64,000 nucleotides of DNA from Prochlorococcus sp. AG-363-P06 (GTDB taxonomy: Bacteria > Cyanobacteriota > Cyanobacteriia > PCC-6307 > Cyanobiaceae): positions 1-64,000 of the forward strand of contig QCGD01000001.1 in NCBI GenBank assembly GCA_003280025.1, in the 5' to 3' direction. This document shows positions 1 through 64,000 of this stretch, in pieces; positions within the stretch are counted from its first letter, which is position 1; every line of letters starts with the position of its first letter. Below the pieces are notes generated by a model. That model was not told the origin of the DNA, did no database searches, and worked only from the letters and a program-made list of their open reading frames with translations. The translations under genes were made by a program, and so were the position numbers.

Positions 1-471
1 CTTAAAAAAGCTCATAATATGGTTGTTGGTGAAAGAACTGCCGAAGAAATCAAAATCAAAATAGGATCTGCTTTTCCAGATAATGATTTTGACATGACTT
101 CTTATGAAGTTAGAGGCTTACACCTCTTATCCGGTCTTCCTAGGTCAATAACCCTAACATCAGGAGAGATAAGGGAGGCTATGGCTGATCCACTTAGTAA
201 AATTGTTGAAGCTATAAAAAGAACATTAGAACGTACTCCTCCAGAGTTAGCTGCAGATATTGTTGATAGGGGCATTATGCTCGCAGGAGGTGGAGCTTTA
301 GTAAGAGGCATGAATGATCTAGTAACTAAGGAAACTGGAATTTTTACTCACGTAGCGGAAGATCCTTTGCTTTGCGTAGTTAATGGCTGTGGTGAAATAT
401 TAGATGATTTTAGAAAGCTTAAAAGAGTTGTTGATACTCCTGATTTCATAAGGAACGCAATTAGAGATTAA
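1..471 (+). CDS. mreB: Rod shape-determining protein MreB (C-terminal part)
   Basis: This is the C-terminal part (about 156 codons) of the bacterial actin homologue MreB, which forms membrane-bound filaments that guide lateral wall synthesis. The frame is open from base 1, so the gene begins upstream of the window and the ATG at 19 is internal. The residues around GERTAEEIK, the LPRSITLTSGEIREA stretch and the nucleotide-binding segment with LAGGGALVRGM are typical of the actin fold subdomains IIA and IIB. The stop lies 4 bp before mreC, so mreB, mreC and mreD form one operon. Identity is secure; only the N-terminus is unseen. Confidence 0.96.
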   Translation, partial: LKKAHNMVVGERTAEEIKIKIGSAFPDNDFDMTSYEVRGLHLLSGLPRSITLTSGEIREAMADPLSKIVEAIKRTLERTPPELAADIVDRGIMLAGGGALVRGMNDLVTKETGIFTHVAEDPLLCVVNGCGEILDDFRKLKRVVDTPDFIRNAIRD

Positions 472-475
472 TTGA

Positions 476-1225
476 ATGTTAAACATCCGACGAATTTATA
501 ATGGTCGTTGGCGGCACAACAAGCAAAAAGGAATATTATTTATATTTTTATTATTTTTGGTATTCGTAAGATTTTCGAAAGGATCATTTTATAAAGATTT
601 TTATTATTATATTTCCAAGCCTTTTTGGCCAGGGCAATTTCAAAGAGATGTTATTAGGACAAGCCTGGATCAAGAATTATTAATAAAAAGTAAACAGCTT
701 GAAAATGATAATAATAGATTGCGTGAACTTTTATCTCTTCAGAGATTATCTGACTCTGATACTATTTCAGCTGCAGTTATTTCGAGAAAAAATGGAAGTT
801 GGTGGAGACAAATTATTTTAAATAAAGGTTCTAAAGACGGAGTAGAAGTTGGAAGCCCTGTTATTGGCCCAGGAGGTTTATTAGGAAGAGTAAAGAATAC
901 TTCTTTCTTGACTTCAACTGTAATACTGTTAAACTCTCCCGAGAGCAAAGTGGGAGTTTGGATAGACAGAGTTCAAACTCACGGACTTATGGTAGGTACA
1001 GGAAATGATTATCCTAAATTAATGTTTTATACAAAAGACGTTGATGTCAAAGTAGGGGATTTTGTTTCATCTTCACCAGCAAGTACTTTATTACCACCAA
1101 ATATACCTGTTGGGATTATTCAATCAGTAGATGCAAAATCAAATTCAAATACAACTGTAAATGTTTTACTTTTAGGAAAACCTCAGGCAATAGATTGGGT
1201 GCAGATTTTAAAAGTAGAAATTTAA
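476..1225 (+). CDS. mreC: Rod shape-determining protein MreC
   Basis: A 249-residue protein with a basic N-terminus followed by one hydrophobic membrane segment (about residues 20-35). A short coiled coil (residues about 65-90) and a beta-rich periplasmic domain rich in Gly and Val follow, with the segments KDGVEVGSPVIGPGGLLGRV and PVGIIQSV. This is the standard MreC layout. MreC links MreB filaments to the wall-synthesis enzymes, PBP2 and RodA. It starts 4 bp after mreB and abuts mreD with no gap, which points to translational coupling. Length is slightly short for the family, as is common in compact cyanobacterial genomes. Confidence 0.93.
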   Translation: MLNIRRIYNGRWRHNKQKGILFIFLLFLVFVRFSKGSFYKDFYYYISKPFWPGQFQRDVIRTSLDQELLIKSKQLENDNNRLRELLSLQRLSDSDTISAAVISRKNGSWWRQIILNKGSKDGVEVGSPVIGPGGLLGRVKNTSFLTSTVILLNSPESKVGVWIDRVQTHGLMVGTGNDYPKLMFYTKDVDVKVGDFVSSSPASTLLPPNIPVGIIQSVDAKSNSNTTVNVLLLGKPQAIDWVQILKVEI

Positions 1226-1732
1226 ATGGATCAATTTTTAAAGAAAAATTTATCTATAATTTCATTTATATTTATTCCAATTCTTTTTTTATGGCATCCT
1301 AATTGGCTTGGAATTATGGGTACCCAACCTTATTGGCCCTTATTTTGGTTATTGCCTTGGTCCATGATTTATGGATCTATTAATGGTTTAATGGTTGGAT
1401 TGTTTTTAGGAATTATTTTAGATTCTCTATCTATAGGAGGTGGTTTTACTCACATTCCCGGTTTAATTTTATGTGGTATTTGGTTCGGTAGATTTAGAAT
1501 ATCTGATAATAATTTCGTGGAACATTTTAGATATGGTTTACTTTGTGCGATAGGGAGTTTTTTGTGTGGCTCATTTTATTATTTTCAGTTTTTGATTCAA
1601 GACTTCCAAAATAATCAATTTCTATTGTTTATCCCTAGTATTAAAAATGTTTTGGCTCAAGTCTTTCTAACAGGTCTTTTTGCTCCTTTTTTGTGCTCAC
1701 AACTTTTGGGAGTTTTTAAGAGATCCAAATAA
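1226..1732 (+). CDS. mreD: Rod shape-determining protein MreD (membrane)
   Basis: A 168-residue, strongly hydrophobic protein with about five membrane segments and little soluble sequence. MreD is poorly conserved in sequence, so the call rests mainly on size, topology and position directly after mreC, whose stop codon is adjacent to this ATG. The segment with GLMVGLFLGIILDSLS fits the family's usual small-residue and acidic pattern. MreD is an integral partner of MreC in the elongation complex. No other membrane protein family fits better. Confidence 0.85.
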   Translation: MDQFLKKNLSIISFIFIPILFLWHPNWLGIMGTQPYWPLFWLLPWSMIYGSINGLMVGLFLGIILDSLSIGGGFTHIPGLILCGIWFGRFRISDNNFVEHFRYGLLCAIGSFLCGSFYYFQFLIQDFQNNQFLLFIPSIKNVLAQVFLTGLFAPFLCSQLLGVFKRSK

Positions 1733-1925
1733 AAAATGTTTAAATTACTCTCGATCAAGAAAGAAATATTTATGTAGAGAAAAGATTAAGTGTTTAAAAA
1801 ATAAAATAATTTGGTAAATCTTGGGAATATCTCTTAGAGGGTACATAATGTTATATTTTTAATTGTTAGAATAAATATTCAATGCAATGTATTTTGCTTT
1901 GAAATTTTGAAGATCTTTTTTATCT

Positions 1926-2672
1926 ATGTCAAAAGCAAGCATTTTAGTTGTTGATGATGAGCCAGCAGTATTGAAAGTATTAGTTACAAGACTGCAACTG
2001 GCAGGGTATCACGTGTTTTCAGCTACTAATGGTGAAGAAGCTCTTGAAGCTTTTCATAGAGATTCTCCAGATTTGATAGTTCTTGATGTAATGCTTCCAA
2101 AAATGGATGGATTTGCAGTTTGTCGAAGAATTAGAGCTGAATCAGTTGTCCCAATCATATTTTTAACTGCGCTAGAGGCTATTTCAGAAAGAGTGGCAGG
2201 ATTAGATTTGGGAGCTGACGATTATTTATCAAAACCTTTTAGTCCAAAAGAGTTAGAGGCAAGAATAGCTACGATTCTAAGACGCATGGGCCCTACTATT
2301 TCAGTCGCTGAAACTAAAGAAGTACCATCAGGTAAAGGTGTGATGAAGTTCGGAAGTTTAGTGGTTGATACAAATAGAAGGCAAGTCTCTAGGGCTGGGG
2401 AAAGAATTAGCTTGACTTATACTGAATTTAGCTTATTAGAACTCTTGTTCGATGAGCCTGGTAAAGTTGTTCCAAGAGCTGAGATTTTAGAGCAATTATG
2501 GGGTTATCCTCCAAGGAGAGCAGCAGACTTGAGAGTAGTAGATGTATATGTAGCAAGGCTTAGAGGTAAATTAGAACCTGATCCAAGAAATCCTGAATTA
2601 ATATTAACTGTAAGAGGTATTGGTTATGCGTCGCAACGAGTTGGAGAAACGGCAACATCTTTGGCAAGTTGA
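1926..2672 (+). CDS. OmpR/PhoB-family two-component response regulator (RpaB-like)
   Basis: A 248-residue response regulator. The receiver domain (residues 1-120) has the acidic pair D10/D11, phospho-acceptor D54 in LIVLDVMLPK, T81 and K103 in LSKPF. A linker is followed by a winged-helix DNA-binding domain (about 140-240) with FSLLELLF and VVDVYVARLRGKLE. The DNA-binding half and the KPFSPKELEAR stretch resemble RpaB/Ycf27 of cyanobacteria. The receiver lacks the ETRLSMIGY-type segment of RpaB, so I read it as a paralogue and give no symbol. It stands alone with a 193 bp upstream gap and no kinase beside it; the partner is not evident from context. Confidence 0.88.
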   Translation: MSKASILVVDDEPAVLKVLVTRLQLAGYHVFSATNGEEALEAFHRDSPDLIVLDVMLPKMDGFAVCRRIRAESVVPIIFLTALEAISERVAGLDLGADDYLSKPFSPKELEARIATILRRMGPTISVAETKEVPSGKGVMKFGSLVVDTNRRQVSRAGERISLTYTEFSLLELLFDEPGKVVPRAEILEQLWGYPPRRAADLRVVDVYVARLRGKLEPDPRNPELILTVRGIGYASQRVGETATSLAS

Positions 2673-2722
2673 ACCTTAGTCTGATAATTTAATTAAATAA
2701 AGTATAAATTTTGAAGTAAGTT

Positions 2723-4234
2723 TTGTCTGAAATCAGAGAAGCCCGCCTATTAAAAGCTAATTCACTCGTAAAAAAAGGCTTTGATCCTTACGCAGAAAAT
2801 TTTAAAATATCTCATTCCTCACAATTTCTTATTAAAAAATTTAGCCATCTAGATAATGGTCAGGAAAATGATTTTCCTGTTTCTATAGCTGGTAGAGTTC
2901 TAGCAAAAAGAGTGATGGGGAAAATTGCTTTTTTTACTATTAATGATCAAGCAGGACAGATTCAGCTTTATTTAGATCAAAAAATTATTAATTCTAATAA
3001 TGAAAATAAAAAAGTTCTTACTTTTGAAGATCTAAAGGAAATTGTAGATATCGGTGATTGGATAGGAGTTTGTGGAACTATTAAAAAAACTAATAAAGGT
3101 GAGCTTTCAATCAAAGTGGAAAAATGGGAGATGTTATCAAAATCACTACAACCTTTACCAGATAAATGGCATGGATTGACAGATATTGAAAAGAGGTATC
3201 GTCAACGCTATGTAGATTTAATAGTCAATCCTCAATCTAAAAATGTATTTAAAAAAAGAGCAGAATGTATAAGTTTTATAAGAAGATGGTTAGATGAAAG
3301 AAGTTTTTTAGAAATAGAGACTCCAATACTTCAATCAGAAGCTGGGGGAGCTGAAGCAAGGCCATTCGTTACTTATCACAACACTTTAGATATCCCACTT
3401 TATCTAAGAATAGCTACCGAATTACATTTAAAAAGAATGGTTGTTGGAGGTTTCGAGAAAGTATATGAATTAGGAAGAATTTTCCGTAACGAAGGTATTA
3501 GTACAAAGCATAATCCTGAATTTACTTCAGTAGAAATTTATCAAGCTTTCTCTAATTATATTGATATGATGGATCTAACTGAAGAATTGATTAAAGATAT
3601 TATCAATGATGCATGTGGTTCGTTAGTAATAAATTATCAAAATCAGGAAATTGATTTTTCTCAACCTTGGAGAAGAATATCAATGAAAAATATAGTTAAA
3701 GAATATACAGGTCTTGATTTTGATTCTTTTAATGGTGATTTAAAGGAAGCAACAGAAGCTGTTAAAAATATTAATGTAAAATTGTCTTCTAAAATAAATA
3801 GTCTTGGGAGACTTTTAAATGAAGTCTTTGAGCAAAAAGTTGAGTCACTGCTTATAGAGCCAACTTTTATTGTTGATTATCCAATTGAAATTTCTCCTTT
3901 GGCTAGGCCCCATGTTGATAAGAAAGACATGGTTCAGAGATTTGAGCTATTTATTGTTGGTCGCGAACTCGCAAATGCTTTTAGTGAGTTAATTGATCCT
4001 GTAGATCAAAGGGAAAGAATGCAATTGCAGCAATCGCTTAGAGATGGAGGTGATCTTGAGGCTCATTGTATAGATGAAGATTTTTTGAATGCTTTAGAGA
4101 TAGGTATGCCTCCTACCGGTGGATTAGGAATTGGTATAGATAGACTTATTATGCTCATTACAAATAGTCCATCTATTAGAGATGTAATTCCATTCCCATT
4201 ACTAAAACCAGAAATAACTTCTAAGAAGTCTTAA
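2723..4234 (+). CDS. lysS: Lysyl-tRNA synthetase (class II)
   Basis: A 503-residue class II lysyl-tRNA synthetase that charges tRNA-Lys. An N-terminal OB-fold anticodon-binding domain (about 55-145) has [17 protein letters not shown]. The catalytic domain follows, with motif 2 as [15 protein letters not shown] and motif 3 as [12 protein letters not shown]. The start is TTG at 2723, because no ATG lies near a sensible N-terminus and this gives normal length. The gene is followed 55 bp later by a small conserved protein on the same strand. Function is certain from the motifs. Confidence 0.97.
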
Positions 4235-4289
4235 AAAACAACCTTGAATGAAGTAAAATATAAAAATTAATCCAATACGAATTTTTTAA

Positions 4290-4538
4290 ATGAGTGGTGA
4301 ACGTGTTGGTTTCCGTTTTAAGCACGCGGATGCAGTAGTTAAAAGAAATCCTCAAGGCCGATCAAGAAGAGGGTGGGTTATGGAGCCAGTGGAGCAAACC
4401 ACAAGCAGAGGTACCAAGATGCCTGCATACAAAATTCGCTGGAGAGATAGCGAGAGACCTGAAACTGTTCTTCAGCATATGTTAATTGCTGATCCCGACC
4501 CTTCCCCTCCTCCAAGTTCAGTTAGTTTGGACATTTAG
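4290..4538 (+). CDS. Small conserved cyanobacterial protein of unknown function
   Basis: An 82-residue protein, basic in its first half (KHADAVVKRNPQGRSRRGW) with a Pro/Ser-rich tail. There is no membrane segment or signal peptide. The compact segment with MEPVEQTTSRGTKMPAYKIRW looks like a small beta-barrel or SH3-like fold, but that is only an impression. It sits between lysS and the convergent smpB, 24 bp from the smpB stop. I recall similar small proteins next to lysS in marine picocyanobacteria, but I do not know a function. Confidence 0.75.
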   Translation: MSGERVGFRFKHADAVVKRNPQGRSRRGWVMEPVEQTTSRGTKMPAYKIRWRDSERPETVLQHMLIADPDPSPPPSSVSLDI

Positions 4539-4562
4539 TGAAAATTGTCAGAAAAATAATAA

Positions 4563-5057
4563 TTATCTTTTCAGAGCAGAGTTTATTTCTTTTTTAATAC
4601 TTTTTTGTTTTTCATCTTGTCTTTTATCATGCAATTTCTTCCCTTTGCCAATTCCAATTTTTAATTTTATCCATGAGCCCTTTAAATAAAGAGATAATGG
4701 AACAATAGTCATTCCTTTTTTTTCAGTATTAGATTTCAGTTTTCTTATTTCTTTTTTATGTAGTAGCAACTTTCTATTTCTTAATGGATCATGATTAAAA
4801 AAAGATCCTACATTTTTGTGTGGTGAAATGTGAACATTTAATAATAAAATCTCACCATCTCTGAATGAACAGTAACCATCTCTTAAGTTGGCTTTCCCGT
4901 TTCTTATAGACTTTACTTCAGTGCCTAAAAGTTCAATTCCAGCTTCGATTGTTTCAGATATTGCATATTGAAATTTTGCATATCTATTTTCAGCTAGACG
5001 TTTAAAATTATTTTCTTTATTAGTATTTTTTTTTACTTTGTTTGATTTTTTTGCCAT
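4563..5057 (-). CDS. smpB: SsrA-binding protein SmpB
   Basis: A 164-residue SmpB, the partner of tmRNA in rescuing stalled ribosomes. After a lysine-rich N-terminus come the core segments [39 protein letters not shown] and LLNVHISPH, the conserved SmpB beta-barrel. The basic tail ([13 protein letters not shown]) is the part that enters the decoding site. The gene is divergent from ruvB, with 52 bp between start codons, so the two share a promoter region. No tmRNA gene is present nearby. The call is secure. Confidence 0.96.
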
Positions 5058-5109
5058 TTTTGTTGTAAAAAATCTTTCTAGTTAGAACAATTGCAATTAA
5101 CCTTTCATT

Positions 5110-6168
5110 ATGGCAATAATTTCTTCCAATATAGGCGATAGTGATTCTTCTCTTCGTAAAAAAGAGCTTAGGCTAGTTGATTCAAAAATTATTCCAGAAG
5201 AACAAAGAAATAATAATCTGAACTTAGCTCGTCCTATTACTTTAAAAGAATTTATTGGCCAAGAACAACTTAAGTCTTCTTTAAGAATAGCCATAGATGC
5301 TTCCATTTTTAGAAAAGAACCTTTAGAACATACTCTTTTATATGGACAGCCAGGTTTAGGTAAGACCACCCTTGCATTGTTGATAGCCAATGAAATGAAT
5401 ACAAAATGTAGGTTAGCGACTGCACCAGCAATTGAAAGACCAAGAGATATTGTAGGGTTACTGCTTGGATTAAAAGAAGGTGAAGTTTTATTTATCGATG
5501 AGATACATCGCTTAAATAGGTTAACTGAAGAGTTGTTATATTCTGCTATGGAGGATTTTAGACTCGACTTAACTGTGGGAGCTAATAGAGGAGCACGTTG
5601 CAGAACGATTAATCTTCCTAGATTTACTTTGATTGGCGCGACAACTAAATTAGCCTCAATTAGTTCCCCTTTAAGAGATAGATTTGGTATATCTCAGAAA
5701 ATTGAATTTTATAAATATGATGAATTAAAACAAATAATAGTTAATTTCTCCCGATTAATAAACCTGAATTTAGATGATAAAGCATCTTATGATTTAGCAA
5801 AGATATCTCGAGGGACGCCAAGAATTGCTTTAAGATTATTAAGACGAGTTAGAGATTATGCTCAAGTTGTTCAGAAAACTAATTTGATCTCTGTCAATTT
5901 AATAAAAAAAGCTTTAAATTCTTACCAAATTGATGAAAAAGGATTGGATTCTTTAGATAGACAATATTTATCTTTTCTTAACCAAAACAATAATATTCCA
6001 ACAGGTCTTGATTCAATAGCAGCAGGCTTGGGTGATGATTCTTCAATGTTAGAATTTGTAGTTGAGCCATATCTAATCAAAATTGGTTTCCTCACGAGAA
6101 CTCCTCGAGGAAGATTGCTCACTGCTTTAGGGAAAAAGTACATTGATTCCAAAAATGATAACTTTTAA
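5110..6168 (+). CDS. ruvB: Holliday junction branch-migration helicase RuvB
   Basis: A 352-residue AAA+ motor that drives branch migration of Holliday junctions together with RuvA. It has Walker A as GQPGLGKTT, Walker B as LFIDEIHRL, sensor 1 in [10 protein letters not shown], an arginine-finger region (PLRDRFGI) and the C-terminal winged-helix segment ending [14 protein letters not shown]. The first 30 residues are a family-typical extension with low conservation. The next gene begins inside its last codons. No LexA-type box is visible in the 52 bp shared with smpB. Confidence 0.97.
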
Positions 6169-6943
6169 AAAAGTTAAGGTTTGTTTTATATTAATTTTTG
6201 TTTTTTTCAATATTTTTTATATTGCCCCTTGTTATTCATTAACTTTGAAAGAGGATTTGTTTAACAATGCATTAGATCTCAGTTCAGGCGGAAAATTTAA
6301 GCTCGCTTTACAAGAATGGAATCATTATCTAGATTCTTATCCTGATGATGCTGCAGGTTTGAGCAATAGAGGAAATGTAAAACTTGTGATAGGAGATGTA
6401 GAGGGATCAATAGATGACCAAAATAAGGCAATAAGTTTAAAACCTAGTGAATTAGATCCTTACATTAACAGGGGGATAGCAGAGGAAGCATTGGGTCTTT
6501 GGTCTCAAGCTAAAAAAGATTATATGTTCGTTATTTCCCAAGATAGTGAAAATTTCTCTGCATTATATAATTTGGCTAATGTAGAAGGTTCTACATCACA
6601 ATGGAAAAAAGCAAGAGATTTATTTTCGAAAGCTGCTTTATATAATCCTGGATTTGCTATGGCTAGGTCAAGTATGGCGTTAGCAGATTTCCAGTTGGGG
6701 AATATTGATGAATCTGAAAAGGAATTAAAAAAATTAATTAGACGTTATCCAACTTTTGCAGATGCTAGGGCCGCTTTAACAGCTTTGAATTGGTCCAAGG
6801 GTGAATCTGGGAATGCAGAGAGTAATTGGATAGCAGTTACTGAATTAGATCCTAGGTATAGTGATGAAGAATGGTTAAAAAACATAAGAAGATGGCCCCC
6901 AAATCCAATAAAAGATTTAATGAACTTTATCGATTTAAAATAA
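6155..6943 (+). CDS. Secreted or membrane-anchored TPR-repeat protein
   Basis: The protein starts with a lysine-containing n-region and a hydrophobic stretch ([17 protein letters not shown]), which looks like a signal peptide or anchor. Five or six tetratricopeptide repeats follow, for example [23 protein letters not shown] and [19 protein letters not shown] domains bind other proteins; similar cyanobacterial proteins are often tied to photosystem or membrane assembly, but nothing here fixes a role. I prefer ATG at 6155 over TTG at 6143. Either start overlaps the end of ruvB, so translation is probably coupled. Confidence 0.85.
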
Positions 6944-6946
6944 GTA

Positions 6947-8131
6947 ATGAATAGAGATCAGTGGTTAAAAAAAATTGATTCGTTTAATGATGAATTAATT
7001 AATTTAAGAAGACATATTCATGCACATCCGGAGTTAAGTGGACTTGAAAATCAAACAGCAATTTTGATAAGTGGTTTTTTAAAAAATATTGGTTGGAATG
7101 TTAGAGAATCTATAGGTAAAACTGGAGTTATAGCTGATTGTGGACCCTTCGATAAAGGTATTATAGGCTTGAGAGTAGACATGGATGCTTTGCCAATATT
7201 TGAGGAAACTAAATTAAGTTTTTCTTCAAAAGTAGATGGTGTTATGCATGCGTGTGGTCACGATTTGCATATATCGATTGGATTGGGTGTAGCAAAAATT
7301 ATTAAGGATTTAAAACTTAATATTGGGACAAGGATAATATTTCAACCCGCTGAAGAAATTGCGAGTGGCGCTAGATGGATGATTAAGGATGGTGCAGCTA
7401 ATGGTTTAACCCATATTTTGGGAGTTCATGTCTATCCCGATTTATCTGTAGGGACTATTGGTATTAAAGAGGGAAGTTTAACTGCGGCTGCAGGAGAACT
7501 TAAGGTGGAGATCAAAGGAAAATCGGGCCATGGTGCTCGACCTCATGAAGGTGTTGATGCTATCTGGGCGGCCTCTAAAGTTATTGCGGGAATTCAAGAA
7601 TCAATAACACGCAAGTTAGACCCTTTAGATCCTGTAGTAATAACTTTTGGGAAAATAAATGGTGGCAATGCATTCAATGTTCTTGCAGAAAAGGTTAATT
7701 TAATTGGTACGGTTAGATGCACTAATCTTAAAGTATTTAAGAATATTGGTAATTGGCTCAATGAAAATATCACTTCTTTAGCTAGTAGCTGCGGAGCTGA
7801 AGCAGTAGTAATATTTAGAGAAATTACTCCTGCAGTTAATAATAATTCTGAAATTAATAGATTACTCAGAGATTCAGGAATTAAGATTTTGGGTCAAGAA
7901 AATGTTATCGAATTACAAAAACCATCTTTAGGTGCTGAAGATTTCGCTGAATTCTTAAATGAGATTCCAGGAGCAATGTTTAGGCTTGGCGTTTCTAATT
8001 CAAGTGGATGCGCTCCACTACATAGTTCCAAATTTGACCCAGATGAAAAAGCTATTGCTGTTGGAATTAAAGTGATAACTGAATCCATAGTAAAATTAAA
8101 CGATGAAATAACTAACAAAGTTTATAAATGA
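6947..8131 (+). CDS. M20D-family metallo-amidohydrolase (N-acyl-amino-acid/IAA-amino-acid hydrolase type)
   Basis: A 394-residue zinc-dependent amidohydrolase of peptidase family M20, subfamily D. Metal and catalytic segments are visible: HAHPELSGLE near the N-terminus, LRVDMDALPI, HACGHDLH, QPAEE and near the C-terminus GAEDFAEF with a late His (CAPLHSSKF). The central segment KGKSGHGARPHEG marks the dimerisation domain. Members split acyl groups from amino acids or peptides; the actual substrate cannot be read from sequence. It follows the TPR gene by 3 bp and overlaps the next small gene by an ATGA. Confidence 0.92.
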   Translation: MNRDQWLKKIDSFNDELINLRRHIHAHPELSGLENQTAILISGFLKNIGWNVRESIGKTGVIADCGPFDKGIIGLRVDMDALPIFEETKLSFSSKVDGVMHACGHDLHISIGLGVAKIIKDLKLNIGTRIIFQPAEEIASGARWMIKDGAANGLTHILGVHVYPDLSVGTIGIKEGSLTAAAGELKVEIKGKSGHGARPHEGVDAIWAASKVIAGIQESITRKLDPLDPVVITFGKINGGNAFNVLAEKVNLIGTVRCTNLKVFKNIGNWLNENITSLASSCGAEAVVIFREITPAVNNNSEINRLLRDSGIKILGQENVIELQKPSLGAEDFAEFLNEIPGAMFRLGVSNSSGCAPLHSSKFDPDEKAIAVGIKVITESIVKLNDEITNKVYK

Positions 8132-8343
8132 ATATTAATAAAAAATTTATTTTGTCTTTTGTTGCTCCAATAATGATTCTCATATCAGCCATAGGTTTGA
8201 TTTTTAGGCAAGATAATAAAAAGATTTTTTATTTACCTATTGGGTTAATGGGAATTGTTCTAATTTTAGAAAAAGATCTAAGTAGAAAATTAAATAGACG
8301 AAATATTTTTAAAAAGATAAAGTCTTATCAAAAAATTAAATAA
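8128..8343 (+). CDS. Small membrane protein, unknown function
   Basis: A 71-residue protein with two hydrophobic segments (about 8-26 and 34-48) and a lysine/arginine-rich tail. Its ATG overlaps the stop of the amidohydrolase gene in an ATGA, so it is probably translated by coupling. I do not recognise a family. Topology suggests both ends in the cytoplasm. It is the last gene before the thiC riboswitch region. Confidence 0.7.
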   Translation: MNINKKFILSFVAPIMILISAIGLIFRQDNKKIFYLPIGLMGIVLILEKDLSRKLNRRNIFKKIKSYQKIK

Positions 8344-8412
8344 AAAAAATTATTTATTTTTACGCAACATGAGATGACTATTTTTTAGAAAAGAGCTAAT
8401 AATAAGATTAAT

Positions 8413-8493
8413 ACTAGGGGTGCTAGGAAATTAAACTTAGCTGAGATCATACCCTTTGAACCTGAATCATTAATTCTGAGGCAGGGAAGTGGA
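8413..8493 (+). promoter_or_regulatory. TPP riboswitch (THI element) upstream of thiC
   Basis: The stretch carries the hallmark TPP aptamer segments in order: AGGGGTGCT (8416-8424), GCTGAGATCATACCCTTTGA (8440-8459), GAACCTGAATC, and the closing GGCAGGGAAGTGG. It lies 45 bp before the ATG of thiC, the classic target. Binding of thiamine pyrophosphate is expected to lower thiC expression. I see no strong terminator between aptamer and start, so control of translation initiation is the more likely mode (inference). Confidence 0.95.
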
Positions 8494-8535
8494 AATTTGA
8501 TCAAACTTTAGTAATAACACTTTTAAAATTTATAA

Positions 8536-9909
<1,374 letters not shown>

Positions 9910-9923
9910 CTTTAGTTTAATAT

Positions 9924-11930
9924 TTATAAAATTTCTTTTGTTTTGTTAACAACATTTTCAACTGTAAATCCGAAATTAGTCATACATTTACCACCAGGAG
10001 CTGAAGCTCCAAATCTGTCCATAGTAATGCAAATACCTTCAAAACCAGTATATTTATGCCATCCAAATGAATGTGCAGCTTCTACTACGACTCTTTTTCT
10101 GACGCTATTAGGTAAAACACTTTCTTTGTAAGATTCTGTTTGTTCTTCAAATAGTTCTACACAGGGCATAGAAACTACTCTGGTTTTTTTACCTAATTTT
10201 GAAATTTTTTTACTTGCTTCAATGCAAAGGTTTAGCTCACTACCTGTTCCAATAAATATTAAATCTGGAGTTCCTTCGCAATCAGATACTATATACCCTC
10301 CCAATGCAACCTTTTCAATGGAGGTGTTCTTTTGATTTGGCATACCCTGTCTACTCAAACAAAGTGCAGAAGGTCTTTTTCTGTTTTCAATAGCAAGTTT
10401 ATAGGCACCACTTGTTTCATTCCCATCTCCAGGTCTGAAAACGAGCATATTAGGCATTGCTCTAAGCGAAGGAATAGTCTCAACTGGTTGATGTGTAGGA
10501 CCATCTTCTCCAACACCAATTGAATCATGGGTTAATACATAGATAACACCTAGTTCACTGAGTGCAGAGAGCCTCATTGAACCTCTCATGTAATCAGCAA
10601 AAACAAGGAAGGTTCCGCCATAAGGTATAAGACCACTATCATGGTATGCAATACCATTTAGTATGGCAGCCATAGCATGTTCTCTTACACCAAAATGTAA
10701 GTATCTTTTCTCCGGAGAATGAGCTTGAAATGATCCACTTTCTCCTTTGATATCTGTATAGTTAGAGTGGGTTAAATCAGCAGACCCCCCAATTAATTCA
10801 GGAAGATTAGGTCCAAGTGCTCCTAAGCATATTTGAGAATGTTTTCTAGTGGCAAGACCATTGTCATCAGGATTATAAGAAGGAAGATTTGAATTCCAGT
10901 TTTCTGGTAATTCACCGTTTAACATTCTTTTTAATTCTGCACCTTCATGGGGATATTTCTTTTGATATTCTTCAAATTTTAAATCCCATTTTTTTTCTAA
11001 ATCTTCACCCTTAGTTAGTGCTTGTCTAAATTGCGAATAAACTTCATTTGGGATCTCGAATGGAGGATATTCCCAATTTAAGAATTCTCTGGTTAAGGAA
11101 GCTTCTTCTTCTCCTACTGCAGCCCCATGGATACCTGCGGTATCTGACTTATTTGGAGAACCATAACCAATAGTTGTAGAAATTTTAATAATTGAAGGCT
11201 TGTCTGTTACTAACTTTGCATTCTTGATTGCTTGGGTAATTCCGTTGACATCATGATTTCCATCTTCAACATGTTGTATATGCCATCCGTAAGCTTCGTA
11301 TCTTTTTAGAACGTCTTCTGTAAAAGAAACATCTGTCCGTCCATCAATTGTTATTTGGTTATCATCATAAAGTGCAATTAATTTGCCAAGTTTCAGATGA
11401 CCAGCAAGTGAGCAAGCTTCAGAAGCAATACCTTCTTGGTTGCATCCATCTCCCATGATGACGTATGTATAATGATCAACAATTTCACAATCAGGTTTAT
11501 TGAATTTAGCTGCTAAGTGAGTTTCGGCAATTGCTAATCCAACTGCATTTGATATTCCTGCTCCTAGAGGGCCAGCAGTTACTTCAACTCCTTCAGTCTC
11601 AAACGTTTCAGGGTGCCCAGGAGTTTTAGACCCCCATTGTCTAAATTCTTTTATATCTTCAATTGAAACCGATTTATAGCCTGTTAGGTGTAATAGAGAG
11701 TATAACAACATGCACCCATGGCCGGCTGACAATACAAAACGATCTCTATTAAACCATTTTGGATTATTAGGGTTGTGATTAAGAACGTTTTGCCATAATG
11801 CGTATCCCATAGGAGCACACCCCATGGGCAAGCCTGGATGTCCACTATTAGATTTATTTACTGCATCTACAGCAAGCATTCTTATACTATTTACACACAG
11901 TGATTCTAATGAAACAGATGCAGCGACCAT
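9924..11930 (-). CDS. tkt: Transketolase
   Basis: A 668-residue TPP-dependent transketolase of the Calvin cycle and pentose phosphate pathway; it moves two-carbon units between sugar phosphates. Visible are [13 protein letters not shown], the TPP/Mg site [13 protein letters not shown] with [14 protein letters not shown], the pyrimidine-domain segment [13 protein letters not shown] and [16 protein letters not shown]. The gene follows fabF by 44 bp on the same strand and may be part of an acpP-fabF-tkt transcript. No unusual residues are seen. Confidence 0.97.
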
Positions 11931-11974
11931 TGTTTTAAATTAAGGTAAGTTGGAAATAACAGAATTGGTTGTGA

Positions 11975-13219
11975 TCAATTTATTTTGCTGAAAGCCAGGC
12001 AAACGTTGTGACCACCAAAGCCGAAAGAATTAGAAAGAGCAACTCTTATTTGAGCATCTCTCGCAATATTAGGTACATAATCAAGATCGCAATCAGGATC
12101 TGGATTGACGTAGTTAATTGTAGGAGGGATAAAATTATGTGTCAAAGAAAGTATACAAGCTACAGCTTCTATACCTCCTGAACCTCCTAAGAGATGACCA
12201 GTCATCGACTTAGTAGAGCTTACAGGAATGAGGTAAGATCTGTCTTTAAAAATAGATTTAATTGCAGAAGTTTCATTTTTGTCATTCGCTGATGTACTAG
12301 TTCCATGAGCATTTATGTAATCAACTTGTTCAAGACTTATGGAACTGTCTTCAAGTGCAAGCTTTATAGCTGCTGCGCCTCCAACTCCCCCTGGAGAAGG
12401 TGCTGTAATGTGATGAGCATCGCAAGTGGTTCCATAGCCAATGATTTCAGCATAGATTCTTGCATTCCTTTTTTTTGCATTTTCAAGAGTTTCCAAAACG
12501 AGAATTCCCGAACCCTCTCCAATTACAAAACCATCTCTCTCGGCATCAAATGGTCTACTTGCAGTTTGGGGACTGTCATTTCTAAAAGAAAGAGCTTTAG
12601 CACTTGCAAAACCAGCTACTCCAAGAGGAGTAATACTTGCTTCTGCTCCTCCACAGATCATTGCATCTGCTTTTCCAAGCTGGAGCAGTCTAAAAGAATC
12701 TCCAATAGCATTTGAGCCGGCTGCACAAGCAGTTGATACTGCTGAGCTTGGCCCTTTTGCACCCAAAGCAATAGCAGCAAGTCCAGTTGCCATATTTGGA
12801 ATCATCATTGGGACTGTAAAAGGGCTTACTCTTTTTGGCCCTTTATGACTTAGTATTTGAGCCTGACTCTCCATAGTGAGTAAGCCGCCAACGCCAGAGC
12901 CAATAATCACTCCAATTCTTGCTGCATTAGTTTCATTTATCTCAAGGCCAGAATCATTAAAAGCTTCTTTAGCTGCTATGACTCCAAACTGTGAAAAACG
13001 ATCCCACCTTTTTGACTCTTTTGGTTCAATAAAATTTTCAGATTGAAGATTTTTCACTTCTGCTGCAAATTTGCAAGGATGTTGTTCAGGATCAAAGAGT
13101 GTAATCCCTGAGACACCATTAGTCCCTTGTTGAAGACCGAGTAAATATTCATCAATGTTGTTACCAATAGGCGTTACAGCTCCGATACCAGTAATAACTA
13201 CTCGATGGAAATTAGGCAT
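11975..13219 (-). CDS. fabF: 3-oxoacyl-[acyl-carrier-protein] synthase II (FabF)
   Basis: A 414-residue beta-ketoacyl-ACP synthase that elongates fatty acyl-ACP. The Cys-His-His catalytic set is present: Cys in SSAVSTACAAGSNAIGD, His in NAHGTSTSANDKNE and His in MTGHLLGGSGG. The C-terminal NSFGFGGHN loop is also conserved. It sits 6 bp after acpP, its substrate carrier, a pairing found widely in bacteria. The start at 13219 gives the family N-terminus RVVITGIGAVTPIG. Confidence 0.97.
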   Translation of the reverse strand: MPNFHRVVITGIGAVTPIGNNIDEYLLGLQQGTNGVSGITLFDPEQHPCKFAAEVKNLQSENFIEPKESKRWDRFSQFGVIAAKEAFNDSGLEINETNAARIGVIIGSGVGGLLTMESQAQILSHKGPKRVSPFTVPMMIPNMATGLAAIALGAKGPSSAVSTACAAGSNAIGDSFRLLQLGKADAMICGGAEASITPLGVAGFASAKALSFRNDSPQTASRPFDAERDGFVIGEGSGILVLETLENAKKRNARIYAEIIGYGTTCDAHHITAPSPGGVGGAAAIKLALEDSSISLEQVDYINAHGTSTSANDKNETSAIKSIFKDRSYLIPVSSTKSMTGHLLGGSGGIEAVACILSLTHNFIPPTINYVNPDPDCDLDYVPNIARDAQIRVALSNSFGFGGHNVCLAFSKIN

Positions 13220-13225
13220 CCTAGA

Positions 13226-13468
13226 TTAACCTTTCTTTTCTTCAATAAATTTAACAGCATCCCCAACTGTTGCGATACCTTCTGCTGCTTCATCTGGAAT
13301 TTCAATATCAAAAGCTTCTTCTAAAGCCATTACTAACTCAACGGTATCGAGTGAATCTGCTCCTAAATCGTTTTGGAAGTGTGAATCGGATTTGACTTCT
13401 CCTGATTCGACGCTTAATTGCTCTGAAACAATTGAGCAGACTTGTTGAAGGATTTCTTCTTGTGACAT
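13226..13468 (-). CDS. acpP: Acyl carrier protein
   Basis: An 80-residue acidic four-helix acyl carrier protein. The phosphopantetheine attachment site is Ser39 in [17 protein letters not shown]. It carries growing acyl chains in fatty acid synthesis and lies directly upstream of fabF. It is divergent from psaC, with 137 bp between the start codons. Confidence 0.98.
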
Positions 13469-13584
13469 AAGTTTTATGGAATTTACTAATTATCTATATG
13501 ATTTTATGCCCTAGAGTTAACAAGAGTGAAGCATATCTTAATTTTTTTAATTTCTTTGTAAGACAATAGTATTATATAAGCTAG

Positions 13585-13851
<267 letters not shown>

Positions 13852-13931
13852 TTTATAGTGCAGTTTTAAGACAGTCCATAAAAAAATAAATATTCATTGT
13901 TTTTCAATATAATTGAAAAAAAAATATTTAT

Positions 13932-15827
13932 ATGTGTGGAATAGTCGCTGTTACAGGTTTTAAAAACGCTTTACCATTACTCATTAATGGTCTAGAAAAA
14001 CTTGAATATAGAGGCTATGATTCTGCAGGGATTGCCATAATTAATTCTGAATCAGATAATATTACATGTAATAAGGCTGAAGGAAAATTAAAAAATTTAA
14101 AAAGTCTTCTTAATAAAAATAATATTCCTGGAACTATTGGTATAGGACATACACGATGGGCAACTCATGGAAAGCCAGAAGTTAAAAATGCTCATCCTCA
14201 TTGTGACAGCTCAGGTACAGTAGCAGTTGTCCAAAACGGCATTATTGAAAATTACCAAGATTTAAAGAATAAGTTAGAGAAAGAGGGTGTTGTTTTTAAT
14301 TCTGATACTGATACAGAAGTTATTCCGCATCTAATCCAAAGAGAATTAAATACTTTAGGAAAACTTAATCTTGAAAATAATGGTTCGACTTTGTTAGTAG
14401 CTGTCAGAAACGTAATTACTGATCTAGAAGGATCATATGCCTTGGCAGTTTTATGGGCTGGTGCTCCCAATTCATTAGTAGTGGCCAGAAGGCAAGCCCC
14501 TTTGATTATTGGATTAGGTGAAGGAGAATTTATGTGTGCAAGTGATACCCCAGCAATAGCTAATTTTACAAATATAATTTTACCTATGGAGGATGAAGAA
14601 ATAGCTCTTTTGACACCTCTGGGTGTAGAAATTTATGGCGCAAATAACGAGAGGCAATATCGAAATCCAATTTCTTTAAACATATCAGAACAAATAATAG
14701 ATAAAATGAACTTTAAACATTACATGTTGAAGGAGATATATGATCAACCGGAAACAGCAAAAAATTGGTTAGAAAAATATTTAATAAAAAATTCAAAAAA
14801 TGGTCAATTAGAGATTGATTTTCCATTTGATACTAATTTTTTTGAATCAATTGAGAGGATTGAAATTATTGCTTGTGGTACAAGCAAACATGCTGCAATG
14901 GTAGGTAGCTTTTTATTGGAACAATTCGCTGGAATCCCTACAAATGTTTTTTATGCGAGCGAATTTCGATACTCACCACCACCATTGCTACCAAATATTT
15001 TGACCATTGGAGTAACTCAGTCTGGAGAGACTGCTGATACAATTGCAGCTATTAATATGGAAATCACAAGAAGGTCTTTAGTAAAAGACGAAAATTTTAA
15101 ACCTAATCTAATTGCTATAACTAATAGATCAGACAGTTCAATTGGAAGACAAATTTCAAACATAATTGATATTGGTGCTGGAATAGAAATTGGAGTGGCT
15201 GCAACAAAAACGTTTTACGCACAACTACTCTCTTTTTATGGATTAGCTATTCAATTTGCACAAATTAAAGGAACTCAAAGTAAAGAGGAAATCAGTAAAT
15301 TAATTCTTGAACTTTTTAAATTACCTCCATTACTCGAAGATCTAATAGAGAAGCATAATCAATCAGCAGAAAAGCTTGCGCATGATTTTTTTAATATTAA
15401 AGATGTTGTTTTTTTGGGAAGAGGTATAAATTACCCTATTGCCCTTGAGGGAGCTTTAAAGCTTAAAGAAATTAGTTATATTCATGCAGCAGGGTATCCT
15501 GCGGGTGAAATGAAACATGGCCCAATAGCTTTATTGGATAAAAAGGTACCAGTTATTTCAATTGCTTCCCCAGGAGAAGTATTTGATAAAGTTATTAGTA
15601 ATGCCCAAGAAGCAAAAGCGAGAGATTCATATTTGATTGGGATTGCTCCTAAATGTAATGGCACAGAAATATTTGATTATTTAATGACCATACCTGAATC
15701 AAATGAATTGATTTCCCCTTTGCTTAATATAATACCCCTCCAATTATTGAGTTATCATATTGCTGCTCACAGAGGACTTGATGTAGATCAACCAAGAAAT
15801 TTAGCCAAAAGTGTTACTGTTGAATAA
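13932..15827 (+). CDS. glmS: Glutamine-fructose-6-phosphate aminotransferase (isomerizing)
   Basis: A 631-residue GlmS that makes glucosamine-6-phosphate for wall and lipopolysaccharide precursors. The N-terminal glutaminase domain begins with the catalytic Cys2 (MCGIVAV) and has GHTRWATHG and QNGIIENY. Two SIS sugar-isomerase domains follow, with IACGTSKHAA, GVTQSGETADT and AAGYPAGEMKHGPIAL. The C-terminus ends in the usual DQPRNLAKSVTVE. No glmS ribozyme is visible upstream, as expected outside Gram-positives. Confidence 0.97.
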   Translation: MCGIVAVTGFKNALPLLINGLEKLEYRGYDSAGIAIINSESDNITCNKAEGKLKNLKSLLNKNNIPGTIGIGHTRWATHGKPEVKNAHPHCDSSGTVAVVQNGIIENYQDLKNKLEKEGVVFNSDTDTEVIPHLIQRELNTLGKLNLENNGSTLLVAVRNVITDLEGSYALAVLWAGAPNSLVVARRQAPLIIGLGEGEFMCASDTPAIANFTNIILPMEDEEIALLTPLGVEIYGANNERQYRNPISLNISEQIIDKMNFKHYMLKEIYDQPETAKNWLEKYLIKNSKNGQLEIDFPFDTNFFESIERIEIIACGTSKHAAMVGSFLLEQFAGIPTNVFYASEFRYSPPPLLPNILTIGVTQSGETADTIAAINMEITRRSLVKDENFKPNLIAITNRSDSSIGRQISNIIDIGAGIEIGVAATKTFYAQLLSFYGLAIQFAQIKGTQSKEEISKLILELFKLPPLLEDLIEKHNQSAEKLAHDFFNIKDVVFLGRGINYPIALEGALKLKEISYIHAAGYPAGEMKHGPIALLDKKVPVISIASPGEVFDKVISNAQEAKARDSYLIGIAPKCNGTEIFDYLMTIPESNELISPLLNIIPLQLLSYHIAAHRGLDVDQPRNLAKSVTVE

Positions 15828-15869
15828 GCCAATTTCCTTGATTTTATAGATATTATGAATATAAAGATT

Positions 15870-16409
15870 TTATAGTTCTAATAGTCCTTTGGGGGGTGTA
15901 ATTATTAGGAAATTATTTTTTATATCAATAAATGGAACTATTTCTTTAACGAATGGGATCAAAACCCTTTTCCCATTTTTTAACAGTTGAATAACTAGTA
16001 AATTATTTTTCTCGTTTTCTAAATTAATAACTTTCCCAATTATTGTATATTCTTTATTTTCTAAAATCTTTACTTCTAAATTAACAAGTTCCATTAAGTG
16101 AAATTCTTCTTTGTTTAATTTCGGTAGGATGTTAGTTTTCACGAGAATTTTATATTGTTTAAGTTCATTCGCTTTATTTCTGGTGTTTATCCCTTTGAAT
16201 GAAATAATGAAAGTTTCTTTACCTGGTTGTTTGAAACCGGAAGTAAGTTCTAGTTCTGCAGGAAATTCGTTTTCTTTTTGTAGCCATCTAACACCTGGTT
16301 TGATAAATCTTTCTTCAAAATCGCTAAGAGACTTGACTTTAACTTTGCCATTAATTCCATGTGGAGATGTTATTAATCCAACAACTAACCATTCATTTTC
16401 ATTTATCAT
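15870..16409 (-). CDS. rimM: 16S rRNA processing protein RimM
   Basis: A 179-residue RimM, which helps mature the 30S head region. The N-terminal barrel starts with [20 protein letters not shown], a clear family signature. A PRC-barrel follows (about residues 95-170) with [11 protein letters not shown] and [17 protein letters not shown]. The start codon faces that of ndhS at only 29 bp, so the two genes must share or overlap promoters. The protein is lysine-rich but otherwise normal. Confidence 0.92.
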
Positions 16410-16438
16410 TATATTTATTGTATGTATGTATTTATTTT

Positions 16439-16624
16439 ATGGAATCCTCGAGTAAGCCTATACTCCCAGGCGCATTAGTAGTTGTTAAAGATAATAATTC
16501 GATATATAGAGGATATAAGGGATTTGTACAAAGAGTTAGTAAGAATAATGCAGCAGTTCTTTTCGAAGGTGGTAATTGGGATAAACTAATAACTTTTCAA
16601 TTAACTAATTTAGAAATAATTTGA
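16439..16624 (+). CDS. ndhS: NAD(P)H dehydrogenase-like complex subunit NdhS
   Basis: A 61-residue SH3-like protein. The segments ILPGALVVV, YKGFVQRVSKNNAAVLFEGG and NWDKLITFQL match the small cyanobacterial NdhS (DUF3252), the subunit that helps ferredoxin dock on photosynthetic complex I. The upstream in-frame extension from 16361 runs antisense inside rimM and is not part of the gene; ATG at 16439 gives the family length. Its end overlaps that of rnc by 15 bp. Confidence 0.9.
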   Translation: MESSSKPILPGALVVVKDNNSIYRGYKGFVQRVSKNNAAVLFEGGNWDKLITFQLTNLEII

Positions 16625-17377
16625 AAATTTATTTTCACCCTTTTTTATAAATTTTTCAATTAGAATACTAGCTGCATTTTTTTCTGCTTTTTTATGAGAT
16701 TGGCCAAAAGCATAGGCTTTTTTTGATCCGTTAATATATATTTCACAGGAGAACCTTTTAGGATCTCCATGTATCTTTGAGACTTCCATGATTTTATATG
16801 CTGGCAAGTCAAATCCCTTGCTCTGACACCATTCTTGTAATGCTGATTTAGCATTAAATTTATATGGCGCTTTTAAAAAGGCTTCTGAATCTTTTGTCCA
16901 AAATTCATCTAGCCATAAATTGACTTCTTTAATTGAATTGAAGCACTTATAAAGTGCACCTATTACTGCTTCAGTAGCTTCTCCAGTAATAGTGTCTGTT
17001 GCATTTTCATCGCCTAGAGCTTTGGGCCCTTTGATTATAAATTTTTCTACATCAATCTTTTTACCTAATTGAGTGAGCCATTCATCACTTACTATTAGTG
17101 ATCTTAGCTCTGATCTATCCCCTACACTCATATTTGTGTATTGCTCCTCTATAAAATTAGATGCTGCTAATCTGAGGACTGCATCTCCAAAGAATTCTAA
17201 TTTTTCGTAATTAATTTTTTTGTTACCAGAAGAATGGGTTAATGCTTCATTGAAATTTTGAATTGTTTCTAGATTTTCTGAAATTATCATTTCATGAAAT
17301 CTGTGCGAGTTAATATTTAATGATTTTAAAAAAGTAATTATTTGATTAATTCTTGTCCTTTCAATTAAGCTTGTCAT
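16610..17377 (-). CDS. rnc: Ribonuclease III
   Basis: A 255-residue double-strand-specific RNase. The catalytic signature KLEFFGDAVLRLAAS is present, with a later acidic residue in ITGEATEAVIGALY. The C-terminal double-stranded RNA-binding domain (about 180-250) includes KSALQEWCQSKG and KKAEKNAASILIEKF. The reading frame stays open further upstream to 17455, but that part overlaps the RNase P RNA gene, so I place the start at ATG 17377 (MTSLIERTRINQ). It lies just downstream of rnpB on the same strand. Confidence 0.95.
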   Translation of the reverse strand: MTSLIERTRINQIITFLKSLNINSHRFHEMIISENLETIQNFNEALTHSSGNKKINYEKLEFFGDAVLRLAASNFIEEQYTNMSVGDRSELRSLIVSDEWLTQLGKKIDVEKFIIKGPKALGDENATDTITGEATEAVIGALYKCFNSIKEVNLWLDEFWTKDSEAFLKAPYKFNAKSALQEWCQSKGFDLPAYKIMEVSKIHGDPKRFSCEIYINGSKKAYAFGQSHKKAEKNAASILIEKFIKKGENKFSNYF

Positions 17378-17404
17378 ATGAATTAAATAAATACTTAAAT
17401 GAAG

Positions 17405-17785
17405 TAGAAAGCAGGTCATAAGCCGGGTTCTGTTCATCTTCGTTAAGATGGGCAATCATCTATCTAGGACTGGAATTACTTCACAGTCTCAAGCGGCGCT
17501 TAAAAGTAGATTGTTTAATGGTCGTAAATCTACTAAGCCTTGCTCCCGACCGGGGTTTACCTAGCCAACACTTCTCAATGTTGCTGGTGCGCTCTTACCG
17601 CACCCTTGCACCCTTGCCATACAAAAAAGTATTAGGCGGTATGTTTCTGTGGCACTATCCTCACGGTTGCCCGCACTGGGAATTACCCAGCAAGTCTGAC
17701 CATATGGGAGCCCGGACTTTCCTCAAAAATATTTTATTTTGAAAACGAAATAAAACATTTTCGCGATTGCCTCTCCTGCTTTCAT
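17405..17785 (-). ncRNA. rnpB: RNase P RNA (rnpB)
   Basis: On the minus strand this region holds the bacterial class A RNase P RNA. The universal 5' core reads GAGGAAAGTCCGGGCTCCC (complement of 17706-17724), and the 3' core ACAGAACCCGGCTTATG is the complement of 17417-17433. The ends pair: GAAAGCAGG (complement of 17775-17783) with CCTGCTTTC (complement of 17407-17415), giving helix P1. A TATGCT hexamer just upstream on the minus strand fits a -10 box. The RNA cleaves tRNA 5' leaders. Ends are set from P1 and could shift by a few bases. Confidence 0.97.
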
Positions 17786-17821
17786 CTAGCATAATGCTTA
17801 TTACTCTAAAAAACATCTATT

Positions 17822-17895
<74 letters not shown>

Positions 17896-17973
17896 TTAAA
17901 GTAATAAACTATATGTAGTATGTGTGCAATATTGCCACTCTCTAGCTAGCGTGTAATTAGTAATAAATCTTTT

Positions 17974-18306
17974 ATGGCTAAGTTGCATGATATGCGTTTG
18001 AAGCTTTTAATTCAACAAGAGCATGAACGTATTTCTAAATCGCAACCTAATGATTTAGACCTTTCAATAGTCCAAGCAAGATGTTTGTGCTGGCTTGCCT
18101 TGCTGGCTGAAGCTCATGAAGACCAGGCAAATGATGCGGAAAAAAGAGGAGATGCTGAACAGGCAATGGGATGGTTTGCAGATTCTATGAGGTTAAGAGA
18201 TGTGATTAATTTGGTTACCAGTATTGAAATACCTTTACCAGATAGTCCGGATACGCTTGATGAAAATGACGATTTATTTGATGGTCCTACAATTATGCCC
18301 AAATAA
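17974..18306 (+). CDS. Conserved picocyanobacterial protein, unknown function
   Basis: A 110-residue, largely helical soluble protein with an acidic tail (DTLDENDDLFDG). The middle, with CLCWLALLAEAHEDQANDAE and GDAEQAMGWFADSMRLRD, could form a pair of TPR-like helices, but I cannot assign it to a family. It is followed 31 bp later by another unknown gene on the same strand and could be in an operon with it. No signal peptide or membrane segment. Confidence 0.72.
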   Translation: MAKLHDMRLKLLIQQEHERISKSQPNDLDLSIVQARCLCWLALLAEAHEDQANDAEKRGDAEQAMGWFADSMRLRDVINLVTSIEIPLPDSPDTLDENDDLFDGPTIMPK

Positions 18307-18337
18307 TGAGATGATATAGAAAGAATTATTTATTCTT

Positions 18338-18793
18338 TTGACTGAAGAACCATGTCAATGCTCTGACTGTCAGAGATTTTATAGAGAGCATGATCGTCTT
18401 ATTAGAGAATTTCCCACTTTTAAGCAGCAACAAGAATTAAATTGGGCATCAATTCAATCATTTAGAACTCTTTGTAATAAAGTTACAGATGAATTACACA
18501 AACATTTATCAGCGAGAAAGTTGAATGAAGATTCAATTGTAAATGATCAATATATTCCTGAGATAGAAATTACTGAAGCTATAGATGAACTTGAAAATGT
18601 CAATGCCTATTTATATGCAATTGAGGCGTTAATGGAGAGAATTTTTGATACTAGAGTTACTAAAAATATAGAATTAAAATTTAGAGAAATTTCTAAAGAA
18701 TTGGCTCCTGATCCACTGAATGTAGATAGATTAAGATTAAACAGATTATTTCATCAGACTCCAGACTTTCCAGATAAGGGAAATACTAATTAG
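18338..18793 (+). CDS. Conserved picocyanobacterial protein with N-terminal CxCxxC, unknown function
   Basis: A 151-residue protein starting at TTG 18338, the only reasonable start. The N-terminus has CQCSDCQRFYREHD, a possible metal-binding knuckle, and a fourth Cys lies further on (RTLCNKV). The rest is predicted helical and acidic. I recognise no family. It overlaps the end of glgP by 8 bp (convergent). Coding status is supported by length and by close spacing after the gene before it. Confidence 0.7.
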   Translation: MTEEPCQCSDCQRFYREHDRLIREFPTFKQQQELNWASIQSFRTLCNKVTDELHKHLSARKLNEDSIVNDQYIPEIEITEAIDELENVNAYLYAIEALMERIFDTRVTKNIELKFREISKELAPDPLNVDRLRLNRLFHQTPDFPDKGNTN

Positions 18794-21320
18794 CTACTTC
18801 TTCAATATCACAAGTAATTTCTACAGGCATAGGAGCTACTTTCCAAATAGAATCGCAATATTCTCTAATAGACCTATCTGAAGAAAAGTAACCAGAACGT
18901 GCAGTATTTAATAATGCCATTTTATTCCATGCATTTTTATTATTCCAGCATTTACTCACCTCATCTTGCTTATTCAAATATGCTTTGAAGTCAGCCATAA
19001 CAAAAAATGGATCATGTCCAGTTAAGCTGTTTAATAAAGGTTTAAATAATTCTTTATCTCCATTACTGAAGTGGCCAATTTCTACTAGGCGAATGACTTC
19101 TTTTAGTTCAGGACATTCGTCAATAAATGTTGTGGGAGAATAACCATTATTTTTTAAGTTCATTATTTCACTCTCCGTCTTTCCAAAAAGAAAGAAATTT
19201 TCTTTCTTTACAAGATCTCTTAATTCTACATTTGCACCATCGAGAGTTCCAATAGTTAAGGCTCCATTCATTGCAAACTTCATATTTCCTGTCCCTGACG
19301 CTTCTTTACCCGCTGTTGAAATTTGTTCAGATAGATCGGTTGCAGGATATACGATTTCTCCAAGTTTCACATTATAATCCGGTAAAAATACCACTCTTAA
19401 AAGACCATCCATATCTGGATCAGAATTAACTACATCGGCAATACCATTAATGAACCTAATCATTAATTTTGCCATGAAATATCCTGGTGCGGCTTTTCCT
19501 CCAAATATTATTGTTCTTGGTACTATAGAGTTGATAGTGCCGTTTTTAATCCTCAAATATTGAGCAATAATTTGTAAAGCATTTAAATGCTGCCTTTTGT
19601 ATTGATGAATTCTTTTGACTTGAACGTCAAATAAACTGAATGGATCAACAACGATACCTGTTTTGGAATGAATAAAACTAGCAAGTTTACGTTTACCTGT
19701 TAATTTAGTTTCTTCAAATTTCTTTAAAAAGCTTGTATCGTTGTGTTTCTTTTCTAGATTTTTTAAAAGTTCCATATTGGTTATCCAACTAGGACCAACT
19801 TCTTTCTCTAATAGGCTAGTTAAAGATGGATTTGCTAGTGCTACCCATCTTCTTGGCGTGACCCCGTTAGTAACATTAGTAAATTTTTCTGGCCAAAGTT
19901 CTGCAAACTCTGGAAGAAGTTGTCTTTTTATTAAATCTGAGTGAAGTGCCGCCACTCCATTTATGTGATGCGCTCCAATAGTGGCTAAATGTGCCATCCT
20001 TACAGACTTAGAACCTTCTTCATCAATTATTGATAACTTTTTAAGTATTTTGTCATCACCTGGATAACGTAGTCTTAGCTGTTGTAGGAATCTCCAATTA
20101 ATTTCATAAATAATTTCTAAATGACGAGGTAGGAGATCATTAAATAAAGCCAAATCCCATTTTTCCAAGGCTTCAGGAAGTAATGTATGGTTTGTATAAG
20201 CTACTGATGAATTTGTAATATTCCATGCTTTATCCCACCCTACTTGGTATTGATCAATTAGTAGGCGCATTAATTCAGCTACTGCAATTGCAGGATGAGT
20301 ATCGTTTAATTGAACTGTCCAATGATTAGGAAATTCTGTTATGGGGATAGATCTTTTTTCAAGACTTCTCAACATATCCTGTAAAGAGCAACTTACAAAG
20401 AAATGTTGCTGTTTGAGTCTTAGTCTTCTACCTTCATCTGTCCCATCATTTGGATATAGAACTTTTGAGAGTGTTTCTGATGCAACTTTTTCTTCAACTG
20501 CTCCATAGTAATCACCAATATTAAAAGCATAAAAATCAAAGCTTTCGGTTGCGTCAGCTCTCCATAATCTTAATCTGTCGCAAGTATTTACCCTGTAGCC
20601 TAATACTGGAACATCATGAGGAACTCCTATAGCATGCTCCGAAGGTATCCATCTTGATCTGTAGTTTCCTTTATCATCTCTATAACTTTCGGTTCTACCT
20701 CCAAAACCAACGAAACATGATTCATCAGGTTGAGGTAATTCCCAGGGCCATCCACCCTTTAGCCATTTATCAGTAACCTCAACTTGCCATCCATCTCTAA
20801 TTAATTGATTGAATATTCCAAATTCATAGCGAATACCATAACCCACAGCTGGAACTTGTAAAGAAGCTAAAGATTCCATATAACATGCAGCAAGTCTGCC
20901 AAGTCCACCATTTCCTAGGCCTGGTTCTTCTTCGACTTCTAGAATTGTGGATAATGATTCTATCCCAAATCTCTTTAAGGCATCCTCTGCTTCTTTAGTT
21001 ATACCAAGATTTAATAGATTATTACTTAATTGCGGACCTATTAAGAACTCTGCTGATAAGTAAGCTACAGTTTTTTGAGGCTTTTCCCTTATAACTTCTT
21101 GACTGGCTAAATATCTTGTCATTAGTCTATCTTTAACTGCGTAACTTAAAGCCATATATAAGTCGTGCGGACTTGCAGAGGTAGCTAACTTACCAAGAGT
21201 ATAGAAAAGATGGGCTGTCATCCCTTGAAATACAGCATCAGCATCCATGCCAGCTTTCTCAGGATCTAAGTAGCATCCTGGAGTAGGCAAGCGAAGATCG
21301 AAGGGTTTGTTGGATTTCAT
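18786..21320 (-). CDS. glgP: Glycogen phosphorylase
   Basis: About 844 residues from ATG 21320; a GTG at 21389 would add 23 poorly conserved residues. It releases glucose-1-phosphate from glycogen, fuelling night metabolism. The family blocks are clear: YLSAEFLIGPQL, GLGNGGLGRLAACYMES, VQLNDTHPAIAVAELMR, RRWVALANP, KRIHQYKRQHLN and the PLP-lysine region EASGTGNMKFAMNG. Length fits the bacterial MalP/GlgP group. The start faces the antiporter gene across about 167 bp that holds a hairpin. Confidence 0.97.
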   Translation of the reverse strand: MKSNKPFDLRLPTPGCYLDPEKAGMDADAVFQGMTAHLFYTLGKLATSASPHDLYMALSYAVKDRLMTRYLASQEVIREKPQKTVAYLSAEFLIGPQLSNNLLNLGITKEAEDALKRFGIESLSTILEVEEEPGLGNGGLGRLAACYMESLASLQVPAVGYGIRYEFGIFNQLIRDGWQVEVTDKWLKGGWPWELPQPDESCFVGFGGRTESYRDDKGNYRSRWIPSEHAIGVPHDVPVLGYRVNTCDRLRLWRADATESFDFYAFNIGDYYGAVEEKVASETLSKVLYPNDGTDEGRRLRLKQQHFFVSCSLQDMLRSLEKRSIPITEFPNHWTVQLNDTHPAIAVAELMRLLIDQYQVGWDKAWNITNSSVAYTNHTLLPEALEKWDLALFNDLLPRHLEIIYEINWRFLQQLRLRYPGDDKILKKLSIIDEEGSKSVRMAHLATIGAHHINGVAALHSDLIKRQLLPEFAELWPEKFTNVTNGVTPRRWVALANPSLTSLLEKEVGPSWITNMELLKNLEKKHNDTSFLKKFEETKLTGKRKLASFIHSKTGIVVDPFSLFDVQVKRIHQYKRQHLNALQIIAQYLRIKNGTINSIVPRTIIFGGKAAPGYFMAKLMIRFINGIADVVNSDPDMDGLLRVVFLPDYNVKLGEIVYPATDLSEQISTAGKEASGTGNMKFAMNGALTIGTLDGANVELRDLVKKENFFLFGKTESEIMNLKNNGYSPTTFIDECPELKEVIRLVEIGHFSNGDKELFKPLLNSLTGHDPFFVMADFKAYLNKQDEVSKCWNNKNAWNKMALLNTARSGYFSSDRSIREYCDSIWKVAPMPVEITCDIEEVAN

Positions 21321-21442
21321 TGAGTTAGCTATATAAACATGACAATAGCCATTTTTAAAATAATTTCTTTGTTGTACCTTCAGATCCACACTTGTTGAGT
21401 ATTTTTGCTTTTTTTTACATAGTTATTAAAGTGGGCCCTCAA

Positions 21443-21476
21443 TAAACTATCTTCCAATTAGATAGTTTAGTTTTTT
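21443..21476 (+). terminator. Terminator-like hairpin in the antiporter leader
   Basis: A perfect 9-bp inverted repeat, TAAACTATC (21443-21451) and GATAGTTTA (21461-21469), encloses a 9-nt loop and is followed by G and six T. This is the form of a Rho-independent terminator read on the plus strand, although the stem is AT-rich and so weak. It ends about 11 bp before the antiporter ATG and has no plus-strand gene close behind it. It may be an attenuator or may affect the ribosome site. Confidence 0.5.
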
Positions 21477-21487
21477 CAAATTTTATA

Positions 21488-22855
21488 ATGTATTCATTAC
21501 TTGCTGAATTAAGTGCCCATGATTTAGAAGTTGCTGAGACGCTGATAGGAGTTATTAGATTTCTACTGATATTTTTAGCTGCACGAGCATTAGCAGAAGT
21601 CTTGGTTAGACTAAGTTTACCTACTATTGTTGGTGAGCTTTTGGCTGGGGTTGTAATTGGAGCTTCAGGTTTTCATTTACTCATTCCACCTTCAGCTGGT
21701 ACTGAATTAAATCAAGGATTAATCAATATTATTAGTTCTTTAGCTTCAATACCTCCTGAAGCCGTACCAGATGTTTATTTTGAAAGTTTTCCTTCTCTTC
21801 AAGCAGTTGCAACATTGGGTTTGTACGCACTTCTATTTTTAACAGGATTAGAGAGTGAGTTAGAGGAATTAGTCGCAGTTGGTGCTCAAGCTTTTACAGT
21901 TGCTATGGCTGGGGTCATTTTGCCTTTTGCTTTCGGAACACTAGGATTAATGTTTATTTTCCAAGTTGATTTAATTCCAGCAGTTTTTGCAGGGGCATCT
22001 ATGACTGCAACGAGTATAGGAATTACTGCAAGTGTTTTTGGAGAATTGGGATATTTGAAAACTAGAGAGGGTCAAATAGTTATTGGCGCAGCAGTTTTGG
22101 ATGATATTTTAGGAATTGTTATTCTTGCAGTTGTTGTGGCTCTTGCTGCTGGTGGTTCTTTAGAAATAGCTCCTATAGTCAAATTAGTTGCTGCAGCTGT
22201 TGTATTTGTTATCGCTGCTATTGCATTAAGTCGAACAGCTGCTCCTGGTTTTGATTGGCTTTTAGATAGGTTAAAAGCGCCTGGTGCTGTAGTAGTTGCA
22301 TCTTTTGTGATATTAGTTTTATGTTGTTTTGTTGCGACAGCAATAGGATTAGAAGCAGCTTTAGGAGCTTTTGCTGCTGGATTAATTCTTAGTAGCTCTA
22401 AAAATAATCATGCAATTCAACAATCCGTTTTACCATTGGTATCATTATTCGCGACTATATTTTTCGTATTAGTAGGGGCTGGTATGGATTTATCAGTTAT
22501 AAATCCATTGGATCCAACAAGTAGGTCTGCACTGGTAGTCGCTGGATTTTTATTAGTTGTTGCAATTATTGGAAAAATTGCTGCAGGATGGGTATTTTCA
22601 AGTGATAAGCCTACAAATAGATTGGTTGTAGGCCTAGGGATGATGCCAAGAGGAGAAGTAGGATTAATTTTTCTTGGTTTAGGTACAAGCGCTGGTCTAT
22701 TAACTCCTTCTCTTGAAGCTGCTATTTTATTAATGGTTATTGGCACTACATTTCTTGCTCCTGTTCTTTTAAGGATAGTTTTGAAAGATAAGACGCCTGG
22801 AGGTGGTAATAAAATTTCAGATGATGTTGCGGCAGATCCTGTAGGTCTTCTTTAG
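21488..22855 (+). CDS. CPA2-type Na+(K+)/H+ antiporter, membrane
   Basis: A 455-residue protein with about 12-13 membrane segments of the KefB/NapA (CPA2) cation:proton antiporter family. Conserved parts include LPTIVGELLAGVVIG, TGLESELEEL, GASMTATSIGITASVFGELG and the core aspartate region VIGAAVLDDILGIV, whose Asp pair (LDDILG) is the ion-binding centre. The polar LGMMPRGEVGLI motif near the end is also typical. It probably exchanges Na+ or K+ for H+ across the plasma or thylakoid membrane. There is no C-terminal TrkA domain. A hairpin sits in its leader. Confidence 0.92.
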   Translation: MYSLLAELSAHDLEVAETLIGVIRFLLIFLAARALAEVLVRLSLPTIVGELLAGVVIGASGFHLLIPPSAGTELNQGLINIISSLASIPPEAVPDVYFESFPSLQAVATLGLYALLFLTGLESELEELVAVGAQAFTVAMAGVILPFAFGTLGLMFIFQVDLIPAVFAGASMTATSIGITASVFGELGYLKTREGQIVIGAAVLDDILGIVILAVVVALAAGGSLEIAPIVKLVAAAVVFVIAAIALSRTAAPGFDWLLDRLKAPGAVVVASFVILVLCCFVATAIGLEAALGAFAAGLILSSSKNNHAIQQSVLPLVSLFATIFFVLVGAGMDLSVINPLDPTSRSALVVAGFLLVVAIIGKIAAGWVFSSDKPTNRLVVGLGMMPRGEVGLIFLGLGTSAGLLTPSLEAAILLMVIGTTFLAPVLLRIVLKDKTPGGGNKISDDVAADPVGLL

Positions 22856-22897
22856 GAATTAATTTCATTAGAATTATTAAACATAATAATTTGATAA

Positions 22898-23797
22898 ATG
22901 GAAAAACCATTATTGATAAGCGAAGTAGTTAATTATTCTTGGAATTTTTTAAATTATCCAATACACACTGTTTTTGCTAAGCCTGAGAAAACGTCAAAAG
23001 ATTGTGCAATTTTATTGATTCATGGTTTTGGAGCTTCTACAGATCATTGGCGATTCAATATTCCTGTCTTGAGCAAAAAATACGAAGTTCATGCAATGGA
23101 TCTTTTAGGTTTTGGAAAAAGTCCAAAGCCTAAAGATGTTGATTATTCAGGATCACTATGGAAAGATCAGGTTGTATCTTATGTGAAAGAAAAAATAAAG
23201 AAACCCACAATTATTGTTGGTAATTCTTTAGGTGGTTATGCCTCCTTGGCAGCTGGAGCAGAACTAAATGAACTTACTGCAGGGGTGATTTTGTTAAATG
23301 CTGCTGGATATTTTAGTGAAGAAAAAACAAAGAAGAAAAATATGTTGCAGACTTCAATTGAAACAGTAGCAGGAATATTCCTTAAAAATATTGTTCTTCA
23401 ACGTTTAATATTTGATAACATGAGAAATCCAAAAAATATAAAAAAAACCTTGAATCAAGTTTATGTGAATAAAAAAAATGTCGATGATTTTTTAGTTGAA
23501 TCTATAAGAAAGCCATCTTTAGACTATGGAGCTTTTAATGTTTTTAGAAGTGTATTTAATCCATCAGGTCCTCAAGGTTTGCCTTTAGATAAGTTATTTG
23601 AAAAACTTGATTCTCCTTTATTATTGCTGTGGGGTGGAAAAGATCCATGGATGAATACCCCTAAGAAGAGAAATCTATATAAAAAATTTACTCCAAAAAA
23701 TACAAAAGAAATAATTTTAGATGCTGGACATTGTCCCCATGATGAAATACCAGAAATAGTCAATCAGCATATATTGGATTGGGTTGATTCTATTTAA
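22898..23797 (+). CDS. Alpha/beta-fold hydrolase
   Basis: A 299-residue alpha/beta hydrolase. The oxyanion strand reads LLIHGFGASTDHW, the nucleophile elbow is VGNSLGGYAS (Ser), the acid is in GGKDPWM and the His in DAGHCPHDE, so the catalytic triad is intact. The MDLLGFGKSPKP segment is common in the epoxide-hydrolase/haloperoxidase-like group found widely in plants and cyanobacteria. Substrate unknown. The gene lies 42 bp after the antiporter and 9 bp before the epimerase-like gene, so the run may be one transcript. Confidence 0.88.
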   Translation: MEKPLLISEVVNYSWNFLNYPIHTVFAKPEKTSKDCAILLIHGFGASTDHWRFNIPVLSKKYEVHAMDLLGFGKSPKPKDVDYSGSLWKDQVVSYVKEKIKKPTIIVGNSLGGYASLAAGAELNELTAGVILLNAAGYFSEEKTKKKNMLQTSIETVAGIFLKNIVLQRLIFDNMRNPKNIKKTLNQVYVNKKNVDDFLVESIRKPSLDYGAFNVFRSVFNPSGPQGLPLDKLFEKLDSPLLLLWGGKDPWMNTPKKRNLYKKFTPKNTKEIILDAGHCPHDEIPEIVNQHILDWVDSI

Positions 23798-23806
23798 ATA
23801 GTTATT

Positions 23807-24661
23807 GTGCAAATTAAATTATTTAATAAGAATCAAGGTTTATACATTTTTCAATTGGATGAAAATAACTACATTAAGTTTTGCCCGGAAAGAGGTGGAG
23901 TTATTACAAATTGGGTTTCGGAAAATAATGAAATACTCTATTTAGATGAAAAAAGATTTATGGATAGGAAAAAAAGTATTAGGGGAGGTATTCCGATTCT
24001 TTTTCCCATTTGTGGAAATCTCAACATATCTAATTCATTATTTGGAAAAAATTATTTGCAATTGCCCCAACATGGTTTTGCTAGAGATTTGCCATGGCAG
24101 TATTATTTAAATAAAAAAGAAAAATCATTGTGTTTAAATTTGCAGGATTCTGAAATAACAAGAAAATATTATCCTTTTGATTTCGAGGTCAGAATTGAAG
24201 TTACTTTAAAAATTAATTGTTTAGAATTTAAAATTCATATCCAAAACAAAACAAATGCTGAAATGCCTATAAATTTTGGATTGCATCCTTATTTTAATAT
24301 TTCGGATTTTAAAAATTTAGATTTTCTTGATTACCCGTTAAATTGTCAGGACCAGCAAAGAAATATTCTGATTAATACATTTGAAGACTTAAAAAATATC
24401 CACAATGGAATTGATTTACTTCTGTATTCTTCAGGTAAAAGCTCTTTTAGAGATAATATCTTTAAAAGGCAAGTAACTTTAAATCACCCATACCCTTTTG
24501 ACCTAGGTGTTATTTGGAGTGATCCACCGAGACAAATGATATGTCTTGAACCATGGACTAGTCCTAGAAATTCTTTAGTTGATGGATCAAGAAAAATTTT
24601 AATTCCTCCAAATGATAGTCAAAGGTTTGATGCTTCAATACAAATAAATTCTTTTAAATGA
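23807..24661 (+). CDS. Aldose 1-epimerase / hexose-6-phosphate mutarotase-like protein
   Basis: A 284-residue beta-sandwich protein starting at GTG 23807. The segments SIRGGIPILFPICGN, LPQHGFARDLPWQYY, NFGLHPYFNI and MICLEPWTSPRN match the galactose-mutarotase superfamily, closest in style to the YeaD-like hexose-6-phosphate mutarotases. The catalytic His of QHGFAR and the later His in GLHPYF are present, as is the late Glu in CLEPW. It would speed alpha/beta anomer exchange of a sugar or sugar phosphate. Substrate not known. Confidence 0.85.
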   Translation: MQIKLFNKNQGLYIFQLDENNYIKFCPERGGVITNWVSENNEILYLDEKRFMDRKKSIRGGIPILFPICGNLNISNSLFGKNYLQLPQHGFARDLPWQYYLNKKEKSLCLNLQDSEITRKYYPFDFEVRIEVTLKINCLEFKIHIQNKTNAEMPINFGLHPYFNISDFKNLDFLDYPLNCQDQQRNILINTFEDLKNIHNGIDLLLYSSGKSSFRDNIFKRQVTLNHPYPFDLGVIWSDPPRQMICLEPWTSPRNSLVDGSRKILIPPNDSQRFDASIQINSFK

Positions 24662-24674
24662 TTTTGATTTGCTT

Positions 24675-26021
24675 ATGAAAGTTGTAGTTATTGATGATGA
24701 TCCAACAGGTTCTCAAACTGTCAATAATTGTTTGTTACTACTTAAATGGGACTACTCAACCTTAGTTAAGGGATTTCAAGGTGAATCCAATTTGTTTTTT
24801 ATTTTAGCTAATACAAGGTCATTATCAGAAAATGATGCGAAATTAAGAATACAAGAAATTTGTAATAATCTTAAAGAAGTTATTGCTTATGAATCTTTTA
24901 AAAAAGAAGAAATTATATTTGTCAGTAGAGGAGATTCTACTCTTCGTGGACATAACTTTTTAGAGCCTAATACTATAAATAATTGTTTGGGACCCTTCGA
25001 TGCTACTTTTCATATTCCAGCTTTTATTGAGGGTAAAAGATTCACAATTAATGGATGTCATTTTGTAGATAAAATTCCTGTCGATCAAACAATTTTTGCC
25101 GAAGATACAATCTTTGGTTATAAGACAAGTAATATTAAGAATCTTTTATTTCAGAAGAGTAAATCTCAAATTAATTTGGATGATATTCAAAATATAAAGT
25201 TATCAGATTTGGAAATTCTTAAAGTTCAAGAAAAAAACATTATTTTTCAAAAACTCAAGAATTTAAAAAATAATACTCATGTAATTGTAGATATAGAAAA
25301 TTATTCTCAACTTAATAAGTTTTCTCTAGCCATTAATGAATTAAGTAAACAAAAAAAATTTCTTTTTAGAACTGCAGCAAGTTTTATAAGTTCAATTTCT
25401 GAAATGAAAAGTAATTCTAGGGAAGATATTTTTTTCACTAATTTTAGAATAAAAAATGACGAAAATAAATTTCTCCCAGGACTTGTAGTCGTTGGCTCCT
25501 TTATTGAACTATCAACGTTACAACTGAAAGAGTTATTAAAGAAAAATCATTGTGAACCAATTGAACTTGATGTTTTTGAATTCTTTAGAATTCTTTCATC
25601 AGATAATAAGCAGGATAAACTGAATTTGTTTAGAAACAAATTGTTGTTAGAGATTAGATCAAATTTTAAGAAAGGAAAAACTTCAGTATTATTTACTTCA
25701 AGAAAATTTATGTCTCTAGATTGTTCAGAACAATTTAATTTTTATAATTCTCTAGCGCTTTTTATTGCTAATTTGGTTGCAAATTTGAAAAATGAAATAG
25801 GTTATTTAATATCTAAAGGAGGAATAACAACAAATGTGATTCTTAGTAATGGACTTAAAGCAGATCATGTTTACCTAGAGGCTCAAATAATAACAGGAAT
25901 TTCATTAGTTACTTATACACTTAAAAATGATAAAAAGCTTCCTATAGTGACATTCCCTGGAAATATTGGAACCAAAGATTCATTACTTAAAGTCTGGAGT
26001 ATCTTAGAAAATAAAAAATAA
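24675..26021 (+). CDS. DUF1537 four-carbon-acid sugar kinase-like protein
   Basis: About 448 residues from ATG 24675 (a TTG lies two codons earlier). The N-terminal domain begins VVIDDDPTGSQTV and has SRGDSTLRGH; the C-terminal nucleotide-binding domain has ISKGGITTNV and FPGNIGTKDSL. These are the marks of the DUF1537 (OtnK/DtnK) kinase family, whose studied members phosphorylate four-carbon sugar acids. No aldolase or dehydrogenase partner of such a pathway lies near, so the substrate here is open. It ends 9 bp before the convergent icd. Confidence 0.85.
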   Translation: MKVVVIDDDPTGSQTVNNCLLLLKWDYSTLVKGFQGESNLFFILANTRSLSENDAKLRIQEICNNLKEVIAYESFKKEEIIFVSRGDSTLRGHNFLEPNTINNCLGPFDATFHIPAFIEGKRFTINGCHFVDKIPVDQTIFAEDTIFGYKTSNIKNLLFQKSKSQINLDDIQNIKLSDLEILKVQEKNIIFQKLKNLKNNTHVIVDIENYSQLNKFSLAINELSKQKKFLFRTAASFISSISEMKSNSREDIFFTNFRIKNDENKFLPGLVVVGSFIELSTLQLKELLKKNHCEPIELDVFEFFRILSSDNKQDKLNLFRNKLLLEIRSNFKKGKTSVLFTSRKFMSLDCSEQFNFYNSLALFIANLVANLKNEIGYLISKGGITTNVILSNGLKADHVYLEAQIITGISLVTYTLKNDKKLPIVTFPGNIGTKDSLLKVWSILENKK

Positions 26022-26030
26022 CTTTTAAAA

Positions 26031-27455
26031 TTAGAAATTTGAAATAATTTCTTCAGCAAATCTGCTGCAGGATAATGGCTTTACCTGTGGTTCCATTAAA
26101 CGTGCTAGATCATAGGTCACTTTTTTTTGTTCTATGGCCTTACTTATTCCCTTAGTAATTAAACTAGCTGCTTCATGCCAACCGAAATATTCGAGCATCA
26201 TTACTCCACTAAGAATTACTGATCCCGGATTAATTTTGTTTAAGCCTGCATGCTTCGGCGCCGTTCCGTGAGTCGCCTCAAAAATTGCTGCATTGTCACC
26301 AATATTTGCACCAGGAGCCATACCTAGTCCACCTACTATCGCTGCAGCCGCATCAGAAATATAGTCTCCATTAAGGTTTAACGTCGCAAGAATTGAATAT
26401 TCTTGAGGTCGTGTTTGAATTTGTTGGAATATACTATCAGCTATACGATCATCAACTAAAACTAGTTCTTTCCATTTTTCCTCACCATGGGAATTTGATA
26501 TTGATGCAATTACTTCTTTAATTTCTTCGCAAATAAATTCTCTTTTATCACTTGTAAGCTTGTCATAACCAGGTTCAATCATCCTGGCATTATTTTCAAT
26601 TGTAATTTCTGGATTTTTCTGAATATTATCTAAAATCCAGCTTTCTCTTTCTGTAATGCAGTCTTCTCTAAATTCATTGACTGCTAATTCATATCCCCAA
26701 TCTCTAAATGCCCCTTCTGTATATTTCATGATATTACCTTTATGTACAAGAGTGACATGCCTTTTATCGCCTGATAATCTTTTTGCGTGCTCAATAGCCT
26801 TTCTAATATGCCTTTGGCTACCTAATTTGCTTACTGGTTTTATTCCAATCCCTGAACCTTTTGGTATAGATCTTTTTTTTAAATTTTTACTATTTGGTAT
26901 AAGAACATTATTCAGGTGGTTAATTAAATCAAGGCAATTTTTATCTGCAGCTTCCCATTCAATACCCATGTATATGTCTTCTGTATTTTCTCTATAAACA
27001 ATTACATCTAAGTCTTGAGGCTTTTTATGAGGACTCGGTGTGCCTGAATAATATCTGCATGGTCTAACACAGCTATATAAGTCAAAAACTTGTCTTAATG
27101 CAACATTTAAAGATCTAATACCTCCTCCCACTGGAGTTGTTAAAGGACCTTTGATTGCCACCCCAAAGTGTCTAATGGCTTCAATAGTATCTTGAGGTAA
27201 ATAGTTATATGTTCCATAAATCTCGCAAGCTTCATCTCCTGCATAGACTTTAAACCAATTAATTTTTCTTGCGTGTCCATAGCTTTTTTTAATTGCTCCA
27301 TCCAGAACGGCTTGCGTTGCTGGCCATATATCAACTCCAGTTCCATCACCTCTAATATAAGGAACGATTGGATTGCTAGGGACAGTCGGTTTGCCTTCAT
27401 TAAAAGTTATCAACTCTCCTTCAGTAGGTAAATTTAATTTTTCAAATTTAGGCAT
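26031..27455 (-). CDS. icd: Isocitrate dehydrogenase (NADP+)
   Basis: A 474-residue NADP-type isocitrate dehydrogenase that supplies 2-oxoglutarate for nitrogen assimilation. Seen are IPYIRGDGTGVDIWPA near the N-terminus, the GGGIRSLNVALRQ substrate loop with its Ser, YRENTEDIYMGIEW, HKGNIMKYTEGAFR and ATHGTAPKHAG. Cyanobacterial Icd is longer than that of E. coli by an insert, as here (about residues 275-325). A 220 bp gap with no recognisable feature separates its start from the next gene. Confidence 0.97.
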   Translation of the reverse strand: MPKFEKLNLPTEGELITFNEGKPTVPSNPIVPYIRGDGTGVDIWPATQAVLDGAIKKSYGHARKINWFKVYAGDEACEIYGTYNYLPQDTIEAIRHFGVAIKGPLTTPVGGGIRSLNVALRQVFDLYSCVRPCRYYSGTPSPHKKPQDLDVIVYRENTEDIYMGIEWEAADKNCLDLINHLNNVLIPNSKNLKKRSIPKGSGIGIKPVSKLGSQRHIRKAIEHAKRLSGDKRHVTLVHKGNIMKYTEGAFRDWGYELAVNEFREDCITERESWILDNIQKNPEITIENNARMIEPGYDKLTSDKREFICEEIKEVIASISNSHGEEKWKELVLVDDRIADSIFQQIQTRPQEYSILATLNLNGDYISDAAAAIVGGLGMAPGANIGDNAAIFEATHGTAPKHAGLNKINPGSVILSGVMMLEYFGWHEAASLITKGISKAIEQKKVTYDLARLMEPQVKPLSCSRFAEEIISNF

Positions 27456-27675
27456 AGCACTGAAGTAATTTATAAATAAAGATAACTAATAAAAGTTTTT
27501 TATATTTTAAGTGGAAATGAGGTACTTTCTTTAAAATTCAAGAAATTTATTATTCAAATGTGTATAGAGAATAGCGGGTTGATGAGCATTTCAACATTTT
27601 TATTAAAAGAAAAGAAATTTAATATGCAATTCAAATGGAATTATGTCATTTTTCTAAAAATTACATAGCTATTTT

Positions 27676-28107
27676 ATGAATGCAAGTTCAAATGTTCGTA
27701 ATGTTGAAATAGCTAATAAGGTTGCCTCTACTGCTACATTGTTTCGTAAATATTTTCCTGATGCTAGTGTAAATTTTAGTCCTTGGGATAATTCAAATGA
27801 TGAAGCAAAGTTAGATACTCTTGATTTTGCCTTTCATTTTCCAGGTTGGAGCCCTCTTATTGAATGTAGAGCAATACTCTTACAATTGAGAATTGATAAT
27901 GTAAATGATAATAGTGTTCCTAAATTGTTAGGCATAATAATGCGTGGCATGATTATTCCCTCTGAAAGATGGAGAGTAGCTACTATTGGTGAATGGGAAA
28001 TGACAGGTACACATTTACCTCAAAAGGAACAAAAAGATAATCTGTTCCTTGTTTGTAAAGAACTTTATAATTTATTCTCTACAACATCTGCTGGTAACAA
28101 AAATTAG
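27676..28107 (+). CDS. Conserved picocyanobacterial protein, unknown function
   Basis: A 143-residue soluble protein. Its centre has FHFPGWSPLIECRAILLQL and LGIIMRGMIIPSERWRVATI, which suggests a compact mixed alpha/beta domain. I do not recognise a family. It lies 57 bp upstream of the heme oxygenase gene on the same strand, so it could share a transcript with the bilin genes, but that proximity alone is weak evidence of a role. No membrane segment, no Cys cluster. Confidence 0.7.
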   Translation: MNASSNVRNVEIANKVASTATLFRKYFPDASVNFSPWDNSNDEAKLDTLDFAFHFPGWSPLIECRAILLQLRIDNVNDNSVPKLLGIIMRGMIIPSERWRVATIGEWEMTGTHLPQKEQKDNLFLVCKELYNLFSTTSAGNKN

Positions 28108-28164
28108 CTGTTTTATGTATTTTCCTTGTAAATTAAATATACATACAAACTTAATTAAAGATAA

Positions 28165-28875
28165 ATGGCAGTTGCTCTTGCAGGACAATTAAGAGAAGGG
28201 ACAAAGAAATCCCATACTATGGCAGAAAATACTGGTTTTGTGGCTTGCTTTTTAAAGGGAGTTGTTGAAAAAAAATCATATAGAAAATTAATTAGCGATT
28301 TATATTTTGTTTATGAGGCTATGGAAGAAGAAATAGAAAGGTTGGTCCTTGAAGAACATCCTGTAATAAAACCTATTGGTTTCAAATCATTATTTAGAAA
28401 AGCACCACTTGAGAATGATCTCCAATTTTATTTTGGTGAAAACTGGAAGAATGAAATTAATATTTCTCAATCCGCAAAAGAATACGTTAGTAGAATTCGT
28501 GAGGTAGCAAAAAATTCACCAGAGCTTTTAGTTGGCCATCACTATACACGCTATATAGGAGATTTATCTGGCGGTCAGATTTTAAAAAAAATTGCAAAAA
28601 AGGCTTTACATTTAAAAGGAAATAATGGTTTAAATTTTTATGAATTTGAATTAATTGATGATGAAAAGAAATTTAAGGAAGAATATTCTTTAACCTTGAA
28701 CCAGCTACCTATAAATCAAACAACTGCAAACGCAATTATTCATGAAGCTAATCAAGCTTTTACTTATAATATGAAAATGTTTAAGGAGCTTGAGGGTAAC
28801 TTGATTGCTGTTTTAGGCAAAATTGTATTTAATTACATTACTAAAAAAGTTAGAAAAGGAAGTACTGAGATCTAG
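28165..28875 (+). CDS. ho1: Heme oxygenase (biliverdin-forming)
   Basis: A 236-residue ferredoxin-dependent heme oxygenase that opens heme to biliverdin IXa. The proximal iron ligand is His17 ([12 protein letters not shown]); the distal helix reads [15 protein letters not shown], with the flexible glycines over the heme. Length and architecture match cyanobacterial HO1. It is 5 bp before pebA, so biliverdin is handed straight to the PebA/PebB pair. In a Prochlorococcus-like cell this pigment route is kept although phycobilisomes are gone. Confidence 0.96.
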
Positions 28876-28880
28876 TATTT

Positions 28881-29591
28881 ATGTTTGAATCATTAGTTAA
28901 TTTCTTAAAAACTAATATAGCTGCATTAGATGGTCAGGAAATAAAAATATCTAATGAATTTAAAGAACATCATAATAAAGATTCGAAATATATTATCAAA
29001 AACTGGCTTTTTGAATCTCCCCAATATAGAAAGTGGCGAATTACTAAATTAGATGGAGGCGAAAAACTGCAAGTATTTAATACTGTTGCTTATCCAAAGT
29101 TTGATAGTGAATTACCTATCCTAGGAGCGGATATTTTATGGTTTGGCACTTCTCAGAAATTATTAGCAATACTAGATTATCAACCTTTAATTCAAGAGAA
29201 GGAATATCTCCAAAAATATTGCTCAAGTTTAGAGTTTATTAAAAAAAAATATTCTGCATTTGATAATAATAAAATGAAAAATATTTATGATTCTAAAAAG
29301 TATTTCTCACCATGGGTAATAATTTGTAGAGGAGATAAATCAAATCTTGATAGAGATTTAAATAATATATTTTATTTATTTGTTAGTGATTATTTAAAAA
29401 TTAATCAATTAAATAACGTTAATCAATTTTTAAATGCAGAACAAATACAAATTAATCAAATTCAATATGATAAGTACAGTGTTGAAAAAGATCCTGCAGA
29501 TAAGTTATTTAAAACTTTTTTTGGAGATACATGGACAAAAAAATTTATTAATAATTTTCTTTTTTCATTAAATAGTGAACCTATTAATTAA
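28881..29591 (+). CDS. pebA: 15,16-dihydrobiliverdin:ferredoxin oxidoreductase PebA
   Basis: A 236-residue ferredoxin-dependent bilin reductase. It reduces biliverdin to 15,16-dihydrobiliverdin. Family marks are [40 protein letters not shown] and the C-terminal [15 protein letters not shown]. It is directly followed by pebB with no gap, and PebA and PebB are known to channel their intermediate. I choose PebA rather than PcyA or PebS from the order ho1-pebA-pebB and the residue pattern. Confidence 0.94.
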
Positions 29592-30353
29592 ATGCTAATA
29601 CAAGATACTATTTTTTATAGCAAAGAATGGAGATGGAATAAGTTTATAAAATATTTAATCTCTAATTTAAGACAATATAATTGTTTGGAAAAAACAATAC
29701 CTTCTGAATACTCATACAAAGAGTCAACTTATGGTTCAAAAAAATCAAAAAAAAATGTGAATCTTTTTACTTGGGGTGCAAAACATAATCAAAGAATTAA
29801 ATTTGCAAGAGCTGTTTGTATTAACAGTCCTAATTACTCTGTTTTAAATTTTTTAATTATTCCAAATACTAGTTACAATGTTCCATTTTTTGGAGTCGAT
29901 TTTGTATCTCTGCCAAATAGTCATTTATTAGTTTTAGATTTCCAGCCTTCACTAAATGTAGAGAATCAATTTAGTCATGAATTAATTCAAAAACTTATAG
30001 ACCTTAAAAATCTTTGTCATTTATCACTTCCAATAGCCGAAAAAATGTCTGATGATGTAGCAAGGTTTTTTTCTCCTGGATTAATCTGGTCAAAATTGCC
30101 AAAAGAAGAAAATAGTGAGTTTTTAATTGCTAATCAGCTTTATAATTCATTTACAGAATATTTAAAATTATATTTAGAAATTCTGTTCGAAAGTAATGAA
30201 GTTAATGCAAAGCTGCAAACAGAATTAACAATTGGTCAAAATAATTATTTGAAATATAGGAGAGATAAAGATCCGGCTAGGCCAATGTTATCAAGTTTAT
30301 TTGGTAAGGAATTTACGGAATCTTTAATTCAAGAAGTTTTATTTACTACTTAA
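29592..30353 (+). CDS. pebB: Phycoerythrobilin:ferredoxin oxidoreductase PebB
   Basis: A 253-residue partner of PebA that reduces 15,16-dihydrobiliverdin to phycoerythrobilin. It shows [47 protein letters not shown] and [19 protein letters not shown], all characteristic of PebB. The ATG follows the pebA stop at once. The product would attach to the vestigial phycoerythrin that high-light Prochlorococcus keeps; that gene is not in the window. Confidence 0.94.
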
Positions 30354-30386
30354 AAGGTTTTATAATCTTAAAAAACATGAAATTGT

Positions 30387-30860
30387 ATGAAAAAAATATC
30401 AGTTCTTTTTGTATGTTTAGGAAACATTTGTAGGTCTCCCGCTGCAGAGGCAATTTTTATAGATTTAATTACAAAAAAAGGATTAACTGATCACTTTATT
30501 GTAGATTCTGCTGGGACTGGTAGTTGGCATATAGGTAAAAAGGCTGATGCAAGAATGAGAATTTCGGCAGAAAAAAGGGGTCTCAATGTTATGAGTACTG
30601 CGAGACAAATAAATACTAAAGATTTTGAGAAATTTAACTATATTCTTGCTATGGATAACTCAAATTTTGAAAATATAAATGATCTTAAGAATAGAAATTA
30701 TTCATCTGATTTTGCATCAATTAAAAATATACAAGATTTTAGATCTGTTTTTAAGTATTTAGAGGTACCCGACCCATATTATGGAGGAGATGAAGGTTTT
30801 GATAATGTCCTTGATATTTTAGAAGACTCAGTTAGTGGCTTCTTAGAAAGCATTTCTTAA
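30387..30860 (+). CDS. Low-molecular-weight protein tyrosine phosphatase
   Basis: A 157-residue LMW-PTP. The P-loop LFVCLGNICRSPAAEAIF contains Cys10 and Arg16, and the general acid Asp is in VPDPYYGG near the C-terminus, so the active site is complete. Such enzymes remove phosphate from tyrosine, or in some bacteria from arginine. No tyrosine kinase lies nearby. The gene is 33 bp after pebB and overlaps the convergent panC/cmk by 4 bp. Confidence 0.93.
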   Translation: MKKISVLFVCLGNICRSPAAEAIFIDLITKKGLTDHFIVDSAGTGSWHIGKKADARMRISAEKRGLNVMSTARQINTKDFEKFNYILAMDNSNFENINDLKNRNYSSDFASIKNIQDFRSVFKYLEVPDPYYGGDEGFDNVLDILEDSVSGFLESIS

Positions 30861-32395
30861 CTGTTTTGGTTCTGAACTTCTTTGGGAATTTTTTCATGAT
30901 AAAAATCTACAATCATATCTGCTACTTCATTAATTGAATATCCATCCGTTATGAGTTCGATTGCGTCATTTGCTTTTATGAGGGGAGAAATTTCTCTATT
31001 AGAATCCTCGAAATCTCTTTTTTTGATAAGTTCTTTTAATTGATTCAAATCTATTTCTTTTGAATCTTTACTTTCTAACTCAGTTTTTCTTCTTTTTGCT
31101 CTTTCGTCTATGCTTGCAGTTAAAAATATTTTAAGTTCAGCATCTGGGAAAACAGTGCTGCCAATGTCCCTCCCTTCAGCTACAAGTCCACCTGATTCTC
31201 CAATTTTCCTTTGTTCTTCTACTAGATATTGTCTGATTTCTTTTATTGCAGAAATTTTAGAAACTATTGCATTTATATCTGGTGAACGAATTTCTTCAGT
31301 GACACAATAGTCATTAATAAAAACATCCTGATTGAAGTTTGCATTTGATTTAAAAACAATAGATATATTTTGAAGAATCTTATTCAATTCATTTTTTTTA
31401 TGATAATTAATCTTTTCTCTTATTAAAAACCAACTCAAAGCTCTATACATTGCTCCAGTATCTAAATATAAAAGCTTTAGTTTCTCTGCTATTAACTTTG
31501 TTACTGTACTTTTTCCTGATCCAGCTGGACCATCAATTGCAATTATGGGGTTTCTTAGCATTAGAAAAACGTGATCAATTAGTCTTGTCTTGCCACATTT
31601 TATCGCACCAGCAAGAATTGAAATATTATCTTTTAAGTTAGCTTTTTGAAGGTTATAAGGATTTAAATGTTCTAAATATTCAATTGAGATATTATTGGAT
31701 TCGAGTTTTTCAGTGATATTTTTTAAATTAATCTTCTTTTCTCGCTTAAAAATTTTCTTTGTAAGAAATAATTCAGCTGAAAATAATCTAATCAATTTCC
31801 TTTCATTTTTTGATAAAAGAATATTTCGCGAACTGAAAGGAATTCCATCAAAATCTCTCTGTGTAGGTATAGATTTAATCTGTATATTTAGTTTCTTTTC
31901 TGAAATAAGGTTCTTCAAAATTAATAACTGCTGCCAATCTTTTTCTCCTAAATATAGATTTTTTGGCTTTACGATATTCAGTAATCTATAAACAACAGTG
32001 CAAACCCCATCAAAATGTCCAGTTCTCTTTAATCCGCATAAAGCTGATGACAATTCTTTAGAAGCTTTTATATAATCTATATTTTTGTCATTTGGTGGAT
32101 ATATATCAACAGTACTTGGGATGAAAATTGCATCTGCGCCATGAGTAAAGGCAATTTTAATATCATTATCAATAGACTTAGGATAATTCTCTAAATCTTC
32201 TTTGTTTTCAAATTGCAGAGGATTAATAAAAATACTGACTAAATTAATATTACAATTTGAATTCTTTGCTGTAGAAATTAATTTTTTATGGCCATCATGC
32301 AGATTTCCCATAGTTGGGATGAAGTTAATTTCACCTTTTAGATTTCGTCTCCAATTATCAAGTTCTTTAGTTTTTTGTAAAATTATATTGTTCAC
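30857..32395 (-). CDS. panC/cmk: Bifunctional pantoate-beta-alanine ligase / cytidylate kinase
   Basis: A 512-residue fusion. Residues about 1-280 are PanC, which joins pantoate and beta-alanine to pantothenate: PTMGNLHDGHKKLI holds the HxGH motif, followed by FINPLQF and LGEKDWQQL. Residues about 285-512 are cytidylate kinase: AIDGPAGSGKSTVTKLIAE is the P-loop, with LDTGAMYRA and VAEGRDIGSTVFP. This fusion is known in cyanobacteria and links coenzyme A and nucleotide pathways with no obvious metabolic reason. No break or frameshift is seen at the junction. Confidence 0.95.
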   Translation of the reverse strand: MNNIILQKTKELDNWRRNLKGEINFIPTMGNLHDGHKKLISTAKNSNCNINLVSIFINPLQFENKEDLENYPKSIDNDIKIAFTHGADAIFIPSTVDIYPPNDKNIDYIKASKELSSALCGLKRTGHFDGVCTVVYRLLNIVKPKNLYLGEKDWQQLLILKNLISEKKLNIQIKSIPTQRDFDGIPFSSRNILLSKNERKLIRLFSAELFLTKKIFKREKKINLKNITEKLESNNISIEYLEHLNPYNLQKANLKDNISILAGAIKCGKTRLIDHVFLMLRNPIIAIDGPAGSGKSTVTKLIAEKLKLLYLDTGAMYRALSWFLIREKINYHKKNELNKILQNISIVFKSNANFNQDVFINDYCVTEEIRSPDINAIVSKISAIKEIRQYLVEEQRKIGESGGLVAEGRDIGSTVFPDAELKIFLTASIDERAKRRKTELESKDSKEIDLNQLKELIKKRDFEDSNREISPLIKANDAIELITDGYSINEVADMIVDFYHEKIPKEVQNQNS

Positions 32396-32491
32396 GTTAT
32401 TTTAAAAATAAATCTATTTAATAAATAATTACTGGACAAATTCAATCTTAGGAGGAATATCTATATAGAGGAAGTCTATCATTTTTATTTT

Positions 32492-33535
32492 ATGGATTAC
32501 AAAACTTCGGGAGTTGATATAGAAGCTGGGCGTGAATTTGTTTCTGAAATTAAACAGGCAGTTGAAGGAACTCATACTTCTAATGTGATTAACGGTATTG
32601 GTGGATTCGGAGGTTTATTTAGAATTCCACTAGATGGCTTTAAAAAACCTGTTTTAGTATCGGGTACGGATGGCGTTGGAACAAAATTAGAATTAGCCCA
32701 GAATAAAAACTTTCATTTTGAAGTTGGTATTGATTTGGTTGCTATGTGTATGAATGATATTGTCACTAGTGGTGCAAAACCTTTATTTTTTCTTGATTAT
32801 ATTGCGACAGGTAAGCTTGATAAGAAAAAATTATTAGAGGTTGTTAAAGGGATTTCTTATGGTTGTGGAGAAAATAACTGCGCTTTAATTGGTGGCGAAA
32901 CTGCTGAAATGCCAGGATTTTATTCAAAGGATAAGTATGATTTAGCAGGATTTTGTGTAGGTATAGTTGATGAAGATAAGCTGATTAATGGTAAAACAGT
33001 ATCTGATAATGACTTGATAATTGCATTGAAAAGTAATGGAATTCATAGTAATGGATTCAGTTTAGTAAGACAAATTATTGATAATACAAATTGCATAGAT
33101 AAAGAATTTGAAAAAGTTAATCAATTAAATTTTTATGATGAGTTATTAAAACCAACAAAAATCTACAATAATGTAATTAATCAAATCTTATCCGAGAATA
33201 TAGAAATTAAGGCAATGTCTCATATCACTGGAGGAGGAATCCCAGAAAATCTTCCAAGGTGCATTCCTGTGAATTTTATGCCTTATATAGATACTAAATC
33301 TTGGGATATTCCGATTTTATTTAAATTTCTAAAAGAAGTTGGTATGATTCCTGAAAAGGATTTTTGGAACACGTTTAATCTAGGTGTTGGTTTTTGTCTA
33401 ATTATTGATAAACAATTTAAAAATCCCATATTAAATATATGCGAAGCCCATGATATCGAGAGTTGGGAGATTGGTAAAATAGTTCAAAAAGATCACTCAA
33501 CAAATAATCAATTTCTGCCTGAGATCTTAACTTAG
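32492..33535 (+). CDS. purM: Phosphoribosylformylglycinamidine cyclo-ligase
   Basis: A 347-residue PurM (AIR synthetase) for the fifth step of purine synthesis; the product AIR is also the substrate of ThiC. Visible are YKTSGVDIEAGREFV, VSGTDGVGTKLELA, GIDLVAMCMNDIV, GGETAEMPGFY, SNGIHSNGFSLVR and ITGGGIPENLPR. An AGGAGG-like Shine-Dalgarno is present around 32450 but too far upstream to serve the ATG at 32492. The gene stands alone by spacing. Confidence 0.97.
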   Translation: MDYKTSGVDIEAGREFVSEIKQAVEGTHTSNVINGIGGFGGLFRIPLDGFKKPVLVSGTDGVGTKLELAQNKNFHFEVGIDLVAMCMNDIVTSGAKPLFFLDYIATGKLDKKKLLEVVKGISYGCGENNCALIGGETAEMPGFYSKDKYDLAGFCVGIVDEDKLINGKTVSDNDLIIALKSNGIHSNGFSLVRQIIDNTNCIDKEFEKVNQLNFYDELLKPTKIYNNVINQILSENIEIKAMSHITGGGIPENLPRCIPVNFMPYIDTKSWDIPILFKFLKEVGMIPEKDFWNTFNLGVGFCLIIDKQFKNPILNICEAHDIESWEIGKIVQKDHSTNNQFLPEILT

Positions 33536-33670
33536 AGTTTGATAAATAAATTGTTTATAGAACTTAAAAATTTAATTTTTATACACAAATAAAAAAGTTA
33601 AGTGTAATATAATAAAATTACCGCCGAATTATATCGGAAGTTTAAGTATTAAGATTTAATTTTTAATTCA

Positions 33671-34300
33671 ATGCCCTTTGAAAATAATAGAAGAATTACT
33701 CGTAGACGTAGTTCTGCAGGTCCTACACCTCCAAAAAGACCATTAGGTAATAATTCAGATTTTCATGGTCGACAGAATCAAGGACCAAGGCCTACTTTTT
33801 TAACATTAAGAGATCATGGGAAAGTTTTTGTAGCTGATTTACCAAATTTATCTGATGGTCAATTAGCTCATATCAGCAAAGAGGCCAATGAAGTATTAAG
33901 TAGTTTGGAAAAAAGGTTAAACGATCTTGAGAGTGAACCATCTGTTAGTAATCCTGAAAATGATACTTTGATAAAAGCATCCACCAAAAGAGATGTGACG
34001 CGAAGATTTATAAAATCTATAGAAGAAGAACAAGAACATAGAAAGAATAATCCTGCTTTGAGAGATGCTGCCTCAGAATCATTACCAAGAACTTTTCTTG
34101 AAGTTGCAAGACACAGATTGCCGGGTGCTACTTTTGATTCACTTCTAAGAGAAGCACTTGAGGCATGTGCTGTTGATGAAAGTCATGAAGAAATTAAAAT
34201 TAATGATGAGCCTAAAGAAACTGTAAAAATTATGGATATACCTTCTTCTAACACTAATACCTCTCTTGTAGTTAGTATTGATTCAAATGAGAATTCCTAG
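33671..34300 (+). CDS. Conserved picocyanobacterial protein, unknown function
   Basis: A 209-residue soluble protein. The first 40 residues are basic, Pro/Arg-rich and likely disordered (RRITRRRSSAGPTPPKRP). A helical middle (about 60-160) has SDGQLAHISKEANEVLSSLE and FLEVARHRLPGATFDSLLREA; the tail is acidic. The basic start could bind nucleic acid, but this is a guess. It is followed 2 bp later by a 55-residue Cys-rich gene, so the two are probably co-translated. Confidence 0.75.
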   Translation: MPFENNRRITRRRSSAGPTPPKRPLGNNSDFHGRQNQGPRPTFLTLRDHGKVFVADLPNLSDGQLAHISKEANEVLSSLEKRLNDLESEPSVSNPENDTLIKASTKRDVTRRFIKSIEEEQEHRKNNPALRDAASESLPRTFLEVARHRLPGATFDSLLREALEACAVDESHEEIKINDEPKETVKIMDIPSSNTNTSLVVSIDSNENS

Positions 34301-34302
34301 TA

Positions 34303-34470
34303 ATGGAACTATTTGAATCAAAAGACGAGTTAAAAAGTTTACAATCTAAAAATAAAATACAAATCTATTATTCTTCAAATAATGATGTTATTTTGTGTAA
34401 TCATTGCAAAAGAACAGCGAATAATGGGATTCGTTGTTTAGGGATTTGTGTCGCAGATAGTGATTATTAA
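34303..34470 (+). CDS. 55-residue Cys-rich protein, possible zinc knuckle
   Basis: A short gene read directly from the sequence: ATG at 34303, stop at 34468-34470. The product has four cysteines in the order LCNHCKRTANN then RCLGIC, that is CxxC-(9)-CxxxC, which could bind one zinc ion. It starts 2 bp after the stop of the preceding gene, a spacing typical of operon partners in this genome, and it ends before the tRNA-Cys. I do not recognise a family. Coding status is inferred from spacing and the Cys pattern. Confidence 0.65.
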   Translation: MELFESKDELKSLQSKNKIQIYYSSNNDVILCNHCKRTANNGIRCLGICVADSDY

Positions 34471-34566
34471 AGTAAATTCTTGAAGTTAAATTGAAATTCT
34501 CTAATCGTTATTCAAAACTGCTTTTCTTGGAAAGATTTATAGGGAATTATTTAGTTAACCTGAAAA

Positions 34567-34637
34567 AGGCGGCACCCAGATTCGAACTGGGGATAAAGGA
34601 TTTGCAATCCTCTGCCTTACCACTTGGCCATGCCGCC
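34567..34637 (-). tRNA. tRNA-Cys (anticodon GCA)
   Basis: On the minus strand the acceptor stem GGCGGCA pairs with TGCCGCC and the discriminator is U, as expected for tRNA-Cys. The anticodon loop reads TTGCAAA with anticodon GCA; the T arm contains GTTCGAATC. Length is 71 nt. A long plus-strand frame crosses it antisense and gives a misleading N-terminus to the next protein. Confidence 0.97.
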
Positions 34638-34658
34638 GATGAAGTCTTAGTTGAATCT

Positions 34659-35909
34659 ATTAATGATCCTAACAATAATACGACTCATTCTATATTAATT
34701 ATATGCAATGGTCATGGCGAAGATGTGATCGCATTGGAAATAATTAAACGATTATTAAAAAAAATAAAAATTAATCATATTGAAGTTTTACCTTTGGTAG
34801 GTAATGGTGATGTATTTAACTGCCTGGATTCAAAGAGTTTTCATAAAATTGGACATCTAAAAGAATTGCCTAGTGGAGGTTTTAGTAATCAAAGTTTGAA
34901 AGGATTTATGCTTGATTTATTAGCTGGATTTTTAATTGATACTTTAAAGAACTTCTTACTTGTAAAGCAAAAGTCAAAAAATACTTGCAAAATTATTGCT
35001 GTGGGTGATTTTTTACCATTATTTTTTGCGTGGAGTTCCGGTTGTGAATTTAGTTTCATTGGAACCCCTAAAAGTGATCACACATGGAGTAGTGGACCAG
35101 GTTGGGCGTTAAGCGATTTTTATCATAAATTGAAAGGCTCAGAATGGGATCCTTGGGAAATATTGCTAATGAAATCTCCCCGATGTAAAACCTTGATAAT
35201 GAGGGATGAAATTACAGCAAATAATTTGAACAGAAGAAAAATTCCTGCAAAATACTTGGGTAATCCCATGATGGATTTTGTATATGAAAATAATGAAAAA
35301 ATTTCAAATGTTATTAATTTTCAGAGAATAATTGTCTTAATTGGAAGTCGTTACCCCGAAGCATTAAATAATCTTGCACGTTTTCTAGATTGTCTGAAAG
35401 ATTTAAATTTAGCCAAGGATTCGTTATTTCTTTTGCCATTGACCAGTAATGCTAATGAAATTAAAATAACAAGCTACTTGAAAAAATATGGGTTTTTAAA
35501 ACATAGCAAAGTTCACTTTATGGTTGGAGAAGATTCGGTTTGGAGAAATAAAGAAAAATATATCTTAATAGGGAAAGGGAAGTTTAATTTATGGGCAAAT
35601 ATGGCAATTGTTGGATTGTCAAATGCAGGAACTGCCACAGAGCAAATTACTGGTCTTGGCGTTCCTTCTCTGTCTCTGCCAGGCAATGGTCCACAATTTA
35701 CAAAATCCTTTGCAAAAAGGCAATCTAGATTATTAGGGGGAAGTGTTATGGTTTGCGGTAGCAAGAAAATTCTTCTAAGACGTTTAATTTTACTCTTAAA
35801 CAAACAAAATTATAGATTGGAACAAGCTAAGGTTGGGAAAGAAAGAATGGGCAAACCTGGTGCTAGTAAGAAAATTGTAGATTGTATAAACCTTAATTTG
35901 TTATCTTAA
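34659..35909 (+). CDS. Lipid-A-disaccharide synthase-related (LpxB-like) protein, start uncertain
   Basis: About 416 residues of a cyanobacterial family related to LpxB glycosyltransferases. The N-terminal ILIICNGHGEDVIALEIIKR and the C-terminal SNAGTATEQITGLGVPSLSL with GPQFTKSFAKRQ fit a GT-B fold nucleotide-sugar site. The frame is open back to 34491, but that part is the antisense of tRNA-Cys and is not credible as protein. Between the tRNA and the GHGED motif there is no in-frame ATG, GTG or TTG; the listed start is ATT at 34659. An alternative is TTG 34602 inside the tRNA. The acceptor substrate is not known. Confidence 0.8.
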   Translation: MNDPNNNTTHSILIICNGHGEDVIALEIIKRLLKKIKINHIEVLPLVGNGDVFNCLDSKSFHKIGHLKELPSGGFSNQSLKGFMLDLLAGFLIDTLKNFLLVKQKSKNTCKIIAVGDFLPLFFAWSSGCEFSFIGTPKSDHTWSSGPGWALSDFYHKLKGSEWDPWEILLMKSPRCKTLIMRDEITANNLNRRKIPAKYLGNPMMDFVYENNEKISNVINFQRIIVLIGSRYPEALNNLARFLDCLKDLNLAKDSLFLLPLTSNANEIKITSYLKKYGFLKHSKVHFMVGEDSVWRNKEKYILIGKGKFNLWANMAIVGLSNAGTATEQITGLGVPSLSLPGNGPQFTKSFAKRQSRLLGGSVMVCGSKKILLRRLILLLNKQNYRLEQAKVGKERMGKPGASKKIVDCINLNLLS

Positions 35910-35942
35910 TAAAGTAGGATTTTTAAAGTATTACAGTTTTTT

Positions 35943-36209
35943 ATGTATCCAATTAATGATCGGCAATATCTAAAAATATGTGCAGAAATAGCGAAAATAT
36001 TGAGTATTAGCTTGTCCTCTGCTAAAAAGAAAGTAGAAATTAAGATTGCCCAAAAAGGTTCTAAAACTTTAGAAGAGAAAAGACAAGTTGCTCAAGATCT
36101 CTTAAAAATTTGCGAAAAAGATGAGGGACAAAAAAAGAGTTCATCAAAAATACTTGATAAGCTAATGGAAACTATAGATGATGAAGATAATTTTCTGACT
36201 GAAGATTGA
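35943..36209 (+). CDS. Small conserved protein, unknown function
   Basis: An 88-residue, mostly helical, lysine-rich protein with an acidic tail (MDDEDNFLTED-like ending). The stretch KICAEIAKILSISLSSAKKKVE resembles a short helical hairpin. No family is recognised. It starts 33 bp after the LpxB-like gene and stops 3 bp before the convergent RNase D-like gene. It may be co-transcribed with the former. Confidence 0.68.
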   Translation: MYPINDRQYLKICAEIAKILSISLSSAKKKVEIKIAQKGSKTLEEKRQVAQDLLKICEKDEGQKKSSSKILDKLMETIDDEDNFLTED

Positions 36210-36212
36210 TTC

Positions 36213-36854
36213 CTAATGTTCAAAAATATTTGAGAATTTTAATATATCTAAATCAGCATGGACTGAAACAGTGTTAAAACATTTTTGAGCCAAATTCTCT
36301 CTACCTTCTCTCTTGAGGATCACTTTTAGTTTATGCATCGCTTCAATTAAATATCTAACGTCATTTGCAGCATAATCTAATTGTTCACTTGTTAAGTCTT
36401 CATCACGCCCCCAATCACTACTTTGTGAACTTTTGTCTAATTCTATTCCTAACAGTTCATTTATTAGGTCTTTTAATCCATGTTTATTTGTGTACGTTCT
36501 TGCTAATTTACTAGCGATTTTTGTGCAAAAGATGTTTTTTGTATTAATTCCAAGGTTGCATTTTAGAGCCGCAACATCAAACCTTGCATAATGAAAGATT
36601 TTAATTATTTTTTCATCTTCAAATAAGTTTTGTAAATTAGGAGAAGAAGAGGTATTAAGTTCAATTTTTATACAAGAAGTTAACTTTAATTCGTTACATA
36701 TTTGGACTAAACATAATCTATCTCTCCCATGAATTAACCCCATGGCTTCAGTATCTACTGCAATATATGAGGAAGTTTTATAAAGATTATATAAATCGCT
36801 ACTTATATCATTATGATAAAAATTTATTTTTTTATTTTCTTCACTTTTCTCCAT
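36213..36854 (-). CDS. rnd: RNase D-like 3'-5' exonuclease
   Basis: A 213-residue DEDDy exonuclease domain. The first acidic pair is in YIAVDTEAMGL (D and E), the second Asp is in HYARFDVAALK, and the last motif is LDYAANDVRYLI with the Tyr and Asp. All four metal-binding acids appear present. It lacks the HRDC domains of full RNase D, so it is a single-domain form common in cyanobacteria and alphaproteobacteria. Likely role: trimming 3' ends of tRNA or other RNA. Confidence 0.9.
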   Translation of the reverse strand: MEKSEENKKINFYHNDISSDLYNLYKTSSYIAVDTEAMGLIHGRDRLCLVQICNELKLTSCIKIELNTSSSPNLQNLFEDEKIIKIFHYARFDVAALKCNLGINTKNIFCTKIASKLARTYTNKHGLKDLINELLGIELDKSSQSSDWGRDEDLTSEQLDYAANDVRYLIEAMHKLKVILKREGRENLAQKCFNTVSVHADLDILKFSNIFEH

Positions 36855-37021
36855 AACTATTGAATATAGATCTATTAATTTTAACTTTACGTTATTTCGA
36901 AAAGTTTATTATTAAAAGTATTTCTTACGTTTTAATATATTTATTAATAGAAGAAATTTTAAAAAAAATATAATATGATATAACTTAAATTTTAATTATA
37001 TATTTTAGAGAAATTAAATAA

Positions 37022-37579
37022 ATGTCTTATTCCCTGAATTCAACATTATTACTGACAATCCTTCTCGCAATAGGTTTATTTTTTTTTCTAAGAGCTTCAA
37101 GCAAAGATAGAACTACAGTTGTTGAAATTTCATCTTCACAAAAACCAGTAAAAGTCTTAAATGGTCTATATGAATGGCTTGCTTTGAGAGGATGGAAACA
37201 GACTGGTGGAGATTTTAGTCAAAGAATTTTAATATTCAAGGGACAGGTTGTTTCTAGTAAATTCTTAGCAATCTTTTTAGGTATTCTTGGTGGATTTGGA
37301 TCTTGTGCTTTGGGATTAGTAATTATTCAAATTTATCCAGCATTGGGTTGGTGGCCAATCCTTTTGGGATTGATTGGAGGTCCTTTATCAGGAATGGTTT
37401 ATTTTAAAAAATCAGCTAGAGAGGAAAAGTTTGAATTGAGATTGATAAATAAAGATGATGATGTGATGACTTTTTTGAGATTAAGAGCCCATAGAGATGA
37501 ATTAATATCTCTTGAAAATGAACTAGGTGATACGCTGGAATTGAAAAGTGATGGTTCTTTATTTAAAACACCTATTTAG
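37022..37579 (+). CDS. CCB1-like membrane protein (cofactor assembly of complex C)
   Basis: A 185-residue membrane protein. One N-terminal segment (about 7-24, LLLTILLAIGLFFFLRAS) is followed by a short soluble part with GLYEWLALRGWKQTGGDFSQ, then two more segments (about 81-120) and a soluble tail. This layout and the FFFLRASSKDRT junction resemble the CCB1 family (DUF3529), which helps bind haem ci to cytochrome b6. The call is from memory of the family and is moderate. It is convergent with hemF, ending 28 bp from it. Confidence 0.6.
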   Translation: MSYSLNSTLLLTILLAIGLFFFLRASSKDRTTVVEISSSQKPVKVLNGLYEWLALRGWKQTGGDFSQRILIFKGQVVSSKFLAIFLGILGGFGSCALGLVIIQIYPALGWWPILLGLIGGPLSGMVYFKKSAREEKFELRLINKDDDVMTFLRLRAHRDELISLENELGDTLELKSDGSLFKTPI

Positions 37580-37607
37580 AAATTATTAATTCAGAAGATA
37601 GTTGGTT

Positions 37608-38636
37608 TTAATCGAAAATATTATTTTCTAAACAAAATTTTTCTAAGCTCTTATCGTTTTGCCAATCTTGTGGTTTTGTAAAAATTGAGGTTAGGAAATC
37701 TTCTCGGGAGTCTTTTTTAGCCTTATATCCATATTCCCATCGAGCTAATGGAGGTAATGACATTAATATGGACTCAGTCCTTCCATTCGTTTGTAATCCA
37801 AAAATTGTTCCTCTATCCCAAACTAAATTAAATTCGACATATCTTCCTCTTCTATAAAGTTGGAATTCTCTCTCTTCTTTTGTAAATTCTTGCTTAACTC
37901 TTTTTTCAACTATTGGTATATATGCTGGAAGAAATGCATTGCCACAATTTTTTGCTAAAGAGAATAATGTATCCCAATTTAATGTTGAATCTCCAACAGC
38001 TTTTGAGGCTTGAAAGGCTATACCGTTTTTATTATTACCTTTATATATACTCCCAGAGCCATCTTGATAATCATAAAAGATACCTCCAATTCCTCTTGAT
38101 TCATTTCTATGTTTTAAAAAGAAATATTCATCACACCATGGCTTGAAAACTGTGTGTAAATTCTTATCAACTTGGTCACAGGCTTTTTTATGTTCTGCAT
38201 GAAAATGTCTTACATCAGAAAGGTAAGGGTAATAGGGTGTAAGATCTGCACCTCCCCCAAACCACCAAACTGGCCCTGCTTCAAAGTAACGGTAATTAAG
38301 ATGAACTGTAGGTATAAAAGGATTTTTGGGGTGTAATACCATTGAAGTCCCAGTAGCAAACCATTCATGCCCTTTAGCCTCTGGCCTTTGAGAAATTATA
38401 GATTGTGGTAATTCTTTGCCATGTACTTCAGAGAAATTTACTCCAGCCTGTTCAAAAATTGAACCGTTTTTTAAGACTCTAGATCTTCCACCACCACCCT
38501 CCTCTCTTTGCCATGATTCTTCAATGAATTTTCCTTTACCATCAGAATTTTCTAGGCCTTCACAAATTTTATCTTGCAATGTTAATAAGAGATTTTTAGT
38601 TTTATCTCTTGAGTTCTTAGGAGTTTCTTTAGACAT
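37608..38636 (-). CDS. hemF: Oxygen-dependent coproporphyrinogen III oxidase
   Basis: A 342-residue aerobic HemF, which decarboxylates coproporphyrinogen III to protoporphyrinogen IX for haem and chlorophyll. Family blocks are [59 protein letters not shown] and [16 protein letters not shown]. Length is typical. It is divergent from mrp across about 160 bp. Confidence 0.97.
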
Positions 38637-38795
38637 CTAATTTCTTAAATATAAAACAATTAAATTTTGTGTTAATTATTATTTTCTCTTTATAATTTCC
38701 TTTAAAGGGGAATTATTTCCTATTATTTGATAGTTCGACATAGTTCTTAATCTTTTAAAGCGTCGACTAGCTTGTAAAAACACTCGAAAAATTTA

Positions 38796-39863
38796 ATGAC
38801 CACAATAGAAGATGCGAATTATGCATTATCAAAGATTCTAGATGCTGGATCAAAGAAGAATGTAATTGAATTAGCATGGATTAAAAATGTCAGGGTAAGC
38901 ATACCAAGAGCAATAGTCACACTCTCCTTGCCATCATTTGCGAATTCGCAGAGAGAGAGAATAGTCACAGAAGTAAGAAAGACGCTTCTTAATTTTGAAG
39001 ATATCAACGATGTACAAATAGAACTTGAAAATAACCTGTCTCAATCAGAAACTCCAAGTGAAAGTAATGTACCTGATTTAAAGAATGTTGAGGGTATTAA
39101 ACATATTATCGCTGTAAGTAGTGGCAAAGGAGGGGTAGGTAAAAGTACAATCGCAGTCAATATTGCATGTTCCTTAGCTAAATTAGGATTAAAAACTGGC
39201 TTATTGGATGCTGATATATATGGGCCTAACACTCCTTCGATGTTGGGTGTTTCAGAAGAGAATCCACAAGTTACAGATGGTAGTGGCAATGACCAGAGAT
39301 TAATACCAATTAACAAATATGGGATTTCATTAGTATCAATGGGTTTTCTTATAGAAGAAGGTCAACCTGTTATTTGGCGAGGACCAATGTTAAACAGCAT
39401 AATACGTCAATTCCTTTATCAAGTTGAGTGGGATAAACTTGATTTCTTAGTAATTGATTTACCCCCAGGGACAGGTGATGCTCAAATTTCTTTAGCGCAA
39501 TCTGTTCCTATCTCTGGCGCAATTGTTGTTACAACTCCTCAGCAAGTGTCTTTGCAAGATTCAAGAAGGGGATTAGCAATGTTTAGGCAACTTGGGATCC
39601 CCTTGTTGGGGGTCGTGGAAAATATGTCGGTATTTATTCCTCCGGATATGCCTAATAAGAAATACGAAATCTTTGGTAAAGGTGGTGGGAAAATTTTAGC
39701 TGACGAAAATGATTTACCATTACTTGCACAAATTCCTATTGAAATTCCTCTTGTTGATGATAGTAATAAAGGAATACCTATTTCATTAAGTCAACCAAAT
39801 AAAGAGAGTTCTATGAAATTTAAAAAACTAGCTCAATTGATAAAAAATAAATTTGTTAATTAA
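38796..39863 (+). CDS. mrp: Mrp/ApbC-type P-loop ATPase, iron-sulfur carrier family
   Basis: A 355-residue protein. Residues 1-80 form an N-terminal MIP18 (DUF59) domain; the ATPase follows with the deviant Walker A SSGKGGVGKSTIAVN, LDADIYGPNTPSMLG and FLVIDLPPGTGDAQ. Family members carry and insert Fe-S clusters. In E. coli Mrp a CPxC lies after VENMS; here that place reads VENMSVFIPPDMPNKKYEIF and the cysteines are gone. Either the cluster role is changed or other ligands are used. The gene is 6 bp before rodA. Confidence 0.93.
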   Translation: MTTIEDANYALSKILDAGSKKNVIELAWIKNVRVSIPRAIVTLSLPSFANSQRERIVTEVRKTLLNFEDINDVQIELENNLSQSETPSESNVPDLKNVEGIKHIIAVSSGKGGVGKSTIAVNIACSLAKLGLKTGLLDADIYGPNTPSMLGVSEENPQVTDGSGNDQRLIPINKYGISLVSMGFLIEEGQPVIWRGPMLNSIIRQFLYQVEWDKLDFLVIDLPPGTGDAQISLAQSVPISGAIVVTTPQQVSLQDSRRGLAMFRQLGIPLLGVVENMSVFIPPDMPNKKYEIFGKGGGKILADENDLPLLAQIPIEIPLVDDSNKGIPISLSQPNKESSMKFKKLAQLIKNKFVN

Positions 39864-39869
39864 CAATTA

Positions 39870-41141
39870 ATGTTCAAAGAAATATCTTTATTTAGTAAAA
39901 GACAATTTCTTCAAAGGAAAGATAATTCAAAAAGAAGATATTTGTTAACTCCACTTCTTTTGATACCTTTATCTTTAGTAGTCATTTCTAGTTTTTTAAT
40001 AAAGAGTATACAAAGAGATTTTTTAGTATCTGATTTTTTAAGTCATCTTTTGACTGGCCTTTTTGGTTATTTCATAGCATTTTTTATTTCATACATCCCT
40101 TTAGATAGATTGAAAAGGTATGTGATCCCTTTTTATTTTGTCTCTTTACTATCATTATTACTGATCTATTTTTTTGGAATCTCAGTTTCTGGTGCTCAAA
40201 GATGGCTTAGCTTGGGAATTTTTTCTTTTCAGCCTTCAGAAGTAGCTAAATTAAGCACAATATTAATTCTTGCTTTAGTCCTGGATAGAAAAATAATTTC
40301 TAAATTAAATGATTTAGTATTACCTTTTTTTATTGTTATTATTCCATGGTTATTAATATTTTTCCAACCTGACTTAGGTACCTCTTTAGTATTAATAGTG
40401 TTGACTTTTGTAATGCTCTATTGGTCTCAAATGCCTATAGAGTGGATACTAATCTTAATCTTATGTATTTTTACTGCAATTTTATATTTTGTTTCACTAT
40501 ATTTTCTTATTTTTTGGATACCGTTTATTGGCTACTTAGCTTATAGATCATCACAAAAGAAAATTGTTTTTTCAAGTTTGGCAATTTCTCTTCATTTATT
40601 AGTGGCAAAGTTAGCACCAATTTTGTGGCAATTCGGCTTAAAAGATTATCAAAAGGATAGATTGAGTTTATTCTTAGACCCAGGTAGAGATCCATTAGGT
40701 GGTGGATATCATTTATTGCAAAGTAAAATAGCAATTGGTTCTGGAGGCTTATTTGGTTCCGGTTTATTAAGGGGTAAACTTACTTATTTGCAATTTATAC
40801 CTGAGCAGCATACGGATTTTATTTTTAGTGCATTAGGAGAAGAGTTAGGGTTCTTTGGTTGTATATTTATTTTATTTTTATTTTTTCTTTTAATTTGGGA
40901 ACTTATTAAAATTGCTAAAAATGCTAGAACTCATTTTGAGTCATTAATAGTTATTGGGGTTGCTTCAACTTTTTTATTCCAAATAATTATTAATTTATTT
41001 ATGACTATTGGATTAGGCCCAGTAACTGGAATTCCTCTCCCTTTTATGAGTTATGGCAGAACTTCTTTGCTGATTAATTTTATGTCTATTGGACTTGCAT
41101 TATCTATATTTAAACGCTGCAGATCATTAAGAAATCCATGA
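39870..41141 (+). CDS. rodA: Rod shape-determining glycosyltransferase RodA (SEDS family)
   Basis: A 423-residue membrane protein with about ten segments of the SEDS family that polymerise lipid II in the elongation complex. Recognisable parts are SGAQRWLSLGIFSFQPSEVAK, FFQPDLGTSLVL, GGGYHLLQSKIAIGSGGLFG, EQHTDFIFSALGEELGF and GIPLPFMSYGRTSLL. The EQHTDFI form is more RodA than FtsW. It works with MreBCD, whose genes lie at the start of the window. Its stop overlaps the ATG of the next gene (ATGA). Confidence 0.94.
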   Translation: MFKEISLFSKRQFLQRKDNSKRRYLLTPLLLIPLSLVVISSFLIKSIQRDFLVSDFLSHLLTGLFGYFIAFFISYIPLDRLKRYVIPFYFVSLLSLLLIYFFGISVSGAQRWLSLGIFSFQPSEVAKLSTILILALVLDRKIISKLNDLVLPFFIVIIPWLLIFFQPDLGTSLVLIVLTFVMLYWSQMPIEWILILILCIFTAILYFVSLYFLIFWIPFIGYLAYRSSQKKIVFSSLAISLHLLVAKLAPILWQFGLKDYQKDRLSLFLDPGRDPLGGGYHLLQSKIAIGSGGLFGSGLLRGKLTYLQFIPEQHTDFIFSALGEELGFFGCIFILFLFFLLIWELIKIAKNARTHFESLIVIGVASTFLFQIIINLFMTIGLGPVTGIPLPFMSYGRTSLLINFMSIGLALSIFKRCRSLRNP

Positions 41142-42502
41142 AGTCAAAAATTACGATAAAAAAAATTCAAGATTTGTTGCTAGAAGGATTGCAAACTATA
41201 TATGTTGATGATGATACGTCAAGGCGTATGTGGTGGGCATCCTTGGAAGTTGTTCAAAAAGAGTATCTTTCTCAACATTATTATGAGGGAGGTATATGGG
41301 TTGCTTCGCCGTTGCCAGCGCTTAATGAAGAAAAATTTTTTACTAAACTACAAGGTTGGTTATGGTCGCCAGAAGGATTTCCATATTTTACAAAAGATAA
41401 TGCTGGCTTTTTACCAGGGGAGAATTCTAAGACAATTAAAAGTGATTATGATTTTACTAGTCATTACAAAGTCTTAAATCTAGATCCAAAAGATGGTTAT
41501 GAACCTTTTTTAATTATTATTACTCCAAATTTTCAATGCGTTTTAACAATAGCGGGAGAAAAAGATCAGAAGATTTTATTAATGAGATGTGATGAAGAGA
41601 GTTTAAAATCTGTTATTGAATTAATACATGCAAAGTTTTATCAAGAAAATTACGATGAAGGTATTAAGTTTCGTAATGCAATCAATAATTTAGGAGAAAT
41701 TAAGTTCAATGATAAATTTGCAAAAAACTTTTGGCCAAGTTTGTCAGCTAAATTGTCTAAATTAATTCCTAATTTAACTGTTAAGAATTCTATTAAAAAT
41801 GATAATAAAACTGTTCAAGTAACTGAAGCAAAATTGTTAAAGGCAATTTCTCATGAAGTAAGGACCCCTTTAACAACTATAAGAACATTAATAAGTTCTA
41901 CTTTAAGAAAATATAATATGGATGAATCAATGCGTAATCGTCTAATTCAGATAGATAATGAGTGCAACGAACAAATTGATAGATTTGGCCTAATTTTTAA
42001 TGCTGCAGAACTTGTAAGTAATGAAATATCTCCTCTAAATCAACTTGCAAAAATAAATTTATCTGAAATTTTCAATAAATTAACTCCAGTTTGGAGAGAA
42101 CAACTTAGTCGTCGTGGAATATTACTCAAAATTGATATTCCTAGTCAGCTCCCTCAAATTTTGAGTGATTCTGAAAAACTAGAATTAATGTTGAGAGGAC
42201 TAATTGATAAAAATACTAGAGGACTGAAAGAGGGCAGTACATTGATTTTAGAATTGCGCCCAGCTGGTCAAAAACTTAAACTTCAACTAAAAGTACAAAA
42301 ACTGGATACTAGTAAAAATGAAATATCCAGAAAAGATAATGGATCTGATATTGGTCCAGTATTAAATTGGAATCCTCAAACAGGAAGTTTACAATTAAGT
42401 CAAATTGCGACTCAAAAATTACTAGCTAGCTTGGGTGGATATGTTACGCAAAGGCGAGATGCTGGCTTGACAGTTTTTTTTCCGATTTCCGATTCAAAAT
42501 GA
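41138..42502 (+). CDS. Sensor histidine kinase-like protein with eroded ATP-binding domain
   Basis: A 454-residue soluble protein. Residues about 1-200 are a sensor part with YEPFLIIITPNFQCVLTIAG, perhaps a DICT-like domain (weak). The H-box is normal: KAISHEVRTPLTTIRTLI with His239. The catalytic half is not: where an N-box (LLDNAIKY type) is expected, residues 351-365 read MLRGLIDKNTRGLKE, and no DxGxG or GxGLG loop is seen before the end. ATP binding is therefore doubtful. It overlaps rodA by 4 bp, a location that hints at a link to cell elongation, but this is inference. Confidence 0.82.
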   Translation: MKSKITIKKIQDLLLEGLQTIYVDDDTSRRMWWASLEVVQKEYLSQHYYEGGIWVASPLPALNEEKFFTKLQGWLWSPEGFPYFTKDNAGFLPGENSKTIKSDYDFTSHYKVLNLDPKDGYEPFLIIITPNFQCVLTIAGEKDQKILLMRCDEESLKSVIELIHAKFYQENYDEGIKFRNAINNLGEIKFNDKFAKNFWPSLSAKLSKLIPNLTVKNSIKNDNKTVQVTEAKLLKAISHEVRTPLTTIRTLISSTLRKYNMDESMRNRLIQIDNECNEQIDRFGLIFNAAELVSNEISPLNQLAKINLSEIFNKLTPVWREQLSRRGILLKIDIPSQLPQILSDSEKLELMLRGLIDKNTRGLKEGSTLILELRPAGQKLKLQLKVQKLDTSKNEISRKDNGSDIGPVLNWNPQTGSLQLSQIATQKLLASLGGYVTQRRDAGLTVFFPISDSK

Positions 42503-42620
42503 AAAAAAATTAAATATATTTTTTTTAAATTTATTAAATAATGTAGAAACTTTCCTAATAATTTGGAGATTTGTAAAATAGTAATGCTAGTTTCTTATTA
42601 TAAATAACTTAAAAATTAGG

Positions 42621-43043
42621 ATGACTGAAACTTTAGTTGGTCAATTACCAAAGCATATAGGTAGTACTGGGGGTTTATTAAACTCAGCAGAAACTGAAGA
42701 AAAATATGCAATTGTATGGAATAGCTCCCAAGAACAAGCATTTGAATTACCTACTGGTGGTGCAGCTGTAATGCATGAAGGGGATAATTTAATGTATTTC
42801 GCAAGAAAAGAACAATGTCTTGCACTAGGCACACAATTAAGAGGTTTTAAACCTAGAATTGAAGACTTTAAAATTTATAGAGTTTTCCCTGGTGGAGATA
42901 TTGAGTATTTACATCCTAAAGATGGAGTATTTCCTGAAAAAGTTAATGAGGGTAGAGAGATAGTTGGCCATAACCCAAGAAGGATAGGCGAGAATCCTAA
43001 TCCTGCAGGGTTGAAGTTTACAACTAAAAAAACTTTTGAATAA
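42621..43043 (+). CDS. psaD: Photosystem I subunit II PsaD
   Basis: A 140-residue PsaD, the stromal subunit that docks ferredoxin and holds PsaC. Conserved segments include [54 protein letters not shown] and [16 protein letters not shown]. Length and sequence are fully standard. It is monocistronic by spacing, with 118 bp of AT-rich DNA upstream. Confidence 0.98.
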
Positions 43044-43102
43044 CTTTCTAAAAGTTGATATAAAAGAAAAACTTATTTATAATTCGGACTGACATTATTA
43101 AT

Positions 43103-44623
43103 ATGATCAGTTCTAATAAGGATAGTTTCTTAAAGGCTTACGAAGATGGGAAGAATTTTATACCTATCACTCAAACTTGGCCAGCAGACTTAGAAACTCC
43201 TCTATCAACATGGTTAAAATTATCTGAAAAAGATTCACATGGAGTGTTTCTTGAATCAGTTGAGGGTGGAGAGAATTTAGGTAGATGGAGTATTGTTGCC
43301 ACAAAGCCACTTTGGGAAGCAGTATGTTGTGGTGAGGAAATAGTTAAAACTTGGAATAATGGTAAAACGGAAATACATACTGGCGATCCCTTTAAAATAT
43401 TGAGGGATTGGACAAAGGAATATAAATCATTTAGCCTTAATGATTTGCCATCTGTTGGACAATTATATGGTTCTTGGGGGTATGAATTAATAAATCGAAT
43501 TGAGCCTAGTGTAAAAATCAATCATATAGATTCGAATGATATACCTTATGGTTCTTGGATGTTTTTTGATCAATTAGTAATTTTTGATCAAATCAAAAGA
43601 TGTATAACTGCAGTAAAATATGCTGATATAGATTTTTCAAGAGGTCTTTCGATTGAAGAAATTTATCAAGAATCTATAAGTAAAATTAATGAAATTAGAA
43701 ATTTAATGAGAGTTCCTCTAAAAGAAACAGAATTTTTAGATTGGAATGAAGATGAGAATATTAATTTTAATTTTACAAGTAATTGGGAGAAAAAGGATTT
43801 TGAAAATGCAGTACTCTCTGCTAAGGAATATATAAGAAAAGGAGATATCTTCCAAATTGTTCTTAGTCAGAGATTTCAATCGAATGTTAATAATGATCCT
43901 TTTAATTTATATAGAAGTTTAAGGATGGTTAATCCATCTCCTTATATGGCTTTTTTTGATTTTGGTTCTTGGTATCTCATAGGTTCTAGCCCAGAAGTTA
44001 TGGTTAAAGCTGAGAAAAATAAAAATAATCAAATCGTAGCAAGCTTAAGACCAATTGCTGGTACAAGACCCAGAGGAAAAGATACACAACAAGATCTACA
44101 ATTAGAAAAAGATTTATTAAATGATCCAAAAGAGATAGCTGAGCATGTAATGCTTATAGATCTTGGAAGAAACGATTTGGGAAGAGTTTGTGAAGTTGGC
44201 ACTGTAGAGGTCAAAGATTTAATGGTTATTGAAAAATATTCACATGTTATGCACATAGTAAGTGAGGTTGAAGGGGTCTTAAAAAACAATACTGACGTAT
44301 GGGATTTGCTAAAAGCATGTTTTCCCGCTGGCACAGTAACTGGGGCGCCGAAAATAAGAGCTATGCAATTGATCAATAGCTTCGAAAAAGATGCACGAGG
44401 ACCTTATGCAGGTGTTTATGGATCTATTGATATTAATGGTGCATTAAATACGGCAATTACAATAAGAACCATGATTGTTACTCCTTCAAGTCATGCGTCA
44501 TATAATGTTTCAGTTCAAGCTGGAGCGGGAATAGTTGCGGATTCTTCTCCTGAATGTGAATATCAAGAGACTATCAATAAAGCCAAAGGAATTTTTAAAG
44601 CTTTATCTTGTTTGGATAAATAA
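43103..44623 (+). CDS. trpE: Anthranilate synthase component I
   Basis: A 506-residue TrpE that makes anthranilate from chorismate. The N-terminal region has the LESVEGGENLGRWSIVA tryptophan-site segment; the chorismate-binding domain has GDIFQIVLSQRF, SLRPIAGTRPRG, HVMLIDLGRNDLGRV, KYSHVMHIVSEVEG and FPAGTVTGAPKIRAM. It is not fused to TrpG, which must lie elsewhere. The next gene's ATG follows the stop immediately. No leader peptide is seen. Confidence 0.96.
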   Translation: MISSNKDSFLKAYEDGKNFIPITQTWPADLETPLSTWLKLSEKDSHGVFLESVEGGENLGRWSIVATKPLWEAVCCGEEIVKTWNNGKTEIHTGDPFKILRDWTKEYKSFSLNDLPSVGQLYGSWGYELINRIEPSVKINHIDSNDIPYGSWMFFDQLVIFDQIKRCITAVKYADIDFSRGLSIEEIYQESISKINEIRNLMRVPLKETEFLDWNEDENINFNFTSNWEKKDFENAVLSAKEYIRKGDIFQIVLSQRFQSNVNNDPFNLYRSLRMVNPSPYMAFFDFGSWYLIGSSPEVMVKAEKNKNNQIVASLRPIAGTRPRGKDTQQDLQLEKDLLNDPKEIAEHVMLIDLGRNDLGRVCEVGTVEVKDLMVIEKYSHVMHIVSEVEGVLKNNTDVWDLLKACFPAGTVTGAPKIRAMQLINSFEKDARGPYAGVYGSIDINGALNTAITIRTMIVTPSSHASYNVSVQAGAGIVADSSPECEYQETINKAKGIFKALSCLDK

Positions 44624-45742
44624 ATGATTATTGATAATTTATATAAGGGTTTTGAGGTCGAGCTCTTCACAGGTACTCTAGATTCTCATATTGGAGTTTC
44701 AGATGAGATTGAAAAAACATTTTCTAATTTTGTTAAAGAGCCTGATAAGAGGAATGTTGAATATATAACTACTCCGGGAAAAGACTATAAAGGTATATAT
44801 AGTAAATTATTAACTCCAAGAATCAATTTAAGAAAATGGTTACTAAAGAGAGATTTGACTATTATTCCTTCATCTACGCTTTGCTTTAGACATAATAGTC
44901 GATTTCAACGCTCTGATATTGATAATATTTATCATCAATTTATACAAGATAATTATGGAATATCTATTGCTACTTCAAGTGTTCACATCAATATAGGTAT
45001 TGATGATTTAGAACAACTTTTTGCTGCTATTAGATTGGTTAGGTGTGAGGCTGCTCTGTATCTTTCTATAAGTGCTAGCTCACCTTTCTTAAACAATGAA
45101 ATTACTAATAATCACTCGCAGAGGTGGATTCAATTCCCAAAAACACCAAAAGAAGTACCTTTGTTTATAAATCATGAAAGCTATATTAAGTGGATTAATA
45201 GGAATATAGCCAATGGGAATATGCAAAATATTAGACATCTCTGGTCATCAATTAGACCTAATGGTCCTGACAGGCCTTTAATTCTGGACCGCTTGGAATT
45301 AAGAATCTGCGACTTCGTTTCAGATATTAATTTGTTGTTAGGAATAACAGCCTTGCTAGAATTGCGAATTTTAAATTTATTTGAAAATATAGAAACGTTA
45401 GACCCTATGAATTCAAGTATTTTTTCTTTGGATGAATTATCAAAAATATGTGATCAAAATGAAATTGAAGCTGCAACAAATAGTTTAAATTCAGAGTTGA
45501 TTCATTGGAAAGATGGCAGAAAAATAATTTGTACCGAATGGATAGAAAATTTACTTGCAGATTTATCGCGTACTGCTGAAAAGTTTAATATGAAGCATCT
45601 TTTGAAACCTATCTATAGAGTTCTAGAAGAGGGTAATCAATCTATGAAATGGAGAAAACAATATGACAAAGGACTATCTATAGAGGAAATAATGAAATTT
45701 GCTATCCATGATATGGAAAAATGTGAAAAAGAAAGTATTTAA
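44624..45742 (+). CDS. gshA: Glutamate-cysteine ligase (cyanobacterial type)
   Basis: A 372-residue ligase for the first step of glutathione synthesis. The start is GFEVELFTGTLDSHIGVS; the middle has ATSSVHINIGIDD, LVRCEAALYLSISASSPF and RPNGPDRPLILDRLELRICD. This is the cyanobacterial GshA family rather than the proteobacterial one. Its ATG abuts the trpE stop, so the two are likely translated together. Confidence rests on family recognition by these blocks. Confidence 0.92.
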   Translation: MIIDNLYKGFEVELFTGTLDSHIGVSDEIEKTFSNFVKEPDKRNVEYITTPGKDYKGIYSKLLTPRINLRKWLLKRDLTIIPSSTLCFRHNSRFQRSDIDNIYHQFIQDNYGISIATSSVHINIGIDDLEQLFAAIRLVRCEAALYLSISASSPFLNNEITNNHSQRWIQFPKTPKEVPLFINHESYIKWINRNIANGNMQNIRHLWSSIRPNGPDRPLILDRLELRICDFVSDINLLLGITALLELRILNLFENIETLDPMNSSIFSLDELSKICDQNEIEAATNSLNSELIHWKDGRKIICTEWIENLLADLSRTAEKFNMKHLLKPIYRVLEEGNQSMKWRKQYDKGLSIEEIMKFAIHDMEKCEKESI

Positions 45743-45795
45743 TAATTTAAACTAATATTTGATATGAACAGATTCACTTGTGACATAATAATTAT

Positions 45796-48765
45796 ATGGA
45801 ATATATGGAAGAGTTAACAAATAATAAGGTGGATCTTATAAGTAACAATGATCCTCTAGACACAAATCGTGCATTGATAGAAGATTTGTGGGAATCAGTC
45901 TTAAGAGAAGAATGTCCACATGAACAGGCCGAGCGTTTAATAGAGCTTAAAGAATTAAGTTATTCAACCCCACTTGATGAACATACTTCAAAAAAATTTA
46001 AAAATGGGATAGTTGATATTGTCAATTCTATGGATTTGGCAGAATCCATCTCTGCGGCAAGGGCTTTTTCCTTATATTTTCAACTAGTTAATATTTTGGA
46101 GCAAAGAGTCGAGGAAGATAGGTATATTCAAAGTTTTACGAATAAGAATGTTCACAAGTCCCCTGATAATCTTGATCCTTTTGCTCCTGCATTGGCTAGG
46201 CAAAATGCACCTGTAACATTTAGAGAATTGTTTTATAGGCTTAGGAAATTAAATGTTCCTCCTGGCAAATTAGAGGAATTATTGCAGGAAATGGATATTC
46301 GTTTGGTCTTTACGGCGCATCCGACAGAGATAGTACGACATACAATTAGGCATAAGCAAACTAGAGTTGCAAACCTCTTAAAAAAAATACAGGTAGAGAA
46401 CTTTTTAACAATACAAGAAATTAATTCTCTAAAAATACAGTTAAAAGAAGAAGTAAGACTTTGGTGGAGGACGGACGAACTGCATCAATTCAAGCCTTCA
46501 GTATTAGACGAAGTTGATTATGCCTTGCATTATTTTCAACAAGTTCTTTTTAATGCGATGCCTCACTTGAGAGGTAGAATTGCTTCAGCGCTTACTGAGA
46601 ATTATCCAGATGTACAGATGCCATCTGAATCATTCTGTAACTTTGGTTCTTGGGTAGGTTCTGATAGGGATGGGAATCCATCTGTAACCCCAGAAATAAC
46701 ATGGAGAACTGCCTGTTATCAAAGAAAATTAATGTTAGAAAGATATATTAATGCGGTATCCAATCTTAGAGATCAATTAAGCGTTTCAATGCAATGGAGC
46801 CAAGTAAGTTCTTCTCTATTGGAATCACTGGAAACTGATAGAGTGAACTTTCCGGAAATTTATGAAGCACGAGCAACAAGATATAGGGCAGAGCCTTACA
46901 GATTGAAATTAAGTTATATTTTAGAAAAACTGAGACTAACCCAAGAAAGAAATAATCTATTAGCAGAAAGTGGGTGGAAGTTAGTTTTAGAAGGACAATC
47001 AGATACTAAAAATCTTGAGCAACTTGAAAAATTGCACTACAAATCAGTCAAGGAATTTACCTATGATCTTGAATTAATAAAGAATAGTCTGAATAGTTCA
47101 GAGTTAAGCTGCCAGGCGGTAAATACATTACTAACACAGGTACATATTTTTGGGTTCTCTTTAGCAAGTTTGGATATACGTCAAGAGAGTACTAGGCATA
47201 GTGATGCAATTCAAGAACTTTCCAATTACCTTGATTTACCTTTCCAATATGATCAGATCTCTGAGGAGCAGAAAGTTGAATGGTTAATAAAAGAGTTAGA
47301 TACAAAAAGGCCTTTAATTCCTTCAGACGTTAATTGGAGTAAAAGTACAGAAGAAACCTTTTGTGTTTTTAAAATGGTTAAGAGGCTGCAAGAAGAATTT
47401 GGTAGTCGTATTTGTCATTCTTATGTAATTTCAATGAGTCATAGTGCATCTGATTTGCTTGAAGTTCTTCTTCTAGCAAAAGAGATGGGACTTCTGGATC
47501 AAAATTCGTCGCAGTCAAAACTGTTAGTTGTTCCTCTTTTCGAAACCGTGGAGGACCTTAAAAGAGCTCCAGAAGTAATGGATAAGTTATTTCAATTAGA
47601 TTTATATAGATCACTTTTACCAAAAGTTGGAGAATCTTTAAAACCTCTTCAGGAATTAATGCTAGGTTACTCAGATAGTAATAAAGATTCAGGATTCCTT
47701 TCTAGTAATTGGGAAATTCATAGAGCTCAAATAGCTCTTCAAAATCTTTCAAGTAAAAATAATATAGTCCTCAGACTTTTTCACGGTAGAGGAGGTTCTG
47801 TCGGGCGAGGCGGCGGCCCTGCTTATCAAGCAATATTAGCTCAGCCAAGCGGGACCCTAAAAGGAAGAATCAAAATAACAGAACAAGGAGAAGTTTTAGC
47901 TTCTAAATATAGTCTTCCTGAGCTAGCTTTGTATAATCTAGAAACCGTTATTACAGCAGTTATTCAGAATAGTTTAGTGAATAATAGGCTCGATGCAACC
48001 CTAGAATGGAATGAACTGATGACTAGGTTGGCAGAAACATCAAGATTGCACTATAGAAAATTAGTTCATGAGAATCCTGATTTGTTAATTTTCTTTCAAG
48101 AAGTTACTCCAATCGAAGAAATTAGTAAATTACAGATATCAAGTAGACCGGCTAGAAGAAAAAAAGGAGCTAAGGATTTATCAAGTTTAAGAGCTATTCC
48201 CTGGGTTTTTGGCTGGACACAAAGTAGATTCCTTTTACCAAGTTGGTTTGGTGTAGGAACTGCACTATCTGCGGAATTAAAATCTGATCCCCGACAAATC
48301 GAATTATTAAGGGTACTTCACCAAAGATGGCCCTTTTTCAGGATGCTTATATCAAAAGTAGAAATGACATTATCTAAAGTAGACTTAGAAGTCGCTAAAT
48401 ATTATGTGGATACTTTAGGCAGTTCAAAGAATAGAGATTCTTTTGAGGTTATTTTTGATGTAATTTCTAAAGAATATAATCTGACAAAAACTTTAATACT
48501 TGAGATTACTGGTAAGAATAAGCTTCTTGAGTCAGATAGAGACTTAAGATCATCTGTAAATTTAAGAAACAAAACAATAATCCCTTTAGGATTTTTGCAA
48601 GTTTCACTTTTAAGAAGGCTTCGAGACCAAACAAGACGACCTCCAATTAGTGAGGCTTTCATTGATAAGGATGAATCAAAAAGAGCTTATAGCCGAAGTG
48701 AATTATTAAGGGGCGCACTTTTGACTATTAATGGTATAGCTGCAGGCATGAGAAATACAGGTTAA
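45796..48765 (+). CDS. ppc: Phosphoenolpyruvate carboxylase
   Basis: A 989-residue PEP carboxylase that fixes bicarbonate into oxaloacetate. Active-site blocks are [63 protein letters not shown] and the C-terminal [10 protein letters not shown]. Cyanobacterial length. There is no plant-type phosphorylation Ser near the start. Two ATGs (45796 and 45805) are possible. A GNAT-like gene begins 3 bp after the stop. Confidence 0.98.
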
Positions 48766-48768
48766 AAA

Positions 48769-49215
48769 TTGCAATATTTTTCTAAAAAAAAACTTTTTCT
48801 TCCAGAGGGTTATTTTCTTAATTCTGTTAATGTTCCATTAGCTAAGGATGTAAATAAACTTTTAGCCAATTGTGGCTGTGACACGTTTCCAATAAAAGCA
48901 CTGTCTAAAGCCATTCAGAAAAGTAATTTCTTTTTTACCATACAAAACGAATCTAAAAAAAAGATCTATGGGTTTGTGAGGGTGACTTCCGATAGAGGAT
49001 TAAATGCTAATTTATGGAATTTAAGTGCTCAATTAGGCGAAAATCAGACACTTTTTTATTCGATACTTCTGCAAGTAACACTTGAAAAAATAAATAGACA
49101 AATGCCAGGATGCAGTATTTCTGTCCAAGCTCCAGTTTCCTCCTTTAAAAGTTTAGAAGAAAGTGGATTCATCTTAGATCCAAATGGAATTAGAGTAATG
49201 GGTTATAAACTTTAA
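48769..49215 (+). CDS. GNAT-fold acetyltransferase-like protein, unknown substrate
   Basis: A 148-residue protein with a TTG start 3 bp after the ppc stop. Segments IYGFVRVTSDRGLNANLWNL and SFKSLEESGFILDPNGIRVMGY have the strand-helix pattern of the GNAT fold, the latter resembling the last two strands. The usual pyrophosphate loop (RxxGxG/A) is not clear; the place reads LSAQLGENQTLFY. It may be a degenerate or divergent member. Operon position with ppc is likely. Confidence 0.68.
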   Translation: MQYFSKKKLFLPEGYFLNSVNVPLAKDVNKLLANCGCDTFPIKALSKAIQKSNFFFTIQNESKKKIYGFVRVTSDRGLNANLWNLSAQLGENQTLFYSILLQVTLEKINRQMPGCSISVQAPVSSFKSLEESGFILDPNGIRVMGYKL

Positions 49216-49227
49216 GTTTTTGTGATA

Positions 49228-49301
49228 CGAGCATGGAGGGATTCGAACCCCCGACTCTCAGAACCGGAATCTGATGCTCTATCCAACTGAGCTACATGCC
49301 C
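49228..49301 (-). tRNA. tRNA-Arg (anticodon CCG)
   Basis: On the minus strand the acceptor stem GGGCATG pairs with CATGCTC (one wobble pair), discriminator G. The anticodon stem TCAGA/TCTGA encloses TTCCGGT, anticodon CCG, reading CGG codons. T arm GTTCGAATC is present. It lies between the GNAT-like gene and recF; the open frame of recF runs antisense through its 5' part. Confidence 0.97.
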
Positions 49302-49354
49302 TTAAATTTTTCAATTTCTTTAAAGAAAATCTAAATATTTTAAATTTAGCTAAT

Positions 49355-50470
49355 TTGACAAAGGAATGCATAAAACAAATTTTCTTAAATAACTTAAAAA
49401 TAAATAATTTTCGTAACCATAAAAGTTTCGAAATTGATCTTATGGAGCAAAGAGCGATTGTTCTTGGCTGTAATGGCGTTGGCAAGTCAAATTTACTTGA
49501 ATCAGTTGAATTTCTTAGCCAGCTAAAATCTAGCAGAGCATTAAGTGATAAAGATTTAATAGAGAATGATAGTGATTCGGCGGTGATTTGTGGTCATATT
49601 GATTGTAAGGATGACTTAAAAGTTCATTTATTTAGAAAAGGGTCTAAAAAAATCTATGTCAATGACAGATTATTGAAAAAAAATAGTGAAATAAAGAACT
49701 ATATTAGAAGTATATGTTTTTGTTCTAATGATATAGATATTGTTAGAAGTGAACCCAGTTATCGAAGAATATGGATAGATAAGGTTGTGTCTCAGCTTGA
49801 ACCTGTATATGTCGAATTGCTTAGTAGATTTAATAGGCTTTTAAAGCAAAGAAGCCATTTTTGGCGATCAGAAAGTTTGTTAAAAGATCAAGTTACAGAA
49901 ATTATTGATAGTTTTGATATTCAAATGTCAATAATAAGTACAAGAATTTTTAGGCGTAGAAGAAGAGCTTTATCAAAAATAAAACCATATGTTGAATATT
50001 GGCATAGTCATTTGAGTAAATCTAAAGAGCAAATTAGCATAAATTATCTTTCTGGGATAGCAAATAGTCTTGAAGAAGAAGAAGAAGAAGAAGTGATTAG
50101 TAAGAAAATAGCAGAACAATTATATAGACAGCGTTCAATAGAGCAATTAACCGGTAAATGCACATTTGGTCCCCATCGCGACGATATAGAGTTTCTTATT
50201 AATGATATTTCAGTAAGAAAATATGGTTCATCTGGCCAGCAACGAACTTTTATCTTGGCTCTGAAGATGGCTGAACTTGACCTATTGCGTAAAACATTCA
50301 ATGAACCACCAATATTGATATTGGATGATGTATTAGCAGAATTAGATATAACTAGACAAAATCTATTATTAAATTCTGTTGGAAAAGAAAGCCAATGTCT
50401 TATAAGTGCCACACATCTCGATAAGTTTAATAAATCTTTTTTAGACTCTTCACAAATGATTTATTTATAA
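49355..50470 (+). CDS. recF: DNA replication and repair protein RecF
   Basis: About 371 residues from TTG 49355; ATT 49379 would give the more usual start at FLNNLKINNFRNH. RecF helps load RecA at gaps. Walker A is VLGCNGVGKSNLLES, the ABC signature is YGSSGQQRTFILAL and Walker B is ILILDDVLAELD. The frame is open further upstream to 49274 but that overlaps tRNA-Arg antisense, so I exclude it. A run of five to six Glu (about residue 240) is unusual but does not disturb the motifs. Confidence 0.93.
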   Translation: MTKECIKQIFLNNLKINNFRNHKSFEIDLMEQRAIVLGCNGVGKSNLLESVEFLSQLKSSRALSDKDLIENDSDSAVICGHIDCKDDLKVHLFRKGSKKIYVNDRLLKKNSEIKNYIRSICFCSNDIDIVRSEPSYRRIWIDKVVSQLEPVYVELLSRFNRLLKQRSHFWRSESLLKDQVTEIIDSFDIQMSIISTRIFRRRRRALSKIKPYVEYWHSHLSKSKEQISINYLSGIANSLEEEEEEEVISKKIAEQLYRQRSIEQLTGKCTFGPHRDDIEFLINDISVRKYGSSGQQRTFILALKMAELDLLRKTFNEPPILILDDVLAELDITRQNLLLNSVGKESQCLISATHLDKFNKSFLDSSQMIYL

Positions 50471-50522
50471 TTTTAAAAAGTTGCATTTTTTAGCTAATCT
50501 ATTATTCATATAAATTGCATGA

Positions 50523-50957
50523 ATGGAATTCTCAGAAAAAAATCACATTTTAAAAGCATTCGGTAATGAAGATGATTTAGGCCCTCAAAGTAAACACCTT
50601 TTATTAGAGCTTTATAGATGTGAGGACGAAAAATTAAATGATGAATCGTTTTTACGTTGTATATTAAGCAATGCGGCGAAATTGGCTAATGCAACAGTAC
50701 TAAATCTTATAAGTAATAAATTTGAACCTCAGGGTGTTACAGCAATCGCTTTACTAGCTGAATCTCATATTTCAATACATACATGGCCAGAATCAAATTA
50801 TTCTGCAGTAGATATTTTTACATGTGGCCAAAATATGAAGCCAGAAAGAGCTAGTACATATTTAATTGAAGCTTTGATGGCTAAAGAACATCTCTTGCGT
50901 ATTATTAATCGAAATCCTCCTTCAACAGTTAATAACCAGACTAGAACTACAGTTTAG
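50523..50957 (+). CDS. speD: S-adenosylmethionine decarboxylase proenzyme
   Basis: A 144-residue SpeD for polyamine synthesis. The self-cleavage site lies in LLAESHISIHTWPE, where Glu80-Ser81 is cut and Ser81 becomes the pyruvoyl group; the DIFTCG segment is also conserved. It is the short prokaryotic class 1B type. It ends 9 bp before the convergent larE. Confidence 0.94.
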   Translation: MEFSEKNHILKAFGNEDDLGPQSKHLLLELYRCEDEKLNDESFLRCILSNAAKLANATVLNLISNKFEPQGVTAIALLAESHISIHTWPESNYSAVDIFTCGQNMKPERASTYLIEALMAKEHLLRIINRNPPSTVNNQTRTTV

Positions 50958-50966
50958 ATTTGTATG

Positions 50967-51791
50967 TTATCTATTTAATTTACCACTTATTAATCCTTCA
51001 AGATCTAGGCTCGTACAATTAAAACCTAAATTAGAGAAATATTGAACTATTTTATTAAAATCATAATTCTTAAAAAAATTTTCTAATTGATCTTTAGGGA
51101 TTTCTATTCTGGCTGTTGTACCTTGACATCTCACTCTCACTTCTGATAATCCACCTTTCTTTAAGTATTCTTCTGCCTTTTCAACCATTTTTAGTCTTTT
51201 ATTTGTTATTTCATACCCATAAGGAAATCTTGATGATAAGCAGGGTTGAGCAGGTTTGTCCCACCAAGGGAAGCCTAATGCTTTTGAAATATCCCTTATA
51301 TCTTTTTTAGTAAATTTAAATTTAGCCAGGGGAGAAATTACTCCGGCTTGTTTTGCTGCTTGAATTCCAGGCCTATAATCTGCAAGATCATCTAAATTAA
51401 CTCCATCTAAAACAATTTTGTAATTAAGTTTTGTAGATAAAAATGTTGTGTGCTTGTGAAGCTCTTTTTTGCATGCAAAACATCTATCTTTTGGGTTTTT
51501 ACTATAACCTATATGATCTAATTCTGATGTTTCAATTTCTAAATGTTTAATCCCAATCCATTTCGCTTGACTTCTTGCTTCTTCAAGTAGTGTTTTAGCT
51601 AAGGCAGGTGAAACACCTGTAATCGCAATTGCTTTGCTGCCTAATTGCTCGAAGGCCAATGAGGTTACCAATGTACTATCTACGCCACCTGAATAAGCGA
51701 CACACACACTATGAAGATTCTTGATATAACTCCTAATTGTATAAAGTTTTTCATTTTGTTCATCAGAGAGAATTTCTAGTTGATTGAACAT
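50967..51791 (-). CDS. larE: LarE-like ATP-dependent sacrificial sulfur transferase
   Basis: A 274-residue PP-loop protein. The ATP motif SGGVDS is at residues 34-39; KDRCFACKKEL holds Cys104 and Cys107, and PAQPCLSSRFPYG holds Cys184, the place of the sacrificial Cys in LarE. Known LarE enzymes add sulfur to the pyridinium precursor of the nickel-pincer cofactor of lactate racemase. No larA, larB or larC lies near, so it may act on another substrate. The pair CxxC plus a third Cys could support an Fe-S cluster instead of sacrifice; this is inference. Confidence 0.87.
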   Translation of the reverse strand: MFNQLEILSDEQNEKLYTIRSYIKNLHSVCVAYSGGVDSTLVTSLAFEQLGSKAIAITGVSPALAKTLLEEARSQAKWIGIKHLEIETSELDHIGYSKNPKDRCFACKKELHKHTTFLSTKLNYKIVLDGVNLDDLADYRPGIQAAKQAGVISPLAKFKFTKKDIRDISKALGFPWWDKPAQPCLSSRFPYGYEITNKRLKMVEKAEEYLKKGGLSEVRVRCQGTTARIEIPKDQLENFFKNYDFNKIVQYFSNLGFNCTSLDLEGLISGKLNR

Positions 51792-51896
51792 GCTAATGTC
51801 TTTAAAATTTAACGATATGAATAGGTTGAATTTATTATTAAATTTTTAATAATATTCATTTATTTATTTTAGATTAAATTTACTCACCTTGTTCAA

Positions 51897-53057
51897 TTGA
51901 CAAATACAAGTAGAAATAGAGGTATTGGAATTGTTACCGCAAGTGACAGCCAGGAAAGATCAAAAGGTCAACTTCATATTTATGATGGAGAAGGTAAAGG
52001 TAAGAGTCAGGCCGCTTTGGGAGTTGTGCTTAGAACAATAGGATTAGGAATATGCGAAAAAAGACAGTCAAGAGTTCTTTTACTCAGATTTCTGAAAGGT
52101 CCTGAGAGGGCATATGATGAAGATTCAGCAATAGAAGCATTGCAAAGAGGATTCCCACACTTGATTGATCATGTGAGAACAGGAAGATCAGAATTCTTTA
52201 ATGCTGAACAAGTGACAAAATTTGATATTTCCGAGGCAGAGAGAGGTTGGAATATTGCTAAAGGTGCAATTGCGAGCTCACTTTACTCAGTAGTTGTTCT
52301 AGATGAATTAAATCCAGTCCTGGATTTAGGAATGCTTGATATAGAGGAAGTTGTAAGTTCGTTACAAAATCGTCCTGATGGCTTGGAGATAATTATTACG
52401 GGAAGAGCAGCACCTTCCTCTTTAGTAAGAATATCTCAGCTTCATTCAGAAATGAGACCGCGTTTTAGAAGAGAGGTAAATTCAATAGGCAGGCAAATTA
52501 ATGGTTCTGGTGGAATTGAAATTTATACTGGCGAAGGAAAAGGTAAATCTACAAGTGCACTTGGTAAGGCTCTTCAAGCTATTGGCAAAGGAATATCTCA
52601 AGACAAGAGTCATAGGGTTTTAATTTTGCAATGGCTAAAAGGAGGTAATGGTTATACTGAGGACGCTGCTATAGATGCTTTGAGAGATAGTTATCCACAT
52701 TTAGTGGACCATTTGCGTTCCGGCAGAGATGCCATTGTATGGAGGGGGCAGCAAGAACCAATTGATTACGTTGAAGCTGAAAGAGCGTGGGAAATTGCTA
52801 AAGCGGCTATTCTTAGTGGTTTATATAAAACTATTATTTTGGATGAATTGAATCCAACTGTCGATTTAGAACTTTTACCAGTTGAATCAATTCATCAAAC
52901 TCTCTTAAAAAAACCTACAGAAACAGAGGTTGTTATTACTGGAAGATGTAAAAATGAACCTTCATACTTTGAACTTGCTGATGTGTACTCTGAGATGGTT
53001 TGTCATAAACATTATGCAAATGTTGGAGTCGATTTAAAAAGAGGAGTAGATTATTAA
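51897..53057 (+). CDS. Tandem CobO/BtuR-like corrinoid adenosyltransferase
   Basis: A 386-residue protein built from two copies of the same fold. Copy one has Walker A GEGKGKSQ (residues 31-38) and VVVLDELNPVLDLG; copy two has GEGKGKST (212-219) and TIILDELNPTVDLE. Each repeat also carries an ALxxxxPHLxDHxRxGR segment. The fold is that of CobO/BtuR, which adenosylates cob(I)alamin; Prochlorococcus makes pseudocobalamin. Whether both halves bind ATP is open, but both P-loops look intact. The start is TTG 51897. Confidence 0.88.
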   Translation: MTNTSRNRGIGIVTASDSQERSKGQLHIYDGEGKGKSQAALGVVLRTIGLGICEKRQSRVLLLRFLKGPERAYDEDSAIEALQRGFPHLIDHVRTGRSEFFNAEQVTKFDISEAERGWNIAKGAIASSLYSVVVLDELNPVLDLGMLDIEEVVSSLQNRPDGLEIIITGRAAPSSLVRISQLHSEMRPRFRREVNSIGRQINGSGGIEIYTGEGKGKSTSALGKALQAIGKGISQDKSHRVLILQWLKGGNGYTEDAAIDALRDSYPHLVDHLRSGRDAIVWRGQQEPIDYVEAERAWEIAKAAILSGLYKTIILDELNPTVDLELLPVESIHQTLLKKPTETEVVITGRCKNEPSYFELADVYSEMVCHKHYANVGVDLKRGVDY

Positions 53058-53072
53058 AATATCCTAAAAGTT

Positions 53073-54239
53073 TTAGTTGATTATACTTTGTTGCATCTTT
53101 TCAATGCCACCTTCGATTGATCTTGATTGAATACTAAATTTTGACAAAAGCTTTGCAGCTTTTTCAGAACGTTTCCCCAATTGACATAAAGTAAAAACCT
53201 CTTTCATTAAACTTTCTTTTTTAATAAATTCTAAATTAGGTTTTTGGTCTAGATTCCTAAGTGGGATAGATATAGAACCTTCAATAGATGAATTAGAGAA
53301 TTCTTCATTTTCTCTAACATCTATTAGAAGTATTTTGTCTGGTTGTTGTTTATATAAACTCTTAAATTCTTTGGCATTTATTCTCGCAATTTCAATATTA
53401 TGATTCGAACAATCTGTGTCGTTGTAAAAATCAGCGAACTGAGCAAGATTTTTGATTGTTTTATATGCCTTATCAGCTTTTAAATTTAATTTTTTTATTT
53501 TCATAGTTAATAGATTAAAAATCAAAATTTTTCCATCAAGAATTTCACCTTTTTCAAGGATAATTTTAATTATTTCATTGCTTTGCAGAATTCCTATAAG
53601 GCCAGTTGAAACTCCAATAACCCCAAATTCCTCGCAGCTAGGGACACTTGTTTTTGAAGGAGATTCAGGAAGCAAGTCTCTTAAATTAGGACTATCTTCA
53701 AAAAGGTTGAAAACACTTACTTGGCCTTCAAAGCCTTGAACACTTCCAAAAACTAAAGGTTTGTTAAGTATTAAACAAGCATCATTGATTAAATATCGAG
53801 TACCAAAGTTATCTGAGCAATCACAAATCACATCAAAATCTTTAAGAATATCAAGCACATTATCTGGATTAATTCTTTCTTGAAAAGTTAATACTTGAGG
53901 ATTAGGATTTAATCTTTGAATTCTTTCTTGGGCAGAATCAATTTTCAGATTATCAACAGTATCTGTTTCATGAATGATTTGTCTCTGGAGATTAGACTTC
54001 TCAACTTGATCATTATCAACTATCCCAATTTTACCTACTCCAGCGGCTGCTAGATAAAGTAAAACAGATGATCCAAGACCTCCTGCTCCAATACATATTA
54101 CTGAGCTATTTTTTAGTTTTAATTGACCTGCAATCCCTATCTCCTGAAGAGTTAAATGTTTTTGGTATCTTTCTTTTTCCTCTATACTTAAGAAATTAAA
54201 TTTGAAATCTTTTGATATTTTCATTAACTTAATTTTCAA
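53073..54239 (-). CDS. moeB: MoeB/ThiF-type E1 enzyme with C-terminal rhodanese domain
   Basis: A 388-residue protein that would activate a ubiquitin-like sulfur carrier (MoaD or ThiS) by adenylation and pass it sulfur. The E1 domain (1-250) has RYQKHLTLQEIG, CIGAGGLGSSVLLYLAAAGVG, DNDQVEKSNLQRQ, a catalytic-type Cys in PSCEEFGVIGV and CDCSDNFGTRYLIND. Both zinc CxxC pairs of MoeB are absent. The rhodanese part (about 285-388) has LIDVRENEEF and the active Cys in CQLGKRSEKAA. The layout is that of MoeZ-like fusions. Confidence 0.9.
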   Translation of the reverse strand: MKIKLMKISKDFKFNFLSIEEKERYQKHLTLQEIGIAGQLKLKNSSVICIGAGGLGSSVLLYLAAAGVGKIGIVDNDQVEKSNLQRQIIHETDTVDNLKIDSAQERIQRLNPNPQVLTFQERINPDNVLDILKDFDVICDCSDNFGTRYLINDACLILNKPLVFGSVQGFEGQVSVFNLFEDSPNLRDLLPESPSKTSVPSCEEFGVIGVSTGLIGILQSNEIIKIILEKGEILDGKILIFNLLTMKIKKLNLKADKAYKTIKNLAQFADFYNDTDCSNHNIEIARINAKEFKSLYKQQPDKILLIDVRENEEFSNSSIEGSISIPLRNLDQKPNLEFIKKESLMKEVFTLCQLGKRSEKAAKLLSKFSIQSRSIEGGIEKMQQSIIN

Positions 54240-54478
54240 AACCTCTATAGAAAATATAATAATTTAAATCAAAAAATAGCATTTTAAATTTTTCTATTTA
54301 TGAGCTTTTTTAATATTTATGTTAGAACTAGGAAACATTTTGAAGTTTTTGTAAATCCTATTTCAGCTTAAATATCTTAAAAATCTATATATACCAATAC
54401 ATCTTAAAAAATACAAAATGTTTCGGTTCGGAATTACGCATAACAAAAAGGTAGTCAACAGACGTTTTTTCCGATACT

Positions 54479-54511
54479 GTCTGGTTCATATATAATAATT
54501 TGCCACCAGAC
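54479..54511 (+). promoter_or_regulatory. Putative promoter with flanking inverted repeat upstream of the CAAD gene
   Basis: A 7-bp inverted repeat, GTCTGGT (54479-54485) and ACCAGAC (54505-54511), flanks a good -10 hexamer TATAAT at 54491-54496. Transcription would then begin near 54503, about 14 bp before the ATG. A protein bound to the repeat would cover the promoter, so it looks like an operator. Which factor would bind is unknown. Confidence 0.45.
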
Positions 54512-54516
54512 TGTTC

Positions 54517-54882
54517 ATGAGTGACAACACTTCCGAGTCAAATCAAGACTCTGGCTCCGATACAAGCACTGAAAACAAAAGTTTTTCTGAGAAGTATTCT
54601 GATGTAATGGGAAAAGTCAACGAAACTCTTGGAAATGTTGATTGGACCCAAATGGGGAAATACGGTAAAGCGGCAGGTATTGTTGCTGTTGTCGTTATTG
54701 CCCAAATAATAATTAAAATTGTTATTGACACAATCAACTTCTTCCCAATTCTTCCAGGTTTACTAGAACTCTTAGGCGTTGTAGTTGTTGGTCAATGGAG
54801 TTGGCAAAATCTTCGCACGAGTGAAAATCGTGAAGCAGTTCTAAATAAGGTTCAAAATCTTAAAAAGACATACTTAGGATAA
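54517..54882 (+). CDS. CAAD-domain (CURT1-like) membrane protein
   Basis: A 121-residue protein with a Ser/Asp/Glu-rich, probably disordered N-terminus (1-30), an amphipathic stretch, then two hydrophobic segments (about 52-72 and 75-92), and a helical tail with RTSENREAVLNKVQNLKK. This layout and the LLGVVVVGQWSWQNL segment match the CAAD domain, related to plant CURT1 proteins that bend thylakoid edges. It probably sits in the thylakoid membrane. A 277 bp gap upstream holds a likely promoter with an inverted repeat. Confidence 0.85.
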   Translation: MSDNTSESNQDSGSDTSTENKSFSEKYSDVMGKVNETLGNVDWTQMGKYGKAAGIVAVVVIAQIIIKIVIDTINFFPILPGLLELLGVVVVGQWSWQNLRTSENREAVLNKVQNLKKTYLG

Positions 54883-54889
54883 CTCTAGA

Positions 54890-55768
54890 TTACAGGGTCA
54901 TTATTCTTTGTACATAGTCTTGAACTTGATGAATATATGAACCTCCAAACATATTGGCATGATTCAATATGTGATAAAAATTATATATAATAACTCTTTT
55001 TTCGAATCCTTTTTTTAGTGGAATAATTTTATGATACTCTTCATAAAATTCTCTATTAAAACCTCCAAATAATCTCGTCATTGCAATATCGACTTCACTA
55101 TCAGCCCACCAAGATGCGGGGTCAAATATAACACCCTTACCATTTTGTTTTATACCTTTGTTTCCTGACCATAGATCACCGTGAACAAGGGAATTCATTG
55201 GTTTATGTGTAAGAAGTTCTGATTTAATTTTTTCTTTAATTTTATTTTTAGTTTTTATGTCTAAGAAATTATGTTTAAGGATTGATAATTGAGGCTCAAT
55301 TCTTAAGTTAATAAAACAATCTATCCAATTATTTTCCCATCCTCTTTCTTGCTGTGTAAGACCAATAAAACCTTCAACAGGATATCCGAATTTAGTTGGA
55401 TTAGACTCATTAGATTTCAAATGCATTTCTCCCAAGCCTTTACCTAGTTTTGTTTGATCACTGTTTTGCATATCAATCCATTCCATCACAAGTATTTCTA
55501 CATCTAAAACTTCTAAATATGCAATCACTTTAGGAATATTTAGGTTTTCTTCATTAATATTTTCTTGCAGATTTCGAAGACAATATTCTTCAAATTTAAG
55601 AAATTTTCTTGGTCTTTTATTTCTTTTAAGAAAGAATTTATTGTTTTTGAATTCTATTCCCCATGAGTTATGAATATCACCTCCATATATTTGTTTAATA
55701 CTTTTTGGATAGCTCGTGCCTAATTTATGACAAATTTCGCTAACTTCAATATTAGATAAATTTTCCAT
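54890..55768 (-). CDS. Fructosamine kinase-family protein
   Basis: A 292-residue kinase-fold protein. The catalytic loop reads SLVHGDLWSGNKG and the metal Asp is in GVIFDPASWWADSEVDIAMT, both typical of fructosamine-3-kinase-like proteins; the N-lobe has a Lys in FFLKRNKRPRKFLKFEEY. Members phosphorylate sugars attached to proteins or small amines and so reverse glycation. Substrate here is unproven. Its ATG is only 4 bp from that of the divergent crtD-like gene. Confidence 0.9.
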   Translation of the reverse strand: MENLSNIEVSEICHKLGTSYPKSIKQIYGGDIHNSWGIEFKNNKFFLKRNKRPRKFLKFEEYCLRNLQENINEENLNIPKVIAYLEVLDVEILVMEWIDMQNSDQTKLGKGLGEMHLKSNESNPTKFGYPVEGFIGLTQQERGWENNWIDCFINLRIEPQLSILKHNFLDIKTKNKIKEKIKSELLTHKPMNSLVHGDLWSGNKGIKQNGKGVIFDPASWWADSEVDIAMTRLFGGFNREFYEEYHKIIPLKKGFEKRVIIYNFYHILNHANMFGGSYIHQVQDYVQRIMTL

Positions 55769-55772
55769 TTCA

Positions 55773-57278
55773 ATGAGTAAGACTGAAGTTTTGGTAGTTG
55801 GTGCTGGTATAGCGGGATTAACCTCAGCTGCAATTTTATCAAAATTAGGTTTTTCAGTTACGTTAATTGAGTCTCATACTCAATCAGGAGGGTGTGCAGG
55901 TACTTTTAAAAGAAAAAATTATGTTTTTGATGTTGGAGCGACTCAAGTTGCTGGTCTAGAGATTGGAGGGATACATTCAAAAATTTTTGATTTTCTTGAA
56001 ATTAAAATTCCTGAAGCAACTATTTTGGATCCAGCTTGCATTGTTGATTTAAAAGATGGTAGCAGCCCAATACCTATTTGGTATAAAAAAAACGAATGGA
56101 TTGTTGAGAGGGAAATTCAGTTTCCAGGAAGTCGTAAATTTTGGCAACTTTGTTCTTTAATACACCAAAGTAATTGGACCTTTGCTAATAATAATCCTGT
56201 ATTACCAATTACTAATCTTTGGGATTTTTCTCAACTTATAAGAGCATTGGCTCCATTAAATTTAATAACAGGGATATTACTTAAATCCACTGTATTTGAT
56301 CTCTTACGTATTTGCGGTTTATCTAAGAATGAGAGGCTGATTAAGTTTCTCAATTTGCAATTAAAGCTCTATTCCCAAGAAGATGTTTACAATACTGCAG
56401 CTTTATATGGCTCTACAGTTCTCCAAATTTCTCAAGAGCCGCATGGACTATGGCATATGAACAAATCTATGCAGTCTTTAAGTAAAGCATTAGAAGATTC
56501 ATTATATGAAACTGGAGCTAAGATAATTTTTGGACAAGAAGTAAATTCTATAAATTTTGATGATCAAAAAAAGTGTTGGAAAGTATTTGCTAAATCTAAA
56601 AACAGTTATATTGAATATCATGCAAATGATCTAGTTTATACTCCACCCCCACAATCTTTACTAAAGCATCTAAAGGATCTTTTAAGTAAAAACCAAAGTT
56701 ATAAAAATCGTTTAACAACTTTACCTGATTCTTCAGGAGCTTTAGTTTTTTATTCCGCATTAAAAAAAATACATATAAAAACAATCTCTTCTAATCATTA
56801 TCAATTTGTTTCCAATGAATTAGGATCACTTTTTGTTTCCATCAGTAAAGAGGGTGATGGGAGAGCACCTAAAGGGGAAATTACTTTAATAGCTAGCCTT
56901 TTTACTAAGACAAAATATTGGTTTAATTTAGACAAAACGCATTATATAGAGAAAAAAAATGAGTATCTCAAAAAAATCTCTTTTGAGTTGGAAAGTCAAT
57001 TTAATATTGCCTCTGAAAATTGGCTCCATAGGGAATTAGCAACTCCGTTAGGATTTGAAAAATGGACTAATAGGCCAAATGGAATTGTAGGAGGTTTAGG
57101 CCAAGATCCTGATATCTTTGGATTATTTGGATTATCAAGTAGAACACCCTTCCAAGGTTTATGGTTATGTGGAGATTCAATTTATCCTGGTGAAGGAACA
57201 GCAGGTGTTAGTCAGTCTGCTTTAATGGTCTCCAGGCAAATTTTAGCCTCTAAAGGAATCTATAATTTTAATTTATAA
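55773..57278 (+). CDS. crtD: CrtD/CrtH-like carotenoid desaturase or isomerase (FAD amine oxidase fold)
   Basis: A 501-residue flavoprotein with the dinucleotide-binding start VVGAGIAGLTSAAILSK, then GGCAGTFKRKNYVFDVGATQ and a C-terminal FAD segment GLWLCGDSIYPGEGTAGVSQSA. It belongs to the CrtI-like family. The GGCAGTF start resembles cyanobacterial CrtD (C-3',4' desaturase) more than CrtH prolycopene isomerase, but the two are close. Prochlorococcus is not known for the myxoxanthophyll that CrtD serves elsewhere, so its substrate may differ. It overlaps the end of tyrA by 11 bp. Confidence 0.78.
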   Translation: MSKTEVLVVGAGIAGLTSAAILSKLGFSVTLIESHTQSGGCAGTFKRKNYVFDVGATQVAGLEIGGIHSKIFDFLEIKIPEATILDPACIVDLKDGSSPIPIWYKKNEWIVEREIQFPGSRKFWQLCSLIHQSNWTFANNNPVLPITNLWDFSQLIRALAPLNLITGILLKSTVFDLLRICGLSKNERLIKFLNLQLKLYSQEDVYNTAALYGSTVLQISQEPHGLWHMNKSMQSLSKALEDSLYETGAKIIFGQEVNSINFDDQKKCWKVFAKSKNSYIEYHANDLVYTPPPQSLLKHLKDLLSKNQSYKNRLTTLPDSSGALVFYSALKKIHIKTISSNHYQFVSNELGSLFVSISKEGDGRAPKGEITLIASLFTKTKYWFNLDKTHYIEKKNEYLKKISFELESQFNIASENWLHRELATPLGFEKWTNRPNGIVGGLGQDPDIFGLFGLSSRTPFQGLWLCGDSIYPGEGTAGVSQSALMVSRQILASKGIYNFNL

Positions 57279-58107
57279 AACTTGTCCTTATATTTTTTGC
57301 TTGTGAAAGTTTTTTATAAAGTGATTCCCAATTTTTATCTTTGATAAGTGATTCAAATTCGTTAATTTTATTCTTAAATTCCTTTATTGAATTTAGAATA
57401 TTAGTCTGATTATTAATAGCTAAATCAAGACCTAATTGAGGGTTGCCACCTCCAACTCTTGTTGTGTCAGTAAATCCCGAAGCTGCAAGTTTTTGAGTTA
57501 ATCTTAGTAAGGAATTATCTTTTTCCTTGTGGGCAGTTTCTATTAGGGCAGAAGCTAAAAATATAGGCAAATGAGAAATTAAAGAAACTGCTTCATCATG
57601 TTCTGATGGCGATGCTTTGCAAATTTCACATCCCATGGAAGTAATTAGTTTGGAAAGTGTATTAACAGCATTCAAATTACTATTTGATGTAGGCGTAATA
57701 ATCCATTTTGTATTATTTAATAGATCTTCAAAACCTGAATCAACTCCTTTTTGTTCTGTACCTGCCATTGGATGTGATCCAATAAATAAAGGATGTATTT
57801 TTTCCCATGTATTTATTATTTGTTTTTTAATGGAGCCAACATCGGTTACTATTGAATCTCTTGGAATTGCCTGTATTAATTCATTAGAAGGTTTTATTAA
57901 ATCTTTAATAGGCAATGCCAAAATTATGAGCGAACATTCCTTTAATATTTCTAAATCGCAACTAATAACATTTGCAAGGTTTCGTTCTTTGGCTTTTTTT
58001 TCATTAAGTTCATTATTTGTGACTCCATAAATGGTGTGTTTTAAACTTTGGAGCTTTAATCCTAATGAACCTCCAATTAGTCCTAATCCTACTATTCCTA
58101 TTTTCAT
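57268..58107 (-). CDS. tyrA: Prephenate/arogenate dehydrogenase TyrA
   Basis: A 279-residue NAD(P)-dependent dehydrogenase of tyrosine synthesis. It has the nucleotide fold KIGIVGLGLIGGSLGLKL, the segment VTDVGSIKKQII, and the substrate segment GSHPMAGTEQKGVDSG with conserved His and Gly. The helical C-terminal dimer domain has SHLPIFLASALIETA. Cyanobacterial enzymes usually prefer arogenate and NADP; sequence alone does not prove it. It is not fused to chorismate mutase. Confidence 0.94.
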   Translation of the reverse strand: MKIGIVGLGLIGGSLGLKLQSLKHTIYGVTNNELNEKKAKERNLANVISCDLEILKECSLIILALPIKDLIKPSNELIQAIPRDSIVTDVGSIKKQIINTWEKIHPLFIGSHPMAGTEQKGVDSGFEDLLNNTKWIITPTSNSNLNAVNTLSKLITSMGCEICKASPSEHDEAVSLISHLPIFLASALIETAHKEKDNSLLRLTQKLAASGFTDTTRVGGGNPQLGLDLAINNQTNILNSIKEFKNKINEFESLIKDKNWESLYKKLSQAKNIRTSFIN

Positions 58108-58201
58108 TGATTTATTAATTTGAGGCTTTCTGATATTGATAACAATTTTTTGTATATTAGAGTCATAATTTTTTGTGAATTTGATATTAAATGAATTATA
58201 A

Positions 58202-59650
58202 ATGCTTGAAATTCTAAGTCATCAATTCTTGAAAAAATTTGTGAGATCCCACAGTTTAGATTGGGATCATATTTACTCTTTTGGCAGAATAATTTCTAAG
58301 TGTATTCAAAATGACTCTACTTATCTTATTAATTCAGAAATTTTTTCTACAGAGCATTGGATAGTTGCTATTTTTATTTCACTATTTTTACACGAAGAAA
58401 ATTCAACGTTTGTTTTAAATAGTGAAAAAATTCAATTTTTCAAAAACAATCAGATGGAAGATCTAAGAAATCTTGGATTTAAATATATTTTAGAAAATGA
58501 TCAATTAATTTTTTCAAGTCATCGAGTTCGTTTAGTAACACTTGAAAATTTATTAAATGATTCAAATTTCTTTAAGTTGAATAACCATCGGATTGTTCTT
58601 TCGGGTATTGAAGATATCAAACAAGATTTAAAAAATTATTTCAGAATTTCATTATTTAAAAAGGATTGGTTTAATCAATTTAAACAATCAGGACATCTTT
58701 ATTTACATGTAACAGACACATACAACTCTCTTAAGAAAAACTTTTTCTTAAGAAAGAGTATAGGCAATTCTTATTTATTTTTAGAGCAAGAAGAACTAAG
58801 TTTTTTTGTCAAATTCTTTAATGAAAATGCTTCCTTTTCTGATCAATTTTTGAGAGTAAGTAATGCATTATCTCAGGGATGGGCATGCTGGGTAAAATTA
58901 GATAATACAAATTTTGAGTGGATTTTTTATTTAGAGCCTATAGATGAACTTTCTCAAATTAGAGAATTTTTAAATAGTAATAAATTTCTTTTTTTATCTG
59001 CTTTGAGAAAAGATAATTTTTTCCAAAAATATCTTAAAAATCAAAGTTTAGATGTTGATTTGGTGGTGAATTTTAAAAGTAATTTTCGTGAGAAAAAAAT
59101 ATCATTGTATGTTCCACCTAAACAGATGCTCCCTAATAATCCACTATTTAATAGCGCAATTTTAGATAAGTGTAAAAAACTATTAATTTTCAGAAAGGGT
59201 TTGAGTTTAGTTTTATCTAATGATGTCAATTTAAAAAACTATCTAGCTACAGAATTAGCATCATTATATGGTAAGAGGGTATCCCTAGAGACTATACCGT
59301 CTTTAAAAAATGATATTCTATGTGCAAGTTTTGACTGGTGGATTAATAATTCTATTTTAGTAGAAATTCCAGAACAAATTATTATTCCTCTGCTACCAAT
59401 TCCAAGTCTTTCAGAACCAATTAATTTAATTACTGTGTCTTATAATAAAAAACTTGCAAAAGATTGGTTTAGAGAGTTCTTACTTCCTGAAGCAAAATTA
59501 AAATTAGAAAGGTCTATTTCTCCTTTAAGAAAAAATTCTGGTAAGTTAATAATCCTTGATGGAAGAGTTAATAAAAGAAAGTGGGGGACATTACTGCTGC
59601 AAAGTATTAAACCCTCAAAACAAATTAACTATATGCTACCTTTCGATTAG
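58202..59650 (+). CDS. Degenerate DinG/Rad3-like helicase relative without helicase motifs
   Basis: A 482-residue intact frame, very rich in Phe, Leu, Asn and Lys. The last 60 residues, with LLPEAKLKLERSISPLRK and KLIILDGRVNKRKWGTLLLQS, align by eye with the C-terminus of DinG/XPD helicases, where motif VI normally reads QGxGRxIR and is followed by ILDxR. Here Q, G and R of motif VI are replaced. Near the N-terminus (about 41-60) the place of Walker A reads YLINSEIFSTEHWIVAIF, with no GKT/S. ATPase activity is thus unlikely. The frame is uninterrupted, so the protein seems kept for another role. Confidence 0.72.
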   Translation: MLEILSHQFLKKFVRSHSLDWDHIYSFGRIISKCIQNDSTYLINSEIFSTEHWIVAIFISLFLHEENSTFVLNSEKIQFFKNNQMEDLRNLGFKYILENDQLIFSSHRVRLVTLENLLNDSNFFKLNNHRIVLSGIEDIKQDLKNYFRISLFKKDWFNQFKQSGHLYLHVTDTYNSLKKNFFLRKSIGNSYLFLEQEELSFFVKFFNENASFSDQFLRVSNALSQGWACWVKLDNTNFEWIFYLEPIDELSQIREFLNSNKFLFLSALRKDNFFQKYLKNQSLDVDLVVNFKSNFREKKISLYVPPKQMLPNNPLFNSAILDKCKKLLIFRKGLSLVLSNDVNLKNYLATELASLYGKRVSLETIPSLKNDILCASFDWWINNSILVEIPEQIIIPLLPIPSLSEPINLITVSYNKKLAKDWFREFLLPEAKLKLERSISPLRKNSGKLIILDGRVNKRKWGTLLLQSIKPSKQINYMLPFD

Positions 59651-59678
59651 GTTATGATTCAGTAAATATCTTTTAAAC

Positions 59679-59924
59679 ATGGGAGAATCAAAAAGGCGTA
59701 AAACATTAGGTATGCCTCCAAGAAAAAATAATATTAAATCCAAAGAAGATAATTCTCCTAGATTATTTGAATGGCTTCCTTTAACAATTAATCAAAGAGA
59801 TAGTTTTATGAAATTAAGTATTAAAGCTAGTTGGTTTGGAATTGGAGGTTTAGTTCTTTTATGGGTTGTAGTCAGATTTATTGGCCCGGCTGCGGGGTGG
59901 TGGACTTTAGCTGATTCTTTATAA
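59679..59924 (+). CDS. DUF2839 membrane protein
   Basis: An 81-residue protein. It begins MGESKRRKTLGMPPRK, a basic start typical of the DUF2839 family, and ends with one membrane segment (about 52-73, GIGGLVLLWVVVRFIGPAAG) and GWWTLADSL. Function unknown. Such proteins are widespread in cyanobacteria. It stops 2 bp before the convergent recA. Confidence 0.85.
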   Translation: MGESKRRKTLGMPPRKNNIKSKEDNSPRLFEWLPLTINQRDSFMKLSIKASWFGIGGLVLLWVVVRFIGPAAGWWTLADSL

Positions 59925-59926
59925 AT

Positions 59927-61039
59927 CTAAGCTACTGTCTTTATATCATTAGCAACGATTGTATTACTTGGATTGTTATTTAGTGCTTTCACAGAATTAG
60001 AGCTTACTTCACTCCCTTCTGTTAGTTTGTTTTTGACCATAGACTCTACTTTATTCCTTACCTCTATGTTTTGATCTAGCCAAATAATTGTGTTATCTCT
60101 TCCTTGGCCAATATTCTCTCCTTCATAACTGTACCAAGCTCCTCTCCTAATTATGATGTTAGTCTCTTCTGCTAGATCTAATAAACATCCTGTTGTGCTA
60201 ATCCCTTGGCCGAATAAAATATCAAATTCAGCAATTCTAAATGGAGGTGCAACTTTGTTTTTTGCTACTTTAACTTTTGCTCTTATTCCGTATTCTTCTG
60301 TACCTCTTTTAAGAGTTTGAATTCTTCTAATATCAAGTCTTACTGATGCGTAAAACTTTAATGCATTTCCTCCTGTTGTTGTCTCTGGATTTCCGTAAGT
60401 AACACCTATTTTTAAACGCAATTGATTTAGGAATATTACTGTACATCCAGATTTACCAATATTACCGGTTATTTTTCTCATTGCTTGACTCATCAGTCTT
60501 GCCTGACTTCCTATTACATGATCTCCCATTTCACCCTCTATTTCTGCTCTTGGAGTAAGTGCTGCTACGGAGTCAACAACCACAAGATCTACAGCACTCG
60601 ACCTTATAAGTTGATCAACTATTTCTAGAGCCATTTCACCTGTGTCTGGCTGTGAGACTAATAGATTTTCAACATCAACCCCTAGAGAAGCTGCATAAAC
60701 TGGATCTAAAGCATGCTCAGCATCTACAAATGCGGCTACGCCCCCATTTCTTTGAACTTCTGCTATTGCATGTAGCGTGAGTGTTGTTTTTCCTGAACTT
60801 TCTGGCCCGTATACTTCAACTACTCTTCCTTTGGGATAGCCTCCTCCTAATGCCAAATCTAATGTGAGCGCCCCAGTCGATATTGTTTCTACTTTCATTC
60901 TAGAAGCGTCACCCAGCCTCATGATTGATCCTCTTCCAAAGTTCCTTTCTATTTGGCCTAGGACGAGACTTAATGCTTTGTCTTTTTCTTTAGATATCAC
61001 TTCCTTTGAGTCGTTTTTTTTTCTTTCTTCAAAACTCAT
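59927..61039 (-). CDS. recA: Recombinase RecA
   Basis: A 370-residue RecA for recombination and SOS signalling. The N-terminal part has [10 protein letters not shown], Walker A is GPESSGKTT, and [20 protein letters not shown] and loop 2 ([22 protein letters not shown]) are normal. The C-terminal 40 residues are low-complexity and variable, as usual. A LexA box lies 83 bp upstream of the start, so it is probably induced by DNA damage. Confidence 0.98.
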
Positions 61040-61121
61040 TTTTTTTATTCATAGATGAATTTTCATAATTATTCTAAATTCAGATTTTTTTATTTAATCC
61101 AAATTTAATAATTAGAAGTAT

Positions 61122-61135
61122 AGTACATGTGTACT
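61122..61135 (-). promoter_or_regulatory. LexA (SOS) box upstream of recA
   Basis: The 14-mer AGTACATGTGTACT is an inverted repeat with AGTAC/GTACT arms and a 4-nt centre, matching the cyanobacterial LexA consensus RGTACnnnDGTWCB. It is 83 bp upstream of the recA ATG and 14 bp from the end of the HAD gene. LexA itself is not encoded here. Confidence 0.85.
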
Positions 61136-61149
61136 TTAACTGATGAAAG

Positions 61150-61926
61150 TTAAATTGCAAGTAAATCTTCTAGATTTTTCAATTTTAATAATCTTATTTC
61201 TTTCGTCAAACTTCTCCTATCTGATTCTTTTAAATAGCCCCAATCAGCCAAATAACAAGGAATATTTTTTGTATCAGCGTTTTGCTTTATATCGATTAGG
61301 GTTTTCATCCTGTCTTCTATGAAACCTAAAATTTCATATTTTTTATCTAGTTCTCTTGCTATTTCAGTTTTTGTTCCTGCTTCATAACCAAAAATAAATT
61401 CAGGAAAAATATTTAATTTTTCGAGAATTTTTGTAGCAAATATTTTTCCTTTTGTTGTTATTATTCCTGTCTTTATTTTTTCTTGCTTTAACTTTTCCAT
61501 AAAGGCTATAACTTCATAAAATGGTTTATGTAAATTTACCCACATTTCAAAATCTGTATCTATTTGGTATTTGCGAGATTCATCTAGAAATTTCTGTAAA
61601 TCTTCGGCAAGCCAAGAATTATACTTGAGTATCTTTTGACAATTTAGATGATATTTATTAATAAAATCCTTTTTATTATTTTTGTCTAGTGGATTTTCTA
61701 TTTTGATTATTTCGTGAACGATTATAATCATTTCCCATCCATATTTTACCCATGGCCTAATTTCTTTAAAAGTATTTGACACCTTGTTATAAAGATCTTG
61801 GGTAATTTGTATATCTCGTGAATTTAGAAATTTTTCGCATGCTAATAAAGAACTGTGCCAATATTCATTCATGCCATCAACAATAACTCCGTCAAAATCA
61901 AAGAGAAATAATTTCTGCCTCTCCAC
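61150..61926 (-). CDS. HAD-superfamily hydrolase
   Basis: A 258-residue HAD hydrolase. Motif I is FLFDFDGVIVDG with the nucleophile Asp, motif II is GIITTKGKIF (Thr), motif III a Lys in EAGTKTEI, and motif IV is GFIEDRMKTL with Glu-Asp. The residues for phosphatase activity are thus present. A large helical cap (about 20-130) lies between motifs I and II. Substrate unknown; it may be a phosphoglycolate-phosphatase-like enzyme. It lies between recA and tRNA-Gln on the same strand. Confidence 0.88.
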   Translation of the reverse strand: MERQKLFLFDFDGVIVDGMNEYWHSSLLACEKFLNSRDIQITQDLYNKVSNTFKEIRPWVKYGWEMIIIVHEIIKIENPLDKNNKKDFINKYHLNCQKILKYNSWLAEDLQKFLDESRKYQIDTDFEMWVNLHKPFYEVIAFMEKLKQEKIKTGIITTKGKIFATKILEKLNIFPEFIFGYEAGTKTEIARELDKKYEILGFIEDRMKTLIDIKQNADTKNIPCYLADWGYLKESDRRSLTKEIRLLKLKNLEDLLAI

Positions 61927-61943
61927 TCAATTAACTGTTAAAA

Positions 61944-62015
61944 CTGGGCCGCTAGGATTCGAACCTAGGAATGTCGAGACCAAAACCCGATGCCTTACCA
62001 CTTGGCGACGGCCCA
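61944..62015 (-). tRNA. tRNA-Gln (anticodon TTG)
   Basis: On the minus strand the acceptor stem TGGGCCG pairs with CGGCCCA, discriminator G. The anticodon stem TCGGG/CTCGA encloses TTTTGGT, anticodon TTG. T arm GTTCGAATC is present. The first pair U-A at the acceptor end is typical of tRNA-Gln. Confidence 0.96.
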
Positions 62016-62119
62016 ATGAATTTTTATTTTAATACATGAAAAGATTTTTTTCTATTAAAAAATTAAAAATTATTTTCAAAATCAGAATGATTTCAATATC
62101 TATAGAAAAATAAATTGAA

Positions 62120-63130
62120 TTAATTTTTTTTCCATGGCTTTAGCAATTTTTGTGCTTCTTTGATTGCTAAAGCCATTCTTTCAGGATATTCATATAATTT
62201 CTTGTTGTTTTTGTTAGCAAATTCAATAAATGGCAGCATTATTTTCCTTGCATAACTTCCAAATGCAATTCCATCTGGAAAATTATTTACGTTTAATAAT
62301 TCATGTGTTTTTCCATTTGTCCCTCCAGCTAATTGAATTAACCCTGGGGGAAGATGAGATCCTATTGTTTCAAATAATTTAACTGTATCTCTACCTGTTG
62401 TTGGAGCTAGATCGCCAGACATTGGTCTCCCATCTAGCTGCCAAATAATGGGAAGATTAAGTTCAGAGAGAATTTCATATCTTTCCCAAATAGCCTTCAA
62501 GAGATCATTTGGGGATTGTGGGGATTGATTTAATCCACAACTGATAGATATTGTTTTTAATTTAGTGTCTGCATTTTTTAGAATGCGCACTACTTCTATA
62601 AAAGGATCTATTCGATTTATTTCGGTATGAATTTCTACTGCATCAGGCTTGATCGTTTGAAGTGATGATGGCAGATTATCTTTTGTTAAATTAAATTCGT
62701 ATTCAGAAATCAGATTTAAGGGACAACTTTTTATACACCTTCCGCATCCATAACATTTGCTCTCTGTAACACCGTAATTATCAATTGCAAAGGTAGGACA
62801 ACTATTCTCACATGGTCTTGGACAATTAGGAGGGCATTTCAAGGGGTCAAATTTTGCTTTACGAAAATGTATATCTTTACCATCACAAATGCTTATCATT
62901 AAACCGGGGGAAGTACCAAAAAATTCTTTCGACCATTTGATACCATTTCTTGCTGCTTGAGCTATCGACTGTTCAGCAGCAACATCAATGTAGTCGACTC
63001 CAGCAGCGGAATAAATAGCACACAAATCTTCAATTGCGTCAATATCTTCATTGCTAGCACCACAGATTAACTTAACCCATTTATCCAAAGTATTCTTATT
63101 TTTTTCAAAAACTTCAAATTTAGAATTCAT
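62120..63130 (-). CDS. ldpA: LdpA, iron-sulfur redox sensor of the circadian clock
   Basis: A 336-residue protein with two ferredoxin-like Cys groups: [19 protein letters not shown] (around 99-117) and [16 protein letters not shown] (around 127-142). The rest is a TIM-barrel-like part with [22 protein letters not shown] and a C-terminal segment on [13 protein letters not shown]. This is the layout of LdpA, which in Synechococcus senses plastoquinone redox state and tunes the clock. Its start overlaps the ndhN stop by 11 bp. Confidence 0.92.
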
Positions 63131-63590
63131 TCAAAATGTAATCATTTAGTGGTCTCCATTCAAGTTTTCTGGAACCACCCATTTCAATTACAATTTCAAG
63201 TCTATTATCTTTAGTACAGATTGACATTAAGCTTTCAAGTTCATCTTGAGATAAGACTTGACCTTCTAGTAACCACAATAATTTATTTTTATCATTTTCA
63301 TTAAATAATTCAGATGCTTGGGGTATAACTTGTTGTACTTCTCCAAGCGCACCATTTCTGCCTACACTTTGATGTCCTAGGTGAGGAGGTCTTATGCCGT
63401 GCAATTTCATTAAAAATACTTCAGGGTCTCCTAATCCTCTCGCCGAGGTCATGTAAGTTTTATAACCTTTAGCTCTCATTCTTCTTAAAAGACGAGTTTC
63501 ATAGCCACCCTCAAGAGGGGCAAAGATGGCTAAACATTTATTGTTTTTTAGATCATTATGAAACTTTTTTCCTGTAAGAAGTAATGGCAT
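63120..63590 (-). CDS. ndhN: NAD(P)H dehydrogenase-like complex subunit NdhN
   Basis: A 156-residue subunit of the photosynthetic complex I. Recognisable segments are [57 protein letters not shown] and [15 protein letters not shown]. The family is specific to cyanobacteria and chloroplasts, and the protein sits on the peripheral arm near the ferredoxin site. It forms an operon with ldpA, linking an electron-flow complex with a redox sensor. Confidence 0.95.
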
Positions 63591-63667
63591 AAAGATTTCC
63601 TTTATTTATATATTATTTCATTTTATGGTACTTGATGATGTACAATTGAATTTCGGTGATTTTTTAA

Positions 63668-63744
63668 GCTCGAAAGCTAGCCGAGCCTCTGTAATTTTCA
63701 CATTTTTTAGCGTTTCGTTAAAAAACTTAGGATGGGTTAACCCA
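63668..63744 (+). promoter_or_regulatory. Possible leader structures upstream of rplC
   Basis: The 284 bp between ndhN and rplC hold two small structures. The first is a 5-bp hairpin, GCTCG (63668-63672) with CGAGC (63682-63686). The second is a perfect 12-bp palindrome, TGGGTTAACCCA (63733-63744). They lie 130-210 bp before the rplC start and could belong to a ribosomal-protein leader or to a binding site. Nothing else is seen in the gap. Confidence 0.3.
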
Positions 63745-63874
63745 AGAGAAACTATCTATGTTTTAGATCAGTCTCAATCCTTATCAATTGTTTTTTGATT
63801 GGCTACCCCTTTAACAATTAAAAAAGGTATTAGAAAAATCAAAAATTAATTATCAGCTAGTCTACTCAAATCTT

Positions 63875-64000
63875 ATGTCGATAGGAATTTTAGGAAAGAA
63901 ATTGGGCATGTCCCAACTTTTTGATGATGATGGTAATGCGGTACCAGTAACTCTTATAGAGGCTGGACCATGTCGTGTTACCCAATTAAAAACCCAGGCT
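63875..64000 (+). CDS. rplC: 50S ribosomal protein L3 (N-terminal part)
   Basis: The first 42 codons of ribosomal protein L3, running off the window. The start [16 protein letters not shown] and [15 protein letters not shown] is the family's N-terminal barrel. In cyanobacteria rplC opens the large S10-spc type operon, so that cluster very likely follows. The ATG at 63875 is the only fitting start. Confidence 0.97.

Follow-up and report, generated by a model that had tools for sequence, protein, structure and literature searches.

The gene at 58202..59650 on the forward strand of the window (the whole stretch of 64,000 nucleotides analyzed here) encodes a pseudohelicase, and we are very confident that it derives from DinG, lacks a canonical ATP site, and has been retained by selection. 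Its open frame of 482 codons is unbroken, as the first-pass annotation had stated, and belongs to an assembly of 1.69 Mb. The gene is a strongly diverged member of sDinG, the short-type DinG that Cheng (2025; PMC11981726) named in a review from Nostocales, Chroococcidiopsidales, and Pleurocapsales. The sections of that review drawn on here describe sDinG as built from two motor domains and a short Arch, with no FeS domain and no conserved ATP-binding residues; they question a traditional helicase function and state that functional studies are absent. The window protein likewise comprises MD1, MD2, and Arch only, with neither an FeS nor a pseudo-FeS domain, a shortened Arch, and none of the ATP-binding residues, and so belongs to a kind already described. 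The main text of the review does not mention Prochlorococcus, any name beginning with Synechococc-, or Gloeobacter, and its section 3.9 contains no discussion of selection on sDinG or of its gene neighborhood. Among the matches listed, literature searches returned no other relevant paper on sDinG and nothing specific on DinG together with Prochlorococcus or cyanobacteria. Our analysis adds the class-wide range of the gene, including picocyanobacteria, its intact relatives, the selection acting on it, its neighbor genes, and a clean natural deletion. A gene of DinG ancestry is easily called a helicase; this one is not a helicase by any canonical motif. The gene and its surroundings are as follows.

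57268..58107, reverse strand: tyrA-type prephenate/arogenate dehydrogenase, divergent neighbor (PF02153)
58202..59650, forward strand: sDinG-type pseudohelicase gene, 482 codons (open frame, Pfam/NCBIfam, profile, fold model, Foldseek, VIA-align)
59679..59924, forward strand: small DUF2839 protein, frequent downstream neighbor (PF10999, E 1e-24; adjacent in 48 of 98 genomes)
59927..61039, reverse strand: recA, beyond DUF2839 (PF00154)

The ATG fits a conserved start: with each homolog's start codon taken as the one closest to that column of the alignment, 111 of 112 homologs open with a start residue followed by a hydrophobic residue and then Glu, and the remaining one (L109) has one residue more. 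Scans of 57200-61200 gave 12 promoter matches, compared with 19.8 in shuffled sequence, and 1 terminator match, compared with 1.8; both lie below the shuffle level, so nothing is claimed from these predictions.

Kinship with DinG is faint in the single sequence and clear in profiles and predicted structure. Pfam returned Helicase_C_2 only, below threshold (15.5 bits, with 25.3 required; residues 392-471). In NCBIfam, the YoaA model aligned to residues 198-475 with E 4e-11 and DinG models followed at E 2e-7 and 5e-5, all with scores far short of the curated equivalog cut-offs (YoaA, 42.3 bits against 680; DinG, 29.8 against 598). A PDB search with the single window sequence gave no DinG, while a 67-sequence profile retrieved E. 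coli DinG (6fwr) at 2.9e-9, with the next match at 0.66, and a 29-sequence profile retrieved it at 5.6e-10, with the next at 1.8; non-DinG PDB matches (E 0.077 or worse) were taken as chance. All 29 members of alignment A2, which holds members of the same class outside the gene's own family, matched Helicase_C_2 at E ≤ 0.01 and YoaA at E ≤ 0.001. Given the NCBIfam matches and the 67-sequence profile, the resemblance is genuine and extends past the final 60 residues, to which the first-pass annotation, working by eye, had confined it.

The predicted fold agrees with the profile search. AlphaFold2 models the window protein with a DinG/XPD fold over its whole length (pLDDT 89.4, pTM 0.86) and a homolog from another locus (L066) with a pLDDT of 88.0, and DinG and XPD chains top the Foldseek lists for both models; for the window model, the best PDB match is DinG 6fwr (E 4.5e-15). 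With VIA-align, the window model superposes on S. aureus DinG 8zef_A with Z 30.4 and rmsd 3.5 over 464 aligned residues, and the L066 model on S. aureus DinG with Z 33.6 and rmsd 3.9 over 493 residues. The window model thus predicts two RecA-like lobes in the DinG arrangement, the architecture that the earlier annotation had proposed to look for. Identity between the window protein and members outside its own genus is 20-28%.

The loss of the catalytic motifs was assessed by aligning 200 homologs with 12 intact relatives, namely nine helicases from sister lineages and three intact cyanobacterial DinG paralogs. The 200 homologs combine 112, 8, and 80 loci and, with three pairs being repeats, represent 197 distinct ones; the 112 are what remained once L031, L052, L053, and L054 had been dropped as repeats and L108 as a 100-base placeholder. 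At the aligned places, G.GK[ST], DE.H, SAT, and EG.[DS] each occur in 0/200 homologs and in 12/12 intact relatives, and G.GR at the motif VI place occurs in 1/200 against 12/12. The zero counts are unchanged among the 197 distinct homologs. All of the following places lie on the forward strand and were located by alignment, motif I specifically with the intact sister helicases.

58328..58360, forward strand: motif I (Walker A) place, residues 43-53, no P-loop
58601..58612, forward strand: motif II (DEAH) place, residues 134-137, SGIE (DE.H in 0/200)
58997..59005, forward strand: motif III (SAT) place, residues 266-268, SAL
59336..59353, forward strand: motif V (FWEGVD) place, residues 379-384, WWINNS
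59507..59530, forward strand: motif VI place, residues 436-443, ERSISPLR in the ungapped reading (G.GR in 1/200)

Both motif changes noted by eye in the first-pass annotation, a Walker A place without GKT/S and an altered motif VI, are confirmed. For the latter, all nine intact sister helicases read QGFGRLIR, and in the alignment R437-R443 stand opposite QGFGRLI, while the final Arg of that motif faces a gap. At the motif V place, the second position is Trp in 199/200 homologs. In 200/200 homologs, nothing aligns with the three FeS cysteines of the reference, and the segment between motifs Ia and II, which holds the FeS domain, is a median 68 residues long, compared with 149 in the intact relatives; the FeS domain is gone. 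Similarly, the segment between motifs II and III, the Arch, is shortened to a median of 135 residues against 180. For sDinG, an additional helix occupying the nucleotide site is described; by the secondary-structure assignments, the window model has a short helix (46-49) at this place and the L066 model has none.

Motif decay was unequal across homologs, as two of them (L214 and L215) retain a match to DE[AGMK][HD] close to where motif II belongs. GK[ST] alone survives in the motif I zone of a single homolog, L215, where the rest of the P-loop is missing. On this sequence evidence, the motif II remnants in both proteins and the GK[ST] of L215 speak against a complete decay at once.

CasDinG and Gram-positive ExoDinG keep their motor motifs. 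As DinG branches in which the FeS domain is vestigial or a pseudo-domain, they resemble the window protein (PMC11981726, PMC10450177, PMC12345164), and accounts of helicase activity in S. aureus ExoDinG diverge, with none cited in PMC11981726 and a 5'-3' helicase described in PMC12345164. Compared with DinG/YoaA, XPD-like members of SF2, the window protein shares the predicted fold, the P motif place, the LDxR...G element, and the best profile matches, but it is without motifs I, II, III, V, and VI and the FeS domain. Deinococcus radiodurans PriA offers a bacterial parallel, a helicase that has been kept although its motifs show little conservation across a lineage: its ATPase and unwinding activities are absent, and DNA binding and evidence of DnaB contact remain (PMC4504706). 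PriA differs in belonging to another helicase family, and the window protein is known from sequence and models. Likewise, the Utp25 pseudohelicase keeps a helicase fold and its motifs are dispensable, although Utp25 is a eukaryotic, DEAD-box-like ribosome assembly factor (PMC9539457).

The gene is not a peculiarity of small genomes. Among 291 genomes sampled from the phylum, 148 matched, 139 of them in the same class and nine outside it. Within the class, 139/141 sampled genomes carry the gene, where the class size of 141 was taken from DUF2839 in the same sample (140 class members match, G373 is missing); G082 and G096, both of family f23, are the sole class members without a match among the non-matches listed, a listing that leaves 123 further non-matches unnamed. 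Carriers include genomes of 5-8 Mb, and tying the loss to a streamlined genome, the setting in which the first-pass annotation discussed the gene, is not supported. In the gene's own picocyanobacterial family, 195/200 genomes match (misses: G288, G108, G111, G232, and G260). In another sample, 15/99 genomes were missed, comprising 13 of the same genus, many of them incomplete, plus G082 and G096. Helicase_C_2 has no match in G082; its two matches in G096 both score below the cut-off, and one of them is a different SF2 helicase by sequence.

Of seven own-family genomes (G288, G038, G006, G009, G232, G260, and G108), six lack a recA match at E 1e-50 and G009 has a partial one; all seven also lack a tyrA match at 1e-10, in a search that had no positive control. 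We read these absences as missing assembly segments. G111 is the sole clean loss among the missing cases examined: in its locus (L231, C1:388000-400000), no sDinG match lies between tyrA and DUF2839, and the order moeB, CAAD, fructosamine kinase, crtH, tyrA, DUF2839, recA, HAD, ldpA is intact. This clean deletion, together with the f23 genomes without a match, stands against an indispensable role.

The nine matches among the 150 genomes outside the class are intact DinG/YoaA-type helicases with frames of 621-1016 residues that carry AGTGSGKS or AGTGCGKS, DEAH, and QGFGRLIR. In a tree of 57 sequences that included 39 of the 200 dead copies, a single branch (100/100) separates all 39 from the other sequences, and the stem leading to them is 2.3 changes per column long. 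This one monophyletic dead clade points to a single, ancient loss, as far as the sequences indicate. Support is 87/72 for the group of intact helicases from sister lineages and 91/83 for the other DinG/YoaA proteins and paralogs; the tree program flags long branches and uneven composition, so that the point at which the dead clade attaches has only moderate support. Viewed from the intact proteins, the copy of G072, which has an intact DinG (L207) besides its dead copy, is the first branch among the dead (100/94). A dead motor, intact sister relatives, and a natural deletion together form a before-and-after system for helicase repurposing.

Three cyanobacterial genomes (L207, L208, and L209) have an intact DinG of 684-725 aa alongside the dead copy. 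In the window's own genome, an active paralog was sought and rejected, as the sole Helicase_C_2 match up to E 10 is the pseudohelicase gene itself. A mobile origin was likewise set aside: the L066 homolog has no plasmid match, and its weak matches fall in three phage records, two of them of the same phage. The branch leading to the window's own genus (L001, L002, L013, and L024) measures 2.07, and identity within the genus is about 70%. The pseudohelicase of this genus seems to have undergone one fast change and then settled.

Kept by nearly all sampled photosynthetic cyanobacteria and without its ATP parts, the protein probably has a different job, one other than DNA unwinding. The explanation that we favor, with modest confidence, is an sDinG-type pseudohelicase of vertical descent that serves as an ATP-independent, two-lobed scaffold with part of the HD2 grip. 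An ancestral DinG/YoaA-like helicase would have shed both the FeS domain and the ATP motifs ahead of the divergence among sampled members of the photosynthetic class, and the product would then have been inherited vertically. The protein may now be a two-lobed scaffold working without ATP, in which the HD2 lobe would hold part of the old single-strand grip (the P motif place and Asp-Trp-Phe), while the decayed nucleotide cleft and a new N-terminal patch might hold a partner or lock the lobes. A broader account holds that a DinG/YoaA gene became an ATP-independent, class-specific protein before photosynthetic cyanobacteria radiated, that it often lies beside DUF2839 and in many families DUF1815, that it is kept even in very small free-living phototroph genomes, and that its nucleotide cleft was repurposed; we place it a little short of an even chance.

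Judged from the alignment, the features that the pseudohelicase keeps are mostly those of HD2, and two of them are located here.

59396..59413, forward strand: P motif place of HD2 (EcDinG 614-619), residues 399-404, P399 in 200/200 (motif as in PMC6300356)
59462..59470, forward strand: Asp-Trp-Phe, residues 421-423, W422 and F423 in 200/200

F423 aligns with EcDinG F638, which is described as stacking on a deoxyribose sugar, with F615 as the second stacking residue (PMC6300356). Nucleic-acid binding as the working activity is nevertheless a tentative proposal drawn from these residues, somewhat less probable than an even call. Against it stand the replacement of F615, the loss of Y636, and a pI without family-wide basic character. 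At the F615 place, the homologs have Phe in 15/200 and I or L in 180/200, compared with Phe in 12/12 intact relatives; Y636 is missing from the homologs and the intact relatives alike. The pI is about 9.3 in the window's own genus, and the median of 6.3 elsewhere gives the family no general basic character.

The same evidence bears on the main competitor, a pure protein-protein adaptor that makes no nucleic-acid contact and keeps its HD2 residues for folding, which we consider unlikely, though a serious contender. It would agree with the loss of the ATP motifs, with the pI outside the genus, and with the account of Nostoc sDinG in the cited sections of the review, where DNA-binding residues of MD1 are missing and the predicted complex places only partial DNA on MD2 (PMC11981726). 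It would also suit the new N-terminal patch, in which E3, H7, H23, and R29 are conserved in 39/39 dead representatives and W21 in 38/39; in all, 25 positions are conserved in at least 34/39 dead representatives and differ in the intact proteins. The invariance of the deoxyribose-stacking Phe of EcDinG in 200/200 homologs counts against an adaptor, yet all 12 intact relatives carry this Phe as well, so it fits either a nucleic-acid grip or an adaptor.

The gene neighborhood leads to another possibility. The earlier description of the gene as next to recA holds insofar as recA is nearby, but recA lies on the opposite strand with a single small gene, DUF2839, in between; the latter is on the same strand as the pseudohelicase, 28 bp downstream. 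Adjacency to recA is lineage-limited, and DUF2839 is the more widespread neighbor: within the flanks examined (0-8 kb), recA occurs in 84/87 picocyanobacterial loci against 8/117 loci outside that family. A DUF2839 gene follows within 1 kb on the same strand in 48 of the 98 class genomes outside the gene's own family, in 14/27 families, at a median gap of about 125 bp; the 98 are those with both genes entered, leaving out the weak DUF2839 matches of G418, G446, and G509, and counting these three as non-adjacent gives 48/101. In the 117 loci outside the family, 80 of which are nearest relatives of one query, DUF2839 is next in 83 and DUF1815 in 66; for instance, both come after the pseudohelicase at L066:5606-6577. 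Literature searches brought up one paper for DUF2839 and two for DUF1815, so that neither family has more than a trace in the publications covered. The three genes make up a small set of uncharacterized cyanobacterial genes that can be tested together.

From this arrangement one could propose that the pseudohelicase forms a cyanobacteria-specific unit with DUF2839, possibly membrane-tethered and unrelated to DNA repair, an improbable alternative in our judgment. The DUF2839 protein of the window has a hydrophobic segment, by eye, and the adjacency counts speak for such a unit, as does DUF1815 further along. Conversely, DUF2839 persists without the pseudohelicase in G111, G082, and G096, and the G111 gene order and the lone DUF2839 of G082 and G096 mean that the linkage is not obligatory. 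In addition, half of the 98 genomes have the two genes at separate places, and the window's own genus keeps the pseudohelicase while DUF1815 is absent from 37/37 of its genomes tested; DUF1815 is also absent from G082 and present in 22 tested genomes of other families. In G418 and G446, the weak DUF2839 matches contain internal stop codons, and DUF2839 may be decaying there.

A link to the SOS response was also considered and rejected. A perfect palindrome at 61122-61135, read on both strands upstream of recA, matches what we take to be the LexA-type pattern. It is the sole exact match in the window, where 0.24 are expected by chance and 4/100 shuffles reach 2, and the scan of the 64-kb window found no exact match at the pseudohelicase gene. 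Of the retained, non-catalytic role in DNA metabolism that had been suggested for this protein, the retention and the lack of catalysis are supported and the DNA metabolism is not, with recA adjacency lineage-limited and no exact LexA box at the gene. Ancestry is the only basis for linking the pseudohelicase to DNA repair.

Another rival to the favored ATP-independent scaffold is a cryptic ATPase whose site has been rebuilt in a non-canonical form, and we regard this as very improbable. Its best indications are the Asp at the DEAH aspartate place in 110/200 homologs and the two copies that still match DE[AGMK][HD]; on the other side, the motif I Lys, the DEAH His (kept in 2/200), SAT, and both the G and the R of motif VI have disappeared together.

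Selection on the pseudohelicase within its own genus is purifying. By the Nei-Gojobori method, the median dN/dS was 0.180 over 1103 non-independent pairs of 56 copies (50 of the same genus and six of the sister genus), and the same comparison gave medians of 0.188 for tyrA, 0.017 for recA, and 0.154 for DUF2839. Pooled over 25 disjoint pairs within the genus, dN/dS was 0.234 (bootstrap 0.211-0.257); the range of 0.18-0.23 is far from 1, the value named at the outset as the one to look for in a gene without constraint. The other outcome that would have overturned the initial claim, a profile search without DinG, did not occur either. The window's copy is among 42/42 full-length copies of the genus without an internal stop, and six more copies are partial. 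A decaying pseudogene, for which one might cite the stem of 2.3, the branch of 2.07, and the clean loss in G111, is next to impossible with these uninterrupted frames and a dN/dS whose upper bound is 0.257. Across four successive segments of the gene, the 25 disjoint pairs gave dN/dS values of 0.277, 0.266, 0.178, and 0.213, which means that the N-terminal part, the former ATP site, is also constrained.
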